This document shows positions 1 to 64,000 of a stretch of 64,000 nt of DNA, in pieces (positions within the stretch are counted from its first letter, which is position 1; each line of letters starts with the position of its first letter). The translations under genes and the position numbers were made by a program. The notes beneath the pieces were generated by a model that had not been told where the DNA came from, made no database searches, and saw only the letters and a list, made by a program, of their open reading frames with translations. Source of the stretch: Desulforamulus ruminis DSM 2154 (lineage in GTDB: Bacteria > Bacillota > Desulfotomaculia > Desulfotomaculales > Desulfotomaculaceae); the NCBI RefSeq assembly GCF_000215085.1, contig NC_015589.1:1-64000 (forward strand), in the 5' to 3' direction.

Positions 1-16
1 TCATCATCATAAAATA

Positions 17-45
17 TTGACTTTCCTTATCTTCCCTTATTCAAT
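17..45 (+). promoter_or_regulatory. possible dnaA promoter
   Basis: TTGACT (17-22), a 17-nt spacer, then a weak TTCAAT (40-45). The dnaA ribosome site AGGGGGT lies at 88-94, 11 nt before the ATG. The -10 matches consensus at only four of six positions, so this is tentative. No good DnaA box is seen in bases 1-105. Confidence 0.35.
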
Positions 46-105
46 TTAAGGGATTTTTTTTGCCGAATACATAGAACAAATATACTCAGGGGGTCTTTTT
101 TCTTC

Positions 106-1434
106 ATGTCAAATGAAATTCAGGCCAGGTGGGAGCAGGTTTTGCTCCGTTTAGAAAAACAAGTCAATAAACATTCCTTTGATACCTGGTTGGCTAAATG
201 TAAGCCAGTGGCCTTTTATGACAATACCATTATAATAGAAGTTCCCGATCATTTTTCTAAAAGCTGGCTGGCGGATCGGTATGCTCCTATTATAAAACAA
301 GCCTATGAAGCCATCATGCACGAAGAAGTATCTCTTCAATTTATTATTGCCGGTCAAGAAGTGGATCAACCTTCCAAACCCAAAGAAAAATCCCCTGAAG
401 ATACCTATGTAAATATTCTTAACCCCCGTTATACCTTTGATACTTTCGTGATCGGCAATAGCAACCGTTTTGCCCATGCCGCTTCCCTAGCGGTGGCTGA
501 ATCACCCGCCAAGGCGTATAACCCGTTATTTATATACGGAGGCGTTGGTTTAGGAAAAACTCACCTTATGCATGCCATCGGCCATTATATATTAGAAAAT
601 AATTTTGGCCAAAAAGTAGCCTATGTTACCTCGGAAAAATTTACCAATGAACTAATTAATTCCATTCGTGACGACCAAACGGTAGAATTTCGCAATAAAT
701 ATCGCAGCATGGATATTCTTTTAATTGATGATATTCAATTTTTGGAAAAGAAAGAGCGTACCCAGGAAGAATTTTTCCATACCTTTAATACCCTTTATGA
801 GGCCAATAAGCAAATCATCATTTCCAGTGACCGTCCTCCTAAAGAAATTGCCACTTTAGAAGACCGGCTGCGTTCTCGCTTTGAATGGGGATTAATTACC
901 GATATTCAATCTCCTGATTATGAGACCCGGGTAGCTATTTTACGGAAAAAAGCCCAACTGGAAGGTTTGCAAAATTTTCCCGATGAAACCATTGCTTTTA
1001 TTGCGGATAAAATTCATTCTAACATTCGGGAGTTAGAAGGAGCCTTGATTCGGGTAAGTGCCTTCTCCTCCCTGGAAAAAAGTGAGGCCAGCCCTCAACT
1101 GGCAGCAGAGGTTTTAAAAGATGTCATTTCACCCAGTAAACCAAAAGTGATCACCGTTCCTGTTATTATGCAAACAGTCTCGGAATTTTATGGGTTAAGG
1201 GTAGATGATTTAAAAGCGAAAAAAAGAACCCGTTCGGTTGCCTTCCCCAGGCAGGTGGCCATGTTTTTAACCCGGGAATTAACGGACTTGTCTTTGCCTA
1301 AAATAGGAGAAGAATTTGGTGGGCGAGATCATACCACGGTCTTGCATGCCTGCGACAAAATTAACGGCGAATTAGAAAACGATCCGGTGTTGACGGAGAC
1401 CATTAAAGAATTAAGAAAACGTATCCGTGAATAA
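106..1434 (+). CDS. dnaA: chromosomal replication initiator protein DnaA
   Basis: DnaA binds DnaA boxes at oriC and melts the origin in its ATP form. At 442 aa the length is normal. Domain I (about 1-75) is followed by a short charged linker (about 88-100) and the AAA+ domain with Walker A GGVGLGKT (145-152) and Walker B ILLIDDIQ (204-211). The C-terminal domain IV carries the signature RDHTTVLHA near 409-417, which contacts the DnaA box. The ATG follows AGGGGGT by 11 nt. The gene heads the classical dnaA-dnaN-recF-gyrB order, with putative DnaA boxes directly downstream. Nothing is odd; the call is secure. Confidence 0.98.
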
Positions 1435-1665
1435 TGTGCATAAAGGTGGATATTTTCTGTTAGAACTGTGGATTATCTCTTATCTGATTCAAAGAACAGA
1501 TAAAACTGTTAATAATTGCTGACATTTTTCTCCACAGTTTCTTTACAGGCTTAAATTCTGTCAGCCAAGGGATCAGCTCTGATTTGCACAAATTAACAGC
1601 ACTTACTACTACTTCTATAAAAAATAAGTATAATAAATAATAATTATGATATCGGGAGATAGAAT
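1435..1665. other. oriC: putative oriC (dnaA-dnaN intergenic region)
   Basis: This 231-nt gap holds DnaA-box-like 9-mers: TGTGCATAA (1435-1443), TGTGGATTA (1467-1475) and TTCTCCACA (1528-1536), each one mismatch from TGTGGATAA or its complement, plus GGTGGATAT (1445-1453) with two mismatches. An A+T-only run at about 1617-1645, just before dnaN, resembles a DNA-unwinding element. The dnaN promoter may lie in the same run (TATAAT 1629-1634, no clear -35). Function is inferred from the boxes and the position. Confidence 0.6.
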
Positions 1666-2763
1666 ATGAAAATAATCTGTACCCGTCAGAACCTAATTCA
1701 AGGAGTAACCACCGCCCAGAGGGGGGTATCGCCTAAAAACCCTCTGCCTATTTTGTCTGGTATCTTACTTTCAGCCAAGGATAACCAGTTGGAACTGAAA
1801 GCCACCGATCTGGAGATGGGTATTCAGTGCACTGTTCCGGCTAACATCCAGGAAGAAGGATCCATTGTTCTGCCGGCCAAGTATCTGGTGGAAATTGTAA
1901 GAAGACTTCCGGACACGCCGATCCAAATTGAAACAGAACAGGGTATCAATGCCGTCATTCGTTACGGCCAATCGGAAATCACCATCAACGGTTTTGAGTC
2001 CGAAGAATTTCCTGCTTTTCCGGCGCCCCAGGGCAACGATACCTTTAGTCTGCCGGAGGAAGAATTGAAAGAGATTCTTCGCCAAATTCTTTTTGCTACC
2101 TCTAACGACGAAAACAGGCCTGTTTTTACAGGTGTGCTAATGGAAATGTCCGAGGGCGATTTGCGTCTTATCGCTACCGATACACACCGTCTGGCCTTGC
2201 GGGAAGAGAAGGTTGCCGATATTGCAGGAGAGAAAAACATTATCATTCCTGGCAAGGCATTAAATGAGCTTTCCCGGGTCATTGGCGCGCCAGACCGTAA
2301 GGTAGATATCTCTCTTGGTGATAATCAGATTATTTTCAGTATGGAAGATACCCGTTTGGTTTCCCGTCTGATTGAAGGCCAGTTTCCCAACTATCGTCAG
2401 GTAATACCTCAAGGGCATAAAACCCGCCTGCGCATAAAAACAAAAGATCTTTTGGAATCTCTGGAAAGAGCCTCCCTATTAGCCCGGGTGGGTACACAAA
2501 TTGTTCGTCTATCACTGGAGACAGATAAAATGATTATCTTTGCCAATACGGAAGTGGGACGAATTCATGAGGAAGTTCCCATTTATCTTGAAGGAGAAGC
2601 CATGCAAATCTCTTTCAATGCCGTGTATTTGATTGATGCTCTTAGAGCCATTGGCAGCGACAATATTTATTTGGATTTAACAGGACCCTTAAGTCCGGGT
2701 GTTTTGCGTCCTGTTGACGGAGATCAATATTTATCCTTGGTCTTACCTGTCCGTACATCCTAA
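1666..2763 (+). CDS. dnaN: DNA polymerase III subunit beta (sliding clamp)
   Basis: DnaN is the dimeric ring that tethers DNA polymerase III to the template. The 365-aa length and the three repeated clamp folds (about 1-120, 128-245, 246-365) are standard. Recognisable features are the N-terminal MKIICTRQNL strand, the LPILSGILL segment and the C-terminal LVLPVR that forms part of the peptide-binding pocket. GGGAGAT (1654-1660) precedes the ATG. It is followed after 17 nt by yaaA and then recF, suggesting cotranscription. Confidence 0.98.
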   Translation: MKIICTRQNLIQGVTTAQRGVSPKNPLPILSGILLSAKDNQLELKATDLEMGIQCTVPANIQEEGSIVLPAKYLVEIVRRLPDTPIQIETEQGINAVIRYGQSEITINGFESEEFPAFPAPQGNDTFSLPEEELKEILRQILFATSNDENRPVFTGVLMEMSEGDLRLIATDTHRLALREEKVADIAGEKNIIIPGKALNELSRVIGAPDRKVDISLGDNQIIFSMEDTRLVSRLIEGQFPNYRQVIPQGHKTRLRIKTKDLLESLERASLLARVGTQIVRLSLETDKMIIFANTEVGRIHEEVPIYLEGEAMQISFNAVYLIDALRAIGSDNIYLDLTGPLSPGVLRPVDGDQYLSLVLPVRTS

Positions 2764-2780
2764 GAGGTGAAAGCTCTTTG

Positions 2781-2993
2781 ATGCAAAAAATAAAAGTAAA
2801 TACAGAAGAAATCCGCCTGGACCAATTCCTAAAATGGGCCAATGTATCCGGGTCTGGGGGAGAAAGCAAAGTACTCATCCAATCCGGCATGGTAAAGGTA
2901 AATGGATTATTGGAAATGAAGAGGGGTAGGCTTCTAAAATCAGGGTATACCGTAGAAGTTGAGGGAGTCGGAAGTTTTTTAGTAGTGATGTGA
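2781..2993 (+). CDS. yaaA: S4-domain RNA-binding protein YaaA
   Basis: A 70-aa protein made almost wholly of one S4 RNA-binding domain, with the pattern IRLDQFLKWANVSGSGGE, then KVLIQSGMVKVNG, then the GYTVEVEG strand. In Bacillus the same small gene sits between dnaN and recF and is linked to ribosome assembly. The start is either TTG at 2778 or ATG at 2781; GAGGTGA (2764-2770) is 10 nt before the ATG, which I prefer. recF follows 10 nt downstream, so translation is probably coupled. Confidence 0.9.
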   Translation: MQKIKVNTEEIRLDQFLKWANVSGSGGESKVLIQSGMVKVNGLLEMKRGRLLKSGYTVEVEGVGSFLVVM

Positions 2994-3003
2994 AGGTGAA
3001 ATT

Positions 3004-4119
3004 TTGAGGGTAAACCGCTTAGATCTGAGTAATTTTCGTAATTACCAGGAGGTTTCTTTTAACCCCCATCCATCCATAAACATTATTACCGGGTCCAATG
3101 CTCAGGGTAAGACCAATTTACTGGAGTCTATTTATTATACTTTACGGGGCCGGTCTTTTCGGGCTGAAAAGGACCGGGATGTGATTAACTGGAAAAGTGC
3201 CAAGACTGCTGTAAACACGCAATTAGAAACTTCATCCGGAAAATTTTTTATTCAGTGGTCCATCGAGACCAAAGGAAAGAAGTTATGGATTAACGGAGCG
3301 GAAAGTACTCGCTCTGAGTTAAGTCCTTTTGGTGTTGTTTTATTTAGCCCGGAAGATTTATATCTGGTCAAAGGATCGCCTCAGGAAAGAAGACACTTTC
3401 TTGATTATGAAGTAGGTTTTTTAAATCCGGGGTATCATTATACCTGGAAGCAATATTCCAGAGTGGTAACACAAAGAAATTCACTGCTTAAAGAAATCAG
3501 GACCAGACGTTCATCTCAGGAAATGCTGGAGGTTTGGGATGAACAGTTATACCGCTACGGTGCTAGAATCATCTTTTTAAGGCTGCAGATACTGGCTAAA
3601 TTAATTCCTATCGCCAGAAAAATACATTATGGATTGACTGGTAATCAAGAAGAATTACAGGCGAAATATTTATCTTCCCTGGTGTTGGAACCAGGGTTGG
3701 CAGAAGATCAGATCTATGACATTTTTGCACGTTCTTCTAAAAAATTAAGAAATGAAGAAATTCAGCGCTGCCAAACATTATTGGGTCCTCACAGAGACGA
3801 TTTGTCTTTATCCATTAACGGCATTGAAGCAAAGGCCTTTGGTTCTCAGGGCCAACAAAGAACGGTTACTTTATCGTTAAAGCTATCTCAACTGGAATTA
3901 TGGCATTATGAATTTGGTATTTACCCTTTGCTATTGCTGGATGACGTTTTGTTTGAGTTGGATGGCAGCAGACAAATGATGCTTTTGGAGAGGATCCGGA
4001 ATAAGGTGCAAACTTTTATCACCACCAGTTTTCCCGGTGGTATGGAAGAGCAGATTAAAGATTCCGGCGCAATATGGCAGGTAACTGCAGGCAACCTCAA
4101 GTTAAAGGAGGAATATTAA
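3004..4119 (+). CDS. recF: DNA replication and repair protein RecF
   Basis: RecF is an SMC-like ATPase that helps load RecA at gaps in single-stranded DNA. The 371-aa product has Walker A GSNAQGKT (30-37), the ABC-type signature region around GPHRDD (about 259-264) and Walker B LLLLDDVLFELD (about 309-320). The start is TTG at 3004 after AGGTGA. The gene ends TAA with the last A shared by the ATG of remB (TAATG), so the two are translationally coupled. Standard Firmicute context. Confidence 0.97.
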   Translation: MRVNRLDLSNFRNYQEVSFNPHPSINIITGSNAQGKTNLLESIYYTLRGRSFRAEKDRDVINWKSAKTAVNTQLETSSGKFFIQWSIETKGKKLWINGAESTRSELSPFGVVLFSPEDLYLVKGSPQERRHFLDYEVGFLNPGYHYTWKQYSRVVTQRNSLLKEIRTRRSSQEMLEVWDEQLYRYGARIIFLRLQILAKLIPIARKIHYGLTGNQEELQAKYLSSLVLEPGLAEDQIYDIFARSSKKLRNEEIQRCQTLLGPHRDDLSLSINGIEAKAFGSQGQQRTVTLSLKLSQLELWHYEFGIYPLLLLDDVLFELDGSRQMMLLERIRNKVQTFITTSFPGGMEEQIKDSGAIWQVTAGNLKLKEEY

Positions 4120-4379
4120 TGTTTCTACACTTGGGCGGGGATATTGTTGTTCTTAAAAAAGACATTATCGCCATTCTGGATACCCGGACCAAGGCATCCT
4201 CAATTACCAGAGAATTTATTGATATCGCTAAGGATGAAGGTTTTATCCAACCCATCTCCCAGGTGGATAAAGAAAAATCACTGGTTATTACCTCAAAAGA
4301 GATTTTTGTTTCCCCTATCTCCTGCACCACTTTGAAAAAGAGATCGGATAACATCTTAGAAACCCAGGAAGAAGATTAA
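4119..4379 (+). CDS. remB: extracellular matrix regulator RemB / DUF370 protein
   Basis: An 86-aa protein beginning MFLHLGGDIVVLKKDIIAILD, typical of DUF370. In Bacillus subtilis the equivalent gene (yaaB/remB) lies between recF and gyrB and affects biofilm-matrix gene expression; the RemA paralogue is a DNA-binding regulator. The reading frame is open further upstream, but the ATG at 4119 follows AAAGGAGG (4106-4113) at good spacing and overlaps the recF stop. A hairpin terminator follows. DNA binding by this particular protein is inferred from the family. Confidence 0.88.
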   Translation: MFLHLGGDIVVLKKDIIAILDTRTKASSITREFIDIAKDEGFIQPISQVDKEKSLVITSKEIFVSPISCTTLKKRSDNILETQEED

Positions 4380-4384
4380 TGTTC

Positions 4385-4411
4385 AAAAACCGTGTAAACC
4401 GCGGTTTTTTC
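4385..4411 (+). terminator. intrinsic terminator after remB
   Basis: Stem AAAAACCG (4385-4392) pairs with CGGTTTTT (4402-4409) across a 9-nt loop and runs into a T tract. It ends the dnaN-remB unit before the separate gyrB promoter. Confidence 0.75.
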
Positions 4412-4484
4412 TTTGTACTGCAAATTTTTGATTCATAATTTTAGTTTAAAAACCCGTTGACAGGATTGATGTTAGTACCCTTCC

Positions 4485-4513
4485 TTGAGTGGGAATACTA
4501 ATTATGGTATAAT
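4485..4513 (+). promoter_or_regulatory. gyrB promoter
   Basis: TTGAGT (4485-4490), an exact 17-nt spacer, then TATAAT (4508-4513) preceded by TG one base upstream (extended -10). It lies 34 nt before the chosen gyrB start. A TTGACA at 4457-4462 is a better -35 alone but has no -10 at proper distance. Confidence 0.75.
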
Positions 4514-4532
4514 ATGGAGTCAATGTGAATAG

Positions 4533-6467
<1,935 letters not shown>

Positions 6468-6564
6468 TTTTACTGAACCTGAGCCGACCGCGGTGAAGTA
6501 AATGCTCCCATTCTGTTAAAGAATCATCGGGTAAGATCCCAAAAAACTAAATAGGAGGGGTATT

Positions 6565-7503
6565 ATGCCAAATTTAAAAAACCTCATGGCTCCACAGGAA
6601 ATGCTGGTGGCAGGAGCAGCTTTGAAAACGGGTATTTTTGATTTTTTATATGAGAAACCCGCAACACTGGAGGAATTGGCCCAAGCTCTTTCTATGGATT
6701 TTCGTGCTCTCTGGACCGTAACGGAGGCCTTAATAGCACTGGGATACTTAACAAAAGATCAGGAACAGATGACATTAACTTCCGAAGCAAAGGATTTATT
6801 TTATAACACCCACAGTGAAAACTATATTGGCTATTCCCTGATTCATACTTTCAATGTAACAAAATCCTGGACTCAGTTACCGGAAACGCTGAAAACCGGT
6901 AAACCGCCGGAACGTCTGCGTGATCAGCAGGATATTAAAGGATTTATGGCTGCCATGGGTAAATATGCCGGCCAAATATCCCATGAACTGGTTAAAATTT
7001 GCCTGGCCGACCTGCCTGAAAAACCCCGGGTATTGGATTTGGGCGGCGGCCCTCTAAATTATGCCAGACCGATGGCCCGAGCAGGTGCTATGGTTACGGT
7101 ACAAGATGTTCCTGAAGTTTGTGCAGTAATGCAAAAGACTTTGCTGCCCGGAGAAAATATTGTTTTTGTTCCCGGTGATTTTACAGAAGGAGTGGTTAAA
7201 GGGCCCTTTGATTTGGCCTTTTTGGGAAATATCTGTCATATTTACGGCGAAAAAGAAAATTGTACTTTGTTTCATCGAGTGCACGGTTCCTTGGGCTCCG
7301 GAGGCCGCATCGCTATTTTTGATCTGGTCCGGGGAGCCAGTCCCAGAGCGGAATTATTTGCGGTAAATATGCTGGTAAACACGCAAACAGGGGGCACCTG
7401 GACCTTTGAACAGTATTCCCGTTGGCTGGAACAAGCCGGCTTCGGCAATGTAACTATGCATCAGGTACAGGATCGACAAATTATTACCGCGGAACGCAAC
7501 TAA
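6565..7503 (+). CDS. class I SAM-dependent methyltransferase (O-methyltransferase-like)
   Basis: A 312-aa protein with the two-domain plan of small-molecule O-methyltransferases. An N-terminal winged-helix/dimerisation region (about 1-95, with LEELAQALSMDFRALWTVTE) precedes a Rossmann methyltransferase domain with motif I VLDLGGGPLNYARP (about 155-168). The acidic residue in VQDVPEV (about 177-183) should bind SAM. GGAGGGG precedes the ATG. It lies between gyrB and gyrA with no link to topology; the substrate cannot be deduced. SAM binding is secure, the O-methyl specificity is family-level inference. Confidence 0.82.
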   Translation: MPNLKNLMAPQEMLVAGAALKTGIFDFLYEKPATLEELAQALSMDFRALWTVTEALIALGYLTKDQEQMTLTSEAKDLFYNTHSENYIGYSLIHTFNVTKSWTQLPETLKTGKPPERLRDQQDIKGFMAAMGKYAGQISHELVKICLADLPEKPRVLDLGGGPLNYARPMARAGAMVTVQDVPEVCAVMQKTLLPGENIVFVPGDFTEGVVKGPFDLAFLGNICHIYGEKENCTLFHRVHGSLGSGGRIAIFDLVRGASPRAELFAVNMLVNTQTGGTWTFEQYSRWLEQAGFGNVTMHQVQDRQIITAERN

Positions 7504-7514
7504 ATAGCAAATAA

Positions 7515-7543
7515 TTGCGATGAACTATTGATTTTGTTATAAT
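7515..7543 (+). promoter_or_regulatory. gyrA promoter
   Basis: TTGCGA (7515-7520), a 17-nt spacer and TATAAT (7538-7543), starting just after the methyltransferase stop codon. The roughly 125-nt leader before gyrA contains GAAAAGCT at about 7580 matched by AGCTTTTC near 7627, which could form a long-looped hairpin. Confidence 0.75.
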
Positions 7544-7677
7544 AAAACTGGCAAAACTTAGTAATAAGTGTACTCCATGAGAAAAGCTAGGATTTCGTTC
7601 GGGTATCTTACCTTGTCGTTGGCCAAGCTTTTCTTGTACTGTTTAAAAGCAGAATATTTTAACCGGAGGTATTATTC

Positions 7678-10131
7678 ATGTCATCCCTTACCGGTAAGGT
7701 CATCCCCTTAGATATTAATAGCGAAATGAAGAACTCCTACCTGGATTATGCCATGAGTGTAATCGTAGGAAGGGCTTTGCCTGATGTAAGGGACGGTCTC
7801 AAACCCGTGCACAGGAGAATTTTATATTCAGTGCATGAATTGGGACTGACTCCTGATAAAGCATATCGTAAAAGTGCCGGTATTGTAGGTAAGGTTATGC
7901 AGGATTATCACCCCCATGGTGATGCTGCCATCTATGATTCCATGGTTCGCTTGGCCCAGGATTTTGCCAGCCGTTATCCCTTGATTCAAGGGCATGGCAA
8001 TTTTGGTTCGGTAGACGGTGACCCGCCGGCAGCCATGCGTTATACCGAAGCCAAGATGGCTAAGCTTACGCTGGAAATGCTGGCTGACATTGATAAAGAA
8101 ACGGTGGATTTCGCCCCCAACTATGATAACCGCACCAAGGAACCCACCATTTTGCCTTCTAAAATTCCTAATCTACTGGTAAACGGCTCTGCGGGTATTG
8201 CTGTGGGTATGGCCACCAACATTCCGCCCCATAACCTTGGCGAAGTGATTGATGGAATTCTACTGATGATTGATAACGCCGATGTTACCATAGACGAACT
8301 GATGAAGGTAATTAAAGGTCCTGATTTTCCTACCGGCGCCAAAATCATGGGCCGGGACGGAATTAGAAATGCTTATCGAACCGGGCGCGGCAGTATTAAG
8401 ATTCGGGCCCAGGTTGAAATTGAAAGTAAAAATAACGGCCGACAGGCTATTATTGTCAATGAAATACCCTATCAGGTTAATAAGGCCAGACTAATTGAAA
8501 AGATTGCCGAATTAGTAAAAGACAAAAAAATTGAAGGTATTTCCGACCTGCGGGATGAATCGGACCGCAGGGGTATGCGCATTGTGATTGAATTAAAAAA
8601 AGACGCCAATCCTCATGTGATTTTGAATCTTCTTTATAAGCATACCCAAATGCAGGATTCCTTTGGGGTTATTATGCTGGCCCTGGTGGACAATCAACCC
8701 AGAGTATTGAATTTGTCCCAGGTATTGTTTTATTATCTGGAACATCAAAAGGACGTTATTACCCGGAGAACTCGCTTTGAATTAAAGAAAGCCGAAGCCC
8801 GGGCTCATATTGTGGAGGGTTTACGGATCGCCCTGGCCAACCTGGATGAAGTAATTAAAACTATCCGGGAGTCCAAAAATACCGATGAAGCTAAAAAAGG
8901 CTTGGTACAAAAATTTAACCTGACGGAAATTCAGGCAGAGGCCATTGTAGAAATGCGTCTGCGCAGCCTGACAGCCTTAGAGGTTGAAAAATTAGAAAAA
9001 GAATATAAGGATTTGTTGTCTAGAATCGATTATCTGAAATCTGTACTGGCTGATGAAAAGAAAGTTCTGGGTATTATTAAAGATGAGCTAGTGGAAGTAA
9101 AGAGAAAATTTGCTGATGCCCGGCGTACGGTAATCAGCAATGAGTCAGCCGGTGACTTTGATATTGAGGATTTAATTGATGAAGAATCTATGGCTGTCAC
9201 CATCACCAATCAGGGTTACATTAAACGAATTTCTGCGGATACTTATCGCAACCAGAAGCGTGGAGGAAAAGGCATTACAGCCATGGGCACCAAACAGGAG
9301 GATTTTGTAAAACACCTCTTTGTTGCTTCAACCCACCATTATTTGTTATTCTTTACCAATAAGGGTAAGGTTTACCGGTTAAAAGTACATGAAGTTCCTG
9401 AAGCAGGCAGAACGGCTAAAGGAACTCCCTTGGTAAATCTGCTTTACATTAGCGGTGATGAATATGTGACAACGGTTATTCCCATCAAAGAATTTATCGA
9501 TGACACCTATCTGGTGATGGCCACCAGGCAGGGGATTATTAAAAAGACACCGCTTACAGAATATAATACTTCCCGGCGGGACGGTATTATTGCCATTCAT
9601 CTGGAGCAGGAAGATGAACTGGTGGCGGTGGAGCTTACCAGCGGTCAGGAAGAAATTATACTGAGCACTAAAAATGGTATGGCCATTCGCTTTTCAGAAA
9701 AAGATGTTCGGTCTATGGGTCGAACTGCCAGGGGAGTAAAAGGGATTTCCCTGTCTCCCAGAGATACGGTTGTGAATATGGATGTGGTTAAGGCCGGCTC
9801 CGACCTGCTGGTGGTTACCGCCAACGGTTTTGGTAAACGCACTTCTTTAGAGGAATACAGGTCGCAAACCAGAGGCGGCAAAGGGATTATTAATATTAAG
9901 ACCACTTCGAGAAACGGCCTTGTTGTTGGAGTACAGGTGGTTGAAGAAGACGATGAGATTATGATTATTACGGCGGAAGGCGTGATTATCAGGATATTTG
10001 CCAGTGACGTCCCCCATTATGGACGGAATACCCAGGGGGTTACCTTGATGAGGACCGCGGAAACAGACCGTATTGTAGCCATTGCCCGGGTGGTAAGTGA
10101 TGAAAATACGGATGAAGAAGAGGGAGAATAA
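7678..10131 (+). CDS. gyrA: DNA gyrase subunit A
   Basis: GyrA breaks and rejoins DNA and wraps it for supercoiling. At 817 aa the length is typical. The catalytic tyrosine is Tyr122 in AAMRYTEA. The quinolone-determining loop reads HPHGDAAIYD, with Ala at the Escherichia coli Ser83 position and Asp87 conserved. The C-terminal beta-pinwheel carries the GyrA box QKRGGKG (about 522-528), which marks it as gyrase rather than topoisomerase IV. The start ATG follows CCGGAGGT. It ends in a strong terminator. Confidence 0.98.
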   Translation: MSSLTGKVIPLDINSEMKNSYLDYAMSVIVGRALPDVRDGLKPVHRRILYSVHELGLTPDKAYRKSAGIVGKVMQDYHPHGDAAIYDSMVRLAQDFASRYPLIQGHGNFGSVDGDPPAAMRYTEAKMAKLTLEMLADIDKETVDFAPNYDNRTKEPTILPSKIPNLLVNGSAGIAVGMATNIPPHNLGEVIDGILLMIDNADVTIDELMKVIKGPDFPTGAKIMGRDGIRNAYRTGRGSIKIRAQVEIESKNNGRQAIIVNEIPYQVNKARLIEKIAELVKDKKIEGISDLRDESDRRGMRIVIELKKDANPHVILNLLYKHTQMQDSFGVIMLALVDNQPRVLNLSQVLFYYLEHQKDVITRRTRFELKKAEARAHIVEGLRIALANLDEVIKTIRESKNTDEAKKGLVQKFNLTEIQAEAIVEMRLRSLTALEVEKLEKEYKDLLSRIDYLKSVLADEKKVLGIIKDELVEVKRKFADARRTVISNESAGDFDIEDLIDEESMAVTITNQGYIKRISADTYRNQKRGGKGITAMGTKQEDFVKHLFVASTHHYLLFFTNKGKVYRLKVHEVPEAGRTAKGTPLVNLLYISGDEYVTTVIPIKEFIDDTYLVMATRQGIIKKTPLTEYNTSRRDGIIAIHLEQEDELVAVELTSGQEEIILSTKNGMAIRFSEKDVRSMGRTARGVKGISLSPRDTVVNMDVVKAGSDLLVVTANGFGKRTSLEEYRSQTRGGKGIINIKTTSRNGLVVGVQVVEEDDEIMIITAEGVIIRIFASDVPHYGRNTQGVTLMRTAETDRIVAIARVVSDENTDEEEGE

Positions 10132-10142
10132 AAAACAATTTG

Positions 10143-10180
10143 AAAAACTGCTCCTGCAAATTTGCCGGAGCAGTTTTTTT
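10143..10180 (+). terminator. intrinsic terminator after gyrA
   Basis: AAAAACTGCTCC (10143-10154) pairs with GGAGCAGTTTTT (10167-10178) and continues into T residues. It insulates gyrA from the rRNA promoters. Confidence 0.9.
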
Positions 10181-10193
10181 GGCTAATTTAAGA

Positions 10194-10409
10194 TTGACAC
10201 ATTTTTTTTGTTATGATATATTAACATACGCCGCTAAGGTGTTGTTATATCAAAGATATTGTCCTTGGCAGGCAGCAGCATGGGACAGAAGATAAAAAAT
10301 AATTATTGACTGTCGCAATTTGTAGTGTTATGATGAAGAAGTGTCGTGAGACACGAAAGAGAAATTACCAAAAAAAGTACTTGCAAAAAAGTGCTGAAGA
10401 TGGTAAACT
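10194..10409 (+). promoter_or_regulatory. three tandem rRNA operon promoters
   Basis: Three -35/-10 pairs each have a 17-nt spacer: TTGACA (10194-10199) with TATATT (10217-10222); TTGACT (10306-10311) with TATGAT (10329-10334); and TTGCAA (10381-10386) with TAAACT (10404-10409), the last with an extended TG. Spaced serial promoters are usual for rRNA operons. The remaining leader, about 10410-10636, contains the 5' half of the 16S processing stem and no gene. Confidence 0.7.
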
Positions 10410-10468
10410 AAAATTCCGGTTGCGGGACCGGAGAAAACAAAGAAGAGACCTTGAAAGAGGTCGAAGCT

Positions 10469-10500
10469 GGTCTTTGAAAACTAAACAGAACGATGATGGA
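10469..10500 (+). other. 16S pre-rRNA processing stem, 5' half
   Basis: The segment containing GAAAACTAAACAG and ATGATGGA is largely complementary to 12317-12354 downstream of 16S rRNA. Such flanking helices are the classic RNase III substrates that release pre-16S. Pairing was judged by eye. Confidence 0.7.
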
Positions 10501-10636
10501 TGAAAAGCGGGAAGCCAAAGTCGGGTGAGAACCCGAGAGTAGGCGGACCAAAAAACAATCCTCGTCAAAGCGTGAAAACGCTAGCGAGTAATTCAGAACA
10601 CAAGAGCAAATCAACTCTTGAAAATATTTTAGGATA

Positions 10637-15473
<4,837 letters not shown>

Positions 15474-15480
15474 AGAAACG

Positions 15481-15516
15481 ACCTTTACGAAAAGCGCTGT
15501 TTAGTTTTCAGGGAAT
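15481..15516 (+). other. 23S pre-rRNA processing stem, 3' half
   Basis: Contains GCTGTTTAGTTTTCAGGGAA, the reverse complement of the segment upstream of 23S at 12451-12486. Confidence 0.75.
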
Positions 15517-15532
15517 GAATAAGTCAATAGGT

Positions 15533-15650
15533 TTCTGGTGACGATACCGGAGGGGATACACCTGTTCCCATCCCGAACACAGCAGTTAAGTCCTCCAGGG
15601 CCGATGGTACTTGGGGCTCACGCCCCTGGGAGAGTAGGTCGTCGCCAGAA
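15533..15650 (+). rRNA. rrf: 5S ribosomal RNA
   Basis: TTCTGGTGACGATACCGGAG at the start pairs with GTCGTCGCCAGAA at the end. The loop CCCATCCCGAACACAGCAG is diagnostic of 5S. Length is about 118 nt. A terminator follows immediately. Confidence 0.95.
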
Positions 15651-15658
15651 TATTTTTT

Positions 15659-15700
15659 AACCCCACTGCCTTAAGCAGTGGGGTTTGTTATTTTTCTTTT
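15659..15700 (+). terminator. rRNA operon terminator
   Basis: AACCCCACTGC pairs with GCAGTGGGGTT across CTTAA, followed by a T-rich tail. Confidence 0.88.
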
Positions 15701-15766
15701 TAAATATATGGGAAAAAATTGATATGCTGTATAATACTAAAGGGAGACTAAAGAAAGGAGTTTTCC

Positions 15767-15901
15767 ATGGAATCCTTGTGGATATACAAAGGTATATACC
15801 ATCCTTTCTATACTAAACGATTGCCTCTTTTGGTATGGACGATTATCGTTTTAATTGCGATGGAATTGGTACTGTTTTTATCGGACAAATTGCTAGGATA
15901 A
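15767..15901 (+). CDS. 44-aa predicted single-pass membrane peptide
   Basis: A short frame starts at ATG 15767, six nt after AAAGGAG (15754-15760), and downstream of TATAAT (15730-15735), for which no good -35 is seen. The peptide begins MESLWIYKGIYHPFYTKR, followed by a hydrophobic helix of about 20 residues (19-38) and ends SDKLLG: a basic amphipathic head plus one membrane helix. It ends 25 nt before the HD-domain gene and may share its transcript. No family recognised. The strong ribosome site and clean gap make it a plausible real gene. Confidence 0.6.
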   Translation: MESLWIYKGIYHPFYTKRLPLLVWTIIVLIAMELVLFLSDKLLG

Positions 15902-15926
15902 GAGATTTGATAAACAGGTGGTAAAC

Positions 15927-17168
15927 ATGGATCAATTTTTAACTAACTATTATCGATTAATGAGTGCTCTGAGTTTGGCTATGGATTTTAGTTCCCATGG
16001 ACTGATGAAGCATCACATGAGAGTTACTTTAATTTCGTTACAATTAGGAAGGTTATTTGGTTTATCCCAGGGTCAGATGGACAAACTTTTTTCCGCAGCG
16101 ATGCTGCATGATGCAGGTTCCAGCACATGGGTCGAAAAAGACCAGATCATGCCTTTTCAATCGAAACAGACCTTTGAACATTGCCATAGGGGTTATCTAC
16201 TTTTTAAAGAGCACCCGTTGTTTCATTCCATCGCTGAAGTCATCTTATTTCATCACGACCGGTGGGATGGTGTGGGGAATGCTTCGGGCCTAAAAGAACG
16301 GAGTATTCCTATCGAAAGCCGGATTATTCATCTGGCGGACCGGGTTGAAGTAATGTTGAAGGAGGATGTCTATATCCTTCAGCAGTCCAAATTTATCTGT
16401 CAGATCATTAACCAACACGGTGGCAGGATGTTTGATCCTCGCTTAGTAGAGGCGTTTAACGATCTTTCCCATCGGGAGTGCTTTTGGTTGGATTTAAAAT
16501 CTGAATTTATTACCGAGATTTTGGCTCACCATTGTCCGGTGGCCCATAAAGAGCTGGGGCTGCCGGAAGTCACAGCCATTGCCGAGACCATGGCCAGCGT
16601 GATTGACTTTAAGAGTCCCTTTACTCACCGTCATTCCAGAGGGGTGGCCAATGTTTCCTTTTTACTGGCGCAATTGATTAAACTGCCGGATAATGAATGC
16701 AGCGCCATTAAAATTGCGGGATTGCTTCATGACTTAGGCAAATTAAGTATTCCCGATACCATACTCAATAAAAATGGACCCCTTACGCCCATAGAATTTG
16801 ATATTATTAAAAGGCACACTTACTATACCTTTCATATTTTAAAAATGGTGAATGGTTTTGAGAAGATCAACCATTATGCTTCCTGCCACCATGAAAATCT
16901 AAACGGAACCGGTTACCCTTTTAAATTGGACAGCTCGGACTTAAAGTTAGGGGCAAAAATCATTGCCGTGGCGGATATTTTTACGGCCTTAACGGAGGAT
17001 CGGCCCTACCGCTCCGCCCTTGAGAAAGAAGCGGTGGAACAAATTTTAAGGAAGCGAGTAAAAACAGGAGCCATAGACCCGGAACTGACGCATTTGTTGT
17101 TAGCCCATTATAGCGAGGCGGAACAGGCGGGGAAAGACTTGAGTGATAAGTTTTTCAAAAATCATTGA
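15927..17168 (+). CDS. tandem HD / HD-GYP domain phosphohydrolase
   Basis: A 413-aa protein with two HD modules. The first (about 25-190) has LHDAGSS near 60 and LFHHDRWDG, so it keeps metal-ligand motifs. The second (about 215-400) is HD-GYP-like, with HDLGK near 268-272, HHENLNGTGYP near 322-332 and VADIFTALTEDRPYR. HD-GYP proteins usually hydrolyse cyclic di-GMP; that activity here is inferred. The ATG at 15927 is chosen because AGGTGG (15916-15921) is its ribosome site and overlaps the alternative GTG at 15918. No signal peptide or receiver domain, so likely cytoplasmic. Confidence 0.85.
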   Translation: MDQFLTNYYRLMSALSLAMDFSSHGLMKHHMRVTLISLQLGRLFGLSQGQMDKLFSAAMLHDAGSSTWVEKDQIMPFQSKQTFEHCHRGYLLFKEHPLFHSIAEVILFHHDRWDGVGNASGLKERSIPIESRIIHLADRVEVMLKEDVYILQQSKFICQIINQHGGRMFDPRLVEAFNDLSHRECFWLDLKSEFITEILAHHCPVAHKELGLPEVTAIAETMASVIDFKSPFTHRHSRGVANVSFLLAQLIKLPDNECSAIKIAGLLHDLGKLSIPDTILNKNGPLTPIEFDIIKRHTYYTFHILKMVNGFEKINHYASCHHENLNGTGYPFKLDSSDLKLGAKIIAVADIFTALTEDRPYRSALEKEAVEQILRKRVKTGAIDPELTHLLLAHYSEAEQAGKDLSDKFFKNH

Positions 17169-17224
17169 GTAAATGTTTTTAGAGAATTCGGCATAACTGC
17201 CCCTGTATTTTTTAGGCGGTCAAG

Positions 17225-17261
17225 AGATGACTTCTGTATTCATCAGGAGTCATCTTTTTTA
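17225..17261 (+). terminator. terminator after HD-domain gene
   Basis: AGATGACT (17225-17232) pairs with AGTCATCT (17248-17255), followed by TTTTTT. The rest of the 17169-17505 gap is very A+T rich with no promoter I can defend. Confidence 0.75.
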
Positions 17262-17505
17262 ATGACCGTTGATAATGACTAGTATTGTAATATTTAAATG
17301 CTATGTCAGTTTTTATATAAAAATTTTAAAATGAACAAAAATATTTGCTTTTAATTACTTAAAATTTTTTTGTAATACTTATTAAAAAATTTTAAAAACA
17401 TAAAGGTTTTTTGTGAAATATGTCGAAATAGTCTTCTGTAAGACAAAACAAGTAAACATTGAAACTGTATTAGTACTCTTTGGATTTGAATGGGAGGTAA
17501 TTAAG

Positions 17506-18183
17506 ATGACTGACGATCATAATGATGTTCACCCCGTACTTCAAACACTCATTCCAATCGCCGAAGGGATAGTGAAAACATTTGGCAAACATTGTGAAGC
17601 TGCTGTACATGACCTTCGTAAACCTGAGAATTCATTAATCTATGTAGCTGGTGATATTACTCGCCGCCAAAAGGGTGCTCCCATTACCAATATTGTTATA
17701 GAAAATATCCGCAAATATGGCGATAATTGCCCTGATTTGATTGGGTATAAGAATATAACAAAAGATGGTAGGGTTTTAAAATCGTCCACGATCTTTAATA
17801 GGGACGACGAAGGTAAGATTATTGGTTGTTTGTGTATCAACTATGATATTAGTGAATTTATGGTTCACAAAGCGCATCTCGATGAATTTACAGCTATAGG
17901 GGAAATGTTTCAGTCCTGTTCCGATGGTGGGGAGATTTTTGCCACAGATATCAATGAAGTTTTGGAGGGTATGATTGATCAAGTTATACAAAATCTTGGC
18001 GTACCGGTGGCTATGATGCAAAAAGAAAATAAAATTCAAGTGGTAAGGGAACTGGATTTGAAGGGTGTCTTTACGATCAAAGGTGCGGTAGATAAGATTG
18101 CGGCTGTGCTAGGGGTTTCGCGCTACACGATCTACAACTACTTAGAGGAGGACCGGTCTAACCGGACTAACAATATCATTTAA
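17506..18183 (+). CDS. YheO/DauR-type PAS and HTH transcriptional regulator
   Basis: A 225-aa regulator. The YheO-like PAS region (about 10-125) has the family pattern VLIPIAEGIVKTFGKHCEAAV-like, AVHDLR and GCLCINYDIS; the C-terminus has a helix-turn-helix with AAVLGVSRYTIYNYLEE. Relatives such as DauR control D-amino-acid catabolism. The frame is open to 17413 but GGGAGGT (17492-17498) stands 7 nt before ATG 17506. It lies 22 nt upstream of ridA, and the ridA-thrC-symporter group is its likely target. The ligand is unknown. Confidence 0.85.
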   Translation: MTDDHNDVHPVLQTLIPIAEGIVKTFGKHCEAAVHDLRKPENSLIYVAGDITRRQKGAPITNIVIENIRKYGDNCPDLIGYKNITKDGRVLKSSTIFNRDDEGKIIGCLCINYDISEFMVHKAHLDEFTAIGEMFQSCSDGGEIFATDINEVLEGMIDQVIQNLGVPVAMMQKENKIQVVRELDLKGVFTIKGAVDKIAAVLGVSRYTIYNYLEEDRSNRTNNII

Positions 18184-18205
18184 TTTCAAAAAGGAGGGTT
18201 TATAA

Positions 18206-18589
18206 GTGAACAAAGTTATTATCAGTACCGATAAGGCTCCAGCAGCCGTTGGACCTTATTCACAAGCAGTAAAAGTAGGTAACTTGTTGTTTATCTCCGG
18301 TCAAATTCCTATTGACCCTGCTACCGGAAATATTGTGGAAGGGGGTGTACAAGACCAAACCAAGCAAAGTATTAAAAATATTCAGGCTATCTGCGAAGCT
18401 GCGGGTGCAAGTCTAAAGGATGTTGTAAAGACATCGGTATTTGTAAAAGACATGAACCAGTTTGCTAAGGTTAATGAAACCTACGGAGAATTTTTTAAAG
18501 AGGATGCTCCAGCCAGAGCCTGCGTAGAAGTAGTACGTTTACCGAAAGATGCACTGGTAGAAATTGAAGCCATTGTAGTTGTTGAATAA
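18206..18589 (+). CDS. ridA: RidA family enamine/imine deaminase
   Basis: A 127-aa YjgF/RidA protein. RidA removes reactive 2-aminoacrylate and related enamines made by PLP enzymes such as serine/threonine dehydratases. The family signature is seen in [20 protein letters not shown] and at the C-terminus in [20 protein letters not shown], which carries the conserved arginine of the active cleft. GTG start at 18206 after AAAGGAGGG. It is followed after 24 nt by a PLP-dependent threonine synthase, a sensible partner. Confidence 0.93.
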
Positions 18590-18613
18590 TTTATGATAAA
18601 GGAGGATTTAACC

Positions 18614-19822
18614 ATGAGTTATGTAACCCATCTAGAATGCTCAAAATGTAATAAACAGTACAACAGTGAAGAAGTTCATCAACTGTGTGAGTGTGGTGCT
18701 CCTTTGATTGTTAAATACGACTTGGCTCGTATTAAAGAGAACTTTCGCAAGGAAGATTTAAAAGATCGCGAACCTAGTTTGTGGCGTTACTGGGAGTTGC
18801 TGCCCTTGAAGGATAAAAAGAATCTGGTTTCTCTTGGTGAAGGCATGACCCCTATAATTAAGATGGAAGTGGCAGGTCCTGAAATCGGGTTAAATAATCT
18901 TTATCTGAAGGACGAAGGGATTATTCCTTCGGGTACTTTTAAATCCCGTGGCGCTACTGTGGGTGTTTCCAGAGCAAAGGAACTTGGTATCAAGACCTTG
19001 GCTATGCCCACCAACGGTAATGCCGGTGCTTCTTGGTCCACCTATGGTGCAAGAGCGGGTATTAAATCAGTTATAGTAATGCCCCAGGATGCGCCGGAAA
19101 TCACCCGTAACGAATGTGCAATTACCGGTGCGGACCTTTATCTAGTGGATGGATTAATTAGTGATGCTGGTAAAATTGTTGCTAGAGCAGTACAAAAATA
19201 TGGATGGTTCGACGTTTCTACCCTGAAAGAGCCTTATCGTATTGAAGGTAAAAAGACAATGGGTCTTGAAATTGCCGAGCAGTTTAACTGGGAAGTTCCC
19301 GATGTTATTCTCTATCCCACTGGTGGTGGCGTAGGTATCATTGGTATTTACAAAGCGCTGAGAGAATTACAGACAATAGGTTGGATTGGTGAGAAAATGC
19401 CGCGTCTGGTGGCTGTACAAGCCGAAGGTTGCGCTCCCATTGTTAAAGCTTGGGAAGAAAAGAAAACGGAATCCGAATTCTGGAACAACGCATCCACCTG
19501 TGCTTTTGGTATCACTGTTCCAAAAGCCCTGGGTGACTTCCTTGTGCTGGATGCAATTTACAAGACTAATGGCTGCGCGGTTGCTATTGCAGATAATGAT
19601 TTATTGGAAGCTCAGGCTGTGTTGGCTGCCAAAGAAGGTACCTTTGTTTGTCCCGAAGGCGCATCTCTGTATAGTGCAGCTAGAAAACTGAGAGAACAAG
19701 GCTGGATTAAAGAAAACGAAAAAGTGGTGCTATTGAATACCGGAACCGGTCTGAAATATCCTGAAACTGTAAATGTAAAAGTACCTCTTCTTCAGCCCAA
19801 TGATAATATCCCTGAGGCTTAA
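18614..19822 (+). CDS. thrC: threonine synthase (PLP-dependent)
   Basis: A 402-aa fold-type II PLP enzyme. An N-terminal zinc-ribbon-like segment (CSKC at 9-12, CECG at 25-28) is typical of archaeal/clostridial threonine synthases. The PLP lysine is Lys110 in SGTFKSRGAT; the phosphate-binding glycine loop is TGGGVGIIG. The reaction would be O-phosphohomoserine to threonine. The neighbours (YheO-type regulator, RidA, symporter) hint at use of an amino acid rather than synthesis, so a related beta-elimination or racemase role is possible. AAAGGAGG (18598-18605) sets the ATG at 18614. Confidence 0.8.
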   Translation: MSYVTHLECSKCNKQYNSEEVHQLCECGAPLIVKYDLARIKENFRKEDLKDREPSLWRYWELLPLKDKKNLVSLGEGMTPIIKMEVAGPEIGLNNLYLKDEGIIPSGTFKSRGATVGVSRAKELGIKTLAMPTNGNAGASWSTYGARAGIKSVIVMPQDAPEITRNECAITGADLYLVDGLISDAGKIVARAVQKYGWFDVSTLKEPYRIEGKKTMGLEIAEQFNWEVPDVILYPTGGGVGIIGIYKALRELQTIGWIGEKMPRLVAVQAEGCAPIVKAWEEKKTESEFWNNASTCAFGITVPKALGDFLVLDAIYKTNGCAVAIADNDLLEAQAVLAAKEGTFVCPEGASLYSAARKLREQGWIKENEKVVLLNTGTGLKYPETVNVKVPLLQPNDNIPEA

Positions 19823-19838
19823 AACAAATATAAAAAGG

Positions 19839-19864
19839 GCCCGGCAAGTGCAAACTTGTCGGGC
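19839..19864 (+). terminator. hairpin between thrC and symporter
   Basis: GCCCGGCAAGT (19839-19849) pairs with ACTTGTCGGGC (19854-19864), one G-T pair. It lacks a clear T run, so it may be a weak terminator, a processing site or an attenuator between the genes. Confidence 0.5.
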
Positions 19865-19988
19865 AACTAAAAATATATTACCAAGCTATATTGTACATTA
19901 AACGGTTACATTTATGCAATTAGTACTTGATTCAACTAAATTAGTGAAATTTTTTATTAGGTGTAAACTGAAATTAGGGGGGAGAGCA

Positions 19989-21223
19989 ATGAGCGAAAAG
20001 AAGAAAATGAGCCTTGGGATGAAGGTAATGATTGGCTTAGTTCTCGGTATAATATTGGTATGGCAAGCGAATCGCTCAGCCTACAATTAGAGGTGCTTGG
20101 TAAAGCCTTTATCCGGATGATTCAAATGGTTATTGTTCCCTTGGTATTCCCACTGATTGTACTTGGTATAGCTGGTATGCACGATACAAAAAAGTTAGGT
20201 CGTGTAGCTGTTAAAACATTGGTGTACTTCGAAGTTATTACTACCGTCATTATTGTGATTGGCGTGATTATTGGTAAGATAACTCATGTAGGTGCCGGTT
20301 TTGGTGCTGTGGCTACTGATCCCTCTTATTTGGATAATCTTCAAAAGGGTATAGACATGCATAACTTCCTGTTAGACATTATTCCTAGTAACGCTATAAT
20401 GTCTATGGCTGAAGGTAAGTTGTTGCCTGTAATTTTCTTTGGTATTTTCGTGGGCCTTGCTTTGGTTGCTATTGGTGAAAAAGGTAAGCCGGTTATTGAA
20501 TTATTTGAGGCCTGGACCCAGGCTATGTTTAAGGTAATTGAATATGCTGTTTCCTTTGCTCCCATCGGTGTATTTGGTTTTATTGCTTTCAGTGTGGCAA
20601 AGTATGGCGTTTCCAGCCTGCTTTCTTTGGGTCAGTTCGTGGCGGTAGCTTATATCGCATTTCTTGTAGTTGCTCTAGTGCTATTGCCGCTGGTTGCATT
20701 TATCTTTAAAGTACCTTATATCTCCCTACTGCGTAACATCTGGGATTTGATTCTGTTGTCCTTTACCACACGTAGTTCCGAAGTTGCCCTGCCCCTGCTG
20801 ATTAACCGCTTGGAAAAGTTCGGTTGCAATCGATCAATCACATCTTTCGTATTACCTACCGGTTACTCTTTTAATCTAGACGGTGCTAGTATCTATGCAA
20901 GCTTAGCTGTACTCTTTATTTCAAACGCTTATAACGTACCCTTGTCTTTAGGTCAGTTGGCCACTATTATTATCATGCTGATGGTTATGACCAAAGGTTT
21001 GGCGGGTGTTCCCTCTGCGGTACTGGTTGTTCTGTTGGCTACGGCTACTGAAATGGGCCTACCCGCAGAAGGTGTTGCTCTGCTGATGGCAGTAGATTTC
21101 TTTGTAGATATGGGACGCACCGCTATGAACGTAGTTGGTAACTCTTTGGCAACCGTTGTGGTAGCTAACTGGGAAGGCGAATTTAAACCTAACTCCGTAG
21201 CCACAGAAAAAGTGTCTGCATAA
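19989..21223 (+). pseudogene. dicarboxylate/amino acid:cation symporter (SDF family), frameshifted
   Basis: The ribosome site AGGGGGGAG precedes ATG 19989, whose frame reads MSEKKKMSLGMKVMIGLVLG, then stops at 20090. The remainder of a glutamate/dicarboxylate symporter (DctA/GltT type) is open from 20060 in another frame for 387 aa. Adding one G in the GG at 20057-20058 joins the frames as GIILGMASES, matching the usual GxxxG first helix. The C-terminal transport core is intact: PTGYSFNLDGASIYA, MVMTKGLAGVPSA and DMGRTAMNVVGNS. Either a real one-base deletion or a sequencing error. Substrate unknown; the operon suggests an amino acid. Confidence 0.8.
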
Positions 21224-21231
21224 TAATTATT

Positions 21232-21265
21232 TGTAAAGGCTCTGCTAAAAAGTAGAGCCTTTACA
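21232..21265 (+). terminator. hairpin after symporter gene
   Basis: TGTAAAGGCTCT pairs with AGAGCCTTTACA. No strong T tract follows, so efficiency is uncertain. Confidence 0.55.
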
Positions 21266-21330
21266 ATGGATTTTAGAATAAAGCAAGGTATATTAAATAT
21301 GGCCTTATACTATTGTCTTTAACTAAAAAC

Positions 21331-21359
21331 TTGTCAGATGAGAAACAATAACATAAAAT
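21331..21359 (+). promoter_or_regulatory. pdxST promoter
   Basis: TTGTCA (21331-21336), 17 nt, TAAAAT (21354-21359), 39 nt before the pdxS start. Confidence 0.65.
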
Positions 21360-21398
21360 AAATAATCATGGTTCAATAATAGTAGTGGAGGGATTACT

Positions 21399-22283
21399 TT
21401 GACGGATAAAGGAACATGGACCGTTAAAAAAGGCCTGGCAGAGATGCTTAAAGGCGGCGTTATAATGGATGTTACCACTCCGGAACAGGCTAAAATTGCT
21501 GAAGAGGCCGGAGCCTGTGCCGTTATGGCATTGGAGAGGGTTCCCGCAGATATCCGGGCTGCCGGCGGTGTGGCTAGAATGGCGGATCCTAACATTATTT
21601 TACGCATAATGGAAGCGGTAAGCATCCCGGTTATGGCCAAGGCCCGGATTGGCCATTTTGTTGAAGCCCAGATATTGGAAGCGCTGGGTGCGGACTATAT
21701 TGATGAAAGTGAAGTTCTGACGCCGGCGGATGAGGTATTCCACATTGATAAGCATCAATTTAAAGTACCCTTTGTTTGCGGCTGCCGTAACTTGGGGGAA
21801 GCACTGCGCAGAATTGGCGAAGGAGCGGCCATGATCCGTACCAAAGGAGAACCGGGCACGGGCAATGTAGTGGAGGCTGTGCGCCATATGCGTCAGGTTA
21901 TGAGTGAAATCCGTATGGTTCAACATATGCCTAAGGATGAATTAATGACGGCGGCCAAAGAAATGGCTGCACCCTATGAATTGGTATTGCAGGTTCACGA
22001 GCTGGGACGCCTGCCGGTGGTGAATTTTGCTGCCGGGGGAATTGCCACTCCCGCGGATGCCGCTTTAATGATGCAGTTGGGTTGTGACGGTATTTTCGTT
22101 GGCTCCGGTATTTTCAAATCCAAAGATCCGGCTGCCAGGGCCAAAGCCATCGTGGCTGCCACCACCCATTATAACGATCCCAAGATTTTGGCGGAAATAT
22201 CCAAAGACCTGGATGAAGCCATGCCGGGAATTGAAATTGCTACCATCGCCGCTGAACAGCGCATGCAGGATAGAGGATGGTAA
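21399..22283 (+). CDS. pdxS: pyridoxal 5'-phosphate synthase subunit PdxS
   Basis: PdxS condenses ribose 5-phosphate, glyceraldehyde 3-phosphate and ammonia to PLP. The 294-aa TIM-barrel sequence shows [20 protein letters not shown], the catalytic Lys81 in MAKARIGH, and the phosphate/second-lysine region [10 protein letters not shown] near 148-157. TTG start at 21399 after TGGAGGGA. pdxT follows 5 nt downstream, giving the synthase-glutaminase pair. Confidence 0.97.
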
Positions 22284-22288
22284 GATAA

Positions 22289-22861
22289 ATGCGGATAGGA
22301 GTATTGGCGCTCCAGGGTGCCTTTATTGAGCATCAGAAGTCCTTAGCGGCTTGTGGTGTAGAAAGTATGCAAATTCGTAAACCGGAGCAACTGGAGGCCA
22401 TACAGGGCTTAATTATTCCGGGTGGCGAAAGCACCACCATGGGTAAATTGATGCATCAGTTTGACCTGTTTGAACCCATTGTTGAACTGGGGCAACAGGG
22501 AACCCCCATTTTTGGCACCTGTGCAGGAATGATTATGCTGGCCAGGGAGATCTATGGTTCGGAGCAACCCCGGCTAGGCTTAATGGATATTGAAGTGGAA
22601 AGAAATGCCTTTGGACGGCAGGTAGAAAGCTTTGAAGCGGACCTGGAAGTGCCGGCTTTAGGAGAAGACCCCTTCAAGGCAGTTTTTATCCGTGCGCCCT
22701 ATATTCATCGTGTGGGAGACCCAGTTGAAATTTTGGCCCAATACGGAGAGAAAATTGTGCTGGCCCGCCAGGGACATTATCTGGCTGCGGCCTTTCACCC
22801 GGAGCTCACCGAGGATCTGCGGCTGCACCGGTATTTCTTAAATATGATCGGGTCATATTAA
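22289..22861 (+). CDS. pdxT: pyridoxal 5'-phosphate synthase glutaminase subunit PdxT
   Basis: PdxT hydrolyses glutamine and channels ammonia to PdxS. The 190-aa protein has the IPGGESTTMG oxyanion segment (43-52), the nucleophile Cys78 in FGTCAGM, and the catalytic His/Glu pair in AAFHPELT near 168-175. It lies directly after pdxS in one operon and is closed by a terminator. Confidence 0.97.
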   Translation: MRIGVLALQGAFIEHQKSLAACGVESMQIRKPEQLEAIQGLIIPGGESTTMGKLMHQFDLFEPIVELGQQGTPIFGTCAGMIMLAREIYGSEQPRLGLMDIEVERNAFGRQVESFEADLEVPALGEDPFKAVFIRAPYIHRVGDPVEILAQYGEKIVLARQGHYLAAAFHPELTEDLRLHRYFLNMIGSY

Positions 22862-22884
22862 AAGAGGCGAAAGCCTCTTTTAAT
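22860..22884 (+). terminator. terminator after pdxT
   Basis: AAAGAGGC and GCCTCTTT are closed by a GAAA tetraloop and followed by TTAAT. Confidence 0.8.
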
Positions 22885-22917
22885 ATTGTAAAGAATCTCA
22901 ACTCAGGATCCCGGGAG

Positions 22918-23304
22918 GTGGCAAAAATAAACCATCCAATTTTTTGTCATATTGAAATTCCCATTCATAATCTGGAAAAGGCCAGAGATTTTTATGAAAA
23001 ATTATTCCAATGGGATATTCACATTTTATCCGGAAACCATTACGCCTTGTTCCCAGGAGGGGGATTTCGCCGGGTGGAGGAGAACAAGATCGGAAAAATA
23101 ACACCCTTTGTCCAGGTGCCAAACCTGGAAGCCAGTTTAAAAAGGATACAAGCCCTGGGGGGTAAAATATTAATTGCTCGGGAAACGGCGGGAACCCATG
23201 GAATATGTGCTTTTTTTGAAGATATAGACGGGAATATCCTGGGACTATATGAACCTTGGCAAGCGAAAAACAATGCTACAGGTAAAAAGGAAAAAAATGG
23301 ATAA
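22918..23304 (+). CDS. VOC family (glyoxalase-like) protein
   Basis: A 128-aa single-module vicinal-oxygen-chelate protein: FCHIEIPIHNLEKARDFYEKLFQW opens the first beta-alpha-beta-beta-beta unit in family style, and FFEDIDGNILGLYEP closes the second with the metal-type glutamate. The substrate cannot be read from sequence. The start is uncertain: GTG 22918 overlaps the best ribosome site (GGGAGGTG), with only a weak AGGA further upstream. A hairpin terminator (23347-23377) follows. Confidence 0.75.
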   Translation: MAKINHPIFCHIEIPIHNLEKARDFYEKLFQWDIHILSGNHYALFPGGGFRRVEENKIGKITPFVQVPNLEASLKRIQALGGKILIARETAGTHGICAFFEDIDGNILGLYEPWQAKNNATGKKEKNG

Positions 23305-23346
23305 TCATAAGGGTCTTATTTTAATAAATTGCCCCGAAGTGTTTAA

Positions 23347-23377
23347 AAATCCCATTATTTGCTAAATAATGGGATTT
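23347..23377 (+). terminator. terminator after VOC gene
   Basis: AAATCCCATTATTT (23347-23360) pairs with AAATAATGGGATTT (23364-23377). The loop is short and there is only a brief T run; possibly bidirectional. Confidence 0.6.
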
Positions 23378-23437
23378 GCCTAATTATGGTAAACTATTTA
23401 TGAATGCTAACTTGGCGGCGTTCAGGAGGTGACTGTA

Positions 23438-23731
23438 ATGAAGTTTTTCCTGAACAAACCCGGTAAGTGGGTGATCACGGTAGCGGTACTGTTATCCTTT
23501 CTTTTTGGCACCCTGGTAGAGAATAGACTGCAGGTGATGCAAAACCTGCAAAATGCAGTGGTGGAAAACGTGAATGGAGTAATGGTACCCGAAGGTAAAA
23601 AATTAAAGGAAAGGTTTGATCGTTACTACAAAGAAGCAGAGAAGACCTATGAAGCCCTGAAAATCGGTACGGCCCTCAGCCTGGCCATTATGTTAAGTTC
23701 CCTGCCCAGAACCAATAGCCGGGGACCGTAA
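23438..23731 (+). CDS. small membrane-anchored protein, function unknown
   Basis: A 97-aa protein starting MKFFLNKPGKWVITVAVLLS: a membrane helix at about 11-29, a charged, probably coiled segment (about 50-75, KKLKERFDRYYKEAEKTYEA) and a second, weaker hydrophobic stretch (about 79-90). AGGAGGTG (23424-23431) puts the start at ATG 23438 rather than GTG 23429. No family recognised. It stands alone upstream of the serine T-box. Confidence 0.65.
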   Translation: MKFFLNKPGKWVITVAVLLSFLFGTLVENRLQVMQNLQNAVVENVNGVMVPEGKKLKERFDRYYKEAEKTYEALKIGTALSLAIMLSSLPRTNSRGP

Positions 23732-23775
23732 GGCCTGATCCTCCCGCAAATTAAAAATTTTTAACAAATCCTTGG

Positions 23776-23804
23776 TTGACAAACAAATGTCTCCTGTGTA
23801 AAAT
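23776..23804 (+). promoter_or_regulatory. promoter of the serine T-box operon
   Basis: Consensus TTGACA (23776-23781), 17 nt, TAAAAT (23799-23804). Confidence 0.8.
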
Positions 23805-23810
23805 CAGATA

Positions 23811-24115
23811 CATCAGTAAAAAAGCAAAAACAAACCCATTGATGGGGAAAAGTAATTTGGTCCTTTCCTTTCAGAGAGCCGGTGGGTGGTGCGAACCGGC
23901 AGGAAATCCGAGTGAATTCCTCCCCGGAGGGGATTCGCCGAGACGCAGCGAAAGATAAAGAAGAGCTGTGGAGTAGGCGGGTACGGGATGATACCCGTTA
24001 TAACATTGAGTGGGCCGGAAGGATTTATTCCGGTCAACAAGGGTGGCAACGCGGGAGTATTACCTCTCGTCCCTAATGGACTGATCATCCGTTAGGGGCG
24101 GGAGGTTTTATATTT
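23811..24115 (+). promoter_or_regulatory. T-box riboswitch, probably serine-specific
   Basis: The leader has the AGAGAG motif after 23870, a stem-I hairpin (GCCGGT...ACCGGC), and the conserved T-box AAGGGTGGCAACGCGGG near 24039-24055. A terminator stem follows: ACCTCTCGTCCCTAA (24062-24076) with TTAGGGGCGGGAGGT (24092-24106) and a T tract. The specifier region reads GTGAATTCCTCC; TCC (Ser) or TTC (Phe) are possible. The TGGC bulge would pair with a tRNA ending GCCA; the tRNA-Ser genes in this window have discriminator G, so serine is favoured. It would relieve termination when uncharged tRNA-Ser accumulates. Confidence 0.85.
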
Positions 24116-24155
24116 TCCACCCCGGCGGGTAATAACAATTTTTCTGGAGGAATGA

Positions 24156-25313
24156 ATGATGAAAGACAAAAAGTATCTTTTGATTCCTGGACCGACTCCA
24201 GTGCCCCCCCGGGTGGTTGAAGCCATGTCCCGGCCCATTATAGGCCACCGCAGCGCGGGATTTCAAGCTGTGATGGAAAGGGTCACGGGGAAGCTGAAAA
24301 AGGTTTTCCAAACGGAAAATCATGTTTTTATACTGGGCAGTTCCGGTACCGGAGCGTTGGAAGCGGCGGTAGCCAATCTGGTCCATCCTGGGGATAAGGT
24401 ACTGGCCTTGTCCTGCGGTAAATTTGGCGAACGCTTCGCCGAACTGGCCCGGATTTATGGCGGAAATGTTGATTTTGTGGACTTTGGCTGGGGATATGAT
24501 ATTGATCTCAACGTAGTTAAGCGCAAACTGGATGAAGACTCCGCCATTAAGGTGGTATTGGCTACCCAGAATGAAACTTCCACTGCTGTGCAAAACGACA
24601 TTGAAGGGCTGGGTAAACTGGTAGCCCAGTACGATGCCGTATTGGCTGTGGATGCTGTCAGCGGCCTGGCGGCCATTGATTTAAAGACCGATGAGTGGAA
24701 CGTGGATATGGTGGTCAGCGGTTCTCAAAAGGCTTTCATGCTGCCCCCCGGATTGGCCTTCATCAGCGTCAGCGACAAGGCCTGGGCTAAAATAGAGAAA
24801 AACACCTCTCCGGTTTACTATTTTGATCTGAAAAAGGCCAAAAAGTCTATTGCCAAATGGAATACGGCCTATACCACCCCGGTGTCCATGGTTTACGGGC
24901 TGGAGGCTGCCCTGGACATGATACTGGAAGAAGGATTGCCTCAGGTTTTTGCCCGTCACGCACTGCTGGCTAAGGCCACCCGGGCGGCTGTTCAGGGGCT
25001 GGGCCTGGAGTTGCTGGCTCCCGACGAATGCGCCTCCAAGGCCGTTACGGCGGTACAGTCTCCCATGGTAGTGGATGCCGATACCCTGCGTAAAGTACTG
25101 CTCAAAGAGTATGGCGTAACCTTTGCCGGCGGCCAGGAGATGATGAAGGGTAAAATTTTCCGTATCGCCCACATGGGTTATGCCGGCAAGATGGATGTCA
25201 TCATTGCCATTGCCGCATTGGAAATGGCCCTGGGCAAATGCGGTTATAAAGCGGAGTTAGGAGCCGGTGTACGGGAAGCTCAAATGGTATTTGTGGGAGG
25301 AGAACACGCATGA
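24156..25313 (+). CDS. class V aminotransferase (alanine-glyoxylate / serine-pyruvate type)
   Basis: A 385-aa fold-type I PLP enzyme; the internal lysine is Lys192 in SGSQKAFMLPPG, and the N-terminus LIPGPTPVPPRV and GHRSAGF are typical of this subgroup. It is first in a T-box-controlled pair and overlaps serA by ATGA. In this context it probably supplies the transamination step linked to serine made from 3-phosphohydroxypyruvate or hydroxypyruvate, since no separate serC is seen nearby. That role is inferred. GGAGG lies a few bases before two adjacent in-frame ATGs (24156, 24159). Confidence 0.88.
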   Translation: MMKDKKYLLIPGPTPVPPRVVEAMSRPIIGHRSAGFQAVMERVTGKLKKVFQTENHVFILGSSGTGALEAAVANLVHPGDKVLALSCGKFGERFAELARIYGGNVDFVDFGWGYDIDLNVVKRKLDEDSAIKVVLATQNETSTAVQNDIEGLGKLVAQYDAVLAVDAVSGLAAIDLKTDEWNVDMVVSGSQKAFMLPPGLAFISVSDKAWAKIEKNTSPVYYFDLKKAKKSIAKWNTAYTTPVSMVYGLEAALDMILEEGLPQVFARHALLAKATRAAVQGLGLELLAPDECASKAVTAVQSPMVVDADTLRKVLLKEYGVTFAGGQEMMKGKIFRIAHMGYAGKMDVIIAIAALEMALGKCGYKAELGAGVREAQMVFVGGEHA

Positions 25314-26890
25314 AAGTACTTGTAATGGATGGCGTAGCCGAAAAAGGGTTAGCCCCGCTGCGTCAGCAGCCGGATATAGAAGTGGTCATTGGGAATAAAA
25401 TGACTGAGGATGAGCTGGTGGCGGTCATTGGCCAGTACGACGGCCTGATTGTCCGCAGCGCCACCAAAGTAACGGCCAGGGTTATTGAGGCGGCCACCCG
25501 GCTGAAAGTCATTGGCCGGGCCGGCGTAGGTGTGGATAATATCGACCGCAATGCAGCCACCAACAAGGGGATTCTGGTGGTCAATGCCCCGGACGGCAAT
25601 ACCATTGCCGCTGCGGAACTGACCATGGCCATGATGCTGTCTCTGGCCAGAAAGGTGCCCATGGCTTGCAGCAAATTAAAAAGCGGCTGCTGGGATAAAA
25701 AGGCCTTTATGGGCATGGAGCTGCGGGGCAAGACCCTGGGAGTCATCGGTTTGGGACGGATCGGTTCCGCGGTGGCGAAAAGAGCCCAGGCCATGGAAAT
25801 GCACATTGTGGCTTATGATCCCTATATTTCTGAAGAACACGCCCAAAAAATGGCCGTGGAACTGCTAAGCCTGGATAAAGTCTTTGAACAGGCGGATATT
25901 ATTACCATCCATATGCCTAAGACCAAAGAGACCTATCACATGATCAATAAAGAAGCCCTGGAAAAGATGAAAGAGGGCGTGCGCATTATTAACTGCGCCC
26001 GGGGCGGCATTGTGGATGAACCCGCTTTATACGAATATATGGTTAACGGCAAGGTAGCCGGAGCGGCGCTGGATGTTTTTGAAGTGGAGCCTTGCACGGA
26101 AAACCCCCTGCTTCAACTGGAGAACTTTATTGCTACTCCTCACCTGGGTGCTTCCACCGAAGAAGCTCAGATCAACGTGGCGGTGGATGTGGCGGAGGAA
26201 ATTGTAGCCGCCCTGCGGGGAGATTTGGTAAAGAACGCCGTCAATATCCCGTCCATGAGCCCCAAACTGCTGGCCAAGGTCCGCCCTTTCCTGGATCTGG
26301 CCGAAAAATTAGGAAAGTTCCAGGCTCAGATGCTCAATGGCCGTTTGGAAAAAGTGGAAGTGGTTTACAGCGGCGAATTAGCCCGCTATGATGTCAATCC
26401 CATTACTACCCTGTTGCTGAAGGGACTTTTGGATCCCATCCTTCAGGAGAACGTGAACTTTGTAAACGCGCCGGTGGTGGCCCGCAACCGCGGCATCACG
26501 GTGGTGCAGACCACCACCGACAATGCCGAAGACTACAACAATCTGATTACCGTTGCCGTGTATACCAATAACGGCAAGAGACTCCTGTCCGGAGCCCTGT
26601 TCCAAGGCAATGACCCGAGAATTGTCAACATCGACGGCTACCGTATTAACGCCGCCACCTCCGGTCATATGCTGGTGGTGCCGCACATTGACAAGCCGCG
26701 GATTGTAGGGAAGGTGGGCACCGTGGTCGGTGATAAGGACATAAATATTGCCGGCATGCAGGTGGGCCGCATTGAACTGGGCGGCAAAGCCATCATGGTG
26801 ATGATGGTGGATAACATTGTTCCCCAGTGCGCCATGGATGAACTGGCTAAAATCGACGGAGTACTGGAAGTAAAAATGGTTAGCCTATAG
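25310..26890 (+). CDS. serA: D-3-phosphoglycerate dehydrogenase
   Basis: SerA makes 3-phosphohydroxypyruvate, the first step of serine synthesis. The 526-aa length is the long form with an allosteric substrate-binding domain and C-terminal ACT domain. The NAD fold has GLGRIGSAVAKRA (about 147-159); catalytic residues lie in NCARGGIVDEPAL (Arg, about 232) and the TPHLGASTEEAQ histidine (about 281). The C-terminal VVPHIDKPRIVGKVGTVV is the ACT serine sensor. It overlaps the aminotransferase stop by 4 nt and shares its T-box. Confidence 0.97.
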   Translation: MKVLVMDGVAEKGLAPLRQQPDIEVVIGNKMTEDELVAVIGQYDGLIVRSATKVTARVIEAATRLKVIGRAGVGVDNIDRNAATNKGILVVNAPDGNTIAAAELTMAMMLSLARKVPMACSKLKSGCWDKKAFMGMELRGKTLGVIGLGRIGSAVAKRAQAMEMHIVAYDPYISEEHAQKMAVELLSLDKVFEQADIITIHMPKTKETYHMINKEALEKMKEGVRIINCARGGIVDEPALYEYMVNGKVAGAALDVFEVEPCTENPLLQLENFIATPHLGASTEEAQINVAVDVAEEIVAALRGDLVKNAVNIPSMSPKLLAKVRPFLDLAEKLGKFQAQMLNGRLEKVEVVYSGELARYDVNPITTLLLKGLLDPILQENVNFVNAPVVARNRGITVVQTTTDNAEDYNNLITVAVYTNNGKRLLSGALFQGNDPRIVNIDGYRINAATSGHMLVVPHIDKPRIVGKVGTVVGDKDINIAGMQVGRIELGGKAIMVMMVDNIVPQCAMDELAKIDGVLEVKMVSL

Positions 26891-26899
26891 ATAAAACAA

Positions 26900-26942
26900 C
26901 CGGGGCTGAGCATGAGCTGCCAAGCTCATGCTCAGCCCCGTT
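26900..26942 (+). terminator. strong hairpin after serA
   Basis: CGGGGCTGAGCATGAGCT (26901-26918) pairs perfectly with AGCTCATGCTCAGCCCCG (26923-26940). Only a short T-rich tail follows. Confidence 0.7.
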
Positions 26943-26954
26943 GCTTATCCTGGT

Positions 26955-26983
26955 TTTACAAAGAGGTAGGGTTGTAGTATAAT
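26955..26983 (+). promoter_or_regulatory. serS promoter
   Basis: TTTACA (26955-26960), 17 nt, TATAAT (26978-26983). The 80-nt leader has no T-box, unlike the serine synthesis genes just upstream. Confidence 0.75.
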
Positions 26984-27063
26984 GTATACCTGTAAATGTG
27001 ATTAAAATTACCAAAACTACCAACAAAACACGTAAATTTCCTACCAATTTGGGGGTCGTAACG

Positions 27064-28338
27064 ATGCTGGATATTAAATTTGTACGCAGTCATCCGGAAC
27101 TGGTTTTGGAAGGGTTAGAGAAGCGGGGTTCCAACATTACCCTGGATGAATTTTTAAAGCTGGATGCCAAACGCCGGGAAAAGCTGGTGGTGGTAGAGCA
27201 GCTTAAAAACACCCGCAATGTCGTTTCGGAAGAAATCGGCCGTTTGAAGAAAGCCGGCCAGGATGCCGAAGAAAAGGTGCTGGAGATGCGGCAGGTATCT
27301 CAGCAAGTGAAGGATATTGACGATGAAATCAGAGCCATTGAGGAAAGGCTGGAAAGCATCTTGCTCACCATTCCCAACCTTCCCGATGAATCTGTTCCTG
27401 TTGGTAAGGATGAAAAGGATAACCCGGAAATTCGCCGCTGGGGCAAACCCAGGGAATTTGACTTTGAGGCCAAGCCCCACTGGGAATTGGGTGAGAATTT
27501 AAATATTTTGGACTTCGAGCGGGGCGGCAAAGTTACCGGGGCAAGGTTTTCTTTCTATAAAGGAATGGGCGCCCGGTTGGAGCGGGCATTAATCAACTTT
27601 ATGCTGGATTTGCATATTCGCGAGCACGGCTATACGGAAATTCTTCCTCCCTTTATCGTGAATGCCGACAGCATGGTGGGCACCGGCCAGCTTCCCAAGT
27701 TTTCCGAAGATATGTTCAAGCTGGAAGGCTACAACTACTATTTAATTCCCACGGCGGAAGTTCCGGTGACCAACCTGTACCGGGAAGAAATTTTATCCGG
27801 CGACCAACTGCCCATTTATCATTGTGCCTACAGCGCCTGTTTCCGGGCCGAGGCCGGCGCTGCCGGGCGGGATACTCGAGGGCTTATTCGCCAACATCAG
27901 TTTAATAAAGTGGAATTGGTTAAATTCAGCCGGGCGGAAGAATCCTTTGACGAACTGGAAAAATTAACGGAAAACGCTGAAAAGGTGCTTCAAGCGCTGG
28001 GCCTTCCTTACAGGGTGATCCTGCTCTGTACCGGGGACATGGGCTTTGCTTCGGCAAAAACCTATGATCTGGAAGTATGGCTGCCCAGCTATAACAATTA
28101 TAAAGAGATTTCTTCTTGTAGTAATTTCCTTGATTTCCAAGCTCGGCGGGCCAACATAAAGTTTCGTCCCAGTCCCAAGAGCAAACCGGAATTTGTCCAC
28201 ACCCTCAATGGTTCCGGTGTAGCCATTGGCCGCGCGCTGTCGGCCATTCTGGAAAATTATCAGGAAGCGGACGGCAGCATTACCGTTCCACCGGTGTTGG
28301 TGCCTTACATGGGCGGCATCGAAAAGATTACCCTGTAA
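27064..28338 (+). CDS. serS: serine--tRNA ligase
   Basis: SerRS charges tRNA-Ser. The 424-aa protein has the N-terminal coiled-coil arm (about 28-105) that grips the long variable arm, motif 2 with [15 protein letters not shown], and motif 3 with [18 protein letters not shown]. The ATG at 27064 begins the usual [14 protein letters not shown]; the frame extends upstream without a ribosome site, whereas GGGGGT is suitably placed for 27064. Two tRNA-Ser genes follow within 310 nt, so synthesis, charging and acceptors of serine are clustered. Confidence 0.97.
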
Positions 28339-28365
28339 AACCATAAACAACTCTTAACATATAAA

Positions 28366-28394
28366 TTGACATCCTCTTTTGGCTGTGGTATACT
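28366..28394 (+). promoter_or_regulatory. tRNA-Ser promoter
   Basis: TTGACA (28366-28371), 17 nt, TATACT (28389-28394), 47 nt before the first tRNA-Ser. Confidence 0.8.
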
Positions 28395-28440
28395 CTAACT
28401 TGCCTTGAGTTTAAGCGTTTAGTAACGTGGTTCCTAACCC

Positions 28441-28530
28441 GGAAGGGTGTCCGAGCGGTTTAAGGAGGCGGTCTTGAAAACCGTTGAGCCTTTGCGGGTT
28501 CCGTGGGTTCGAATCCCACCCCTTCCGCCA
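28441..28530 (+). tRNA. tRNA-Ser (TGA)
   Basis: A 90-nt class II tRNA with acceptor GGAAGGG/CCCTTCC, anticodon loop CTTGAAA, a long variable arm, TTCGAATC loop, discriminator G and encoded CCA. Confidence 0.96.
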
Positions 28531-28549
28531 GGTAAGTTAATAATAATTC

Positions 28550-28644
28550 GGAGAGCTGGCCGAGTTGGCTGAAGGCGCTCGCCTGCTAAGCGAGTATACG
28601 GGCTTAAACCTGTATCGAGGGTTCGAATCCCTCGCTCTCCGCCA
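28550..28644 (+). tRNA. tRNA-Ser (GCT)
   Basis: Class II tRNA with acceptor GGAGAGC/GCTCTCC, anticodon GCT in CTGCTAA, long variable arm, discriminator G and encoded CCA. Confidence 0.96.
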
Positions 28645-28652
28645 TTATATTT

Positions 28653-28696
28653 TATAGAAAGAAGCCGATTGCATCTGCAATTGGCTTCTTTCTATA
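28653..28696 (+). terminator. terminator after the tRNA-Ser pair
   Basis: TATAGAAAGAAGCC and GGCTTCTTTCTATA close a near-perfect stem of about 20 bp with a three-base loop. Confidence 0.75.
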
Positions 28697-28798
28697 ATTA
28701 TATGGTAAATTATAAATGTGGATTAATATTCTACGTATTAGTATGATATTGTGCTTATTACAGATGTTTGAAATTTTCAAAGGGTTGAGAAGAGGGGG

Positions 28799-29206
28799 AT
28801 GAAAGTGGAAAACAAAAATGTTGAATTGGCAATCGAATTTATTAAGGCAGTAAGTGATGGAAAAATAGGTGAGGAACTTAATAATTTTTATGATGAATCC
28901 GCAAATCAAATTGAGTATCCTAATTTATTAACAAAAAAGATTGTTGAGAGAAACCTGGATGCTATAAAGGATGCATCAATAAAAGGAAAGCAGGTTATTT
29001 CAATTCAAAACTACGAGATTATAAAAGCATATTCTTGTGGAAATACAGTTATTATTGAAGCGATTTGGACGGGTAGACTAGCAATTCCATTAGGAAAGCT
29101 GAAAGCCGGTGATGAAATGAAGGCATATTTTGCTCAGTTTTTTGAATTCAGAGATGGTAAGATTGTAAAGCAACGAAATTATGATTGCTTTGAAAACTTT
29201 CTTTAA
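28799..29206 (+). CDS. SnoaL-like (NTF2-fold) protein
   Basis: A 135-aa single-domain protein with the NTF2/SnoaL layout: ELAIEFIKAVSDGKI helix, then DESANQIEYPN, and a closing AQFFEFRDGKIVKQRNYDCFE strand pair. Such proteins are small hydrolases, isomerases or binding pockets; function here is unknown. The ATG at 28799 directly abuts GAGGGGG, so GTG at 28805 may be the true start. More A+T rich than its neighbours, suggesting acquisition. Confidence 0.72.
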   Translation: MKVENKNVELAIEFIKAVSDGKIGEELNNFYDESANQIEYPNLLTKKIVERNLDAIKDASIKGKQVISIQNYEIIKAYSCGNTVIIEAIWTGRLAIPLGKLKAGDEMKAYFAQFFEFRDGKIVKQRNYDCFENFL

Positions 29207-29278
29207 TAATTTCGATAATCTTGTAATTTTTTATTTCGCATTTTTATATAATACGAATTAGCAATATTTAGGGGATTT

Positions 29279-29306
29279 AAAAACTGCTAGTGCGCCGCAC
29301 TAACGG
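29279..29306 (-). terminator. terminator of CBS-domain gene (minus strand)
   Basis: The dyad TAGTG/CACTA around CGCCG, followed on the minus strand by GCAGTTTTT, directly after the gene's stop codon. Confidence 0.55.
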
Positions 29307-29977
29307 TTTTCTTCTTTTTGATATTCCTGTATCAAGAGGGATAATACTTGTCGGTAGGTGATGGAACCCACCGCCCGGCCCCGGTGATCCAACACGGGCA
29401 GGGCGGAAGCGTTACGGGAAACCATCTTAGCGGCCACCGAAAGAAGGCTTTCTCCCAGCACCACCCAGTCTCCGCTATCCAAATAAATTTTTGCTTTTGC
29501 CATGGGCTGATCAAAGATGGTAAAGGGACGGCACTCACCATTAAAACATCCCTCTAAAAAGGATTCTATGGTAATATATCCTTTCAGTCGGCCTTCCGGA
29601 TCCGTTTCCGTAAGAATACCGTCCCGGGCCAGTTCCGTGATCTTGAAGGATTTCAATTGCACATTGTCTTCGGGGTCGATCATTTCGTTAAGGCCGCCGG
29701 CCCCAACATTAACATGAGCTATATCCATTAACGGCGGTTGATTGATTTTAATTTCTTTATCTCCGTATTTTAATACCAAACTGGACCCAAAAACGATGAG
29801 AAGCACCAGCGCAGCAAAAAGAATAATGCCAACTAATATCTGCCACTTGCTTTCCGGACCCATAAAAAGATCGGAACAGATGTTTTTAAAGAACAAGTAA
29901 AGAAAACATAAAACAGCCAAGACCGATAAAAATCTTAAAATGGATTCAAAGCTGGCATCTTTAAAAAGGCTTTTCAA
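29300..29977 (-). CDS. membrane-anchored CBS-domain protein
   Basis: About 225 aa: two membrane helices (roughly residues 15-35 and 48-70), a spacer, and a C-terminal CBS pair. The first CBS motif runs from LKSFKITELARDGILTETD, the second ends SALPVLDHRGRAVGSITYRQVLSLL. CBS pairs sense adenine nucleotides, so this may be an energy-sensing membrane protein; partners unknown. The frame extends to GTG 29995, but GGGGGG (29985-29990) sits 7 nt before TTG 29977, which I prefer. Single gene on the minus strand between tRNA clusters. Confidence 0.75.
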   Translation of the reverse strand: MKSLFKDASFESILRFLSVLAVLCFLYLFFKNICSDLFMGPESKWQILVGIILFAALVLLIVFGSSLVLKYGDKEIKINQPPLMDIAHVNVGAGGLNEMIDPEDNVQLKSFKITELARDGILTETDPEGRLKGYITIESFLEGCFNGECRPFTIFDQPMAKAKIYLDSGDWVVLGESLLSVAAKMVSRNASALPVLDHRGRAVGSITYRQVLSLLIQEYQKEENR

Positions 29978-30024
29978 AAAATTACCCCCCGACACAGGAT
30001 TTAACTCAAAGCGATTTATTCCAG

Positions 30025-30054
30025 TTGATTTTCTCTTCAGATCTGTTATATAAT
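30025..30054 (+). promoter_or_regulatory. promoter of first tRNA-Arg
   Basis: TTGATT (30025-30030), 18 nt, TATAAT (30049-30054). Confidence 0.65.
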
Positions 30055-30117
30055 AAAATCTGTGACAGTAAGCAAGTGCTTTTGTACGCTATAATCTATG
30101 ACAAACCATGAAACAAT

Positions 30118-30194
30118 GTGCCCGTGGCTCAATTGGATAGAGCACCTGACTACGGATCAGGAGGTTAGGGGTTCGAGTCCCTTCGGGCACGCCA
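30118..30194 (+). tRNA. tRNA-Arg (ACG), copy 1
   Basis: 77 nt with acceptor GTGCCCG/CGGGCAC, anticodon ACG in CTACGGA, GTTCGAGTC T loop and encoded CCA. The A34 is the substrate of TadA, encoded 300 nt downstream. Confidence 0.96.
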
Positions 30195-30202
30195 GCTTAT
30201 TC

Positions 30203-30231
30203 TTGACATCTTGTCTAAGTTATGTTATGAT
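30203..30231 (+). promoter_or_regulatory. promoter of second tRNA-Arg
   Basis: TTGACA (30203-30208), 17 nt, TATGAT (30226-30231), between the two tRNA-Arg(ACG) genes, so the second copy can be transcribed alone. Confidence 0.75.
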
Positions 30232-30249
30232 TCTTCTTGCCTTAAATAA

Positions 30250-30326
30250 GTGCCTGTGGCTCAATTGGATAGAGCACCTGACTACGGATCAGGAGGTTAG
30301 GGGTTCGAGTCCCTTCAGGCACGCCA
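30250..30326 (+). tRNA. tRNA-Arg (ACG), copy 2
   Basis: Identical to copy 1 except for one acceptor pair, C-G changed to T-A (GTGCCTG/CAGGCAC). Encoded CCA. Confidence 0.96.
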
Positions 30327-30383
30327 TTGTTAACAGGTTGTTAGTTCTAAAATGAAAATTTGGGGCTAGCAACTTCTTTATAT

Positions 30384-30460
30384 GCGCCCGTAGCTCAGGT
30401 GGATAGAGCAGCGGTTTCCTAAACCGCGTGCCGGTGGTTCGAGTCCTCCCGGGCGCACCA
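30384..30460 (+). tRNA. tRNA-Arg (CCT)
   Basis: 77 nt with acceptor GCGCCCG/CGGGCGC, anticodon CCT in TTCCTAA, and encoded CCA. Confidence 0.96.
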
Positions 30461-30490
30461 TCTTTTTTTATTTTTAAGGAGTTTTGCGGT

Positions 30491-30943
30491 TTGTCACATG
30501 CTACCTACATGCGCGAGGCCCTGCTGGAGGCTCAAAGGGCTGCGGATAAAGGGGAGGTGCCCATTGGCGCCGTGGTGGTGGCCCAAGGAGCCATTGTGGG
30601 CCGTGGCCATGACCTGCGGGAAAGCCTTTGCGACGCATCGGCCCACGCGGAAATCCTAGCCATGCGGGAAGCGGCGAAGCACCTGGGAGACTGGCGCTTA
30701 AACCACGCCACGTTGTATGTGACGGTGGAACCCTGCGCCATGTGTGCCGGGGCAATTGTGCAATTCCGGGTCAGGCGCCTGGTATACGGTGTCCCTAACC
30801 CTAAGGCCGGTTCGGTGGACTCCATTTTAAACATCGTTCACCAGCCCAAATTTAACCACCGGGTGGAAGTCATTTCAGGCATCCTGGAAGATGAGTGCCG
30901 GGAAATTATCCAAAACTTTTTTAAGTCCTTGAGGGAAAAGTAA
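30491..30943 (+). CDS. tadA: tRNA-specific adenosine deaminase TadA
   Basis: TadA deaminates A34 of tRNA-Arg(ACG) to inosine. The protein is about 150 aa; zinc ligands and catalytic glutamate are seen in SAHAEIL (His52, Glu54) and PCAMC (Cys82, Cys85), and the RRLVYGVPNPKAGSVDS tail segment is typical. The frame runs back into the tRNA-Arg gene, so the start is probably TTG 30491, 9 nt after AAGGAG (30476-30481), or ATG 30509. It sits directly behind two copies of its own substrate tRNA gene. Confidence 0.93.
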   Translation: MSHATYMREALLEAQRAADKGEVPIGAVVVAQGAIVGRGHDLRESLCDASAHAEILAMREAAKHLGDWRLNHATLYVTVEPCAMCAGAIVQFRVRRLVYGVPNPKAGSVDSILNIVHQPKFNHRVEVISGILEDECREIIQNFFKSLREK

Positions 30944-30967
30944 GCCTAAAATAGAATACAACAATAA

Positions 30968-31061
30968 GGAGAGTTGGCCGAGCTGGTCGAAGGCGCTCGA
31001 CTCGAAATCGAGTAGGGTCTGATGAAGGCTCTCTAGGGTTCGAATCCCTAACTCTCCGCCA
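30968..31061 (+). tRNA. tRNA-Ser (CGA)
   Basis: Class II tRNA with acceptor GGAGAGT/ACTCTCC, anticodon CGA in CTCGAAA, long variable arm and encoded CCA. It begins 25 nt after tadA and may be cotranscribed. Confidence 0.96.
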
Positions 31062-31083
31062 CAATAATGCTTCAGGTTTAAGG

Positions 31084-31130
31084 TTAAGGGACAGTTTGCC
31101 GATAGGGTAGACTGTCCCTTAAATTTTTTA
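31084..31130 (+). terminator. terminator after tRNA-Ser (CGA)
   Basis: TTAAGGGACAGT (31084-31095) pairs with ACTGTCCCTTAA (31111-31122), followed by ATTTTTT. Confidence 0.85.
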
Positions 31131-31219
31131 AAAGCTCAGGAAATTTATTGCTTAAAACCCTTGCTATTGACGAAAGTGATATTTACATTTGTGTGTAAAG
31201 GACTATCAGTATCGCGATA

Positions 31220-31247
31220 TTCAGAAAATCTTAAGATTTTAATAAGT
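31220..31247 (+). promoter_or_regulatory. putative VanR operator upstream of vanR
   Basis: Three direct hexamers at exact 11-bp spacing: TTCAGA (31220), TTAAGA (31231), ATAAGT (31242). This is the phase expected for OmpR/PhoB-family regulators. The same array recurs before vanY and in three scars downstream, so autoregulation by VanR is likely. Confidence 0.6.
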
Positions 31248-31317
31248 AAAAAGCTATAAAATGGATTTTTGCTTCGCAATATAATAATTATGGGGATATA
31301 TACTCAAAAGAAAGAAG

Positions 31318-32025
31318 ATGAGGCTTTTGGCTGCAAATATTTTAATAGTTGATGATGAACAAGCTATTGCCGATTTGGTTGAAGTTTATCTGAAAAATGA
31401 GAACTATAATATCTTTAAATTTTATAACGGGAAGGATGCCCTTAACTGTATTGAAAATGAAAAACTAGACCTCGCCATTTTGGATGTCATGCTCCCCGAT
31501 GTAGACGGTTTTTCAATCTGTCAGCAAATCCGGGAAAAGCGTAATTTTCCGGTTATCATGCTGACTGCCAAAGAAGAAGAAATCGATAAGATTACCGGGC
31601 TGACATTGGGTGCGGACGACTATATCACTAAACCGTTTCGCCCCTTGGAACTTATTGCCCGTGTAAAGGCGCAGCTCCGGAGATTTACCAAATATAATTC
31701 TGCGGAGCCAAACCAGGAAGAACACTTGATTGCCTTTTCCGGTTTGGTATTGGACAAGGATACTCATGAATGCACATTAAACGAAAGATCGCTTGCTCTC
31801 ACTCCTACAGAGTTTTCCATTCTTTGGGTCCTTTGTTCCAATCGCGGACGGGTGGTCAGTTCGGAAGAATTGTTCCATGAGGTATGGGGAGACAAGTATT
31901 TCACCAACAGCAATAATACGGTAATGGTTCATATCAGGCATTTAAGGGAAAAAATGCACGACAGCGCGGAACATCCTAAATATATCAAAACGGTATGGGG
32001 AGTTGGCTATAAAATTGAAAAGTAA
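31318..32025 (+). CDS. vanR: VanR-like response regulator
   Basis: A 235-aa OmpR/PhoB-type regulator. The receiver has acidic residues Asp12-Asp13, phospho-acceptor Asp56 in LDVMLPDVDG and the DDYITKPF lysine; the C-terminal winged helix ends HIRHLREKMHD...TVWGVGYKIEK. It partners the overlapping histidine kinase, which closely resembles VanS. Glycopeptide-type regulation is inferred from that kinase and the downstream D,D-carboxypeptidase. The ATG follows AAAGAAAG, a weak ribosome site. Confidence 0.82.
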   Translation: MRLLAANILIVDDEQAIADLVEVYLKNENYNIFKFYNGKDALNCIENEKLDLAILDVMLPDVDGFSICQQIREKRNFPVIMLTAKEEEIDKITGLTLGADDYITKPFRPLELIARVKAQLRRFTKYNSAEPNQEEHLIAFSGLVLDKDTHECTLNERSLALTPTEFSILWVLCSNRGRVVSSEELFHEVWGDKYFTNSNNTVMVHIRHLREKMHDSAEHPKYIKTVWGVGYKIEK

Positions 32026-33142
32026 GAGAGATAAAAGAAGGAATGATTATACAAAATTAAAAGGGAAAGTATTTTTTCAAATGCTTCTGATTACAATTGC
32101 CGCCGCTGTGACTGTTTATCTATTGCGCTATATCCTGCGTGGGCAGGTCGGAGATCGTATCGTTCGATTTTTAGTCAACGCTTTTCATTTTGAAAATTCG
32201 GACGCACAGAAAATCTATCAGTTAGTGATTCGCAACAATATGGACATGATTCTTTTTGTTGTAATTCTAATATTTTTAGTTATCCTTTTTCGATTTTCTG
32301 TTTCTTGGTTCACAAAATATTTTGATGAAATCAGCGCTGGAATGGATAAACTTACTGAGGAATCCGATGCAGAAATTACATTATCACCGGAATTGGATTT
32401 TATGGAAAATAAGCTTAATCAAATAAAAAACAATCTGGAAAAACAAAAGAAGGCTGCTCTTGATGCGGAGCAGCGCAAAAATGATTTGGTCGTTTACTTG
32501 GCCCATGATATAAAGACACCTCTAACCTCTGTTATAGGATATTTAAGTCTTCTGGATGAAGCTCCTGATATGCCTCCTGAACAGAAGGCAAAGTATGTCG
32601 GTATTACCTTGGAAAAAGCTTATCGATTAGAGGAGCTTATCAATGAGTTTTTTGAGATCACAAGATTTAATCTTCAAACAATTGTTTTGAATAAAGAAAA
32701 AATTAATTTACTGTTCATGCTCCAGCAGATGGCAGATGAATTCTATCCAATGCTGACTCCACAAGGAAAACAGGTGTCCGTCAATGTGCCTGACGGACTC
32801 ACTCTATGGGGAGATGCAGACAAACTGGCCCGTGTGTTCAATAACATTCTGAAAAATGCCATAGCCTATAGCTATGAAAACAGCGGCATTGACATTTCCG
32901 CTCAGCAGCAAGATAAAAATATTGTTATAACTTTTACCAATCAGGGAAATCCAATCCCGCAGGGAAAGCTTAATAGTATTTTTGAAAAATTTTACCGATT
33001 AGATACTGCACGTTCCACAAGCACCGGTGGGGCAGGGCTGGGTTTGGCCATCGCACAAGAAATTGTCACGGCTCACGATGGAACAATCTCTGTGGAAAGC
33101 AACCCGGAAAATACTACATTTACAGTAAAGCTTCCGTTATAA
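32003..33142 (+). CDS. vanS: VanS-like sensor histidine kinase
   Basis: A 379-aa membrane kinase: helices at about 24-45 and 82-99 bracket a short external loop of some 35 residues, followed by a HAMP-like linker. The dimerisation/phosphorylation box has His168 in YLAHDIKTPLTSVIGY, followed by LDEAPDMPPEQKAKYVGITLEKAYRLE, which I recognise from enterococcal VanS, and ATPase boxes NNILKNA and TGGAGLGLAIA. It starts with TTG inside vanR (23-nt overlap); MAIKLKSK matches the VanS amino end, supporting this start. It probably senses a cell-wall signal or glycopeptide. Confidence 0.85.
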   Translation: MAIKLKSKRDKRRNDYTKLKGKVFFQMLLITIAAAVTVYLLRYILRGQVGDRIVRFLVNAFHFENSDAQKIYQLVIRNNMDMILFVVILIFLVILFRFSVSWFTKYFDEISAGMDKLTEESDAEITLSPELDFMENKLNQIKNNLEKQKKAALDAEQRKNDLVVYLAHDIKTPLTSVIGYLSLLDEAPDMPPEQKAKYVGITLEKAYRLEELINEFFEITRFNLQTIVLNKEKINLLFMLQQMADEFYPMLTPQGKQVSVNVPDGLTLWGDADKLARVFNNILKNAIAYSYENSGIDISAQQQDKNIVITFTNQGNPIPQGKLNSIFEKFYRLDTARSTSTGGAGLGLAIAQEIVTAHDGTISVESNPENTTFTVKLPL

Positions 33143-33166
33143 GAAAATCTTAAGAAGTTCATAAGA
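33139..33166 (+). promoter_or_regulatory. putative VanR operator upstream of vanY
   Basis: ATAAGA (33139), TTAAGA (33150), ATAAGA (33161): three hexamers exactly 11 bp apart, the first overlapping the vanS stop codon. It is followed by GGAATTCCAACA, which also recurs in the copies near 34.2 and 43.7 kb. Confidence 0.65.
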
Positions 33167-33236
33167 TGGAATTCCAACATAGCTCTTTGTTCTGTGGTTG
33201 AATAATTTCAGCACAGAATAAGGAGCTGTTTTTATT

Positions 33237-34214
33237 ATGGCGCGAAAAGTAAAAAGGAAAAAGTCAAAAACACGGATATTACTGTCATTCCTGCTGATGG
33301 TTGTCATAGCTGTCTTTGCATGTAAATACATCATTACCTCTGTCGCCCAGCATTTATTTGAGAAATACGTTGAGGATAGAACCACGTCGGTACCCTCATT
33401 GGAAATAGGGCATGACTCCGCTGTCGCTATATCGCCAGACAGGCTGAACAGTCCTCACGCGATTCTGATCCGGTTAAAAGATCATACCATCCTGATGCAA
33501 AAAAACAGCGAAGAAAAAATCTACCCTGCTTCTTTGACTAAAATGATGACAACCATTGTTGTAATAGAAAATTTACCTGATCTGAAGGAAGAAATCAAAC
33601 TTAGCAATTCTACGTTTCAGGGGCTGTACCAAGCAGATGCATCAATGGCCGGTTTCCAGCCCGGTGAGCAGGTAAGGGCAATCGATCTGTTATACGGAGC
33701 AATGCTGCCGAGCGGCGCGGAGTGCTGTATTGGACTTGCTGACCAGATTGCTGTATCAGAACAGAATTTTGTAAAATTAATGAATCAAAAGGCGGCAGAT
33801 CTTGGTATGGACAATACTCATTTTGAAAATGCCACCGGACTTCACAATGTAAACCACTACACAACAGTCAAAGATCTGGCTATTCTTCTAAGCTATGCTA
33901 TGCAAAATGATACTTTCAGGGAGATTTTTACTTCATCCCGTCATTCCACACAACCTACGAATAAGCACCCTGGCGGGATAACCTTTTACAATACCATGTT
34001 TGAAGACCTCAACCATCAAAACATCACTGGTGGGGAAATGCTAGGAGGGAAAACCGGATATACCGATGAGGCCGGGCTATGTCTCGCCAGTCTCGCCAAA
34101 GTGGGCAAACAGGAATATATTCTGATTTCAGCCGGTGCAGAGGGAAATCACAAATCCGAACAATACAATATTACCGATGCATTAGCTGTATACAACAGCA
34201 TAAGAAAAGAATAA
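33237..34214 (+). CDS. vanY: D-alanyl-D-alanine carboxypeptidase (serine type, VanY-like)
   Basis: A 325-aa S11-family penicillin-binding D,D-carboxypeptidase with one N-terminal membrane anchor (about 14-36). Active-site motifs are SLTK (Ser99-Lys102), SGA (159-161, in place of the usual SxN) and KTG (272-274). It would remove the terminal D-Ala from pentapeptide outside the membrane. Position after vanRS and a VanR-type operator points to the serine-type VanY of vanD/vanG clusters rather than a housekeeping DacA; the sequence alone would not distinguish them. AATAAGGAG lies upstream of the ATG. No vanH/vanA/vanX follows. Confidence 0.78.
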   Translation: MARKVKRKKSKTRILLSFLLMVVIAVFACKYIITSVAQHLFEKYVEDRTTSVPSLEIGHDSAVAISPDRLNSPHAILIRLKDHTILMQKNSEEKIYPASLTKMMTTIVVIENLPDLKEEIKLSNSTFQGLYQADASMAGFQPGEQVRAIDLLYGAMLPSGAECCIGLADQIAVSEQNFVKLMNQKAADLGMDNTHFENATGLHNVNHYTTVKDLAILLSYAMQNDTFREIFTSSRHSTQPTNKHPGGITFYNTMFEDLNHQNITGGEMLGGKTGYTDEAGLCLASLAKVGKQEYILISAGAEGNHKSEQYNITDALAVYNSIRKE

Positions 34215-34300
34215 ATTGTTCATAAGAATTTATTAAGATTTGATAAGCTAAAATTCCAACACCGCCTAAAGGGGTCTTGGACATGAAAAGAAAAAGAATT
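34180..34300 (+). repeat. vanY-3' / vanW-5' junction, copy 1
   Basis: Contains the vanY end (GTATACAACAGCATAAGAAA), a VanR-type array (ATAAGA 34222, TTAAGA 34233, ATAAGC 34243; the second gap is 10 bp), AATTCCAACACCGCCT, and a vanW-like start ATGAAAAGAAAAAGAATT. Compared with copies 2 and 3 it lacks about 50 nt between CCGCCT and the ribosome site. Confidence 0.8.
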
Positions 34301-34360
34301 AATTTTTACTTAATATGGGTAACGGGAAGTTTCGCTGGTTCTATGTTTGTTTTCTTGTAA
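34283..34360 (+). pseudogene. vanW 5' remnant fused to a foreign hydrophobic tail
   Basis: A 25-codon frame with ribosome site AAAGGGG: MKRKRI matches the start of the vanW remnant at 43822, then switches to NFYLIWVTGSFAGSMFVFL, a hydrophobic tail unlike VanW. It looks like a deletion or insertion join. Translation is possible but a function is doubtful. Confidence 0.5.
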
Positions 34361-34365
34361 GAAGA

Positions 34366-34707
34366 TCAGCGGTTATAAAAACCAAGCCGCGCCTCTTTTT
34401 GAATCTCATATTTCCAATTCAATTCTGCCAGTTTGCTCTGGAGGATTTGCTTTTCGCTATCTGATTTGCATTCTTCCAGCCTTTGTTTAAGGCCTTCAAT
34501 TTCTTTAAGTATAATAATCTCTATTGGGAGTTGTCCTGACGCAGCCATTAACGCGGCCACAAGCCGATTGATCATTCTATCCTCTTTTGTTTCCAATGGA
34601 TTGAGATTTTTTAACTCTATAGGCTTGCCTTCTCCGGGTAAATTTTTGAGTTCGCCCCGCTCGATGGCTTGCTTGATTAGCATCTCAATGGTTAAGGTTA
34701 AACCCAT
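34366..34707 (-). CDS. DnaJ-homologue subfamily C28 conserved-domain (DUF1992) protein
   Basis: A 113-aa protein with the family hallmark ERGELKNLPGEGKPIEL near the N-terminus and a helical, charged C-terminus (KEIEGLKQRLEECKSDSEKQ). The domain is widespread but its role is unknown. The frame is open to GTG 34716; AAAGGCGG is better spaced for ATG 34707. Its 3' end lies 6 nt from the vanW scar, and it is followed upstream by a TetR gene on the same strand. Confidence 0.82.
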   Translation of the reverse strand: MGLTLTIEMLIKQAIERGELKNLPGEGKPIELKNLNPLETKEDRMINRLVAALMAASGQLPIEIIILKEIEGLKQRLEECKSDSEKQILQSKLAELNWKYEIQKEARLGFYNR

Positions 34708-34739
34708 TTCAAACACCGCCTTTATTTGTATAGAGAGAA

Positions 34740-35366
34740 TTAAGTGCTTTTGCTGTAAAAAGATTTTCTGAGTATGTCCAGGTAGGTATCAAAGTCTGCC
34801 AGGTATTGATCGTAAGGGATTTGGGTTAACGGCATTCCTTTGATTTCTTTGTACATTTCTTTTTCATAGCCTTCAACGGCCCAGATAATAAGCCGGTTGG
34901 CCTTTTTAGCATCAATACCTTCTCTAAATCTTGACTCATCAAGATTCTGATACAGTTTGAGCGAGTTTATTGCTAGAAAGTTCTGTTTTCTTTGATCTAA
35001 TTCCGCTTTGACCGCTTCTGAGTCGGTGAAAACTATAACCCAAAAGAAATCGAATACATAGGGGTGCTTATGCATTATTTCCATTTTAAGTAGTGTAATC
35101 TGGCGACATCTTTCTAAAATGTCGCTTTCCAACATATTGGCGACATCTACCACTTCAGTCTTGAGAATCTCCAGGCTATAATCGCATAGGTATAAAAAGA
35201 GCTCCTTTTTAGTATTGATGTAGTGAAACAATAAGCCCTTGGAAACGCCGGATTCCCTGGCAATTGCATTAGTTGAAGCATCATCAAAACCTTTTAATGC
35301 GAATTCCTTTAATGCGGCATTTATGATGGTTTGTTGCCTGCCAGGTTCTAAGTTTAATAACTTCAT
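34740..35366 (-). CDS. TetR/AcrR family transcriptional regulator
   Basis: A 208-aa regulator with an N-terminal TetR DNA-binding domain (about 10-55: IINAALKEFALKGFDDAS, SGVSKGLLFHYINTKKELFLYL) and a variable helical ligand domain. AGAGGAG precedes the ATG. A 54-bp perfect palindrome starting 25 nt upstream is its probable operator, placed to repress this gene and the divergent flavin-type protein at 35584. Confidence 0.9.
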   Translation of the reverse strand: MKLLNLEPGRQQTIINAALKEFALKGFDDASTNAIARESGVSKGLLFHYINTKKELFLYLCDYSLEILKTEVVDVANMLESDILERCRQITLLKMEIMHKHPYVFDFFWVIVFTDSEAVKAELDQRKQNFLAINSLKLYQNLDESRFREGIDAKKANRLIIWAVEGYEKEMYKEIKGMPLTQIPYDQYLADFDTYLDILRKSFYSKST

Positions 35367-35391
35367 AGTTTCTCCTCTTTAGTCTGAATAT

Positions 35392-35445
35392 TATTGACCA
35401 ACCAGGTAAATCAAATTATAATTTGATTTACCTGGTTGGTCAATA
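35392..35445. promoter_or_regulatory. 54-bp perfect palindrome, probable TetR operator
   Basis: Left arm begins ATTGACCAACCAGG, right arm ends CCTGGTTGGTCAAT, with centre AAATTATAATTT and no mismatch over 54 bp (27-bp arms). It lies between the divergent TetR gene and the PPOX gene. As RNA it could also form a hairpin. Confidence 0.75.
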
Positions 35446-35583
35446 TGCCTTGGAACGCTAATCCGAGGTCACCTGATGGCAGATAGCAGTTTTAATGCAG
35501 GAAAAGAGCAACCCCTTGAACTTTAATATTATCTGCGAAAATGCAACTAATAAGAAGTAACGAATATCGGAGGAGGATAAACG

Positions 35584-36000
35584 ATGGCAAATTCTGTATG
35601 GCAGCAAGTACTGGGAATTTTAAACGACTCATCTATTGTAGGATATTTAGCTACAGTTGATGATGGAAAGCCCAGGGTTAGACCATTTGGATTTATGTTT
35701 GAAGAAAATGGGCGGCTATATTTCTGTACTTCAAGTATCAAAGATGTTTATAAACAGATTACGAAGGTTCCTTATATTGAATACTCAAAAACAACTAAGG
35801 AAATGGTGTGGACCAGGGTTAGCGGAGAAATCAAGTTTGACGATGATATTACAAAGAAGGAAAGGCTCTTTGAGCAGATACCTGAATTGAAAATACCCTT
35901 CCAAACACCAGACAATCCTAGTTTTAAGGTTTTTTATCTAGAGCATGGTTCAGCCATCCTGGACGATTTCACCCAAGAACGAAGGACATGTGAGTTTTAG
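35584..36000 (+). CDS. pyridoxamine 5'-phosphate oxidase-family (FMN-binding split barrel) protein
   Basis: A 138-aa single split-barrel domain: VGYLATVDDGKPRVRPFGFMFEENGRLYFCT is the typical flavin-binding opening, and YSKTTKEMVWTRVSGEIKF the dimer strand. These small proteins bind FMN or F420 and reduce or bind diverse substrates; this is unlikely to be PdxH itself. GGAGGA lies before the ATG. It is divergent from the TetR gene across a long operator, so expression is probably inducible. Confidence 0.85.
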   Translation: MANSVWQQVLGILNDSSIVGYLATVDDGKPRVRPFGFMFEENGRLYFCTSSIKDVYKQITKVPYIEYSKTTKEMVWTRVSGEIKFDDDITKKERLFEQIPELKIPFQTPDNPSFKVFYLEHGSAILDDFTQERRTCEF

Positions 36001-36151
36001 ACGGCGCAAGAAATTTACGGTCTGTCATATAGGTTAGAAGATACCCCTCAATAGTCGCTGTATTTCGTTATCTACATCGTGGACAAATTCGTCTTGGCAT
36101 ACGTTATACCTCCAAAGAAATATCCTTCGATTTTCAACTTCCATGTGTATT
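36001..36151. other. gap before scar 2
   Basis: Together with the repeat below, this 300-nt stretch holds no intact gene. Bases 36001-36151 show no recognisable coding or regulatory pattern and may be residue from the insertion that brought the genes between copies 1 and 2. Confidence 0.4.
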
Positions 36152-36395
36152 AGCTGTATACAACAGTATAGGAAAATAATAAGGCCTTCATAAGAATTTA
36201 TTAAGATTTTGATAAGTTAAAATTCCAATTTAGCCTGTCTTAATTCGATAAGATGAAATTGTCGAATCAGACGGGCTTTTATATTCCTGAAAGGGGGTCT
36301 CGGACATGAAAAGAAAAGGAATGATTCAGATGTTTCCATTCTTACTGCCGATCCGCAGGATACAAAGAAAAATATTCTTCGATGCTACGAAGCAC
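36152..36395 (+). repeat. vanY-3' / vanW-5' junction, copy 2
   Basis: Carries the last ten vanY-like codons (LAVYNSIGK then stop), a VanR-type array (ATAAGA 36190, TTAAGA 36201, ATAAGT 36212; 11-bp phase), the dyad TTCGA/TCGAA, and a vanW-like start with AAAGGGGG. It is closely similar to copy 3 over about 230 nt. Confidence 0.82.
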
Positions 36396-36560
36396 TTTGA
36401 TTACACGGAAAAATATACCCCGAAAACCTCCAGAATCCATATGCCTGCCCGCATTGATCCTGATACGGCCGAGCGTATTAAACAGACGGCTTCCGTGGTT
36501 TACCGGGCGCTCGATTGCTCGGGATTTCGATTAAGCCTTTGCTTGGGCCATCACGATTAG
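36306..36560 (+). pseudogene. chimeric remnant: vanW 5' end joined to a D-Ala-D-X ligase fragment
   Basis: The 84-codon frame starts MKRKGMIQMFPFLLPIRR, matching the vanW remnant at 43822 through about residue 24. It then changes to FDYTEKYTPKTSRIHMPARI and TAERIKQTASVVYRALDCSG, which resembles the segment of D-Ala-D-Ala/D-Ser ligases before the catalytic RVDMF motif. Homology stops just there, so the ligase metal site is missing. The two parts are in one frame, probably by deletion between vanW and the ligase gene. The ligase assignment is by recalled motif, not search. Confidence 0.6.
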
Positions 36561-36570
36561 AGTGGTAAAG

Positions 36571-37443
36571 ATGAAAACCGGAAAATTAAAAACGAATAAC
36601 GGCTGCCTGGCCTGGCTTTTCCTCGGGCCCAGCCTGCTGGGTTTTTCTCTTTTTTATTTGCTCCCGTTTGTCACCGGCTTTTATTATTCCCTGGTGGACA
36701 GTCCCCTTAACGGTACTTTTGTCGGATTACATAATTACGGCGTTTTGTTAAAAAACCCGAGCTTTTTATCAGCTCTGGCGAATACAGCCAAGTTTACTTT
36801 AATCTGTGTACCTCTTAATATGATTCTCTCCCTGGGAGTGGCCTTGTTATTGGACCAAAGAATCCAGGGCCGGAACCTGTTTCGCACCATCATGATCACT
36901 CCTTTGGTGGTACCCGTAGCCTCGGTTGTTTTGGTCTGGCAGGCCTTCTTTGATTTAAACGGCGTTTTAAATTCCCTGATCCATGCCCTGGGTTACCCGT
37001 CCGTGGACTGGATGAAAACCAAGTGGTCCAGGATGGTAGTGCTGGTGATTTATCTATGGAAAAACATTGGTTACAGCGTAATCCTGTTTCTGGCCGGATT
37101 ACAAAATATACCGGCTGAATACTACGAAGCGGCCAGGATCGACGGGGCCAGCCGCCGGCAGGAGTTTTTCCGAATAACCCTGGTTTATTTGACCCCCACG
37201 ACTTTTTTTGTTTTTGTTATCTCGATTATCAATTCATTTAAAGTGTTTCGGGAGACGTATCTTATCTCCGGAGAATATCCCCATAACAGCATCTATATGC
37301 TGCAGCACTACATGAACAATATGTTCATGGCTCTGGATTACCAAAAATTGACTTCCGCGGCCTTCATTATGGCTGCCTTTATCGTGGTCGTCGTTTTACT
37401 GCTTTTTATCGTGGAGAGAAAGATCACCAACAGGATTAATTAA
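36571..37443 (+). CDS. carbohydrate-type ABC transporter permease (MalF/UgpA-like)
   Basis: About 290 aa with six predicted helices, the first at about 15-35. The cytoplasmic EAA loop reads EYYEAARIDGASRRQEFF, which docks to a MalK-type ATPase. The start is GTG 36562 or ATG 36571; neither has a strong ribosome site. It is first of six genes reaching 43547 that include a second permease, adaptor, MacB-like protein, ATPase and binding protein. Sugar specificity is unknown, as no catabolic gene is present. Confidence 0.88.
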   Translation: MKTGKLKTNNGCLAWLFLGPSLLGFSLFYLLPFVTGFYYSLVDSPLNGTFVGLHNYGVLLKNPSFLSALANTAKFTLICVPLNMILSLGVALLLDQRIQGRNLFRTIMITPLVVPVASVVLVWQAFFDLNGVLNSLIHALGYPSVDWMKTKWSRMVVLVIYLWKNIGYSVILFLAGLQNIPAEYYEAARIDGASRRQEFFRITLVYLTPTTFFVFVISIINSFKVFRETYLISGEYPHNSIYMLQHYMNNMFMALDYQKLTSAAFIMAAFIVVVVLLLFIVERKITNRIN

Positions 37444-37475
37444 CAAACTTAGAACCGGCGAGAGAGGTGTGTGTG

Positions 37476-38360
37476 TTGAATCGCAACCACCGAATAAAAA
37501 ATATACTCCATATCACAGTTTTACTGGTACTGGCTGTCCTATTCATGTTTCCCCTGGCTGTAACCGTCACCAATTCATTGATGAGTGAACAGGAAATTGC
37601 CGATAATTATGACCCGGTGACGGACAAAAATTTAAGCAGCTATAACGATGACACCGCGAATCACTTCGCCCGGTTCCAGCTTATACCCGACGTGGTGGTG
37701 CTGAAGCAGTATTATAACGTACTCATTAAAAAGACCCAGTTTCTTTTCATGTTCTGGAATTCCGTGCTGATTACCTTCCCTATCGTCATTGGGCAAACGA
37801 TTGTTGCAACCCTGGCGGCCTATGCCTTTGCCAAACTAAAGTTTAGGGGCAGGAATCTTTTGTTTATTTTGTATATCATTGTAATGCTGATGCCATTCCA
37901 GGTAACCCTTGTGCCCAATTATTTAATGGCCGGCCAACTGGGCCTGCTGAATAGCCACTGGTCCATTATCTTTCCCGGCATCTTCAGCACCTTTGGCGTA
38001 TTCCTTTTAAAACAGTATATGGAGCAAATACCGGACTCCTATATTGAAGCAGCCCGGGTGGACGGAGCCAACCAGCTCCAGATTTTCCTCAAAATCATCC
38101 TGCCCATGTCCAGGGCCGGCATAGCAGCCATGACCATCCTTGTTTTTATTGATAATTGGAACATGGTCGAACAGCCGTTGATTTTTTTACAAAATGCGGC
38201 CAAACAGCCTCTTTCTCTCTATCTTTCCAGAATCGTCGACGGTGAAAAAGGATTGGCCTTTGCCGCATCCACTTTGTATATGCTGCCGGTGCTGCTGAAC
38301 TTTCTTTACGCCGAAAAATACTTGCTGGAAGGGATCCGGCTTTCTGGAATCAAAGGCTGA
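37476..38360 (+). CDS. carbohydrate-type ABC transporter permease (MalG/UgpE-like)
   Basis: About 294 aa, partner of the preceding permease. The EAA loop is SYIEAARVDGANQLQIFLKI. After the first helix there is a long polar segment (about 30-75, rich in Asp/Asn), longer than usual for MalG proteins. GAGAGG (37462-37467) suggests GTG 37473 or TTG 37476 rather than the upstream GTG 37467. Likely cotranscribed (about 30-nt gap). Confidence 0.87.
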   Translation: MNRNHRIKNILHITVLLVLAVLFMFPLAVTVTNSLMSEQEIADNYDPVTDKNLSSYNDDTANHFARFQLIPDVVVLKQYYNVLIKKTQFLFMFWNSVLITFPIVIGQTIVATLAAYAFAKLKFRGRNLLFILYIIVMLMPFQVTLVPNYLMAGQLGLLNSHWSIIFPGIFSTFGVFLLKQYMEQIPDSYIEAARVDGANQLQIFLKIILPMSRAGIAAMTILVFIDNWNMVEQPLIFLQNAAKQPLSLYLSRIVDGEKGLAFAASTLYMLPVLLNFLYAEKYLLEGIRLSGIKG

Positions 38361-38417
38361 GCAACCAGGGCGTTGCTTTTTGTGTCGCTGCACCAGGTCA
38401 GAAAGGGAGACAGAAAA

Positions 38418-39584
38418 TTGCAGAATCAAGCAATTGCGGATGATGCGCAAAGAAAAAAAGTGATCGGAAAGCTGAGCCTGCTGTTCCTAATGGCGATGAT
38501 CGGGTTAACTTTCTTCTCCAATACCATCAATAACTTTGCTCTGCCCAGGGTCCAAACGGTCCGGCCGACGAACGGAGCGTTAATCAAAGAAATATTCGGT
38601 GAAGGGACGGTCGAGGTCAAATCAATCCGGGAGGAATACGCAGACGCCAATTTGCGAGTAAAGGAGGTCATGGTGGAGCAGGGGGACAGGGTTAGCAAAG
38701 GCCAGCCCATCATCAGCCTGGACGTGAACGAACTGAAGTCCAATTATCAGGATGAACAGGCCCGCTACCAGCAGTTACAACTATCCCTGGCCGGGGCCCG
38801 GGAAGAGCAGGCGCAAAAACAAAGGGATTACGATAACCTGAAGTACCTGTTTGATCATGAAGCCGAAACGGCGGTAAACCTGCAAAATGCCGAAAAGAAC
38901 CTGGCGGACGCGCAAAGAAACTGTGAGGACATTCAGCTTAATCTGGAAATACAGGCCAGAAAGATGGATACCCTGGCCAAACAGGTGGCAAACAACGGCG
39001 TGTATACAGCGCCTGTGGACGGCATGATCACAGAACTAAATTTTCCCGAAGGATCTATCACCAATAACTCCTTGCCCCTATTTAAATTGGCTGATCTACA
39101 ACAGGGGTTCCGGCTGATCGTGCCAATTGACAATGATTTGGTTGATTACGTCAAACCCGGAGATAGGGTGAGTGTTAATATTCTCTCCCTGGGGGATAAA
39201 AAAACCGAGGGGAAAATTGACAAGATCGTGGAAAACAGCCTGCACAACGGGGATAAGAAGGATTTGTGGATCGACGTGTCTCTGGAAGGCCTGACAGGCG
39301 GCGAAAAGGGAGAAATTTATTTAAGCAAAAAAACAAAGCCTTACGCCATCCTCGTACCGAACAGTGCGGTTTATAACGACAGCAGCGGCTCCTACCCCTT
39401 CGTTCTGGAATCAAGAAAAGGGCCTTTAGGTACGGAGAACTATTTGCAAAAGGTCGAAGTAAATGTGGAAGACAGCGATAATGAAAAGTCGGCTCTCACA
39501 GATAGTGTGATGGGCGAAGTGCTGAGGCAAAGCAATAAACCGGTGGAGGACGGGGATAGAGTTCTGAAGGAGGCGGCAAATTGA
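38418..39584 (+). CDS. HlyD/RND-type membrane fusion (adaptor) protein
   Basis: A 388-aa adaptor: one N-terminal membrane helix (about 18-36), a split lipoyl domain (VMVEQGDRVSKGQPIISLDV and the matching VYTAPVDGMITEL), a coiled-coil hairpin between them (about 95-190) and beta-barrel domains after. It would sit outside the membrane beside the MacB-like permease encoded next. TTG 38418 is chosen because AAAGGGAGA (38402-38410) precedes it by 7 nt. An export-type adaptor inside an importer operon is unusual. Confidence 0.85.
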   Translation: MQNQAIADDAQRKKVIGKLSLLFLMAMIGLTFFSNTINNFALPRVQTVRPTNGALIKEIFGEGTVEVKSIREEYADANLRVKEVMVEQGDRVSKGQPIISLDVNELKSNYQDEQARYQQLQLSLAGAREEQAQKQRDYDNLKYLFDHEAETAVNLQNAEKNLADAQRNCEDIQLNLEIQARKMDTLAKQVANNGVYTAPVDGMITELNFPEGSITNNSLPLFKLADLQQGFRLIVPIDNDLVDYVKPGDRVSVNILSLGDKKTEGKIDKIVENSLHNGDKKDLWIDVSLEGLTGGEKGEIYLSKKTKPYAILVPNSAVYNDSSGSYPFVLESRKGPLGTENYLQKVEVNVEDSDNEKSALTDSVMGEVLRQSNKPVEDGDRVLKEAAN

Positions 39585-41023
39585 AACCGGCCAAATCAGC
39601 CTATCCGGCCTATCTTATGCTGGCCCTGGGTCTATTGGTTTTAACCTGGAGCACCGTCCTGGGGTCATCCCTGCCCGCTAAATTGGCGGATCTTGGCGGC
39701 CTGCACAAAACCAACAAAATTACCGCCACCTGGCTAAGCAACGCCAATCAGCCGGAAGAAGGCTCTTTTTCCCTGAAAGATATGAGGCAGCTTACCCAAT
39801 ACAACCTCCGGGACTACGATCTGGCTTACGCCATGGAGGCTTCAACTTCTGCCGCCTATCAAAAGAACCAGAGTCAAGCTCAGGTGCTGGGGGTGAATGA
39901 CAGGTACGATCAATTCCATCATATAAACCTGCGATCAGGCTGTTTTTTAACTTTCGAACAGGAAAACCAGCAGGTCGCCGTAATTGATGAAGGTCTGGCT
40001 CAGGCTCTTTTTCAAAACTGCAATGTGGTAGGCCGGAAAATAGAACTGTATGGCCGGGAATTTAAAATAACCGGGGTGGCCTGGACTGACCATTCCCTGA
40101 TCGGGACTCTGACGGACAGGGGATACGGCACAGTGTACATACCGGTGAAAATACTGTTGGAACTGAAAGCGGATTCCCGAATAACCTCATTGGAAGTGGA
40201 AACAAGGGATGCCGGCACCACAGGCCTCAACGCCGCCGTTTTAGAAACAGCCCTGGCGTCAATTGGCCAGGACCCCGCCAACTACAAAATCATCGATTAT
40301 AACGTGGCGGGTCTCCTGATGGAACAAGAGAACCTGCTGCGCAATTTCGTGGCGGGGACGGTGACCATGGTGATGGTTTTCAGCTTGCTCAGTCGAAAAA
40401 TAAGGGGTATTTATCATTTCTGCCGCCTGAGACTCCGGGATAAATATTGGTCGGAGATGATCAAGGGGGACGCCGCCAGGCTTGTGCTTAGTATGGCGGA
40501 GGTATTAGCGCTTGTTGCGGTGTTGCTGCTGCTATGGAAATTAATCCGATTTACTTTATATATTCCGCCGGAAAACATCCCCAATGAACTGATTGATGTT
40601 TCATTTTGGGCCGACCTCATTAAAAAGGGGATTCAAACCAGGATGCAAAGCGCCGGATATGCAGCGCCGCCCGGAGAAATTCAGTTGAATATCCTTAATA
40701 CCATTCAGAACTGGAACTTGTTTTTAAACCTCTTTCTGGGTTGGCCGCTGTTCTTGCTAGGGCTTTACCAGATCAAGCTGTTGCAGGAAAAACTGTTCAA
40801 AGTTGAAGTTTTCTGTGTCGTTTTCATGCTGACCGCCTTAAGTCTGGGCACCGCCTTGCTGTGGATCATAAAAATGCCTCCGGTCATAGAGACCGGGGAG
40901 GTGTTGCTGGTATTCAGCTCTGTATTTTTAACTGTGGTTACCAAAATAAATAAGGGGACAGGAATGTCCCCAACGAATAGGAGGGCGGCGGATGGCGAGT
41001 TTATATCTGAAAAATCTAGCTAA
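39581..41023 (+). CDS. MacB/FtsX-like ABC permease without its own ATPase
   Basis: 480 aa: a first helix (about 10-29), a large extracellular core (about 35-250) with the MacB-like pattern VVGRKIELYGREFKITGVAW, then about five C-terminal helices (near 255-272, 300-322, 378-396, 405-430, 436-456). MacB/FtsX proteins transmit force across the membrane rather than forming a pore. The TTG start overlaps the adaptor's stop (ATTGA). No MacB-type ATPase is adjacent; the only ATPase is the MalK-like one downstream. Family call moderate. Confidence 0.75.
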   Translation: MKPAKSAYPAYLMLALGLLVLTWSTVLGSSLPAKLADLGGLHKTNKITATWLSNANQPEEGSFSLKDMRQLTQYNLRDYDLAYAMEASTSAAYQKNQSQAQVLGVNDRYDQFHHINLRSGCFLTFEQENQQVAVIDEGLAQALFQNCNVVGRKIELYGREFKITGVAWTDHSLIGTLTDRGYGTVYIPVKILLELKADSRITSLEVETRDAGTTGLNAAVLETALASIGQDPANYKIIDYNVAGLLMEQENLLRNFVAGTVTMVMVFSLLSRKIRGIYHFCRLRLRDKYWSEMIKGDAARLVLSMAEVLALVAVLLLLWKLIRFTLYIPPENIPNELIDVSFWADLIKKGIQTRMQSAGYAAPPGEIQLNILNTIQNWNLFLNLFLGWPLFLLGLYQIKLLQEKLFKVEVFCVVFMLTALSLGTALLWIIKMPPVIETGEVLLVFSSVFLTVVTKINKGTGMSPTNRRAADGEFISEKSS

Positions 41024-42107
41024 GACCTACCCCGGCGGAGTTACGGCAGTCAGGGATTTCTCTCTGGAAATAAAGGATCAAGAATTCTTAATCCTGGTAG
41101 GTCCCTCCGGCTGTGGCAAAACAACCGTTTTAAGGATGATTGCCGGGCTGGAGGAAATTTCAGCCGGTGAATTATATATTGACGACCGGCCGGTTAATGA
41201 CGTGGCTGCCAAGGACCGGAATATCGCCATGGTTTTTCAAAATTATGCTCTTTATCCCCATCTATCGGTCTATGACAATATGGCTTTTGGACTTACGTTG
41301 AGAAAGATGCCCAAGGCTGAAATCAGGAAAAATGTGCAGGAAGCGGCCAGAATTCTGGCCCTTGAAGATCTTCTAGAACGCAAACCCAAGGAACTTTCCG
41401 GCGGGCAAAGGCAAAGGGTGGCCCTGGGACGGGCCATTGTCAGGAAACCCGAGGTTTTCCTGATGGATGAGCCTCTGTCCAACCTGGATGCGCAGTTGAG
41501 AACCCAGATGAGAATAGAAATTGCCAAGCTCCATAAAAATCTGCAAACAACCTTTGTTTATGTAACCCATGATCAAACCGAAGCCATGACCATGGGCACC
41601 AGAATCGTGGTGATGAAGGACGGCCTGATCCAGCAAATTGACAGCCCGCAATCCATCTATGACCACCCGGTCAATATGTTTGTGGCCGGTTTTCTCGGCA
41701 GCCCCGGGATGAACTTTCTGGAAGTTTTAATGATCGAGCAAAAGGGCTGTATTTTTGCCAAACTGGCCGACGCCCTGCTGCTTGTTCCTGCTGCCGGGGG
41801 ACAAACGTTAAAAGAGCAGGGGTATCTGGACCGGAAAGTGGTTCTGGGGATCAGAGCGGAGCATCTCTGCGGCAGCGGAGATTTTTTGGACCGCCATCCC
41901 GAGTGTGCTTTGCGCGGGAGGCTGGAGTTTAGCGAATTGAGAGGGGCTGAAACTTACCATTATGTAAGGATAGACGGCAGGGAGGTGGTTGTCAGGGTGA
42001 GTCCGGAGCTGCGCGCCGAAACCGGACAGGAAGTCAGGGTGGGTTTTAATATGTCTAAGGCCCATTTTTTCGATCAAGAAAGTGGGGTGAACATCATTAG
42101 ACAGTAG
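40992..42107 (+). CDS. MalK/UgpC-like ABC transporter ATP-binding protein
   Basis: A 371-aa ATPase with Walker A GPSGCGKTT (about 37-45), signature LSGGQRQRVALGRAIVRKP, Walker B VFLMDEPLSNLD, switch VTHDQTEAMTMG, and a C-terminal TOBE regulatory domain (about 240-371). It should energise the MalF/MalG-type pair and possibly the MacB-like protein. It overlaps the permease gene by 32 nt. GGAGGG lies 6 nt or so before the ATG. Confidence 0.93.
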   Translation: MASLYLKNLAKTYPGGVTAVRDFSLEIKDQEFLILVGPSGCGKTTVLRMIAGLEEISAGELYIDDRPVNDVAAKDRNIAMVFQNYALYPHLSVYDNMAFGLTLRKMPKAEIRKNVQEAARILALEDLLERKPKELSGGQRQRVALGRAIVRKPEVFLMDEPLSNLDAQLRTQMRIEIAKLHKNLQTTFVYVTHDQTEAMTMGTRIVVMKDGLIQQIDSPQSIYDHPVNMFVAGFLGSPGMNFLEVLMIEQKGCIFAKLADALLLVPAAGGQTLKEQGYLDRKVVLGIRAEHLCGSGDFLDRHPECALRGRLEFSELRGAETYHYVRIDGREVVVRVSPELRAETGQEVRVGFNMSKAHFFDQESGVNIIRQ

Positions 42108-42170
42108 TCAAGTCAGAATATCTTTTTGGGTTTAAATTCCTACTGAATACTTAAAGAAAAGGGTGTTTTG

Positions 42171-43547
42171 ATGATCAAAAACAAATGCGGAGTTGTCTTA
42201 AGCCTGGTTCTGGTCCTCGGCATGGTATTTACCGCCGGCTGCGGCAATACTCGGGCTGCCGGGGAAGATAATAATCCTGATTCCCTGACCATTGCGGTGG
42301 TGATCAAAGATATGTACCTGGATACGGCAGTAAAAAAGTTTGAGGAACTTCATCCCGGCGTTCGTGTGGAAGTGAAAGAATACACCTCCAGTACTTCGGA
42401 AAAAGGTGAAGGTGTTAGGGCGGCAGATCCCGGCGATATTGAAAAATATGTCACGGCTATGAATACCCAGCTCATGTCCGGTCAGGGCAGCGATATCATT
42501 TTATTAAACAACCTGCCTTATCAGACCTATGCGGATAAGAATCTTTTAGTTGACTTGGGCGGGCTGATGCAGTCGGATCAAAGCTTTGACAGCAACAAAT
42601 ACTACCAAAATATTTTCGAGGCTTTAGAATATAAAGATAAACTCTATGGGCTGCCGGTTAATATCGGTATTGATATGATTGCCGCCGATAGAACCTTACT
42701 GGCTGATTCCCAGGCGCTAATCGACGATAGCATCTGGGATTGGAACGATTTTGTCAAGACGGCGGAAAAGGTCATGAACGACAAGCAAAACGGGGGAACC
42801 CAGGAGATGTATGCCTTGGCCGGGATGGATGAAAAAAGACTGATTGCGACTCTGGTTAAAGAGAACTATGACAAACTGGTCGATCCGGAGAAGAAGACGG
42901 CCAATTTTACCGGCCAAGAATTTCTTGATTTACTGAACCTGAGTAAATATCTGATTGACCACAAACTGGTTAATACGGATACAGCTCAGACCAACATTAT
43001 GGACATGGCCGCCCGGGGTAAACTTGTTTTTAATTTCACTTCTCTTAGAGGGTTTTGGGACCTGCAAGTGGCCAAGGCGATTTTCAGCGAGGGTGTTCAG
43101 CTCTTAAAGCCCCCCGGAAACGTGTTCTTTTCCACGGACTCCATGTATGGGATCAGCAGTAAATCAGCCAATCAAGAGCTGGCCTGGGAATTTTTAAAAT
43201 TTTTGGTCTCTGATGATATGATGACTCAGGGAGGAATGCCGATTAATAAGAGTGTGCTTCCCCAGATTGCCCGGAATTTCACCCAGGCTATACAAAAAAA
43301 TGGTGGGGTAATGAGAATTAAGGACGACGGCATTCCAGCTCAATCGATAACACTGCAGCCCCCCACCCAGGAGGATGTCGAGTATATGGAAAACCTGCTG
43401 AGTCAAGCGAAGGTCTACATCGGAACGGACCAGAAGATTATTTCCATTGTTCAGGAGGAAACCGCGGCCTTTCTTACAGGACAGAAGACAGCGGAGGCGA
43501 CTGCCCAATTGATTCAGGACAGGGTGAGCACTTACTTAAATGAATAA
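42171..43547 (+). CDS. extracellular solute-binding lipoprotein (ABC importer)
   Basis: A 458-aa binding protein with a lipoprotein signal: basic start, hydrophobic LSLVLVLGMVFTAGC, lipid cysteine at about residue 24. The mature part follows the family-1 sugar-binding plan (KKFEELHPGVRVEVKEYTSS; YGLPVNIGIDMIAADRTLL; WEFLKFLVSDDMM near the C-terminus). ATG 42171 is preferred over TTG 42168. It closes the six-gene operon. The ligand is unknown. Confidence 0.9.
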   Translation: MIKNKCGVVLSLVLVLGMVFTAGCGNTRAAGEDNNPDSLTIAVVIKDMYLDTAVKKFEELHPGVRVEVKEYTSSTSEKGEGVRAADPGDIEKYVTAMNTQLMSGQGSDIILLNNLPYQTYADKNLLVDLGGLMQSDQSFDSNKYYQNIFEALEYKDKLYGLPVNIGIDMIAADRTLLADSQALIDDSIWDWNDFVKTAEKVMNDKQNGGTQEMYALAGMDEKRLIATLVKENYDKLVDPEKKTANFTGQEFLDLLNLSKYLIDHKLVNTDTAQTNIMDMAARGKLVFNFTSLRGFWDLQVAKAIFSEGVQLLKPPGNVFFSTDSMYGISSKSANQELAWEFLKFLVSDDMMTQGGMPINKSVLPQIARNFTQAIQKNGGVMRIKDDGIPAQSITLQPPTQEDVEYMENLLSQAKVYIGTDQKIISIVQEETAAFLTGQKTAEATAQLIQDRVSTYLNE

Positions 43548-43661
43548 TCGCAAAAGTTTTTAAGAGTACCGAGCCTAGATTGGGGAAGTCAGCCAGCCTG
43601 GATATGGCCATATTTATTCTTTAGATTTTAGATAGAATTTGCTTTTTAATACAGTGTTACT

Positions 43662-43905
43662 GATGCATTGGCAGTATACAACAGCTTAGGAAAAGAATAA
43701 GTTCTTCATAAGAATTTATTAAGATTTTGATAAGTTGAATTCCAACACCGCCTGCCTGATTTCGATAAGATGAAATTGTCGAATCGGACGGGCTTTAACA
43801 TTCCGGAAAGGAGGCATGGACATGAAAAGGAAAAGAATTACTCAATTGTTTCCATTCTTACTGCCGATCCGCAGGGTACAAAGAAAAATAATCTTCTATA
43901 CCAAG
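43662..43905 (+). repeat. vanY-3' / vanW-5' junction, copy 3
   Basis: Contains DALAVYNSLGKE and stop (vanY-like end), a VanR-type array (ATAAGA 43708, TTAAGA 43719, ATAAGT 43730; 11-bp phase), CCAACACCGCCT, the TTCGAT dyad and a vanW start after AAAGGAGG. With copy 2 it brackets the ABC operon as a direct repeat of about 240 nt. Confidence 0.82.
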
Positions 43906-44123
43906 ATGCACATGGACCGGAATCGCTATGCAAAAACAAAGGGTACAGAGCTTTTTGCCTTTTTGTATATATGAAACCAAATCGAAGCTTCTAAATGACA
44001 ACACGGGCTTTGATATAAAATATCAGGAAAACAAGGTATTTATTCTCGTGAACTACCCTGTACGGCATTACGAGTTTTGCTGTATTTGCCGGTCAACAGT
44101 GGCAGTCGAATCCTGCGGAACCT
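43822..44123 (+). pseudogene. vanW: vanW remnant (frameshifted, truncated)
   Basis: The ATG at 43822, after AAAGGAGG, opens MKRKRITQLFPFLLPIRRVQ, with the VanW-family look, and stops at 43972. A second frame continues the similarity as YETKSKLLNDNTGFDIKYQE and NKVF, after which it is lost near 44050. So there is one frameshift near 43965 and a 3' truncation. VanW is an accessory protein of vanB/vanG clusters with unclear function. Identification rests on recalled family motifs. Confidence 0.65.
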
Positions 44124-44238
44124 GAACAGAAGTGTCTAATTTGCTTTCAGTTCTTGTTTGTTAGTACAATATTAATTGAACTTCGAATGATTTATATAAT
44201 CCAACAGAGCAATAAATGAAAAATTGAGGTGAAATACT

Positions 44239-44427
44239 GTGGACAAATATACAAGCGAAGAATTAGAAGAAGCTCTACAAATTGTTTCTTCAGTTATCAG
44301 TAGATGTGAAAAAACACAGCCAAAATTTGTGGAGGGGACCTCTCAGCACACACTCCTTAAGAACAGGATAAAAGCAATGTATATTTCAAAAGCATTGATA
44401 ACAGATGAAATTAGTAAAAGAGGTTAA
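44239..44427 (+). CDS. small conserved clostridial protein, function unknown
   Basis: A 62-aa protein reading YTSEELEEALQIVSSVISRC and EGTSQHTLLKNRIKAMYISK, a compact two-helix, charged sequence that I associate with small conserved hypothetical proteins of clostridia. GTG start, 7 nt after GAGGTG (44226-44231). No domain assigned. Stands alone downstream of the vanW scar. Confidence 0.65.
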   Translation: MDKYTSEELEEALQIVSSVISRCEKTQPKFVEGTSQHTLLKNRIKAMYISKALITDEISKRG

Positions 44428-44803
44428 ATTCCGGTTTGTCGGTAAGATTATAAGCATAATTGGAAGTTGAATACTGACATCTTTTTGGCTGAAAATCCTT
44501 CCTGCGAAAGGGTTTTGGGCATTTTTTATGTTAAAAATAAACACCATTTTTTATGAATTCGGTGCTGTTTTTAAACTTTTAAAGTAAAGGAATTAACTAT
44601 TGCCTATTTTGCAGCTAATAATTTATTGTTCCTGCTGTATTGAGTGCTTGTGGAGTAACCAGTAGTATTCTTCTTATTTCTAAAACACGATAAAATATTT
44701 CAAAATGGTGGTAAAATGAAGGGTGTAACCTATATATGTTTCGTATCTGTAGAATATGGTGAACGAAGGACATATCGAACTATTTGTCGGAAAGGATAAA
44801 ATA
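44428..44803. other. 376-nt gap, no gene seen
   Basis: A weak imperfect hairpin (GGCTGAAAATCC with GGGTTTTGGGC, about 44490-44513) could terminate the small gene. The rest is A+T rich, without a coding frame or a promoter I can defend. Confidence 0.4.
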
Positions 44804-45532
44804 ATGGAGAGAGATTACATTTACGAGATTAATAATGAATTATCTGATTTGAACCAAAACAATATATTAAAACCTTATGGTTATCAGAAATTATTCGGTC
44901 AGGTTGTAGATTGGCATCTGAACAAAATAAATTTAAAAATGGATATGACAATGAAATATAATTTAGCATGGGCATTTGTTTCCCTTGCTATTGAGATTAT
45001 TAAGCCAGTTGAAGGGATAACTAAAATGTATGCACAAACATGGCATTCCCAGCGTAAGGGACCTTTTTTTCGAAGGGAGTTTGTATTTAAGAATGAAAAT
45101 GGCGAAATTCTTTTTCGTGGTGCTAGTTTTTCTATCTTACTAGATACGGACAAGAGAACAATTTATCGAAAAAAGGAACTTCCGTTTGTTGCACCTGAAT
45201 TGGATGAGGATTTTACCATTGAAGCCAGCCCAACAATTAATATTAATTCAGAATTTAAAAAAGTAGATGAACGTAAAGTATATAATAGTTATATAGATTG
45301 TCTTGGGCATGTTAACAATATCCGCTATGGCGAGTTTGCCTATGATGCTTTTTCCGAGGCTGAATGTATAAATTTATGCAATTTAAAACGTATGGATTTA
45401 TACTTTAGGTCCGAGTTAAAGAATAATGATATGCTTTCAATACTAAAAGTCTATGAAAATAGTAATATTATGATACAAGGATATAATAATACCAAATCTA
45501 ATATTTCTTTTGATATAATATTTAAATTTTAA
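44804..45532 (+). CDS. acyl-ACP thioesterase-family protein
   Basis: A 242-aa double hot-dog protein. The N-terminal half begins RDYIYEINNELSDLNQNN and contains WAFVSLAIEI; the second half has YNSYIDCLGHVNNIRYGEF, matching the conserved N-x-D-x-x-x-HVNN active-site region of acyl-ACP thioesterases. It would release fatty acids from ACP or CoA. AAAGGAT (44791-44797) favours ATG 44804 over 44756, which lacks a ribosome site. It runs convergent into the GNAT gene (11-nt overlap). A+T rich. Confidence 0.8.
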   Translation: MERDYIYEINNELSDLNQNNILKPYGYQKLFGQVVDWHLNKINLKMDMTMKYNLAWAFVSLAIEIIKPVEGITKMYAQTWHSQRKGPFFRREFVFKNENGEILFRGASFSILLDTDKRTIYRKKELPFVAPELDEDFTIEASPTININSEFKKVDERKVYNSYIDCLGHVNNIRYGEFAYDAFSEAECINLCNLKRMDLYFRSELKNNDMLSILKVYENSNIMIQGYNNTKSNISFDIIFKF

Positions 45533-45983
45533 GCTCCATCATTATATCTGCCTCAATATATTTTTTAACATTTTGCTGAATTTCTTTAAAACCGAAGTAT
45601 TTATATAAATGAATTGCCGCCTGTAAGACGTGATTGGTATATAGGATTATCTTCTTTGCTCCAGCTTGTTTTGCGGTTTGAATGCATTTTTCAATTAACT
45701 GTCTGCCGATTTTCCGACCTTGATATAATTCTGTAACAGCCAATTTTGCCACTTCGTAAGAACCCTCGTCAATTTTTATCAATGAAACCGTACCGACAAT
45801 TTTACCATTAAACTTAGCAAAGAAAATATGCCCCCCACCCTCTATCACAGTTTCATTGGGCTTGTTCAAAATTCGTTCATCTTCAGGCTCTACAGAAACG
45901 TATTTCTCCAACCACTCGTATGAAAGTTCTTTCAAATTACTTTTATATTGATCTTGATATTCAATGATCTCAAGCATATCCAT
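45522..45983 (-). CDS. GNAT family N-acetyltransferase
   Basis: A 153-aa acetyltransferase. The acetyl-CoA site shows as VAKLAVTELYQGRKIGRQLI (motif A, Q/R-x-x-G-x-G/A type) followed by KKIILYTNHVLQAAIHLYKY. Substrate unknown. The frame extends upstream inside the marR gene, but AGGAG 11 nt before ATG 45983 suggests the shorter protein. Cotranscribed with marR (22-nt gap), which probably regulates both. Confidence 0.85.
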   Translation of the reverse strand: MDMLEIIEYQDQYKSNLKELSYEWLEKYVSVEPEDERILNKPNETVIEGGGHIFFAKFNGKIVGTVSLIKIDEGSYEVAKLAVTELYQGRKIGRQLIEKCIQTAKQAGAKKIILYTNHVLQAAIHLYKYFGFKEIQQNVKKYIEADIMMELKI

Positions 45984-46005
45984 TTTTATATAATCTCCTA
46001 TTATT

Positions 46006-46497
46006 TTAGTTGGTTTGTGATTTTTGCAGATTGTCTCCGTATTTGTGATATTGTCGCTTATCTCCTCTTTTAACTGCCTCCCAATCGGGCTCAATATTTT
46101 TTCTGATTTTACGCAATAATTTTAAAAGGATTTCAGCCTCTTCAGACGTAATACCCTTAAGTGCTATCTTGTTCGAATATTCTTCATCGTTCTTTAGCAT
46201 TTCATAAATCTCCATGCCCATTTCTGTAGCATACAATTTAACATTTTTCTTGTTTTCCTGATTGCCGACTTTATTTATAAAGCCTGCAATTCTTAGTTTT
46301 TCAATGGCTCTAGAAGCCGTTGACCGATCAACTTTTAGCATATCCGATACTCTCTCTTGGATAATTCCGGGATTCTCGCAAATCCTAACTAGATAGATGT
46401 ATTGGTTTTTGGCCAGGTTATAATCTTTAAACTCAATATTGGCAATGGACTCAAAGCATCGAGCAATCATGCCCACTTCTCTAAGAATTTCACTCAT
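46006..46497 (-). CDS. MarR family transcriptional regulator
   Basis: A 163-aa regulator with the MarR winged helix: IIQERVSDMLKVDRSTASRAIEKL is the recognition region (about 45-68), followed by the wing KVGNQENKKNVKLYAT. TGAGGT stands before the ATG. A 36-bp dyad carrying the promoter is centred about 62 bp upstream, so autorepression of the marR-GNAT operon is likely. Confidence 0.9.
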   Translation of the reverse strand: MSEILREVGMIARCFESIANIEFKDYNLAKNQYIYLVRICENPGIIQERVSDMLKVDRSTASRAIEKLRIAGFINKVGNQENKKNVKLYATEMGMEIYEMLKNDEEYSNKIALKGITSEEAEILLKLLRKIRKNIEPDWEAVKRGDKRQYHKYGDNLQKSQTN

Positions 46498-46535
46498 TAC
46501 ATTTACCTCACAATTGATTGGTGCAATACACTAAT

Positions 46536-46576
46536 AATATACCCTAATTTTATTGCATTTGCAATAAAATTAGGGT
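46536..46576 (-). promoter_or_regulatory. marR operator-promoter
   Basis: ACCCTAATTTTATTGCA (46541-46557) and its exact complement (46560-46576) flank TT. On the minus strand TTGCAA (46559-46564), 17 nt and TATATT (46536-46541) form a promoter lying inside this dyad, so binding would block RNA polymerase. Confidence 0.72.
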
Positions 46577-46705
46577 TGTAATAGTCAGGCAGAGCTTTAT
46601 AATTTTTACCGGCTTTCGTAATAAGAAATTTTTTATCGAAATTACTGGCTTAGTTTACTCCATCGCCAGTGCATTCATAATCGTATTGCCAGAAAGATAA
46701 TCTTT

Positions 46706-47359
46706 CTAGTATTTTTCCAGCTTACGTTTACGACCGAGGTTTTGTACAAAATCCACCATTAAGGATGAAACAGTCACTGTCACCAGCGAAAAGGCAATAC
46801 AACGAAGGGGTATATAGGAGAGCGACAGCAGCAGGACAGCGATATCTGTGGCAAGGTACGCATGGGCAATGCGGCAGCGGACCACCTTGGAGATTGTAAG
46901 GGCTAATGCATCATCACCACCGCTGGAACCTCCCTGTCTTATAACTAGTCCAACCCCGACACCTACCAATAGACCGCCCGCAAGCGCCGCGATTAGAGGA
47001 TGGGCGGAGAGATCCGGCAGTATCGGCGGCAATTGCTCCCATAGTTTAAAGAAGCCCGCCAAGCTAAGCGTGGATACAATGGAGGCCTTGAGAAAGTTCC
47101 GGCCCAGATACTTAAACGCCAAGGCATAACAAAACGCGTCCAGGACCGGTGAGAGCAGGGATGGCGAGATGCCGAACCAGTGGTTGAGCAGCAGGATCAT
47201 GCCCAGCACGCCACCCTCGGTAATGTTCGCCTGCTGGTGAATGTTGTACATAGCAAAAGATACAATCGCGGTTCCCAATAAAATGAACGTAATCTTTTCG
47301 GGCGCAAATAACCCTTTATTCCTTTCTGCAAAATCAGATAACCTCTTTTTTAATGGCAT
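46706..47359 (-). CDS. YitT family membrane protein
   Basis: 217 aa with five or six predicted helices; the family hallmark is HQQANITEGGVLGMILLLNHWFG and the glycine-rich LIRQGGSSGGDDALAL-like stretch (VIRQGGSSGGDDALALTIS). Shorter than the usual 280-aa YitT proteins, as it lacks the C-terminal soluble domain. Function unknown. Transcribed divergently from the MerR-type gene at 47484, which may regulate it. The 46577-46705 gap downstream has no intact gene. Confidence 0.82.
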   Translation of the reverse strand: MPLKKRLSDFAERNKGLFAPEKITFILLGTAIVSFAMYNIHQQANITEGGVLGMILLLNHWFGISPSLLSPVLDAFCYALAFKYLGRNFLKASIVSTLSLAGFFKLWEQLPPILPDLSAHPLIAALAGGLLVGVGVGLVIRQGGSSGGDDALALTISKVVRCRIAHAYLATDIAVLLLSLSYIPLRCIAFSLVTVTVSSLMVDFVQNLGRKRKLEKY

Positions 47360-47402
47360 AGCAATATCGGCCTTCCCCGTTTTATGCAGTCAGTTTGACA
47401 AC

Positions 47403-47432
47403 CTGCAATTCCATCCTAAACCCTGGTATAAT
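47403..47432 (+). promoter_or_regulatory. promoter of the MerR-type gene
   Basis: TATAAT (47427-47432) with an extended TG upstream; the -35 CTGCAA (47403-47408) is weak. A TTGACA at 47395-47400 is 26 nt away, too far for a standard promoter. Confidence 0.5.
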
Positions 47433-47483
47433 ACTAAAGTCAAGGGCTGGTTTTTCCTGTAAAAAGGGGTTGATGGGATAAGG

Positions 47484-48287
47484 ATGAAAAATTATTATAA
47501 AATTAACGAAATTTCAAAGCTGTATGGTATCGGGGTCGATTCCTTACGGTATTATGAAAGAATCGGGATATTAAAGCCCCGCCGGGATGTAAACGGCTAC
47601 AGGCTTTACAGCCTCAAAGACATTTATAAGCTGAACATCGTCCGGGACCTGCGTCAGTTGGACTTCTCCATGAAGCAAATTAAAGAGTATCTGGATCACC
47701 AAAGCATCGGCAATACACTGGTGCTGATGCAGGAAGAACAGGAATTGATCCAACGACAGTTGAAAAAGCTCCGCGCCAGGGAACAAACCATCCGGAAGCG
47801 AATGGAGACTCTAACCGCTGCAGCGCAAACCCCCATCGGCGTTTTTGCAGTCAAGACGTTTCCAGACCGCCCCTGCCTACAATTGAATACCCACATAACA
47901 AGGGACGAGGAAATGGACTTCGCCATCAAGAAGCTTCACCGGAAGCATGAAAACAAAATCCATGATTTTGGCAATCAGTCCATTGGCGCGTCTCTGTCTA
48001 TTGAAGATTTAAATAAGGGAATATGGGGGGTGTTCCACTCCGTATTTTTTGTCCTGGAGCGGAAAACAAAAGAATACGACTTTATCCTTCCGGCAGGGCA
48101 GTACCTTTCCCTTTTTTATCGTGGGGACTACCGTCAAAGCCCCCACCGCATAAGGGAGGTTCTCTCTTATGCAAAAGAAACAGGTCGTTGTATTCTGGGC
48201 GATCCTTTTGAACTCTACGAAATTGATAATCGTGATACCATGCTGACGAAAGAATTCTTGACGGAAATTCAGGTTAGGGTTATATGA
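47484..48287 (+). CDS. MerR family regulator with effector-binding domain
   Basis: 267 aa: MerR winged helix (about 1-70, YKINEISKLYGIGVDSLRYYERIGIL), a dimerisation coiled coil (about 78-112) and a GyrI-like ligand domain (about 120-267). This BmrR-like plan suggests a drug- or metabolite-responsive activator. Its target may be the divergent YitT gene or the lost transporter whose fragment remains at 48469. Confidence 0.88.
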   Translation: MKNYYKINEISKLYGIGVDSLRYYERIGILKPRRDVNGYRLYSLKDIYKLNIVRDLRQLDFSMKQIKEYLDHQSIGNTLVLMQEEQELIQRQLKKLRAREQTIRKRMETLTAAAQTPIGVFAVKTFPDRPCLQLNTHITRDEEMDFAIKKLHRKHENKIHDFGNQSIGASLSIEDLNKGIWGVFHSVFFVLERKTKEYDFILPAGQYLSLFYRGDYRQSPHRIREVLSYAKETGRCILGDPFELYEIDNRDTMLTKEFLTEIQVRVI

Positions 48288-48468
48288 TGAGAGGTATTTC
48301 TTGGGTTACCATTCAGGAAGCTGATAAAAAGCGAGGGATTACAAAAACTGACATCAATGGTCCCCGGGCAAATTAAGGTTCTCTGCCAACAAAACCAATA
48401 AAAACAGGCACTTGTCTAAAAACGGGTTCAAAATTTAAGGAGGTTGTTAAACCGAAATTAACAATGGT

Positions 48469-48693
48469 TTATGCTTTTGTCAAAACATCTCTGTTTTTAA
48501 ATCCAAACAACCCAATCCCGGTTAATATAGCAGCAAGACAGAGCAGCCAAAACAGCGGCAGCAGCGGCAGATTGGTGATATCAAAGGTATAGTGAACATA
48601 AGCGAAGGGAGAAACACCCAGCAGTGACCAATCAATGATCTGTCCTTCCCAGGCCGGCTCCAATACAACATGTTGTATGATATTGATTATCAT
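48469..48693 (-). pseudogene. C-terminal fragment of an ABC-2 type permease
   Basis: 74 codons ending WLLCLAAILTGIGLFGFKNRDVL, with the final helix and the FKNRD motif typical of ABC-2 permease C-termini; the preceding SLLGVSPFAYVHY also fits. The first residues (MIINIIQHVV) arise from a Fur-like box, so the start is fortuitous and the N-terminal two thirds are missing. A similar 3' end recurs near 55.57 kb. Confidence 0.65.
48678..48692. promoter_or_regulatory. Fur-like box 1
   Basis: TGATATTGATTATCA, 14 of 15 matches to the 7-1-7 Fur consensus TGATAATNATTATCA. It now lies at the head of the permease fragment. Confidence 0.5.
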
Positions 48694-48767
48694 TTATCAT
48701 TTATAATTGGGTTTTGCACTACCTGTGGGAGGTTTCTTTAAACCTGTGGAGGATTAAAAACTTTCCC

Positions 48768-48818
48768 ATAAAAAAACAGTCCGTTAGCACTCAATAGGAG
48801 CACTAACAGACTGTTGGA
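48768..48818 (-). terminator. terminator of the AraC-type pseudogene (minus strand)
   Basis: CAGTCTGTTAGTGCTC pairs with GAGTGCTAACGGACTG (minus-strand reading; one mismatch and one G-T pair), followed by TTTTTT. Confidence 0.8.
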
Positions 48819-48848
48819 TATATTGAAAACTTCTAGCTTTTAAGGTCT

Positions 48849-49832
48849 TTAATAATCCATGGTCTTTATACTATTCAAATATTCACTGGGGTTACAACCA
48901 AACTTTTTACGAAAAGCTGTGGCAAAATTACTCATATTACTATATCCCAGTATAGATGCGGTTTTGCTGACATTCATGCGATCAATCTTCATAACCGAAC
49001 CGCTTTCTCCATGCGCTGACTTCTAATTAAGCCGAAGATTGTAGTTCCAAATAATTTCCTGAAACCATTTTTTAACTTGGTTTCATTTATTCCTGCCTGA
49101 AGCGCCAGGCTTTTTATAGAAAAGGGGGTTTCCAGGTTATTTAGAACAATTCGCCGGACTTCATATAATGTCATAATCATTAAGATGAATGCCGACATTC
49201 TCCGGGTTATATCCGCTTATATGTTCTTGAAGAAACATGGAAACCAATTCGAGAATTTTGCCCTGCAAATAGATCTTTTTAGCAGTTCCTTTATAAGAGC
49301 AGCCGGCAATCTCATAGACACATTTTTGAACTGCCGGTGAAATAGGGCAGGGCTCTATCTTTCCACGATGATATTGTAAGACCTCTTCTATTACCTTTTG
49401 ATCTTGAGACTCGGGAAAGTAGGTGTAAAGAGATTGCGGCGACATTCTAAGTTCCAGTGTATGATTTCTAATACCAGACTGTCTTTCGAGATATACTCTT
49501 GCATGTTCCAAATAGCAGATATTTCCTGATTCTTCTTTTACGTGATGCCGATTATTTTCACAATGGCAGAAAGCTTCCACTCAGGCAATAGTTCAATTCA
49601 AAAATGCTGTATGAGCTTTTTATATTCAACTTCATATTCTTTTCCAACTTTAAATCTGAGATTATAATTTCCAGACCTTTTTGGAGCCGGATGCGACGGA
49701 TCACACCTTGCCCCATAGGGGCAGGGAGATAAATTTGCTGCTCCAAATCCGCCTCCTGACCAACCCGGTGGAATGCTCTGAAAGCATTTCAAAATAATCG
49801 TGGAGATTTCCCATCACCAATTCTTTTTTCAT
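48849..49832 (-). pseudogene. AraC-family (PchR-like) regulator, multiple frameshifts
   Basis: A coherent AraC protein can be followed across at least four frames: MKKELVMGNLHDYFEMLSEH from ATG 49832; then LEQQIYLPAPMGQGVIRRIR; then LELRMSPQSLYTYFPES and KIYLQGKILELVSMFL; then LALQAGINETKLKNGFRKLF; and finally GYSNMSNFATAFRKKFGCNP at the 3' end. The DNA-binding double helix-turn-helix is thus split. The middle part fits PchR-type iron/siderophore regulators, and a Fur-like box lies upstream. Clearly inactive as read. Confidence 0.8.
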
Positions 49833-49878
49833 AAAGCTCTCCTGTTCATGAAATATAAATAAGTTTAAACAATGGTTT

Positions 49879-49893
49879 TGATAATCATTGTCA
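49879..49893. promoter_or_regulatory. Fur-like box 2
   Basis: TGATAATCATTGTCA, 14 of 15 to the 7-1-7 consensus, about 47 bp upstream of the AraC-type pseudogene start, as expected for an iron-regulated promoter. Confidence 0.6.
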
Positions 49894-49894
49894 A

Positions 49895-49950
49895 TAACAT
49901 GCTAATTCAATATTCCACCATTGCTGGTGGAATGTTGAATTAGCATGTTA
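49895..49950. repeat. 56-nt near-perfect hairpin
   Basis: Arms of 26 nt (TAACATGCTAATTCAA... and ...TTGAATTAGCATGTTA) with a TTGC loop and one G-T position. It lies between the end of the marR pseudogene and the Fur box. Could be a terminator or an operator; there is no T run. Confidence 0.6.
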
Positions 49951-49971
49951 TCATAGATTTATAGCAAAAAT

Positions 49972-50447
49972 TTATTTACTATTTCTTTCTTCAAAATCAC
50001 CAATTTTATCTTCCAGTGTTGATAAAAAATCTTTTAAGAAAATGATTTTTTCTTTTGACTCATATCTTAAAATTTCTGTTATCATATCGTCATATGGTTC
50101 GTGTGAGCTACTTCCCCTTTAGGCGTCAGCTTTAATATTATTTTTAACTGATTATGAGTATCCTTTTCTTTTTTTATCAGGCCTTTTCTTTCAAGTTTAA
50201 TTGTAATTTCAGAGATGAATCCCTTGGTTACACCCAAATAATTTGCCAAACCTGCTACATGAATGCCTTCATTCTCTTTTATTGCTTTAAGCATATGAAT
50301 TTCCGAATGAAATATGGGTACATCCGTCCCGTAATAGCGAGCTTTTTTATCCATATCTAAAAATTTATAAATGACGCTAAAAAGCGCATAACCTATTTTC
50401 ACTTTTTTCAAATCAGCTATATTTATCATAATAAAAACATATGGCAA
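49972..50447 (-). pseudogene. MarR-family regulator, frameshifted near the 3' end
   Basis: The first frame (to 50082) has a MarR winged helix: HVAGLANYLGVTKGFISEIT and LERKGLIKKEKD. It stops soon after KGEVAHT. A neighbouring frame continues with EPYDDMITEILRYESKEKII and ends TLEDKIGDFEERNSK at 49972, a plausible MarR C-terminal helix. A single missing base near 50107 would explain this. The start may be ATG 50429. Confidence 0.65.
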
Positions 50448-50535
50448 CCATACGATTTTGTCATACTAAATTTGGCAAAGACAAGAGGCAGACGCACTAT
50501 GCCTCTTTTTATAAGGTAGATAGAAAGGGTGTTTA

Positions 50536-50976
50536 ATGATGAATAGAATCAATCTTATTACATTGGGTGTGCGGGACATCGAAAAATCCCGCGCCTTTTA
50601 CAGGGATGGACTGGGGTTTGCAACTCCCAATAATGAGGAGAAGCCGCAAATTGTATTTTTCGATAATGGGGGAACGAAACTTGCACTCTATCCACTTGAA
50701 GGGTTGGCAAAGGATATTAACGAAACCAATCCTCCCGGGATCGGCAGGGATTTCGCCGGTATTACTCTGGCTTATAACGCCAAAACAAAGGACGAGGTTG
50801 ACAAGATATTTAGCAAAATTAAAAGTATTGGAGGTACCATTGTAAAACAACCTCAACCAGTGTTCTGGGGTGGATATAGCGGCTACTTTAAAGATTTAGA
50901 TGGATATTATTGGGAGGTTGCTTACGCTGATTTATGGCAATTTGATGAAAATGATATGTTAATCATCGGAAAATAA
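50536..50976 (+). CDS. VOC family (glyoxalase-like) protein
   Basis: 146 aa, with the paired VOC modules: INLITLGVRDIEKSRAFYRD opens the fold and YSGYFKDLDGYYWEVAY carries the terminal metal-type glutamate. YPLEGLAKDI and WGGYSGYF are typical of a subgroup of uncharacterised lactoylglutathione-lyase-like proteins. AAAGGGTG precedes two in-frame ATGs (50536, 50539). Divergent from the marR pseudogene, a common arrangement. Confidence 0.85.
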   Translation: MMNRINLITLGVRDIEKSRAFYRDGLGFATPNNEEKPQIVFFDNGGTKLALYPLEGLAKDINETNPPGIGRDFAGITLAYNAKTKDEVDKIFSKIKSIGGTIVKQPQPVFWGGYSGYFKDLDGYYWEVAYADLWQFDENDMLIIGK

Positions 50977-50999
50977 AATTTTATAAAGAAAACGAGAAA

Positions 51000-51480
51000 A
51001 AGCATAACTTATAGTCCTGTCTTGATATTGAGCTTCTTGACGCCAAGTGCCACAAGAATACTGACATTCTCAAATTTACCGCCCCAGTTTCGGCGCAGGT
51101 AGATCCCGTCCACATACACATACGGGTATTTACCACCCTGTAAAGGGCGGTTACGCCATTCTTCATGTGGACATACGCCTTCTTGTTCAACTCGCTTACC
51201 TGGCCGGAGACACTTTTGTACCCCACAGCGCTTCGGTGATATCTTCTACTCGACGTACAGACACCCCGGCTAGATACATCTCAATCAGGGCTTCCTCAAC
51301 ACTGCTCTCAGGCGTCGGTACCGTTCGATGATGGCTGTTTCAAATGGAATCCCTTCCAGCCAAGGCATCTTCAGCGTAACCTGACCGGTCGTAGTTAGGT
51401 TACGCTGGTAATGTCCAGAGCGGTATCCCTGTCGGCTTTCGGGCGTTCATAACCGGCGGCTTGGGTTTGCGCATTTTATT
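51000..51480 (-). pseudogene. IS256-type (mutator) transposase remnant
   Basis: Pieces in several frames on the minus strand match the mutator transposase: TTTGQVTLKMPWLEGIPFET, MYLAGVSVRRVEDITEALWG, KVSPGQVSELNKKAY and DGIYLRRNWGGKFENVSILV. The order fits the N-terminal to catalytic region, ending after the second aspartate region. Several frameshifts and missing ends make it inactive. No terminal inverted repeats found. Confidence 0.75.
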
Positions 51481-51691
51481 GTACGTTATCTCTGTTAGCA
51501 TTCATTATAGCTGCATTAACAGGGGTATGTCGAAATAAGAAACAGACTACCGGGTCGGGTAGTCTGTTTTTATGTTTATATTACAAAAGTCGTAATATCG
51601 TCTTTCTTTTTATTTTCTATAAGCTTTTGTATTGTATTTAGTAAACGACAGCTTTGAAAATTACCTTAAACCGCCAACTAGCAAATTTGTT

Positions 51692-51976
51692 TTAATTTGG
51701 ACTGTTGCCATTTCGGTCTGAACTATTGAATTCTTCAAACGAATAAAAGTTGTAATTTATCTGACCTAAGTCTTTCCCAGTGAAAAATTTGAGTAACTTA
51801 GCTAAAAAGATGATTAATACGGCTATGGACGCAATAGCTGAAAATGTCGCAACATTTCTTATAGTGTTATTAGGGTCGTCACAAAGTTTGAGAACTGACA
51901 TAGCAAGAAGATATTGAGTTATCAGGATAAAAACAATTACTCCGATGAGTGTACACATAAATTTCCTTGTGTTCAC
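51692..51976 (-). CDS. small two-helix membrane protein, function unknown
   Basis: 94 aa with helices at about 8-30 and 43-64 and a polar Asn/Ser-rich tail. GTG start at 51976, 7 nt after AGAGG on the minus strand. No family recognised. Flanked by gaps of about 200 nt; A+T rich. Confidence 0.55.
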   Translation of the reverse strand: MNTRKFMCTLIGVIVFILITQYLLAMSVLKLCDDPNNTIRNVATFSAIASIAVLIIFLAKLLKFFTGKDLGQINYNFYSFEEFNSSDRNGNSPN

Positions 51977-52197
51977 ATAAATACCTCTTTTCCTATTCTA
52001 AATCTACCGTAGTATTATTTATGCCGTATCCAATACAGCCGAATCAATTCAATGTTCCAAACCGCAGGCCGTCAATTCCTCTATAAAAGATTTAAGAAGA
52101 GTAGCCGTATTTCCGTTTTTTATGGGGCTCCCATGAGAATACAACATTTCAGAGGCATTCCCCCTTGTAGGTAATTTACTTTAGTTTTCATGCTGTG

Positions 52198-52509
52198 TCA
52201 TATGGCAGTGTTCCTTTCTGTATGATGTTCATCACACGAACAAAGCCGCCGGATATGTGCAGCGCGGGCAATAGAGGACGGCATGAGGCTACAGGGGGAT
52301 AATTTCTGCGCGCAGACCACATAGCCCCCACCAGTCAAAAAGACGATGGCCGCCATAAAACCCCAAAGTGGATTGCCCTCATCGTATAGACGAAACAAAA
52401 TAAAACAGGCAATAACCATAACGGACAATAACAGAATACTCGTGATAGCAATGCGATCGAGATGCCTCTTTCCAGGCACGGTAACTGAATTCTTCTCCAT
52501 ACTCTTCAT
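52198..52509 (-). CDS. possible small membrane protein
   Basis: 103 aa from ATG 52509, preceded by AAAGGGGAGAG at proper spacing. Two hydrophobic helices (about 20-41 and 48-66) are followed by a cysteine/histidine-bearing tail that does not look like a membrane-protein end and may result from a frameshift. The frame extends upstream to 52851 but that part looks non-coding. No family recognised. Confidence 0.45.
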   Translation of the reverse strand: MKSMEKNSVTVPGKRHLDRIAITSILLLSVMVIACFILFRLYDEGNPLWGFMAAIVFLTGGGYVVCAQKLSPCSLMPSSIARAAHIRRLCSCDEHHTERNTAI

Positions 52510-52957
52510 ATTGACTCTCCCCTTTATGCTTCCGTCAACCGGCAGCTTAAGTCGAATAACAATAATTATAATAAAATAATTTTGTGCAAGAAGGTATTTG
52601 TTCCAAATCAACTTATTATTGTTCTTAATAAAGTAAATAAGGAAACAGAGAATAAACCTGACGGAGGAATGTCGGCTTTTTCGCAAAAGATAGATTGAAA
52701 AATATAAATTAGAAACAGCTTTACATGGATTGAATACAAGTTGCGACAATGAATCCATCGAATATTTTATATTGAAAAATGTGGTGGGGGCAGGCTCTCC
52801 ATTATAAAAATGCTTTAGGGCATTAAAATCGGTGATAGAAATGGTTAACATTATCTTCTCTGTCTTGAAAACCGGCCAATCTTACCAGCCCGTTTTCCCT
52901 AAAGATTTACCCTTGACATTTCATAGCTGGTCTTAAATTTTGTTGTACAAAACACTA
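52510..52957. other. 448-nt gap, no convincing gene
   Basis: The only long frame (minus strand, 52510-52851) is rich in Ile, Asn, Lys and Phe without structure, as expected of A+T-rich non-coding DNA. No terminator or promoter clearly seen. Confidence 0.4.
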
Positions 52958-53290
52958 TTAAAAGACCAATTGCACCAAAATCATGTAAGCAATCGTTCCA
53001 CCTGCTATGGATAGGAGCATCTTTTTCTTCCAAAAGTGAAGCACTGCAACCACCGCTACTGCGATAAGTTCGGGGATGCCGTGACTGCCGGACAGTAAAC
53101 TCACATCCTTAAAGCAATAAATTACCAAAAGCCCTAACACCGCCGATGGCAGTGCTTTACCGAGATACTGAACATATTTAGGTGTGGACTTATCCGCTGG
53201 GAAAACAATGAATGGAAGAAACCTTGTAAGCATTGTGCCCAAAACTACCACAGCAATTGTGATGATCTGCTGTTGTAAACTCATAATCAT
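52958..53290 (-). CDS. azlD: AzlD family branched-chain amino acid exporter subunit
   Basis: A 110-aa membrane protein with four helices; the family core is [13 protein letters not shown] and [16 protein letters not shown]. AzlD works with AzlC to export branched-chain amino acids or analogues such as 4-azaleucine. Its ATG overlaps the azlC stop (53287-53290), the usual arrangement. Confidence 0.92.
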
Positions 53291-53994
53291 ACGGGAACCT
53301 CAACTTTCTCCAATGGTTTTCTAACAATAGTGAGTATCCCAAGAATCGCAAGCATAGCAGGGATGATGAAATTGTTCCCGCCAAAAATAATAAGGCTGAC
53401 GGTTGAAAGTCCAAGCCCTACCAGAGCACTATGGTGGGTTTTCTCTTTCATCCACTGCTCAATGAAAATTACAACAAAGAGAGCTGTCATAACAAAATCG
53501 AGTCCTTCAGTGTTGAACTGCACAAGAGATCCCAAAATGCCGCCAATCGTTGCCCCTATTACCCAGTAGGAATGATTGAGCAGAGTTACAAAGAACATAA
53601 ACCAGCCCTTGTCCACATTCTCTGGAATATCAGTGGTACAATTAATAGAAAAAGACTCATCGCACATCCCATAAATTAGATAAACTTTTTTCTTCCCGGT
53701 TCCCCTATACTTATCCAGCATGGAAATCCCATAAAACAAGTGACGTGCATTCACCATTAACGTTAGAAAAAGGGCGTTGAGCGGATTAAACGCCATAAGT
53801 AAAAAATTAGCTGCCACAAACTCCATTGATCCTGCAAATATTGTTAGGCTCATCAGGATTGGGTAGATTGAACTGAATCCTAATGAATTCATAAAGATTC
53901 CATAAGCGATTCCCAAAAATAAAAAGCCTGCCAAAATAGGGACTGTGTACGGAAAAGCTGCACAAAATGCAATTTTTATTCGACCTTTTTTCAT
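53287..53994 (-). CDS. azlC: AzlC family branched-chain amino acid exporter subunit
   Basis: 235 aa, multi-helix, with the AzlC signature [31 protein letters not shown] and the [12 protein letters not shown] loop. AGGAG lies before the ATG. It is divergent from the MocR-type gene across a 100-nt control region with repeated ATACAATC sites, so MocR control of azlCD is likely. Confidence 0.92.
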
Positions 53995-54021
53995 ATGACG
54001 GTCACACTCCTATATTATTGC

Positions 54022-54080
54022 ATACAATCCTATCAATGAAATTCCATACAATCAATGATAGGATTGTATGGAATACAATT
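54022..54080. promoter_or_regulatory. MocR-type operator array between azlC and mocR
   Basis: ATACAATCCTATCA (54022-54035) and its inverted partner TGATAGGATTGTAT (54056-54069), with a third half-site ATACAATC at 54046-54053 and ATACAATT at 54073-54080. Mixed direct and inverted half-sites are typical of MocR/PdxR regulators. Confidence 0.65.
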
Positions 54081-54094
54081 TTTGGAGGTAGAGT

Positions 54095-55482
54095 ATGCCG
54101 GTAAATTCATTTGATAATTATCCAATGTCTTGGAAACCTGATAAAAAAGCATTAAAACGCCCTTTTTATTACTCCATTGCATCACTACTTGAACAGGATA
54201 TTATAAGCGGCTTTTTAGCACCGGGAACAAAGCTGCCGCCGCAGCGGGAATTGGCAGATTTTCTTGACTTAAACTTTACCACTATTACCCGCGCCTATAA
54301 GCTATGCGAGTTTAAGGGATTGATTTATGCGGTTACGGGAAGTGGGACCTTTGTCGCTCCTAACGCTGCTCGTTCTATTGCCATTTCCGCAGACAAATTA
54401 TCGGGCTGCATTGATCTTGGTTTTGTTGCTTCTTTTGAGCAAACCAATAGCATTGTAGCAGAAGTTATTCAAAAGGTTGTGGGTAAAAGTTATCTGGAAC
54501 AGCTTCTGAATTACAATGACCCGACCGGTATACCCCATCAAAAAACAGCAGGCCTGAACTGGATGGAATCTTTCGGTATCCATGCGGACCAAGAGCATAT
54601 GGCCATTGTTTCCGGTGCACAAAATGCGTTGGCAATTGCTTTGTTTGCCTTGTTTGAACCGGGAAATCGCATTGCTACCGATCTATATACTTACTCTAAT
54701 TTTATTGAGCTGGCTAAGATGTTTCGTATTCAATTGATACCGGTTTCCGGAGATGAGCAAGGGTGCTGCCCAACGAACTGGAAAGTCAATGCAATCAAAT
54801 GGATATACAAGGGATTTTTTTAATGCCCTCGTGCTGTAATCCCACCACGATAATGATTTCAGATGCTCGTAAAAAAGAGCTTGCCGCGGTAATTCGTAAC
54901 CATCAACTAATTTTAATTGAGGACGACATACACGCTTTTTTGACTGCCGGGATCATTCCAGATTATCAACAGCCCATGTTTCATCTTCTGCCGGAACAGA
55001 CGGTTTATATCTGTGGCACTTCCAAGTCCATTTGTTCCGGGCTGCGAGTTGCTTATATGGTATTTGGTGATGCCTTTCAGAAGAAAATTTCACAAGCAAT
55101 ATTTATGATCAACGTCAAAACTTCTTCGCTGGACGCTGAAATTATCACGGAACTGATCTTATCAGGGAAAGCACATGAAATCGCAGCTCAGAAAAAGCAA
55201 CTTGCGCAGTCTGCAAATGATGTTTTTTTGCAGGTTTTTCCAGAACATGAAATCGCAGGCCATCCGCTTAGTTTTTATCGTTGGTTCCCCATATCAGGGA
55301 ATGCCGATGGGGCAAAACTAGAGAATACTTTGCGACTGCATGGGGTGCGTGTTTTTCATTCGGACCGTTTTCTTAGCGGGAAGACTATGTCGAATCAGTT
55401 TTTTCGTATTGCACTTGCTTCTACGCATTCATTAGAGGAATTGAAAATGGGGTTGGAGATATTAAAACAAAATCTTGAGTAA
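54095..55482 (+). pseudogene. MocR/PdxR-type GntR-aminotransferase regulator, one-base frameshift
   Basis: The first frame (54095-54823) holds the GntR winged helix (PFYYSIASLLEQDIISGFL; LPPQRELADFLDLNFTTITR) and the N-terminal half of an aminotransferase-like domain. The second frame (from 54763) continues with LPNELESQCNQMDIQGIFLM, the PLP-lysine motif GTSKSICSGLRVAY and the C-terminus. Inserting one base near 54762 restores an expected G-M-L-P join, giving about 460 aa. It may be a real mutation or a sequencing error. Likely regulator of azlCD. Confidence 0.85.
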
Positions 55483-56001
55483 AAATATGTTTGTTTACGT
55501 AATAATGAATGAAATGCCTTGTTAATAATTAAAAGTAGATTGTTAATCGAAAATAACAACCTACTGAAATCGTTTATGCTTTTATCAAAACAAGATAGAA
55601 TTTAAATACGATGTGTGTGCGGGCGGTTTATGAAACCGGCGTAATTACTCCCCCACCCAGACGGATATAAACATACCTATGTGCCCTGCCATCCGGACAG
55701 TCCAGCCGAGAAACTCATCATCTTAAACCTGCAATATCAACAATAATGACGTAATGTGTGTAACAATTTGGATAGGGCTCTACCGATTCCACTATACGAG
55801 AACTCTTTATTGTCCATTTTGTGTTTATTAAAATTAATAAATTTTCAAGATCAAGGGGACGTGGGATACCGCTCAATGAAGAAAAAAGCAACACTTTATC
55901 CTCGTATCTTAGAAACATAGGGCATCGTCAATTCAGGATATTTTATAGATTATTGTAAAAACTAAAAAAATCCTAATCTAAATTAAAAGGAGATGTGCAA
56001 A
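55483..56001. other. 519-nt gap with fragmentary sequence
   Basis: Bases 55541-55600 resemble 48444-48503 (TTGTTAA...TAACAA dyad, then TTTATGCTTTT and TCAAAAC), apparently the 3' end of another ABC-2 permease gene plus its terminator. A 66-codon minus-strand frame (55718-55918) has no recognisable family and is doubtful. Nothing else supported. Confidence 0.5.
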
Positions 56002-56679
56002 ATGTTTAAACATGATAAAACACTTCTATATGAGGTTAAAGTGGATGCACCCAACCCCAATTATGCGGCAATGCTCCAAGAGCAATTGGGTGGAGCACAG
56101 GGAGAACTGAAGGCTGCATTACAATATCTTTCTCAAAGTTTTCGTATCAAGGATAAGGAAATAAAAGATCTGTTTCTAGATATTGCTTCGGAAGAATTAA
56201 GCCATATGGAAATGGTAGCTACGACAATCAACCTTTTAAACGGCCATGACCCTGATGCCCAGAATGCAACAATCGGAAACGTCGAAGCCCATGTTTTAAC
56301 GGGACTCACCCCAATGTTGAGCAATGCTTCGGGACAATTATGGACGGCTGCATATGTAAATGAAACAGGAGATCTGGCTGCCGATATATTATCAAATATC
56401 GCTGCAGAGCAGCGAGCCAAAGTGGTTTATGAATACCTGTACAGGCAAATTAATGATAAAGGTGTCAGGGAGACCATCGATTTTCTCCTAAACCGTGAAG
56501 AAGCCCATAATACCATGTTTAGAGAGGCATTTAATAAAATACAGGATACCGGGTCATTGAAAGATTGGGGTATAACCAAAGATTCCAAGCTGTATTTTAA
56601 CCTTTCCACACCTGGCGGACAGTATTTTAACGCCAGCAATCCACAGCCTGCCAGTTTTAATAACCCCAATCCCAACTAA
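56002..56679 (+). CDS. manganese catalase / CotJC-like spore coat protein
   Basis: A 225-aa ferritin-like protein. Metal-ligand carboxylates and histidines appear in the expected order: GGAQGELKAALQYL, EELSHMEMVATTI, AAEQRAKVVYEYL and NREEAHNTMF. The family disproportionates peroxide or forms part of the spore coat (CotJC). The Asn/Pro-rich tail is also typical. AAAAGGAG (55986-55993) supports ATG 56002 rather than 55993. No cotJA/cotJB nearby; single gene with its own terminator. Confidence 0.9.
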   Translation: MFKHDKTLLYEVKVDAPNPNYAAMLQEQLGGAQGELKAALQYLSQSFRIKDKEIKDLFLDIASEELSHMEMVATTINLLNGHDPDAQNATIGNVEAHVLTGLTPMLSNASGQLWTAAYVNETGDLAADILSNIAAEQRAKVVYEYLYRQINDKGVRETIDFLLNREEAHNTMFREAFNKIQDTGSLKDWGITKDSKLYFNLSTPGGQYFNASNPQPASFNNPNPN

Positions 56680-56701
56680 TCTTAATAGACTATGAGTGAA
56701 T

Positions 56702-56745
56702 ACAGACGAAAGCCCGCTATACCAGCGGGCTTTCGTCTGTTAAGA
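56702..56745. terminator. bidirectional terminator between Mn-catalase and MFS genes
   Basis: ACAGACGAAAGCCCGCT (56702-56718) pairs perfectly with AGCGGGCTTTCGTCTGT (56724-56740). It lies between convergent genes. Confidence 0.85.
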
Positions 56746-56818
56746 ATCCTGCTCGGTGAGGAATCAACAGGAATTTTCATGCATTGGGAAGGCTTTAGGC
56801 AAAAACCTTTTCTTTAGC

Positions 56819-58021
56819 TTAATTTGCCTGAGAAAAATTCGGCTTGCTTTTTTTCTTATAGCTTATATGAATGGAGATGGCCATCAGTTGGGTTAAGAGC
56901 CCAAAGATGCAAACACCGGCCCATTGAAAATGGGCGTAACTGTATGATCCCAGTAAAGAGCCCAAAGCCCCGCCCACAAAATAGGAAACCATAAAGACGG
57001 TGTTGATGCGGTTACGGGCTTCGTCACTTAAGGCATGAACCCTGGCCTGATTGGAAATCTGACAGGACTGTACGCCCAGGTCCAGTAAAATGACACCGAT
57101 AACCAATCCCCATAATTGATAGCCAAAGGCCCAAAAGATGATATAGGCGAGGATGACAATCATCATGCTGATGCCGATGGTGAAGCGAGGGCTTCTTTTA
57201 TCGGCAATGCGGCCGGCAACCGGGGCTGCCAAGGCACCGACTACACCAACTAATCCGAAGAGACCGGCGGCGTTGGTGCCAAGATGGTAGGGCGGGCCTT
57301 CCAGTAAAAATACCAGGGATGTCCAGAAGGCGCTGAAAGCGGCAAACATCATGGCCCCGTTTAAGGAGGCTTCTCTCAGAACCGGAAGGGTTTTGGTCAA
57401 ATGGACCATGGATTTGGACAGCTCGGTGTATTTTATTTGGGAAATGGGCGGACAGTAAGGCAGGGCTTTGCTTAATAAAGCAGCCAGTGCCAGCATTAAA
57501 AGGGCAGCCATAAGGTATACCATTTTCCAGCCCCAGTATTCTCCCACAAAACCGCTGAAGGTCCGGGAGATCAATATGCCAATCAGCAGACCGCTCATGA
57601 CCGTGCCAATAATCCGGCCCCTTTCCTTAGGATCAGCCAGTTGGGCTGCCAGGGGAACGATCAACTGCGGCACCACCGAGGTGAAACCCACCGCAAAGGA
57701 AGCCAAGGCCAGCAGGGTTATATTAAAAGAGAAGAACATAAGCATCAGGGAACAGGCGGAACAAAGCAACAGGGTGATGATTAGTCGTCTTTTTTCCCGG
57801 ATATCCGCCAAGGGTAATAAAAACAACATGCCCAGGGCATAACCGGCCTGGGTAAGCATCGCCGCAAAACCTACGCTGACCTGAGTCACCTGAAAGCTTG
57901 AGGCAATTTTAGCAAGCAATGGTTGTATGTAATACAGATTGGCTACGGTCACGCCGCTGGCCACCGCCATGATCATAACCAGCATTTTATTTAGTTTGCC
58001 AATATTCGTTTGTTGCAACAT
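56819..58021 (-). CDS. MFS transporter, probable efflux
   Basis: 400 aa, 12 predicted helices. The helix 2-3 loop motif is LPLADIREKRRLII (a variant of the GxLaDrxGrk motif), and the helix-5 region GRIIGTVMSGLLIGILISRT resembles the antiporter motif of drug exporters. It resembles YnfM/NepI-like arabinose- or purine-type exporters. Divergent from an AraC-type gene; a dyad AGAAACC/GGTTTCT (58050-58068) lies just upstream and may be an operator. Confidence 0.87.
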   Translation of the reverse strand: MLQQTNIGKLNKMLVMIMAVASGVTVANLYYIQPLLAKIASSFQVTQVSVGFAAMLTQAGYALGMLFLLPLADIREKRRLIITLLLCSACSLMLMFFSFNITLLALASFAVGFTSVVPQLIVPLAAQLADPKERGRIIGTVMSGLLIGILISRTFSGFVGEYWGWKMVYLMAALLMLALAALLSKALPYCPPISQIKYTELSKSMVHLTKTLPVLREASLNGAMMFAAFSAFWTSLVFLLEGPPYHLGTNAAGLFGLVGVVGALAAPVAGRIADKRSPRFTIGISMMIVILAYIIFWAFGYQLWGLVIGVILLDLGVQSCQISNQARVHALSDEARNRINTVFMVSYFVGGALGSLLGSYSYAHFQWAGVCIFGLLTQLMAISIHISYKKKSKPNFSQAN

Positions 58022-58049
58022 TGTCTCTATACACTCTCTTTTCTGTAAA

Positions 58050-58068
58050 AGAAACCAAAATGGTTTCT
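58050..58068. promoter_or_regulatory. dyad upstream of the MFS gene
   Basis: AGAAACC, AAAAT, GGTTTCT: a perfect 7-bp inverted repeat 29 bp before the MFS start. A TTGTCATGACAA palindrome also occurs at 58181-58192. The regulators are unknown. Confidence 0.4.
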
Positions 58069-58282
58069 GTCATAATTTTATTAAATCATTAAAGCGGTAA
58101 CGGCTGCCATTTTGTATAGTAAGCATGAAAATGGAAGGCTACGCTTCTTTCATGCCCGGGCTTATTATAGCAGCAAAGAGTTGTCATGACAACAGAACCC
58201 TTCCCGTTATCTTTTTCGCTTTGGAAGAGCAATATCATACAAGAACCCCCGGGGTATTTATGATAGGATTAGGATAACGTCA

Positions 58283-59131
58283 ATGGATAGGAGCCATTTT
58301 CTGATGCTAAACGAAATCCGCACTATCTATCTGGACCCGGATTTAAATATTGAAGCGTATCATTTTAAAGGAATTATGCAGAAATTTCCCACGCATTTTC
58401 ACGACCACTATACCATTGGTTTTATCGAAAGCGGACAGAGGTATCTGGCCTGCAAAGATAAAGAATTCATTATCAATCCGGGAGATTTGGTGCTTTTTAA
58501 TCCCGGCGACAGCCACGCCTGTGAACAAATCGACGGGAAGACCTTGGATTTCCGCTGCATTAATGTAAAACCGGAGCCCATGAAAAGGGCGGTTTTAGAG
58601 ATAACCGGCAGGGACACACTGCCTTATTTTACCCAGTCCGTACATTATGGCAGCGGCCTTTCCACCTGCCTGCGGGAACTGCATCTCAGCATTGCTCAGG
58701 AAGAAAGGGACTTTAAAAAAGAAGAATTATTTTTATTTTTAATTGAAGAATTGGTAAGGGAGTATTCCGATTTGGAATATGCCAATGGACTAAAGGAACC
58801 AAGATCCGAGATAAAAGCAGTCTGTCAATATTTAGAGGCAAACTACGCCCAAAATATCTCCCTTGATCATCTCAGCGCCTTAACCGGATTAAGTAAATAC
58901 TATTTGTTGAGGTCTTTTACCAAACAAAAAGGCATTTCCCCTTACAGTTATCTGGAAACCATCCGCGTAAATAATGCCAAGATTCTATTGGAACAAGGGG
59001 TTAAGCCCATTGAAGCGGCTTTTCAAACGGGTTTTAGCGACCAAGGACACTTTAACCATTTTTTTAAGCGATTGATCGGGCTAACACCAAAACAGTATCA
59101 AAAAATTTTTTGCGAAGACAGAGATAAATAG
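58283..59131 (+). CDS. AraC family regulator with cupin sensor domain
   Basis: 282 aa: an N-terminal cupin (about 20-110, KFPTHFHDHYTIGFIESGQR and DLVLFNPGDSHAC) followed by two helix-turn-helix motifs (about 185-275; SLDHLSALTGLSKYYLLRSF and EAAFQTGFSDQGHFNHFFKR). Genes of this type commonly control an adjacent transporter; the EamA gene 47 nt downstream is the obvious candidate. ATG 58304 is an alternative start, with TAGGAG upstream. Confidence 0.92.
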   Translation: MDRSHFLMLNEIRTIYLDPDLNIEAYHFKGIMQKFPTHFHDHYTIGFIESGQRYLACKDKEFIINPGDLVLFNPGDSHACEQIDGKTLDFRCINVKPEPMKRAVLEITGRDTLPYFTQSVHYGSGLSTCLRELHLSIAQEERDFKKEELFLFLIEELVREYSDLEYANGLKEPRSEIKAVCQYLEANYAQNISLDHLSALTGLSKYYLLRSFTKQKGISPYSYLETIRVNNAKILLEQGVKPIEAAFQTGFSDQGHFNHFFKRLIGLTPKQYQKIFCEDRDK

Positions 59132-59178
59132 CCGCCAAGATTGGCTGCCCGCTGTCAAATTTGAGGAAGGATTGACCG

Positions 59179-60102
59179 ATGGAAAACCGTAAAGTAACTA
59201 CCGCCCATTTATTAGCACTGGCTACCGTGATCATTTGGGGAACTACCTTTATCTCAACCAAAATTCTGTTAAGAGATTTTACCCCAGTGGAAATATTGTT
59301 CTTTCGCTTTACCCTTGGCTATGTGGCCTTGCTTATGATTTATCCGCATATTTTAAAACCGCAAAACTGGAAGCAGGAACTGCTTTTTGCCGCAGCCGGT
59401 TTATGCGGGGTAACCTTGTATTTCCTGCTGGAGAACATTGCTCTTACTTATACGCTGGCCTCCAATGCGGGCATTATTGTTTCCATTGCCCCAATTTTTA
59501 CGGCGCTGCTGGCCCATCGTTTATTAGACGACGAAAGACTGCAACTGTGTTTTTTTGTGGGCTTCGGGGCGGCCATGATGGGCATAAGCCTGGTGGTTTT
59601 GAACGGAAATTACGTCCTTAATCTAAATCCTCTGGGAGATTTTTTAGCCACTCTGGCAGCGGTGGTCTGGGCGGTTTATTCGGTTTTAATGAAAAAGATC
59701 AGTGCCTTTCAATACCATATTATCCATTGCACCCGCAAGGTTTTTCTGTACGGACTGTTTTTTATGCTGCCGGCGCTGTTCTTTTCTGATTTTCATTGGC
59801 AGATGGCCCGATTTGCAGCTCCAGCCAATTGGTTTAACATCCTTTTCCTGGGCTTTGGGGCTTCCGCCCTGTGTTTTGTAACCTGGAACTGGTCCGTGGG
59901 GGTTTTAGGTGCGGTAACCACCAGCGCCTATATTTACTTGGTGCCGGTGATTACCATGGTTACATCGGCTTGGGTGCTGCAGGAACCCATCACCGGCATG
60001 GCGCTTCTGGGAGCGGGACTTACCTTGTTGGGACTTTATCTGTCCCAGCGTAAAAGCGATGTCAAAGTAAAGGCGGAAAATAATGTAGCCTTTGACCGTT
60101 GA
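59179..60102 (+). CDS. EamA/DMT family transporter
   Basis: 307 aa with ten predicted helices in two EamA repeats; ATVIIWGTTFISTKILLRDF is the typical first-repeat opening and LAAVVWAVYSVLMKKIS the second. Such proteins export amino acids or other metabolites. It follows the AraC gene and ends where the next promoter's -35 begins (TTGACA overlaps the stop codon). Confidence 0.92.
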   Translation: MENRKVTTAHLLALATVIIWGTTFISTKILLRDFTPVEILFFRFTLGYVALLMIYPHILKPQNWKQELLFAAAGLCGVTLYFLLENIALTYTLASNAGIIVSIAPIFTALLAHRLLDDERLQLCFFVGFGAAMMGISLVVLNGNYVLNLNPLGDFLATLAAVVWAVYSVLMKKISAFQYHIIHCTRKVFLYGLFFMLPALFFSDFHWQMARFAAPANWFNILFLGFGASALCFVTWNWSVGVLGAVTTSAYIYLVPVITMVTSAWVLQEPITGMALLGAGLTLLGLYLSQRKSDVKVKAENNVAFDR

Positions 60103-60127
60103 CAGAGGCTGATGATTCTGGTAACAT
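60099..60127 (+). promoter_or_regulatory. promoter of the leucine T-box / leuA
   Basis: TTGACA (60099-60104), 17 nt, TAACAT (60122-60127), with an extended TG before the -10. Confidence 0.7.
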
Positions 60128-60133
60128 TTTTTA

Positions 60134-60416
60134 AAATATGATTTAAAACGATGACAGGGACTAGTAAGCGTTTACTGCTGGTTCAGAGAGCCGCCGGTTG
60201 GTGCGAAGGCGGTCGAAGGCAGGGCGATGAACTCCCCCTTGAGTTGCCGACCGAAGGAGTTAGCAGTAGGCTCGGACGGAATCTTCCACCGATAAAAGGA
60301 AGGGAATATCGGATTTTAAATCCCGTATTCTATTAAGGGAACGACTTGTGTCGTTACATTGAGTGGTACCGCGGAGGAACCCTTCGTCTCAATTTGAGGC
60401 GAAGGGTTTTTATATT
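60134..60416 (+). promoter_or_regulatory. T-box riboswitch, leucine-specific
   Basis: Stem I shows AGAGAGCCGCCGGTTGGTG; the specifier segment ATGAACTCCCCCTTGAG gives CTC (Leu). The T-box is GAGTGGTACCGCGG (usually GGGTGG...), and its TGGT bulge would pair with a tRNA ending ACCA, as for tRNA-Leu. The terminator AACCCTTCGTCTCAA...GGCGAAGGGTT (60378-60410) runs into TTTTTAT. It governs leuA. Confidence 0.88.
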
Positions 60417-60436
60417 TGTAAGGGGGTGGTGTTGGC

Positions 60437-60589
60437 ATGGAAGCGGACCTTAGTGACCTTACCAGGCTAAACTTGAAAAGGGATTTTCATAATACCAAGG
60501 AGGAATTTAAAAATGCGCAAGCTCTATATATTCGATACCACCCTCAGGGATGGAGAACAGTCCCTGGGCATCACCTTAAACACCCATGA
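60437..60589 (+). CDS. possible 50-aa leader ORF overlapping leuA
   Basis: ATG 60437 follows AGGGGGTGG (60421-60429) by 7 nt. The frame begins MEADLSDLTRLNLKRDF (four leucines in the first 13 residues) and overlaps the leuA start in another frame, ending at 60589. It could be a leader peptide or chance. The downstream half lies in the leuA coding sequence, so only the first part is informative. Confidence 0.3.
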   Translation: MEADLSDLTRLNLKRDFHNTKEEFKNAQALYIRYHPQGWRTVPGHHLKHP

Positions 60590-62018
60590 GAAGCTGGAAA
60601 TCGCCAGACAATTGGTCCGGTTGGGTGTTGATGTGATTGAAGCGGGCTTTCCCGCCTCATCCCCCGGGGACATGAATTCGGTAAAAACCATTGCCCGGGA
60701 AATCAAGGGGGCTGTTATCTGCGGCCTTACCCGGGCGGTGGCCAAGGACATCGATGCTTGCGCCGAAGCCTTGCGGGATGCGGAGCAGCCCAGAATTCAT
60801 ACGGGCATTGCCGTATCCCCGGTGCATATGGAGAAAAAGCTGCGGCTCTCTCCCGAACAGGTGGTTGAAGCGGCCGTAGCTGCTGTAAAACATGCCAAAA
60901 AATACGTCAGTGATGTTGAATTTTACGCGGAAGACGCTTCCCGAAGCGAACCGGCCTTTTTGGCCAAAATTTTAGAAAAAGTCATTGAGGCGGGAGCAAC
61001 GGTGGTTAACATTCCGGATACCGTGGGGTATGTTACTCCCTGGCAGTATGGGGAGTTGATTTCCTTTTTGACGAAGAACGTTAAGAACATTGACTCCGCC
61101 ATCATCAGCACCCACTGCCACAATGATCTGGGCATGGCCACGGCCAACACCTTGGCCGCCGTAAAGGCGGGAGCAAGCCAGGTGGAAGGCACCATCAACG
61201 GAATCGGAGAAAGGGCCGGGAACACCGCCCTGGAGGAAGTGATGATGGCCGTTTACTCCCAGCCCAGTCTTTACGGAGTAGAGCTGGGGGTAAAAACCAA
61301 GGAGATTGCCGCAACCAGCAGACTGGTATCCGGCATTACCGGCGTACCGGTTCCCAGTCACAAAGCCATTGTTGGGGCCAACGCCTTTATGCACGCCTCA
61401 GGCATTCACCAGGACGGTGTTTTAAAAGAAAAAAGGACCTACGAAATTATTGATCCGGAAACAGTGGGTATATTGAGAAATAAAATTGTTTTAAGTGCCC
61501 GGTCCGGCAGGCATGCCCTCAAGCATCGTCTGGAGGAGTTGGGTTACAGCCCCGAACAATATGATGTGGAAACCGTTTATAAAGAGTTTTTGCAGTTGGC
61601 GGATCAGAAAAAAGAAGTTTTCGACGAGGACCTGCATGCCCTGATGGGATATACTGAAAAGGAGCGCAACAGCATCTCCATAAAAAATATCTCCGTAGCC
61701 ACCAATGGGGCGGCTACGGCCACAGCCACGGTATCCTTAGCAATGAACGATCAGATTCTGACCGACGCAGCCTACGGCAACGGGCCGGTGGATGCCGTTT
61801 TTAAGGCCATCGAACGGATTACCGGAATTACCGTCAAACTGGAGGACTACAATTTAAGTTCCGTCAGCCGGGGCAGCGAAGCCCTGGGCAACGCCATTGT
61901 AAAGGTGCGTTACGGTGAATCCGGTTTGGTGATCGGCCGGGGGGTTAGCCCGGATGTGATTGAAGCAACGGCCAAGGCTTATGTCAATGCCTTATCGAAA
62001 ATTAAAGCCATTGATTGA
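60513..62018 (+). CDS. leuA: 2-isopropylmalate synthase
   Basis: LeuA condenses 2-oxoisovalerate with acetyl-CoA, the committed step of leucine synthesis. The 501-aa protein has the N-terminal IFDTTLRDGEQSLGITL, the metal site STHCHNDLGMATANT, NGIGERAGN, the SGIHQDGVLK segment and the C-terminal allosteric domain (about 390-501). AAGGAGG precedes the ATG. It stands alone (no leuCDB beside it) under a leucine T-box, which supports the leucine rather than the citramalate or homocitrate role. Confidence 0.93.
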   Translation: MRKLYIFDTTLRDGEQSLGITLNTHEKLEIARQLVRLGVDVIEAGFPASSPGDMNSVKTIAREIKGAVICGLTRAVAKDIDACAEALRDAEQPRIHTGIAVSPVHMEKKLRLSPEQVVEAAVAAVKHAKKYVSDVEFYAEDASRSEPAFLAKILEKVIEAGATVVNIPDTVGYVTPWQYGELISFLTKNVKNIDSAIISTHCHNDLGMATANTLAAVKAGASQVEGTINGIGERAGNTALEEVMMAVYSQPSLYGVELGVKTKEIAATSRLVSGITGVPVPSHKAIVGANAFMHASGIHQDGVLKEKRTYEIIDPETVGILRNKIVLSARSGRHALKHRLEELGYSPEQYDVETVYKEFLQLADQKKEVFDEDLHALMGYTEKERNSISIKNISVATNGAATATATVSLAMNDQILTDAAYGNGPVDAVFKAIERITGITVKLEDYNLSSVSRGSEALGNAIVKVRYGESGLVIGRGVSPDVIEATAKAYVNALSKIKAID

Positions 62019-62082
62019 TCCATGGCCGGATTTGGCATAGCGGAAGGATTTTACTAAATCCCTGCATGGTGGAGGGCCTGCA

Positions 62083-63015
62083 ATGAAGCTTGAACGGTTG
62101 ATTTCTATCCTGGTGATTTTGCTCAGGCGGCAGCGGGTACAGGCGAAGGAACTGGCGGAAATGTTTGAGGTTTCCGTCAGGACCATCCTTCGCGATGTGG
62201 AGGCCATAAACCTGGCCGGGATCCCTATTGTTACTTATCAGGGGGCAAAGGGAGGAATCGGCCTTGCGGAAGGCTATCGTCTGGACAAAAGTATTTTGAC
62301 CTCCCATGAGATGGCCGCCATCATTACCATGCTCAAAGGGATTGGCATGTCGGTTCCCGATATTGGCCATGAAATTTTGCAGGAAAAGCTGAAAAATACC
62401 TTATCCCCGGCCCAGGCTAAATTTCTCGATGCCAAAACCAATCAACTTTTCATTGACTTATCTCCTTGGGGAGGAAATAGGACTCTGGCGGAAAAAGTCG
62501 GCATCCTGCGTAAAGCCATAGAAAACTTAACGGAAGTTGAGTTAAAATACACCGATTCATCCGGCGCAAAGACCTTGCGCCGGGTCCAACCCTATTCTCT
62601 CGTGCTCAAAGGGCAAAACTGGTACCTGTACGCCTGGTGCCTGCTGCGGGGGGAATTTCGCCTCTTCAAATTGTCAAGAATGAAGGAGATAAATATTTTA
62701 GAAACCCGGTTCCAGCCCCAGGAGGTATCGCTGCAGCCATTTCCCTGGGAGGAGGAATGGTCGAGCCCCGGGGGCATGGTTGAGTTGGAGCTGGTTTTTG
62801 ACAAGGAAATGGAGGCGGTTGTGGAGGAGTGGTTTGCGGGGAATTTAGTTCAACTGGAAGATGGCAGGATCCGGATTGAAATTTCCCTGCCGGAGAATAA
62901 CTGGCTCTATGGGTTTTTGCTCAGTTTCGGCACCGGTGTAGAGGTGATCCGGCCATCCAGGCTGAGGAAGATTCTGGCGGACCAGGCCCGGGGAATACTG
63001 AAAAAATATGTTTAG
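62083..63015 (+). CDS. HTH and WYL-domain transcriptional regulator (YafY-like)
   Basis: 310 aa: an N-terminal winged helix (about 1-60; KELAEMFEVSVRTILRDVEA), and a C-terminal WYL domain (about 140-230; VELKYTDSSGAKTLRRVQP, LKGQNWYLYAWC) plus WCX extension. The relatives bind nucleotides or nucleic acids as signals. It precedes a GyrI-like gene, a frequent pairing; the dyad at 63017-63040 may be its operator. Confidence 0.9.
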   Translation: MKLERLISILVILLRRQRVQAKELAEMFEVSVRTILRDVEAINLAGIPIVTYQGAKGGIGLAEGYRLDKSILTSHEMAAIITMLKGIGMSVPDIGHEILQEKLKNTLSPAQAKFLDAKTNQLFIDLSPWGGNRTLAEKVGILRKAIENLTEVELKYTDSSGAKTLRRVQPYSLVLKGQNWYLYAWCLLRGEFRLFKLSRMKEINILETRFQPQEVSLQPFPWEEEWSSPGGMVELELVFDKEMEAVVEEWFAGNLVQLEDGRIRIEISLPENNWLYGFLLSFGTGVEVIRPSRLRKILADQARGILKKYV

Positions 63016-63016
63016 A

Positions 63017-63054
63017 AACATGACGGCCTGTTGTCATGTTTGGGGTAGTATAAT
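63017..63054 (+). promoter_or_regulatory. dyad and -10 before the GyrI-like gene
   Basis: AACATGAC (63017-63024) and GTCATGTT (63033-63040) form a perfect 8-bp dyad, followed by TATAAT (63049-63054). There is no -35 at normal spacing, so activator help is possible. Confidence 0.5.
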
Positions 63055-63081
63055 GGGAGAAAAATGAAGGGAGTCAATGCC

Positions 63082-63543
63082 ATGAACTACCCATGCGAAC
63101 TGTCGGATCAACCGTCTCAGCCGGTGCTTTCCATCCGAACCAGAAGTGCGGTGGAAAATCTGCCCCAGGTGTTGGGCCAGGCTTATTTAACCGTTCTCCG
63201 GTATTTGGCTGAGATCGGGGAGCAGCCCGCAGGCCCGCCCTTTGCGGCCTATTACAATATGGACATGCAGGACCTGGATCTGGAAATTGGCTTTCCGGTG
63301 GCCAAAGCACTAACCGGGCGGAATGAAATTCAGCCTAGTGAAATCCCGGCCGGAAAGCAGGCCACCTGCCTCTATCAAGGACCTTACCGTCAGATAGAAC
63401 CCGCCTATCAGGCACTGATGCAGTGGATCCAGGAGAAGGGTTTGCTGCCAACCGGTGCGGCCTATGAATTCTACCTCAATGATCCCCGGGAAACCCCGGA
63501 GAGTGAGCTTCTGACAAAGATTGCTTTTCCGCTGAAAGGTTAA
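63082..63543 (+). CDS. GyrI-like / SOUL-type effector-binding protein
   Basis: 153 aa, one GyrI-like small-molecule-binding domain: VLSIRTRSAVENLPQVLGQA, GPPFAAYYNMDMQDLDLEIG and the terminal TPESELLTKIAFPLKG are typical. Such stand-alone domains bind cationic drugs or hydrolyse them. The -10 at 63049-63054 would start transcription near 63061, so the upstream ATG 63064 would be nearly leaderless; AAGGGAG 8 nt before ATG 63082 favours the latter. Confidence 0.8.
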   Translation: MNYPCELSDQPSQPVLSIRTRSAVENLPQVLGQAYLTVLRYLAEIGEQPAGPPFAAYYNMDMQDLDLEIGFPVAKALTGRNEIQPSEIPAGKQATCLYQGPYRQIEPAYQALMQWIQEKGLLPTGAAYEFYLNDPRETPESELLTKIAFPLKG

Positions 63544-63561
63544 AATAAATACACAGCAATG

Positions 63562-63602
63562 ACCAAGGATTCCCGCAGAACGGCGGGAATCCTTGGTTTT
63601 TA
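63562..63602 (+). terminator. terminator after the GyrI-like gene
   Basis: ACCAAGGATTCCCGC (63562-63576) pairs perfectly with GCGGGAATCCTTGGT (63583-63597) and runs into TTTTT. Confidence 0.9.
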
Positions 63603-63675
63603 TGCTCTTTATGTAAAAATTAAAGGGATCGGGCAGCTTTACCGGACTGCTTATGATATAATATAAACTTGTTGA

Positions 63676-64000
<325 letters not shown>

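Follow-up and report, generated by a model that had tools for sequence, protein, structure and literature searches.

An open reading frame of 84 codons (ATG start, TAG stop) on the forward strand of the Desulforamulus ruminis DSM 2154 genome fuses the beginning of a vanW gene in frame with an internal segment of a vanG ligase gene. We consider it very likely that this fusion ORF is the scar of a microhomology deletion which, during the decay of the ligase operon, was retained as leader of a transporter operon that VanR probably controls. It lies within what is called here the window, i.e. the whole stretch of 64,000 nt that was analysed (positions 1 to 64,000 of NC_015589.1, the genome being 3,969,014 bp in one contig). 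Coordinates of all features are collected in Table 1. The scar itself is ordinary gene decay; it would mark the place where one operator came to stand over both a vancomycin-resistance and a transporter operon.

Table 1. Position of the fusion ORF and of the surrounding features in the window.
Feature	Position	Strand	Remarks
vanR response regulator, intact	31318..32025	+	NF033117 VanR-ABDEGLN, 426.7 bits (cut-off 350)
vanS histidine kinase, intact	32003..33142	+	NF033091 VanS, 409.5 bits (cut-off 400)
S11 (DacA) type D-Ala-D-Ala carboxypeptidase, vanY position	33237..34214	+	PF00768, 164.2 bits
vanY-tail/operator block, copy 1	34162..34360	+	repeats D1 and D5; vanW start ATG 34283, runs out after 25 codons
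Duplicated vanY tail, carried with second operator copy	36146..36180	+	repeat D1; alignment
VanR-type operator array (predicted)	36187..36221	+	three direct repeats, 11-nt period; VanRG consensus from PMC4405338 (accessible text)
Hairpin then TTTT, attenuator-like	36232..36277	+	-27.1 kcal/mol, z -4.65 for 36228-36300
Shine-Dalgarno AAAGGGGG	36290..36297	+	8 nt before fusion ATG
Fusion ORF	36306..36560	+	vanW part, codons 1-32; VanG part, to codon 74; then 10 codons of neither gene and TAG
Putative deletion joint in CTTTGAT	36395..36401	+	7 nt common to vanW and vanG parents
ABC permease 1	36562..37443	+	GTG 36562, conserved ATG 36571; PF00528, 69.8 bits; start region conserved
ABC permease 2	37467..38360	+	conserved neighbour in relatives
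HlyD-type membrane fusion protein	38373..39584	+	PF16576, 54.3 bits
MacB/FtsX-like permease	39581..41023	+	PF12704, 60.3 bits
UgpC-like ABC ATPase	40992..42107	+	ORF, conserved neighbour; name from reading the sequence
Extracellular solute-binding protein	42168..43547	+	PF13416, 79.3 bits
Block copy 3 and vanW remnant (starts 43822), shifted, truncated	43648..44125	+	vanW-gen, 65.3 and 45.6 bits, two frames

Both halves of the ORF were compared with family models. The vanW half aligned with NF033128 (vanW-gen) from profile position 1, at 35.7 bits (E 7e-9), the full-length cut-off being 365 bits, and the match is to the N-terminal part only. Residues 28-74 matched PF07478 at profile positions 108-154 of 204 (33.5 bits, E 3.8e-8, above the curated cut-off of 24 bits), and the second half is ligase-like. 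The same residues matched the NCBIfam VanG model NF000091 at positions 245-291 of 344 (63.1 bits, E 2e-17), which is the best ligase model for this piece, the next one reaching 35.8 bits. Because these 63.1 bits, far below the full-length cut-off of 495, extend over just 47 of the 344 positions, the VanG-derived part is a fragment and not a ligase. The three scores, set against their cut-offs, thus indicate that neither half is a chance resemblance and that neither is a whole protein. A preliminary description of this DNA had proposed an in-frame fusion of a vanW start to a segment resembling D-Ala-D-X ligases. The fusion is borne out by these matches, and the ligase likeness stands and can be refined to the VanG type (D-Ala-D-Ser). 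We agree that the segment ends just before the metal-binding part, which, from general ligase anatomy, we take to begin just past its end.

Relatives of the locus were then compared. Permease 1 matched at E ≤1e-50 in 12 of 113 genomes of the class, 10 of the 12, window included, being 92-100% identical. A contig scan with the same protein, in which the best 80 of 317 relatives were kept, gave nine that were more than 80% identical, five of these being the contigs of G075, G103, G069, G005 and G002. The leader between operator and permease 1 was compared in 14 loci, namely the window, G072, G075, G069, G005 (a genome of the same genus), G002, G103, G104, G032 and G043, together with Candidatus Formimonas warabiya DCMF (L092), Gracilibacter (L095), a Dethiobacter MAG (L097) and Sedimentibacter (L098). 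G007, whose ABC genes are broken and which has another two-component pair, was counted for the operator and left outside the leader comparison. An operator precedes permease 1 in 13 of these 15 ABC loci (0-3 mismatches to a 32-mer), and none was found there at up to 6 mismatches in G007 and Sedimentibacter.

Nine sequence states were found between operator and permease 1 among the 13 operator-bearing loci, G103 and G104, with nearly the same flank, counting as one. Besides the fusion of the window, Formimonas has an in-frame vanW::vanG fusion of its own, 107 codons from the vanW ATG, in which vanW reaches to about codon 67 and the joint is different. Gracilibacter has a full-length vanW of 280 codons ending at the same stop. 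G072, G069, G002 and G032 keep the vanW start codon only, with a short leader ORF, G075 has a vanG piece without ribosome site, G043 a shorter vanG piece, and three further truncations are found in G005, in G103 with G104, and in the Dethiobacter MAG. The deletion scar is supported by this persistence of the operator ahead of so many states, and by the occurrence in Formimonas of a different fusion at the same spot.

The joints themselves could be read by comparison with the parent sequences. In the joint region the window reads GCACTTTGATTACACGG, and the intact vanW of Gracilibacter GTACTTTGATCGG. The vanW parent in Gracilibacter reads TACTTTGATCGG, and the vanG parent in G072, G075 and G069 TTCTTTGATTACACGG. 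CTTTGAT is common to both parents, as would be expected of a microhomology deletion. Because the joint lies at this motif, vanW supplies about 32 codons (to KHFD, by comparison with vanG and with the vanW copies of relatives), and not the 24 or so proposed at first. The vanG sequence then continues to GGATTT. From 36528 the window departs from vanG, where G072 continues GGATTTGCAAGGG, and the last 10 codons (36528-36557) come from neither vanW nor vanG. From about 36539 the window is identical to the permease 1 leader of relatives without the vanG piece, and all but about 11 nt of these codons, which could be assigned to no source, is that leader read out of frame. The vanG/leader joint is common to 4 of the 14 loci (window, G075, which is Desulfocucumis palustris, G043 and Formimonas), and the vanW/vanG joint of the window was found in this genome only. 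Comparison with the parents shows this second joint, which a deletion presumably produced; that both halves match family models and that their parents exist in relatives supports such an origin. The repeated operator blocks could have confused the assembly, but an artefact of assembly or sequencing is extremely improbable, the genome being in one contig and published as complete (as that of D. ruminis DL, in the accessible text of PMC3569383), and the vanG/leader joint recurring in three other genomes, even if the vanW/vanG joint does not. In a Pelotomaculum bin, vanG (L085 8424-9368, matching part of L086) ends abruptly at DEIELSHG, no more than a few codons from the start of the window's vanG piece, and likewise in G104; this is possibly a coincidence.

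The following order of events may be proposed. The six-gene ABC module would have been brought together with an operon of the vanG type (vanR-vanS-vanY, then operator, vanW, vanG and further genes), so that the operator and permease 1 came to flank vanW and a portion of vanG. A later deletion at the 7-nt repeat would have joined vanW codon 32 to inner vanG in frame, and the older joint between vanG and the permease leader, the one common to the three other genomes, contributes the last ten codons and the stop. Operator, hairpin and ribosome site remain and, from their position, would now serve the ABC operon. Any peptide would be incidental, and at most its translation would help ribosomes to reach permease 1.

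In the surroundings of the fusion ORF, the vanY tail, the operator and a vanW start together form a block that is present in three copies, at 34162, 36130 and 43648, and vanW is broken in all three, as it runs out after 25 codons, is fused, or is shifted and truncated. All frames are open in the six-gene ABC operon. The stretch between the first two operator copies, 34366-36000, appears to be an insertion and contains a PNPOx-like gene, a presumably DUF1992-like gene and a TetR regulator, accompanied at 35392-35445 by a 27-bp inverted repeat that is perfect.

Of a vanG-type resistance operon, the locus has VanR and VanS of the van groups, both scoring above their NCBIfam cut-offs; a complete set of ligase, VanXY and VanT was not found. 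The gene at the vanY position reaches only 78.2 of the 625 bits of the VanY-D model. Six matches to PF07478 were found genome-wide, and a single one, 36387-36527, falls in the window, in keeping with the statement that the fusion ORF holds the only trace of a ligase there. Elsewhere, the sole full-length match is a 332-aa frame (202.8 bits), and the four others score 29-51 bits in frames of 452-1095 aa. The search for VanT gave only a 372-aa frame, 34% identical over its C-terminal half, and VanXY had no match in the genome at E 1e-3, in a search run without positive control. The deletion scar is supported by this poverty of the genome, with its one other full-length PF07478 frame, a partial VanT match and no VanXY match. 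A VanW-family frame of 281 codons was seen elsewhere in the genome (3354920-3355321, L033), near a frame that reads as response-regulator-like.

The direct repeats of the operator array start at 36188, 36199 and 36210, and match the VanRG 12-mer at 10, 8 and 7 of 12 positions, respectively. Taken alone, the first repeat is not significant, as one strand of the window has 38 sites that agree with the 12-mer at 10 of 12 positions. The 30-nt array has two occurrences in the genome at ≤3 mismatches, 36187 and 43705; the array of the first block copy has lost one base and is outside this count. Retention of an operator array, predicted by sequence only, is upheld as proposed in the preliminary description, and so is the strong ribosome site, at 36290-36297. 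A scan for consensus promoters gave a single match, on the minus strand, versus 1.6 expected.

Between the operator and the vanW ribosome site lies a hairpin, with an ATG in its loop, which folds far better than shuffled sequences; a similar stretch is found near 43749-43794. It was seen in the 14 operator copies, out of 21, that were aligned, these having been picked for keeping both arms or nearly so. Only one pair has changed on both sides, a result reached by 467 of 500 shuffles; other measures came out better, the covariation score being reached by 8 of 500 and 84.7% of cells being paired, versus at most 44.0% when the structure is slid. The 3′ arm is absent in three copies (window copy 1, the upstream Formimonas copy, and the Gracilibacter copy before vanW), and there the vanW ribosome site comes directly after. 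From its folding, the hairpin could act as an attenuator.

The position of the stop codon raises the question of translation. GTG 36562 follows the stop after 1 nt and ATG 36571 after 10 nt, distances suited to re-initiation. Ribosomes loaded at the vanW site might then finish at the permease start and re-initiate, permease 1 translation being coupled to that of the fusion ORF. Among the 13 loci with the operator, 7 (window, Formimonas, Gracilibacter, G072, G002, G032, and G069, where the ribosome site is weaker) have an ORF that starts from a vanW-type ATG and stops no more than 15 nt from the GTG of the permease. A leader of this kind with a ribosome site is nevertheless lacking in the 6 others (G075, G043, G005, G103, G104 and the Dethiobacter MAG), and there is therefore no general need for one; in addition, another permease start is possible in G072, G069, G002 and G032, since their permease frame is open back to an ATG 78 nt upstream. 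We regard such coupling as rather unlikely. Some selection for an open leader is nevertheless hinted at by the occurrence of two in-frame fusions (by chance, about 1 in 9) and of a Gracilibacter vanW ending at the same stop, which argues against a pure scar.

Selection was then estimated from substitutions. Compared with the window, dN/dS was 0.06-0.45 for vanR, vanS, vanY and the six ABC genes, computed on the best tblastn stretch alone, over 11 loci as far as they have the gene. These genes are under purifying selection. In the vanG part of the window's fusion (29 shared codons), the ratio of nonsynonymous to synonymous changes was 5:1 against Formimonas and 6:1 against G075. In the vanW part (32 codons) it was 12:2 against Formimonas, 12.5:2.5 against Gracilibacter, 12:4 against window copy 3 and 11:5 against the second Formimonas copy, and in the tail 2 or 3 to 0. 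Comparisons in which the window's fusion takes no part were mixed in outcome, with small substitution counts, a point against the deletion scar: for the vanW part of the Formimonas fusion, 2:3 against window copy 3 (dN/dS about 0.15), 9:4 against Gracilibacter and 8:4 against the second Formimonas copy; for its vanG part, 7:1 against G075. Small as they are, the counts for the window ORF show a lack of protein constraint and not positive selection. That ABC and vanRSY genes are under purifying selection, and that the window's fusion, over few sites, gives no sign of it, again supports the deletion scar.

It had also been suggested that a chimeric peptide may still be expressed. A functional peptide, for instance one acting on VanS or on D-Ala ligases as a decoy or regulator, is favoured by the strong ribosome site, the operator and the open frame. 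Yet the window's fusion has no synonymous excess, the sequence of relatives at this place is quite different, the two known fusions differ in content, and the ligase piece is too small a part of VanG to be more than the fragment described above; we hold this reading to be most unlikely.

Concerning the original gene order, which the fusion had been thought to give, the evidence from relatives is twofold. In G072, a 71-codon C-terminal piece of vanW, recognised by comparison with Gracilibacter vanW, directly precedes vanG, followed by vanXY and a vanT-like frame, and on this account vanW before vanG is likely the original order. This run comes after the ABC operon, from which a transposase-like ORF separates it (this ORF and the vanT-like frame were named by reading). 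The longer vanG copies of G072, G075, G069, G103 and G104 are likewise all downstream of the ABC operon, the match being split over two frames in G069 and ending at residue 294 of 371 in G103 and G104. G075 has both a vanG piece upstream and, downstream, a vanG match of nearly full length. At this locus, nothing more than ligase fragments was found in the window, G005, G032, G043 and the Dethiobacter MAG; G043 has a vanG locus elsewhere in its genome, and the G002 contig ends too early to judge. The vanW-vanG order thus stands, whereas the place of the fragment, upstream of the ABC operon, differs from that of the longer vanG copies, and a duplication, a rearrangement or a joining of two operons is therefore needed.

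The history of the vanG/leader joint is not simple either. On a tree of four ABC genes (11 rows), the four loci sharing it stand apart and require at least 4 changes; constraining them to one clade was rejected (p 2.4e-8). The vanRSY tree (12 rows) requires 3 changes and differs in shape from the ABC tree. This scatter of the shared joint over the ABC tree counts against a straightforward succession of events in the scar reading; the pattern would fit an ancient common state that was lost several times, and equally an exchange of leaders.

Further fusions were sought with the 84-aa protein in 398 genomes of the phylum (E 1e-8). Matches were obtained in 21 genomes, including that of the window, and the other 20 match from residue 23 or later, in the ligase part, the window alone spanning residues 1-84; such a sample can miss fusions, because the Formimonas locus did not come up. 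Permease 1 had no match at E 1e-40 in 72,556 plasmid records, and a plasmid origin was discarded; so was a viral one, none of 6 pattern matches among viral contigs being a relative. A literature search, whose coverage left out most subscription papers, found, among the papers listed, no report of the D. ruminis van locus, no paper combining vancomycin resistance, Desulfotomaculum and vanW, and none combining vanR, vanS, sugar ABC transporter and Paenibacillus. Among the matches listed for vanG and Desulfotomaculum, none was on van genes by title.

More interesting than the fusion itself is a VanRS-linked ABC operon that outlived the ligase genes. More distant loci were surveyed in 71 relatives (L099-L169; permease 54-68% identical), which are the best-scoring part of the 317 and not a random sample. 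In 19 of them, VanR-like (≥43% identity, >150 bits) and VanS-like (>100 bits) frames lie beside the ABC module, on the same strand within 7 kb, the VanR scores (214-252 bits) being apart from those of other response regulators (up to 174). Seventeen of the 19 are Paenibacillus, one is Cohnella and one Ruminiclostridium. A VanXY-like peptidase occurs in 8 of the 71, 7 of which also have the VanRS-like pair, and no VanG-like ligase above 60 bits was found in the DNA examined of the 71. The locus checked in detail, L131 (Paenibacillus nasutitermitis), stays below the cut-offs, with 406 of 460 bits for VanR-F/M, 374 of 400 for VanS and 407 of 425 for VanY-A/F/M. Because 19 of 71 distant loci pair VanRS-like frames with the module and none of the 71 shows a VanG-like ligase at that score, the partnership may be older than the ligase and independent of it. 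VanR control of the module is suggested by the position of the operator. As a tentative proposal, in which our confidence is limited, a VanRS-type pair, sometimes with a D-Ala-D-Ala carboxypeptidase, may have been turned, in these anaerobes and in many related Paenibacillus loci, to the control of an importer-like ABC module that includes HlyD and MacB-like components, giving a glycopeptide or cell-wall response without altered ligase, and the fusion would be the seam of the removal of the ligase operon. Should VanRS in fact govern the ABC module, an antibiotic sensor that is well studied in Gram-positive bacteria would have a target of a second kind, and responses to glycopeptides that involve no ligase genes could be tested in harmless anaerobes and soil bacteria.

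Among known systems, the vanG operon of Enterococcus faecalis BM4518 has its resistance genes preceded by a promoter that carries three direct repeats, according to the accessible text of PMC4405338. The D. ruminis locus resembles it, as described there, in its VanG ligase piece, its van-group VanR and VanS and its three-repeat promoter. It differs in having only fragments of vanG and vanW, with no vanXY and no complete vanT found, an 11-nt repeat period, an S11 peptidase at the vanY position, and a six-gene ABC operon after the van genes. The vanI cluster of Desulfitobacterium hafniense is likewise a van cluster in an anaerobic firmicute, of the D-Ala-D-Lac type by the title of PMC4229326; a term search of the text available from that source gave no mention of vanW, ABC or transporter. 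A further parallel is the Formimonas locus, recorded in the accessible text of PMC9689679 as vanW with a six-gene insertion, the term vanG being absent from the main text. It shares with D. ruminis the vanRSY genes, the operator and the ABC operon, and ahead of permease 1 it likewise has vanW fused in frame to vanG. Formimonas then continues, downstream of the ABC operon, with an operator, an intact vanW (459.6 bits), a vanH-like dehydrogenase gene, a ligase of the VanI type (732.1 bits, the cut-off being 700) and, in the vanX position, a peptidase.
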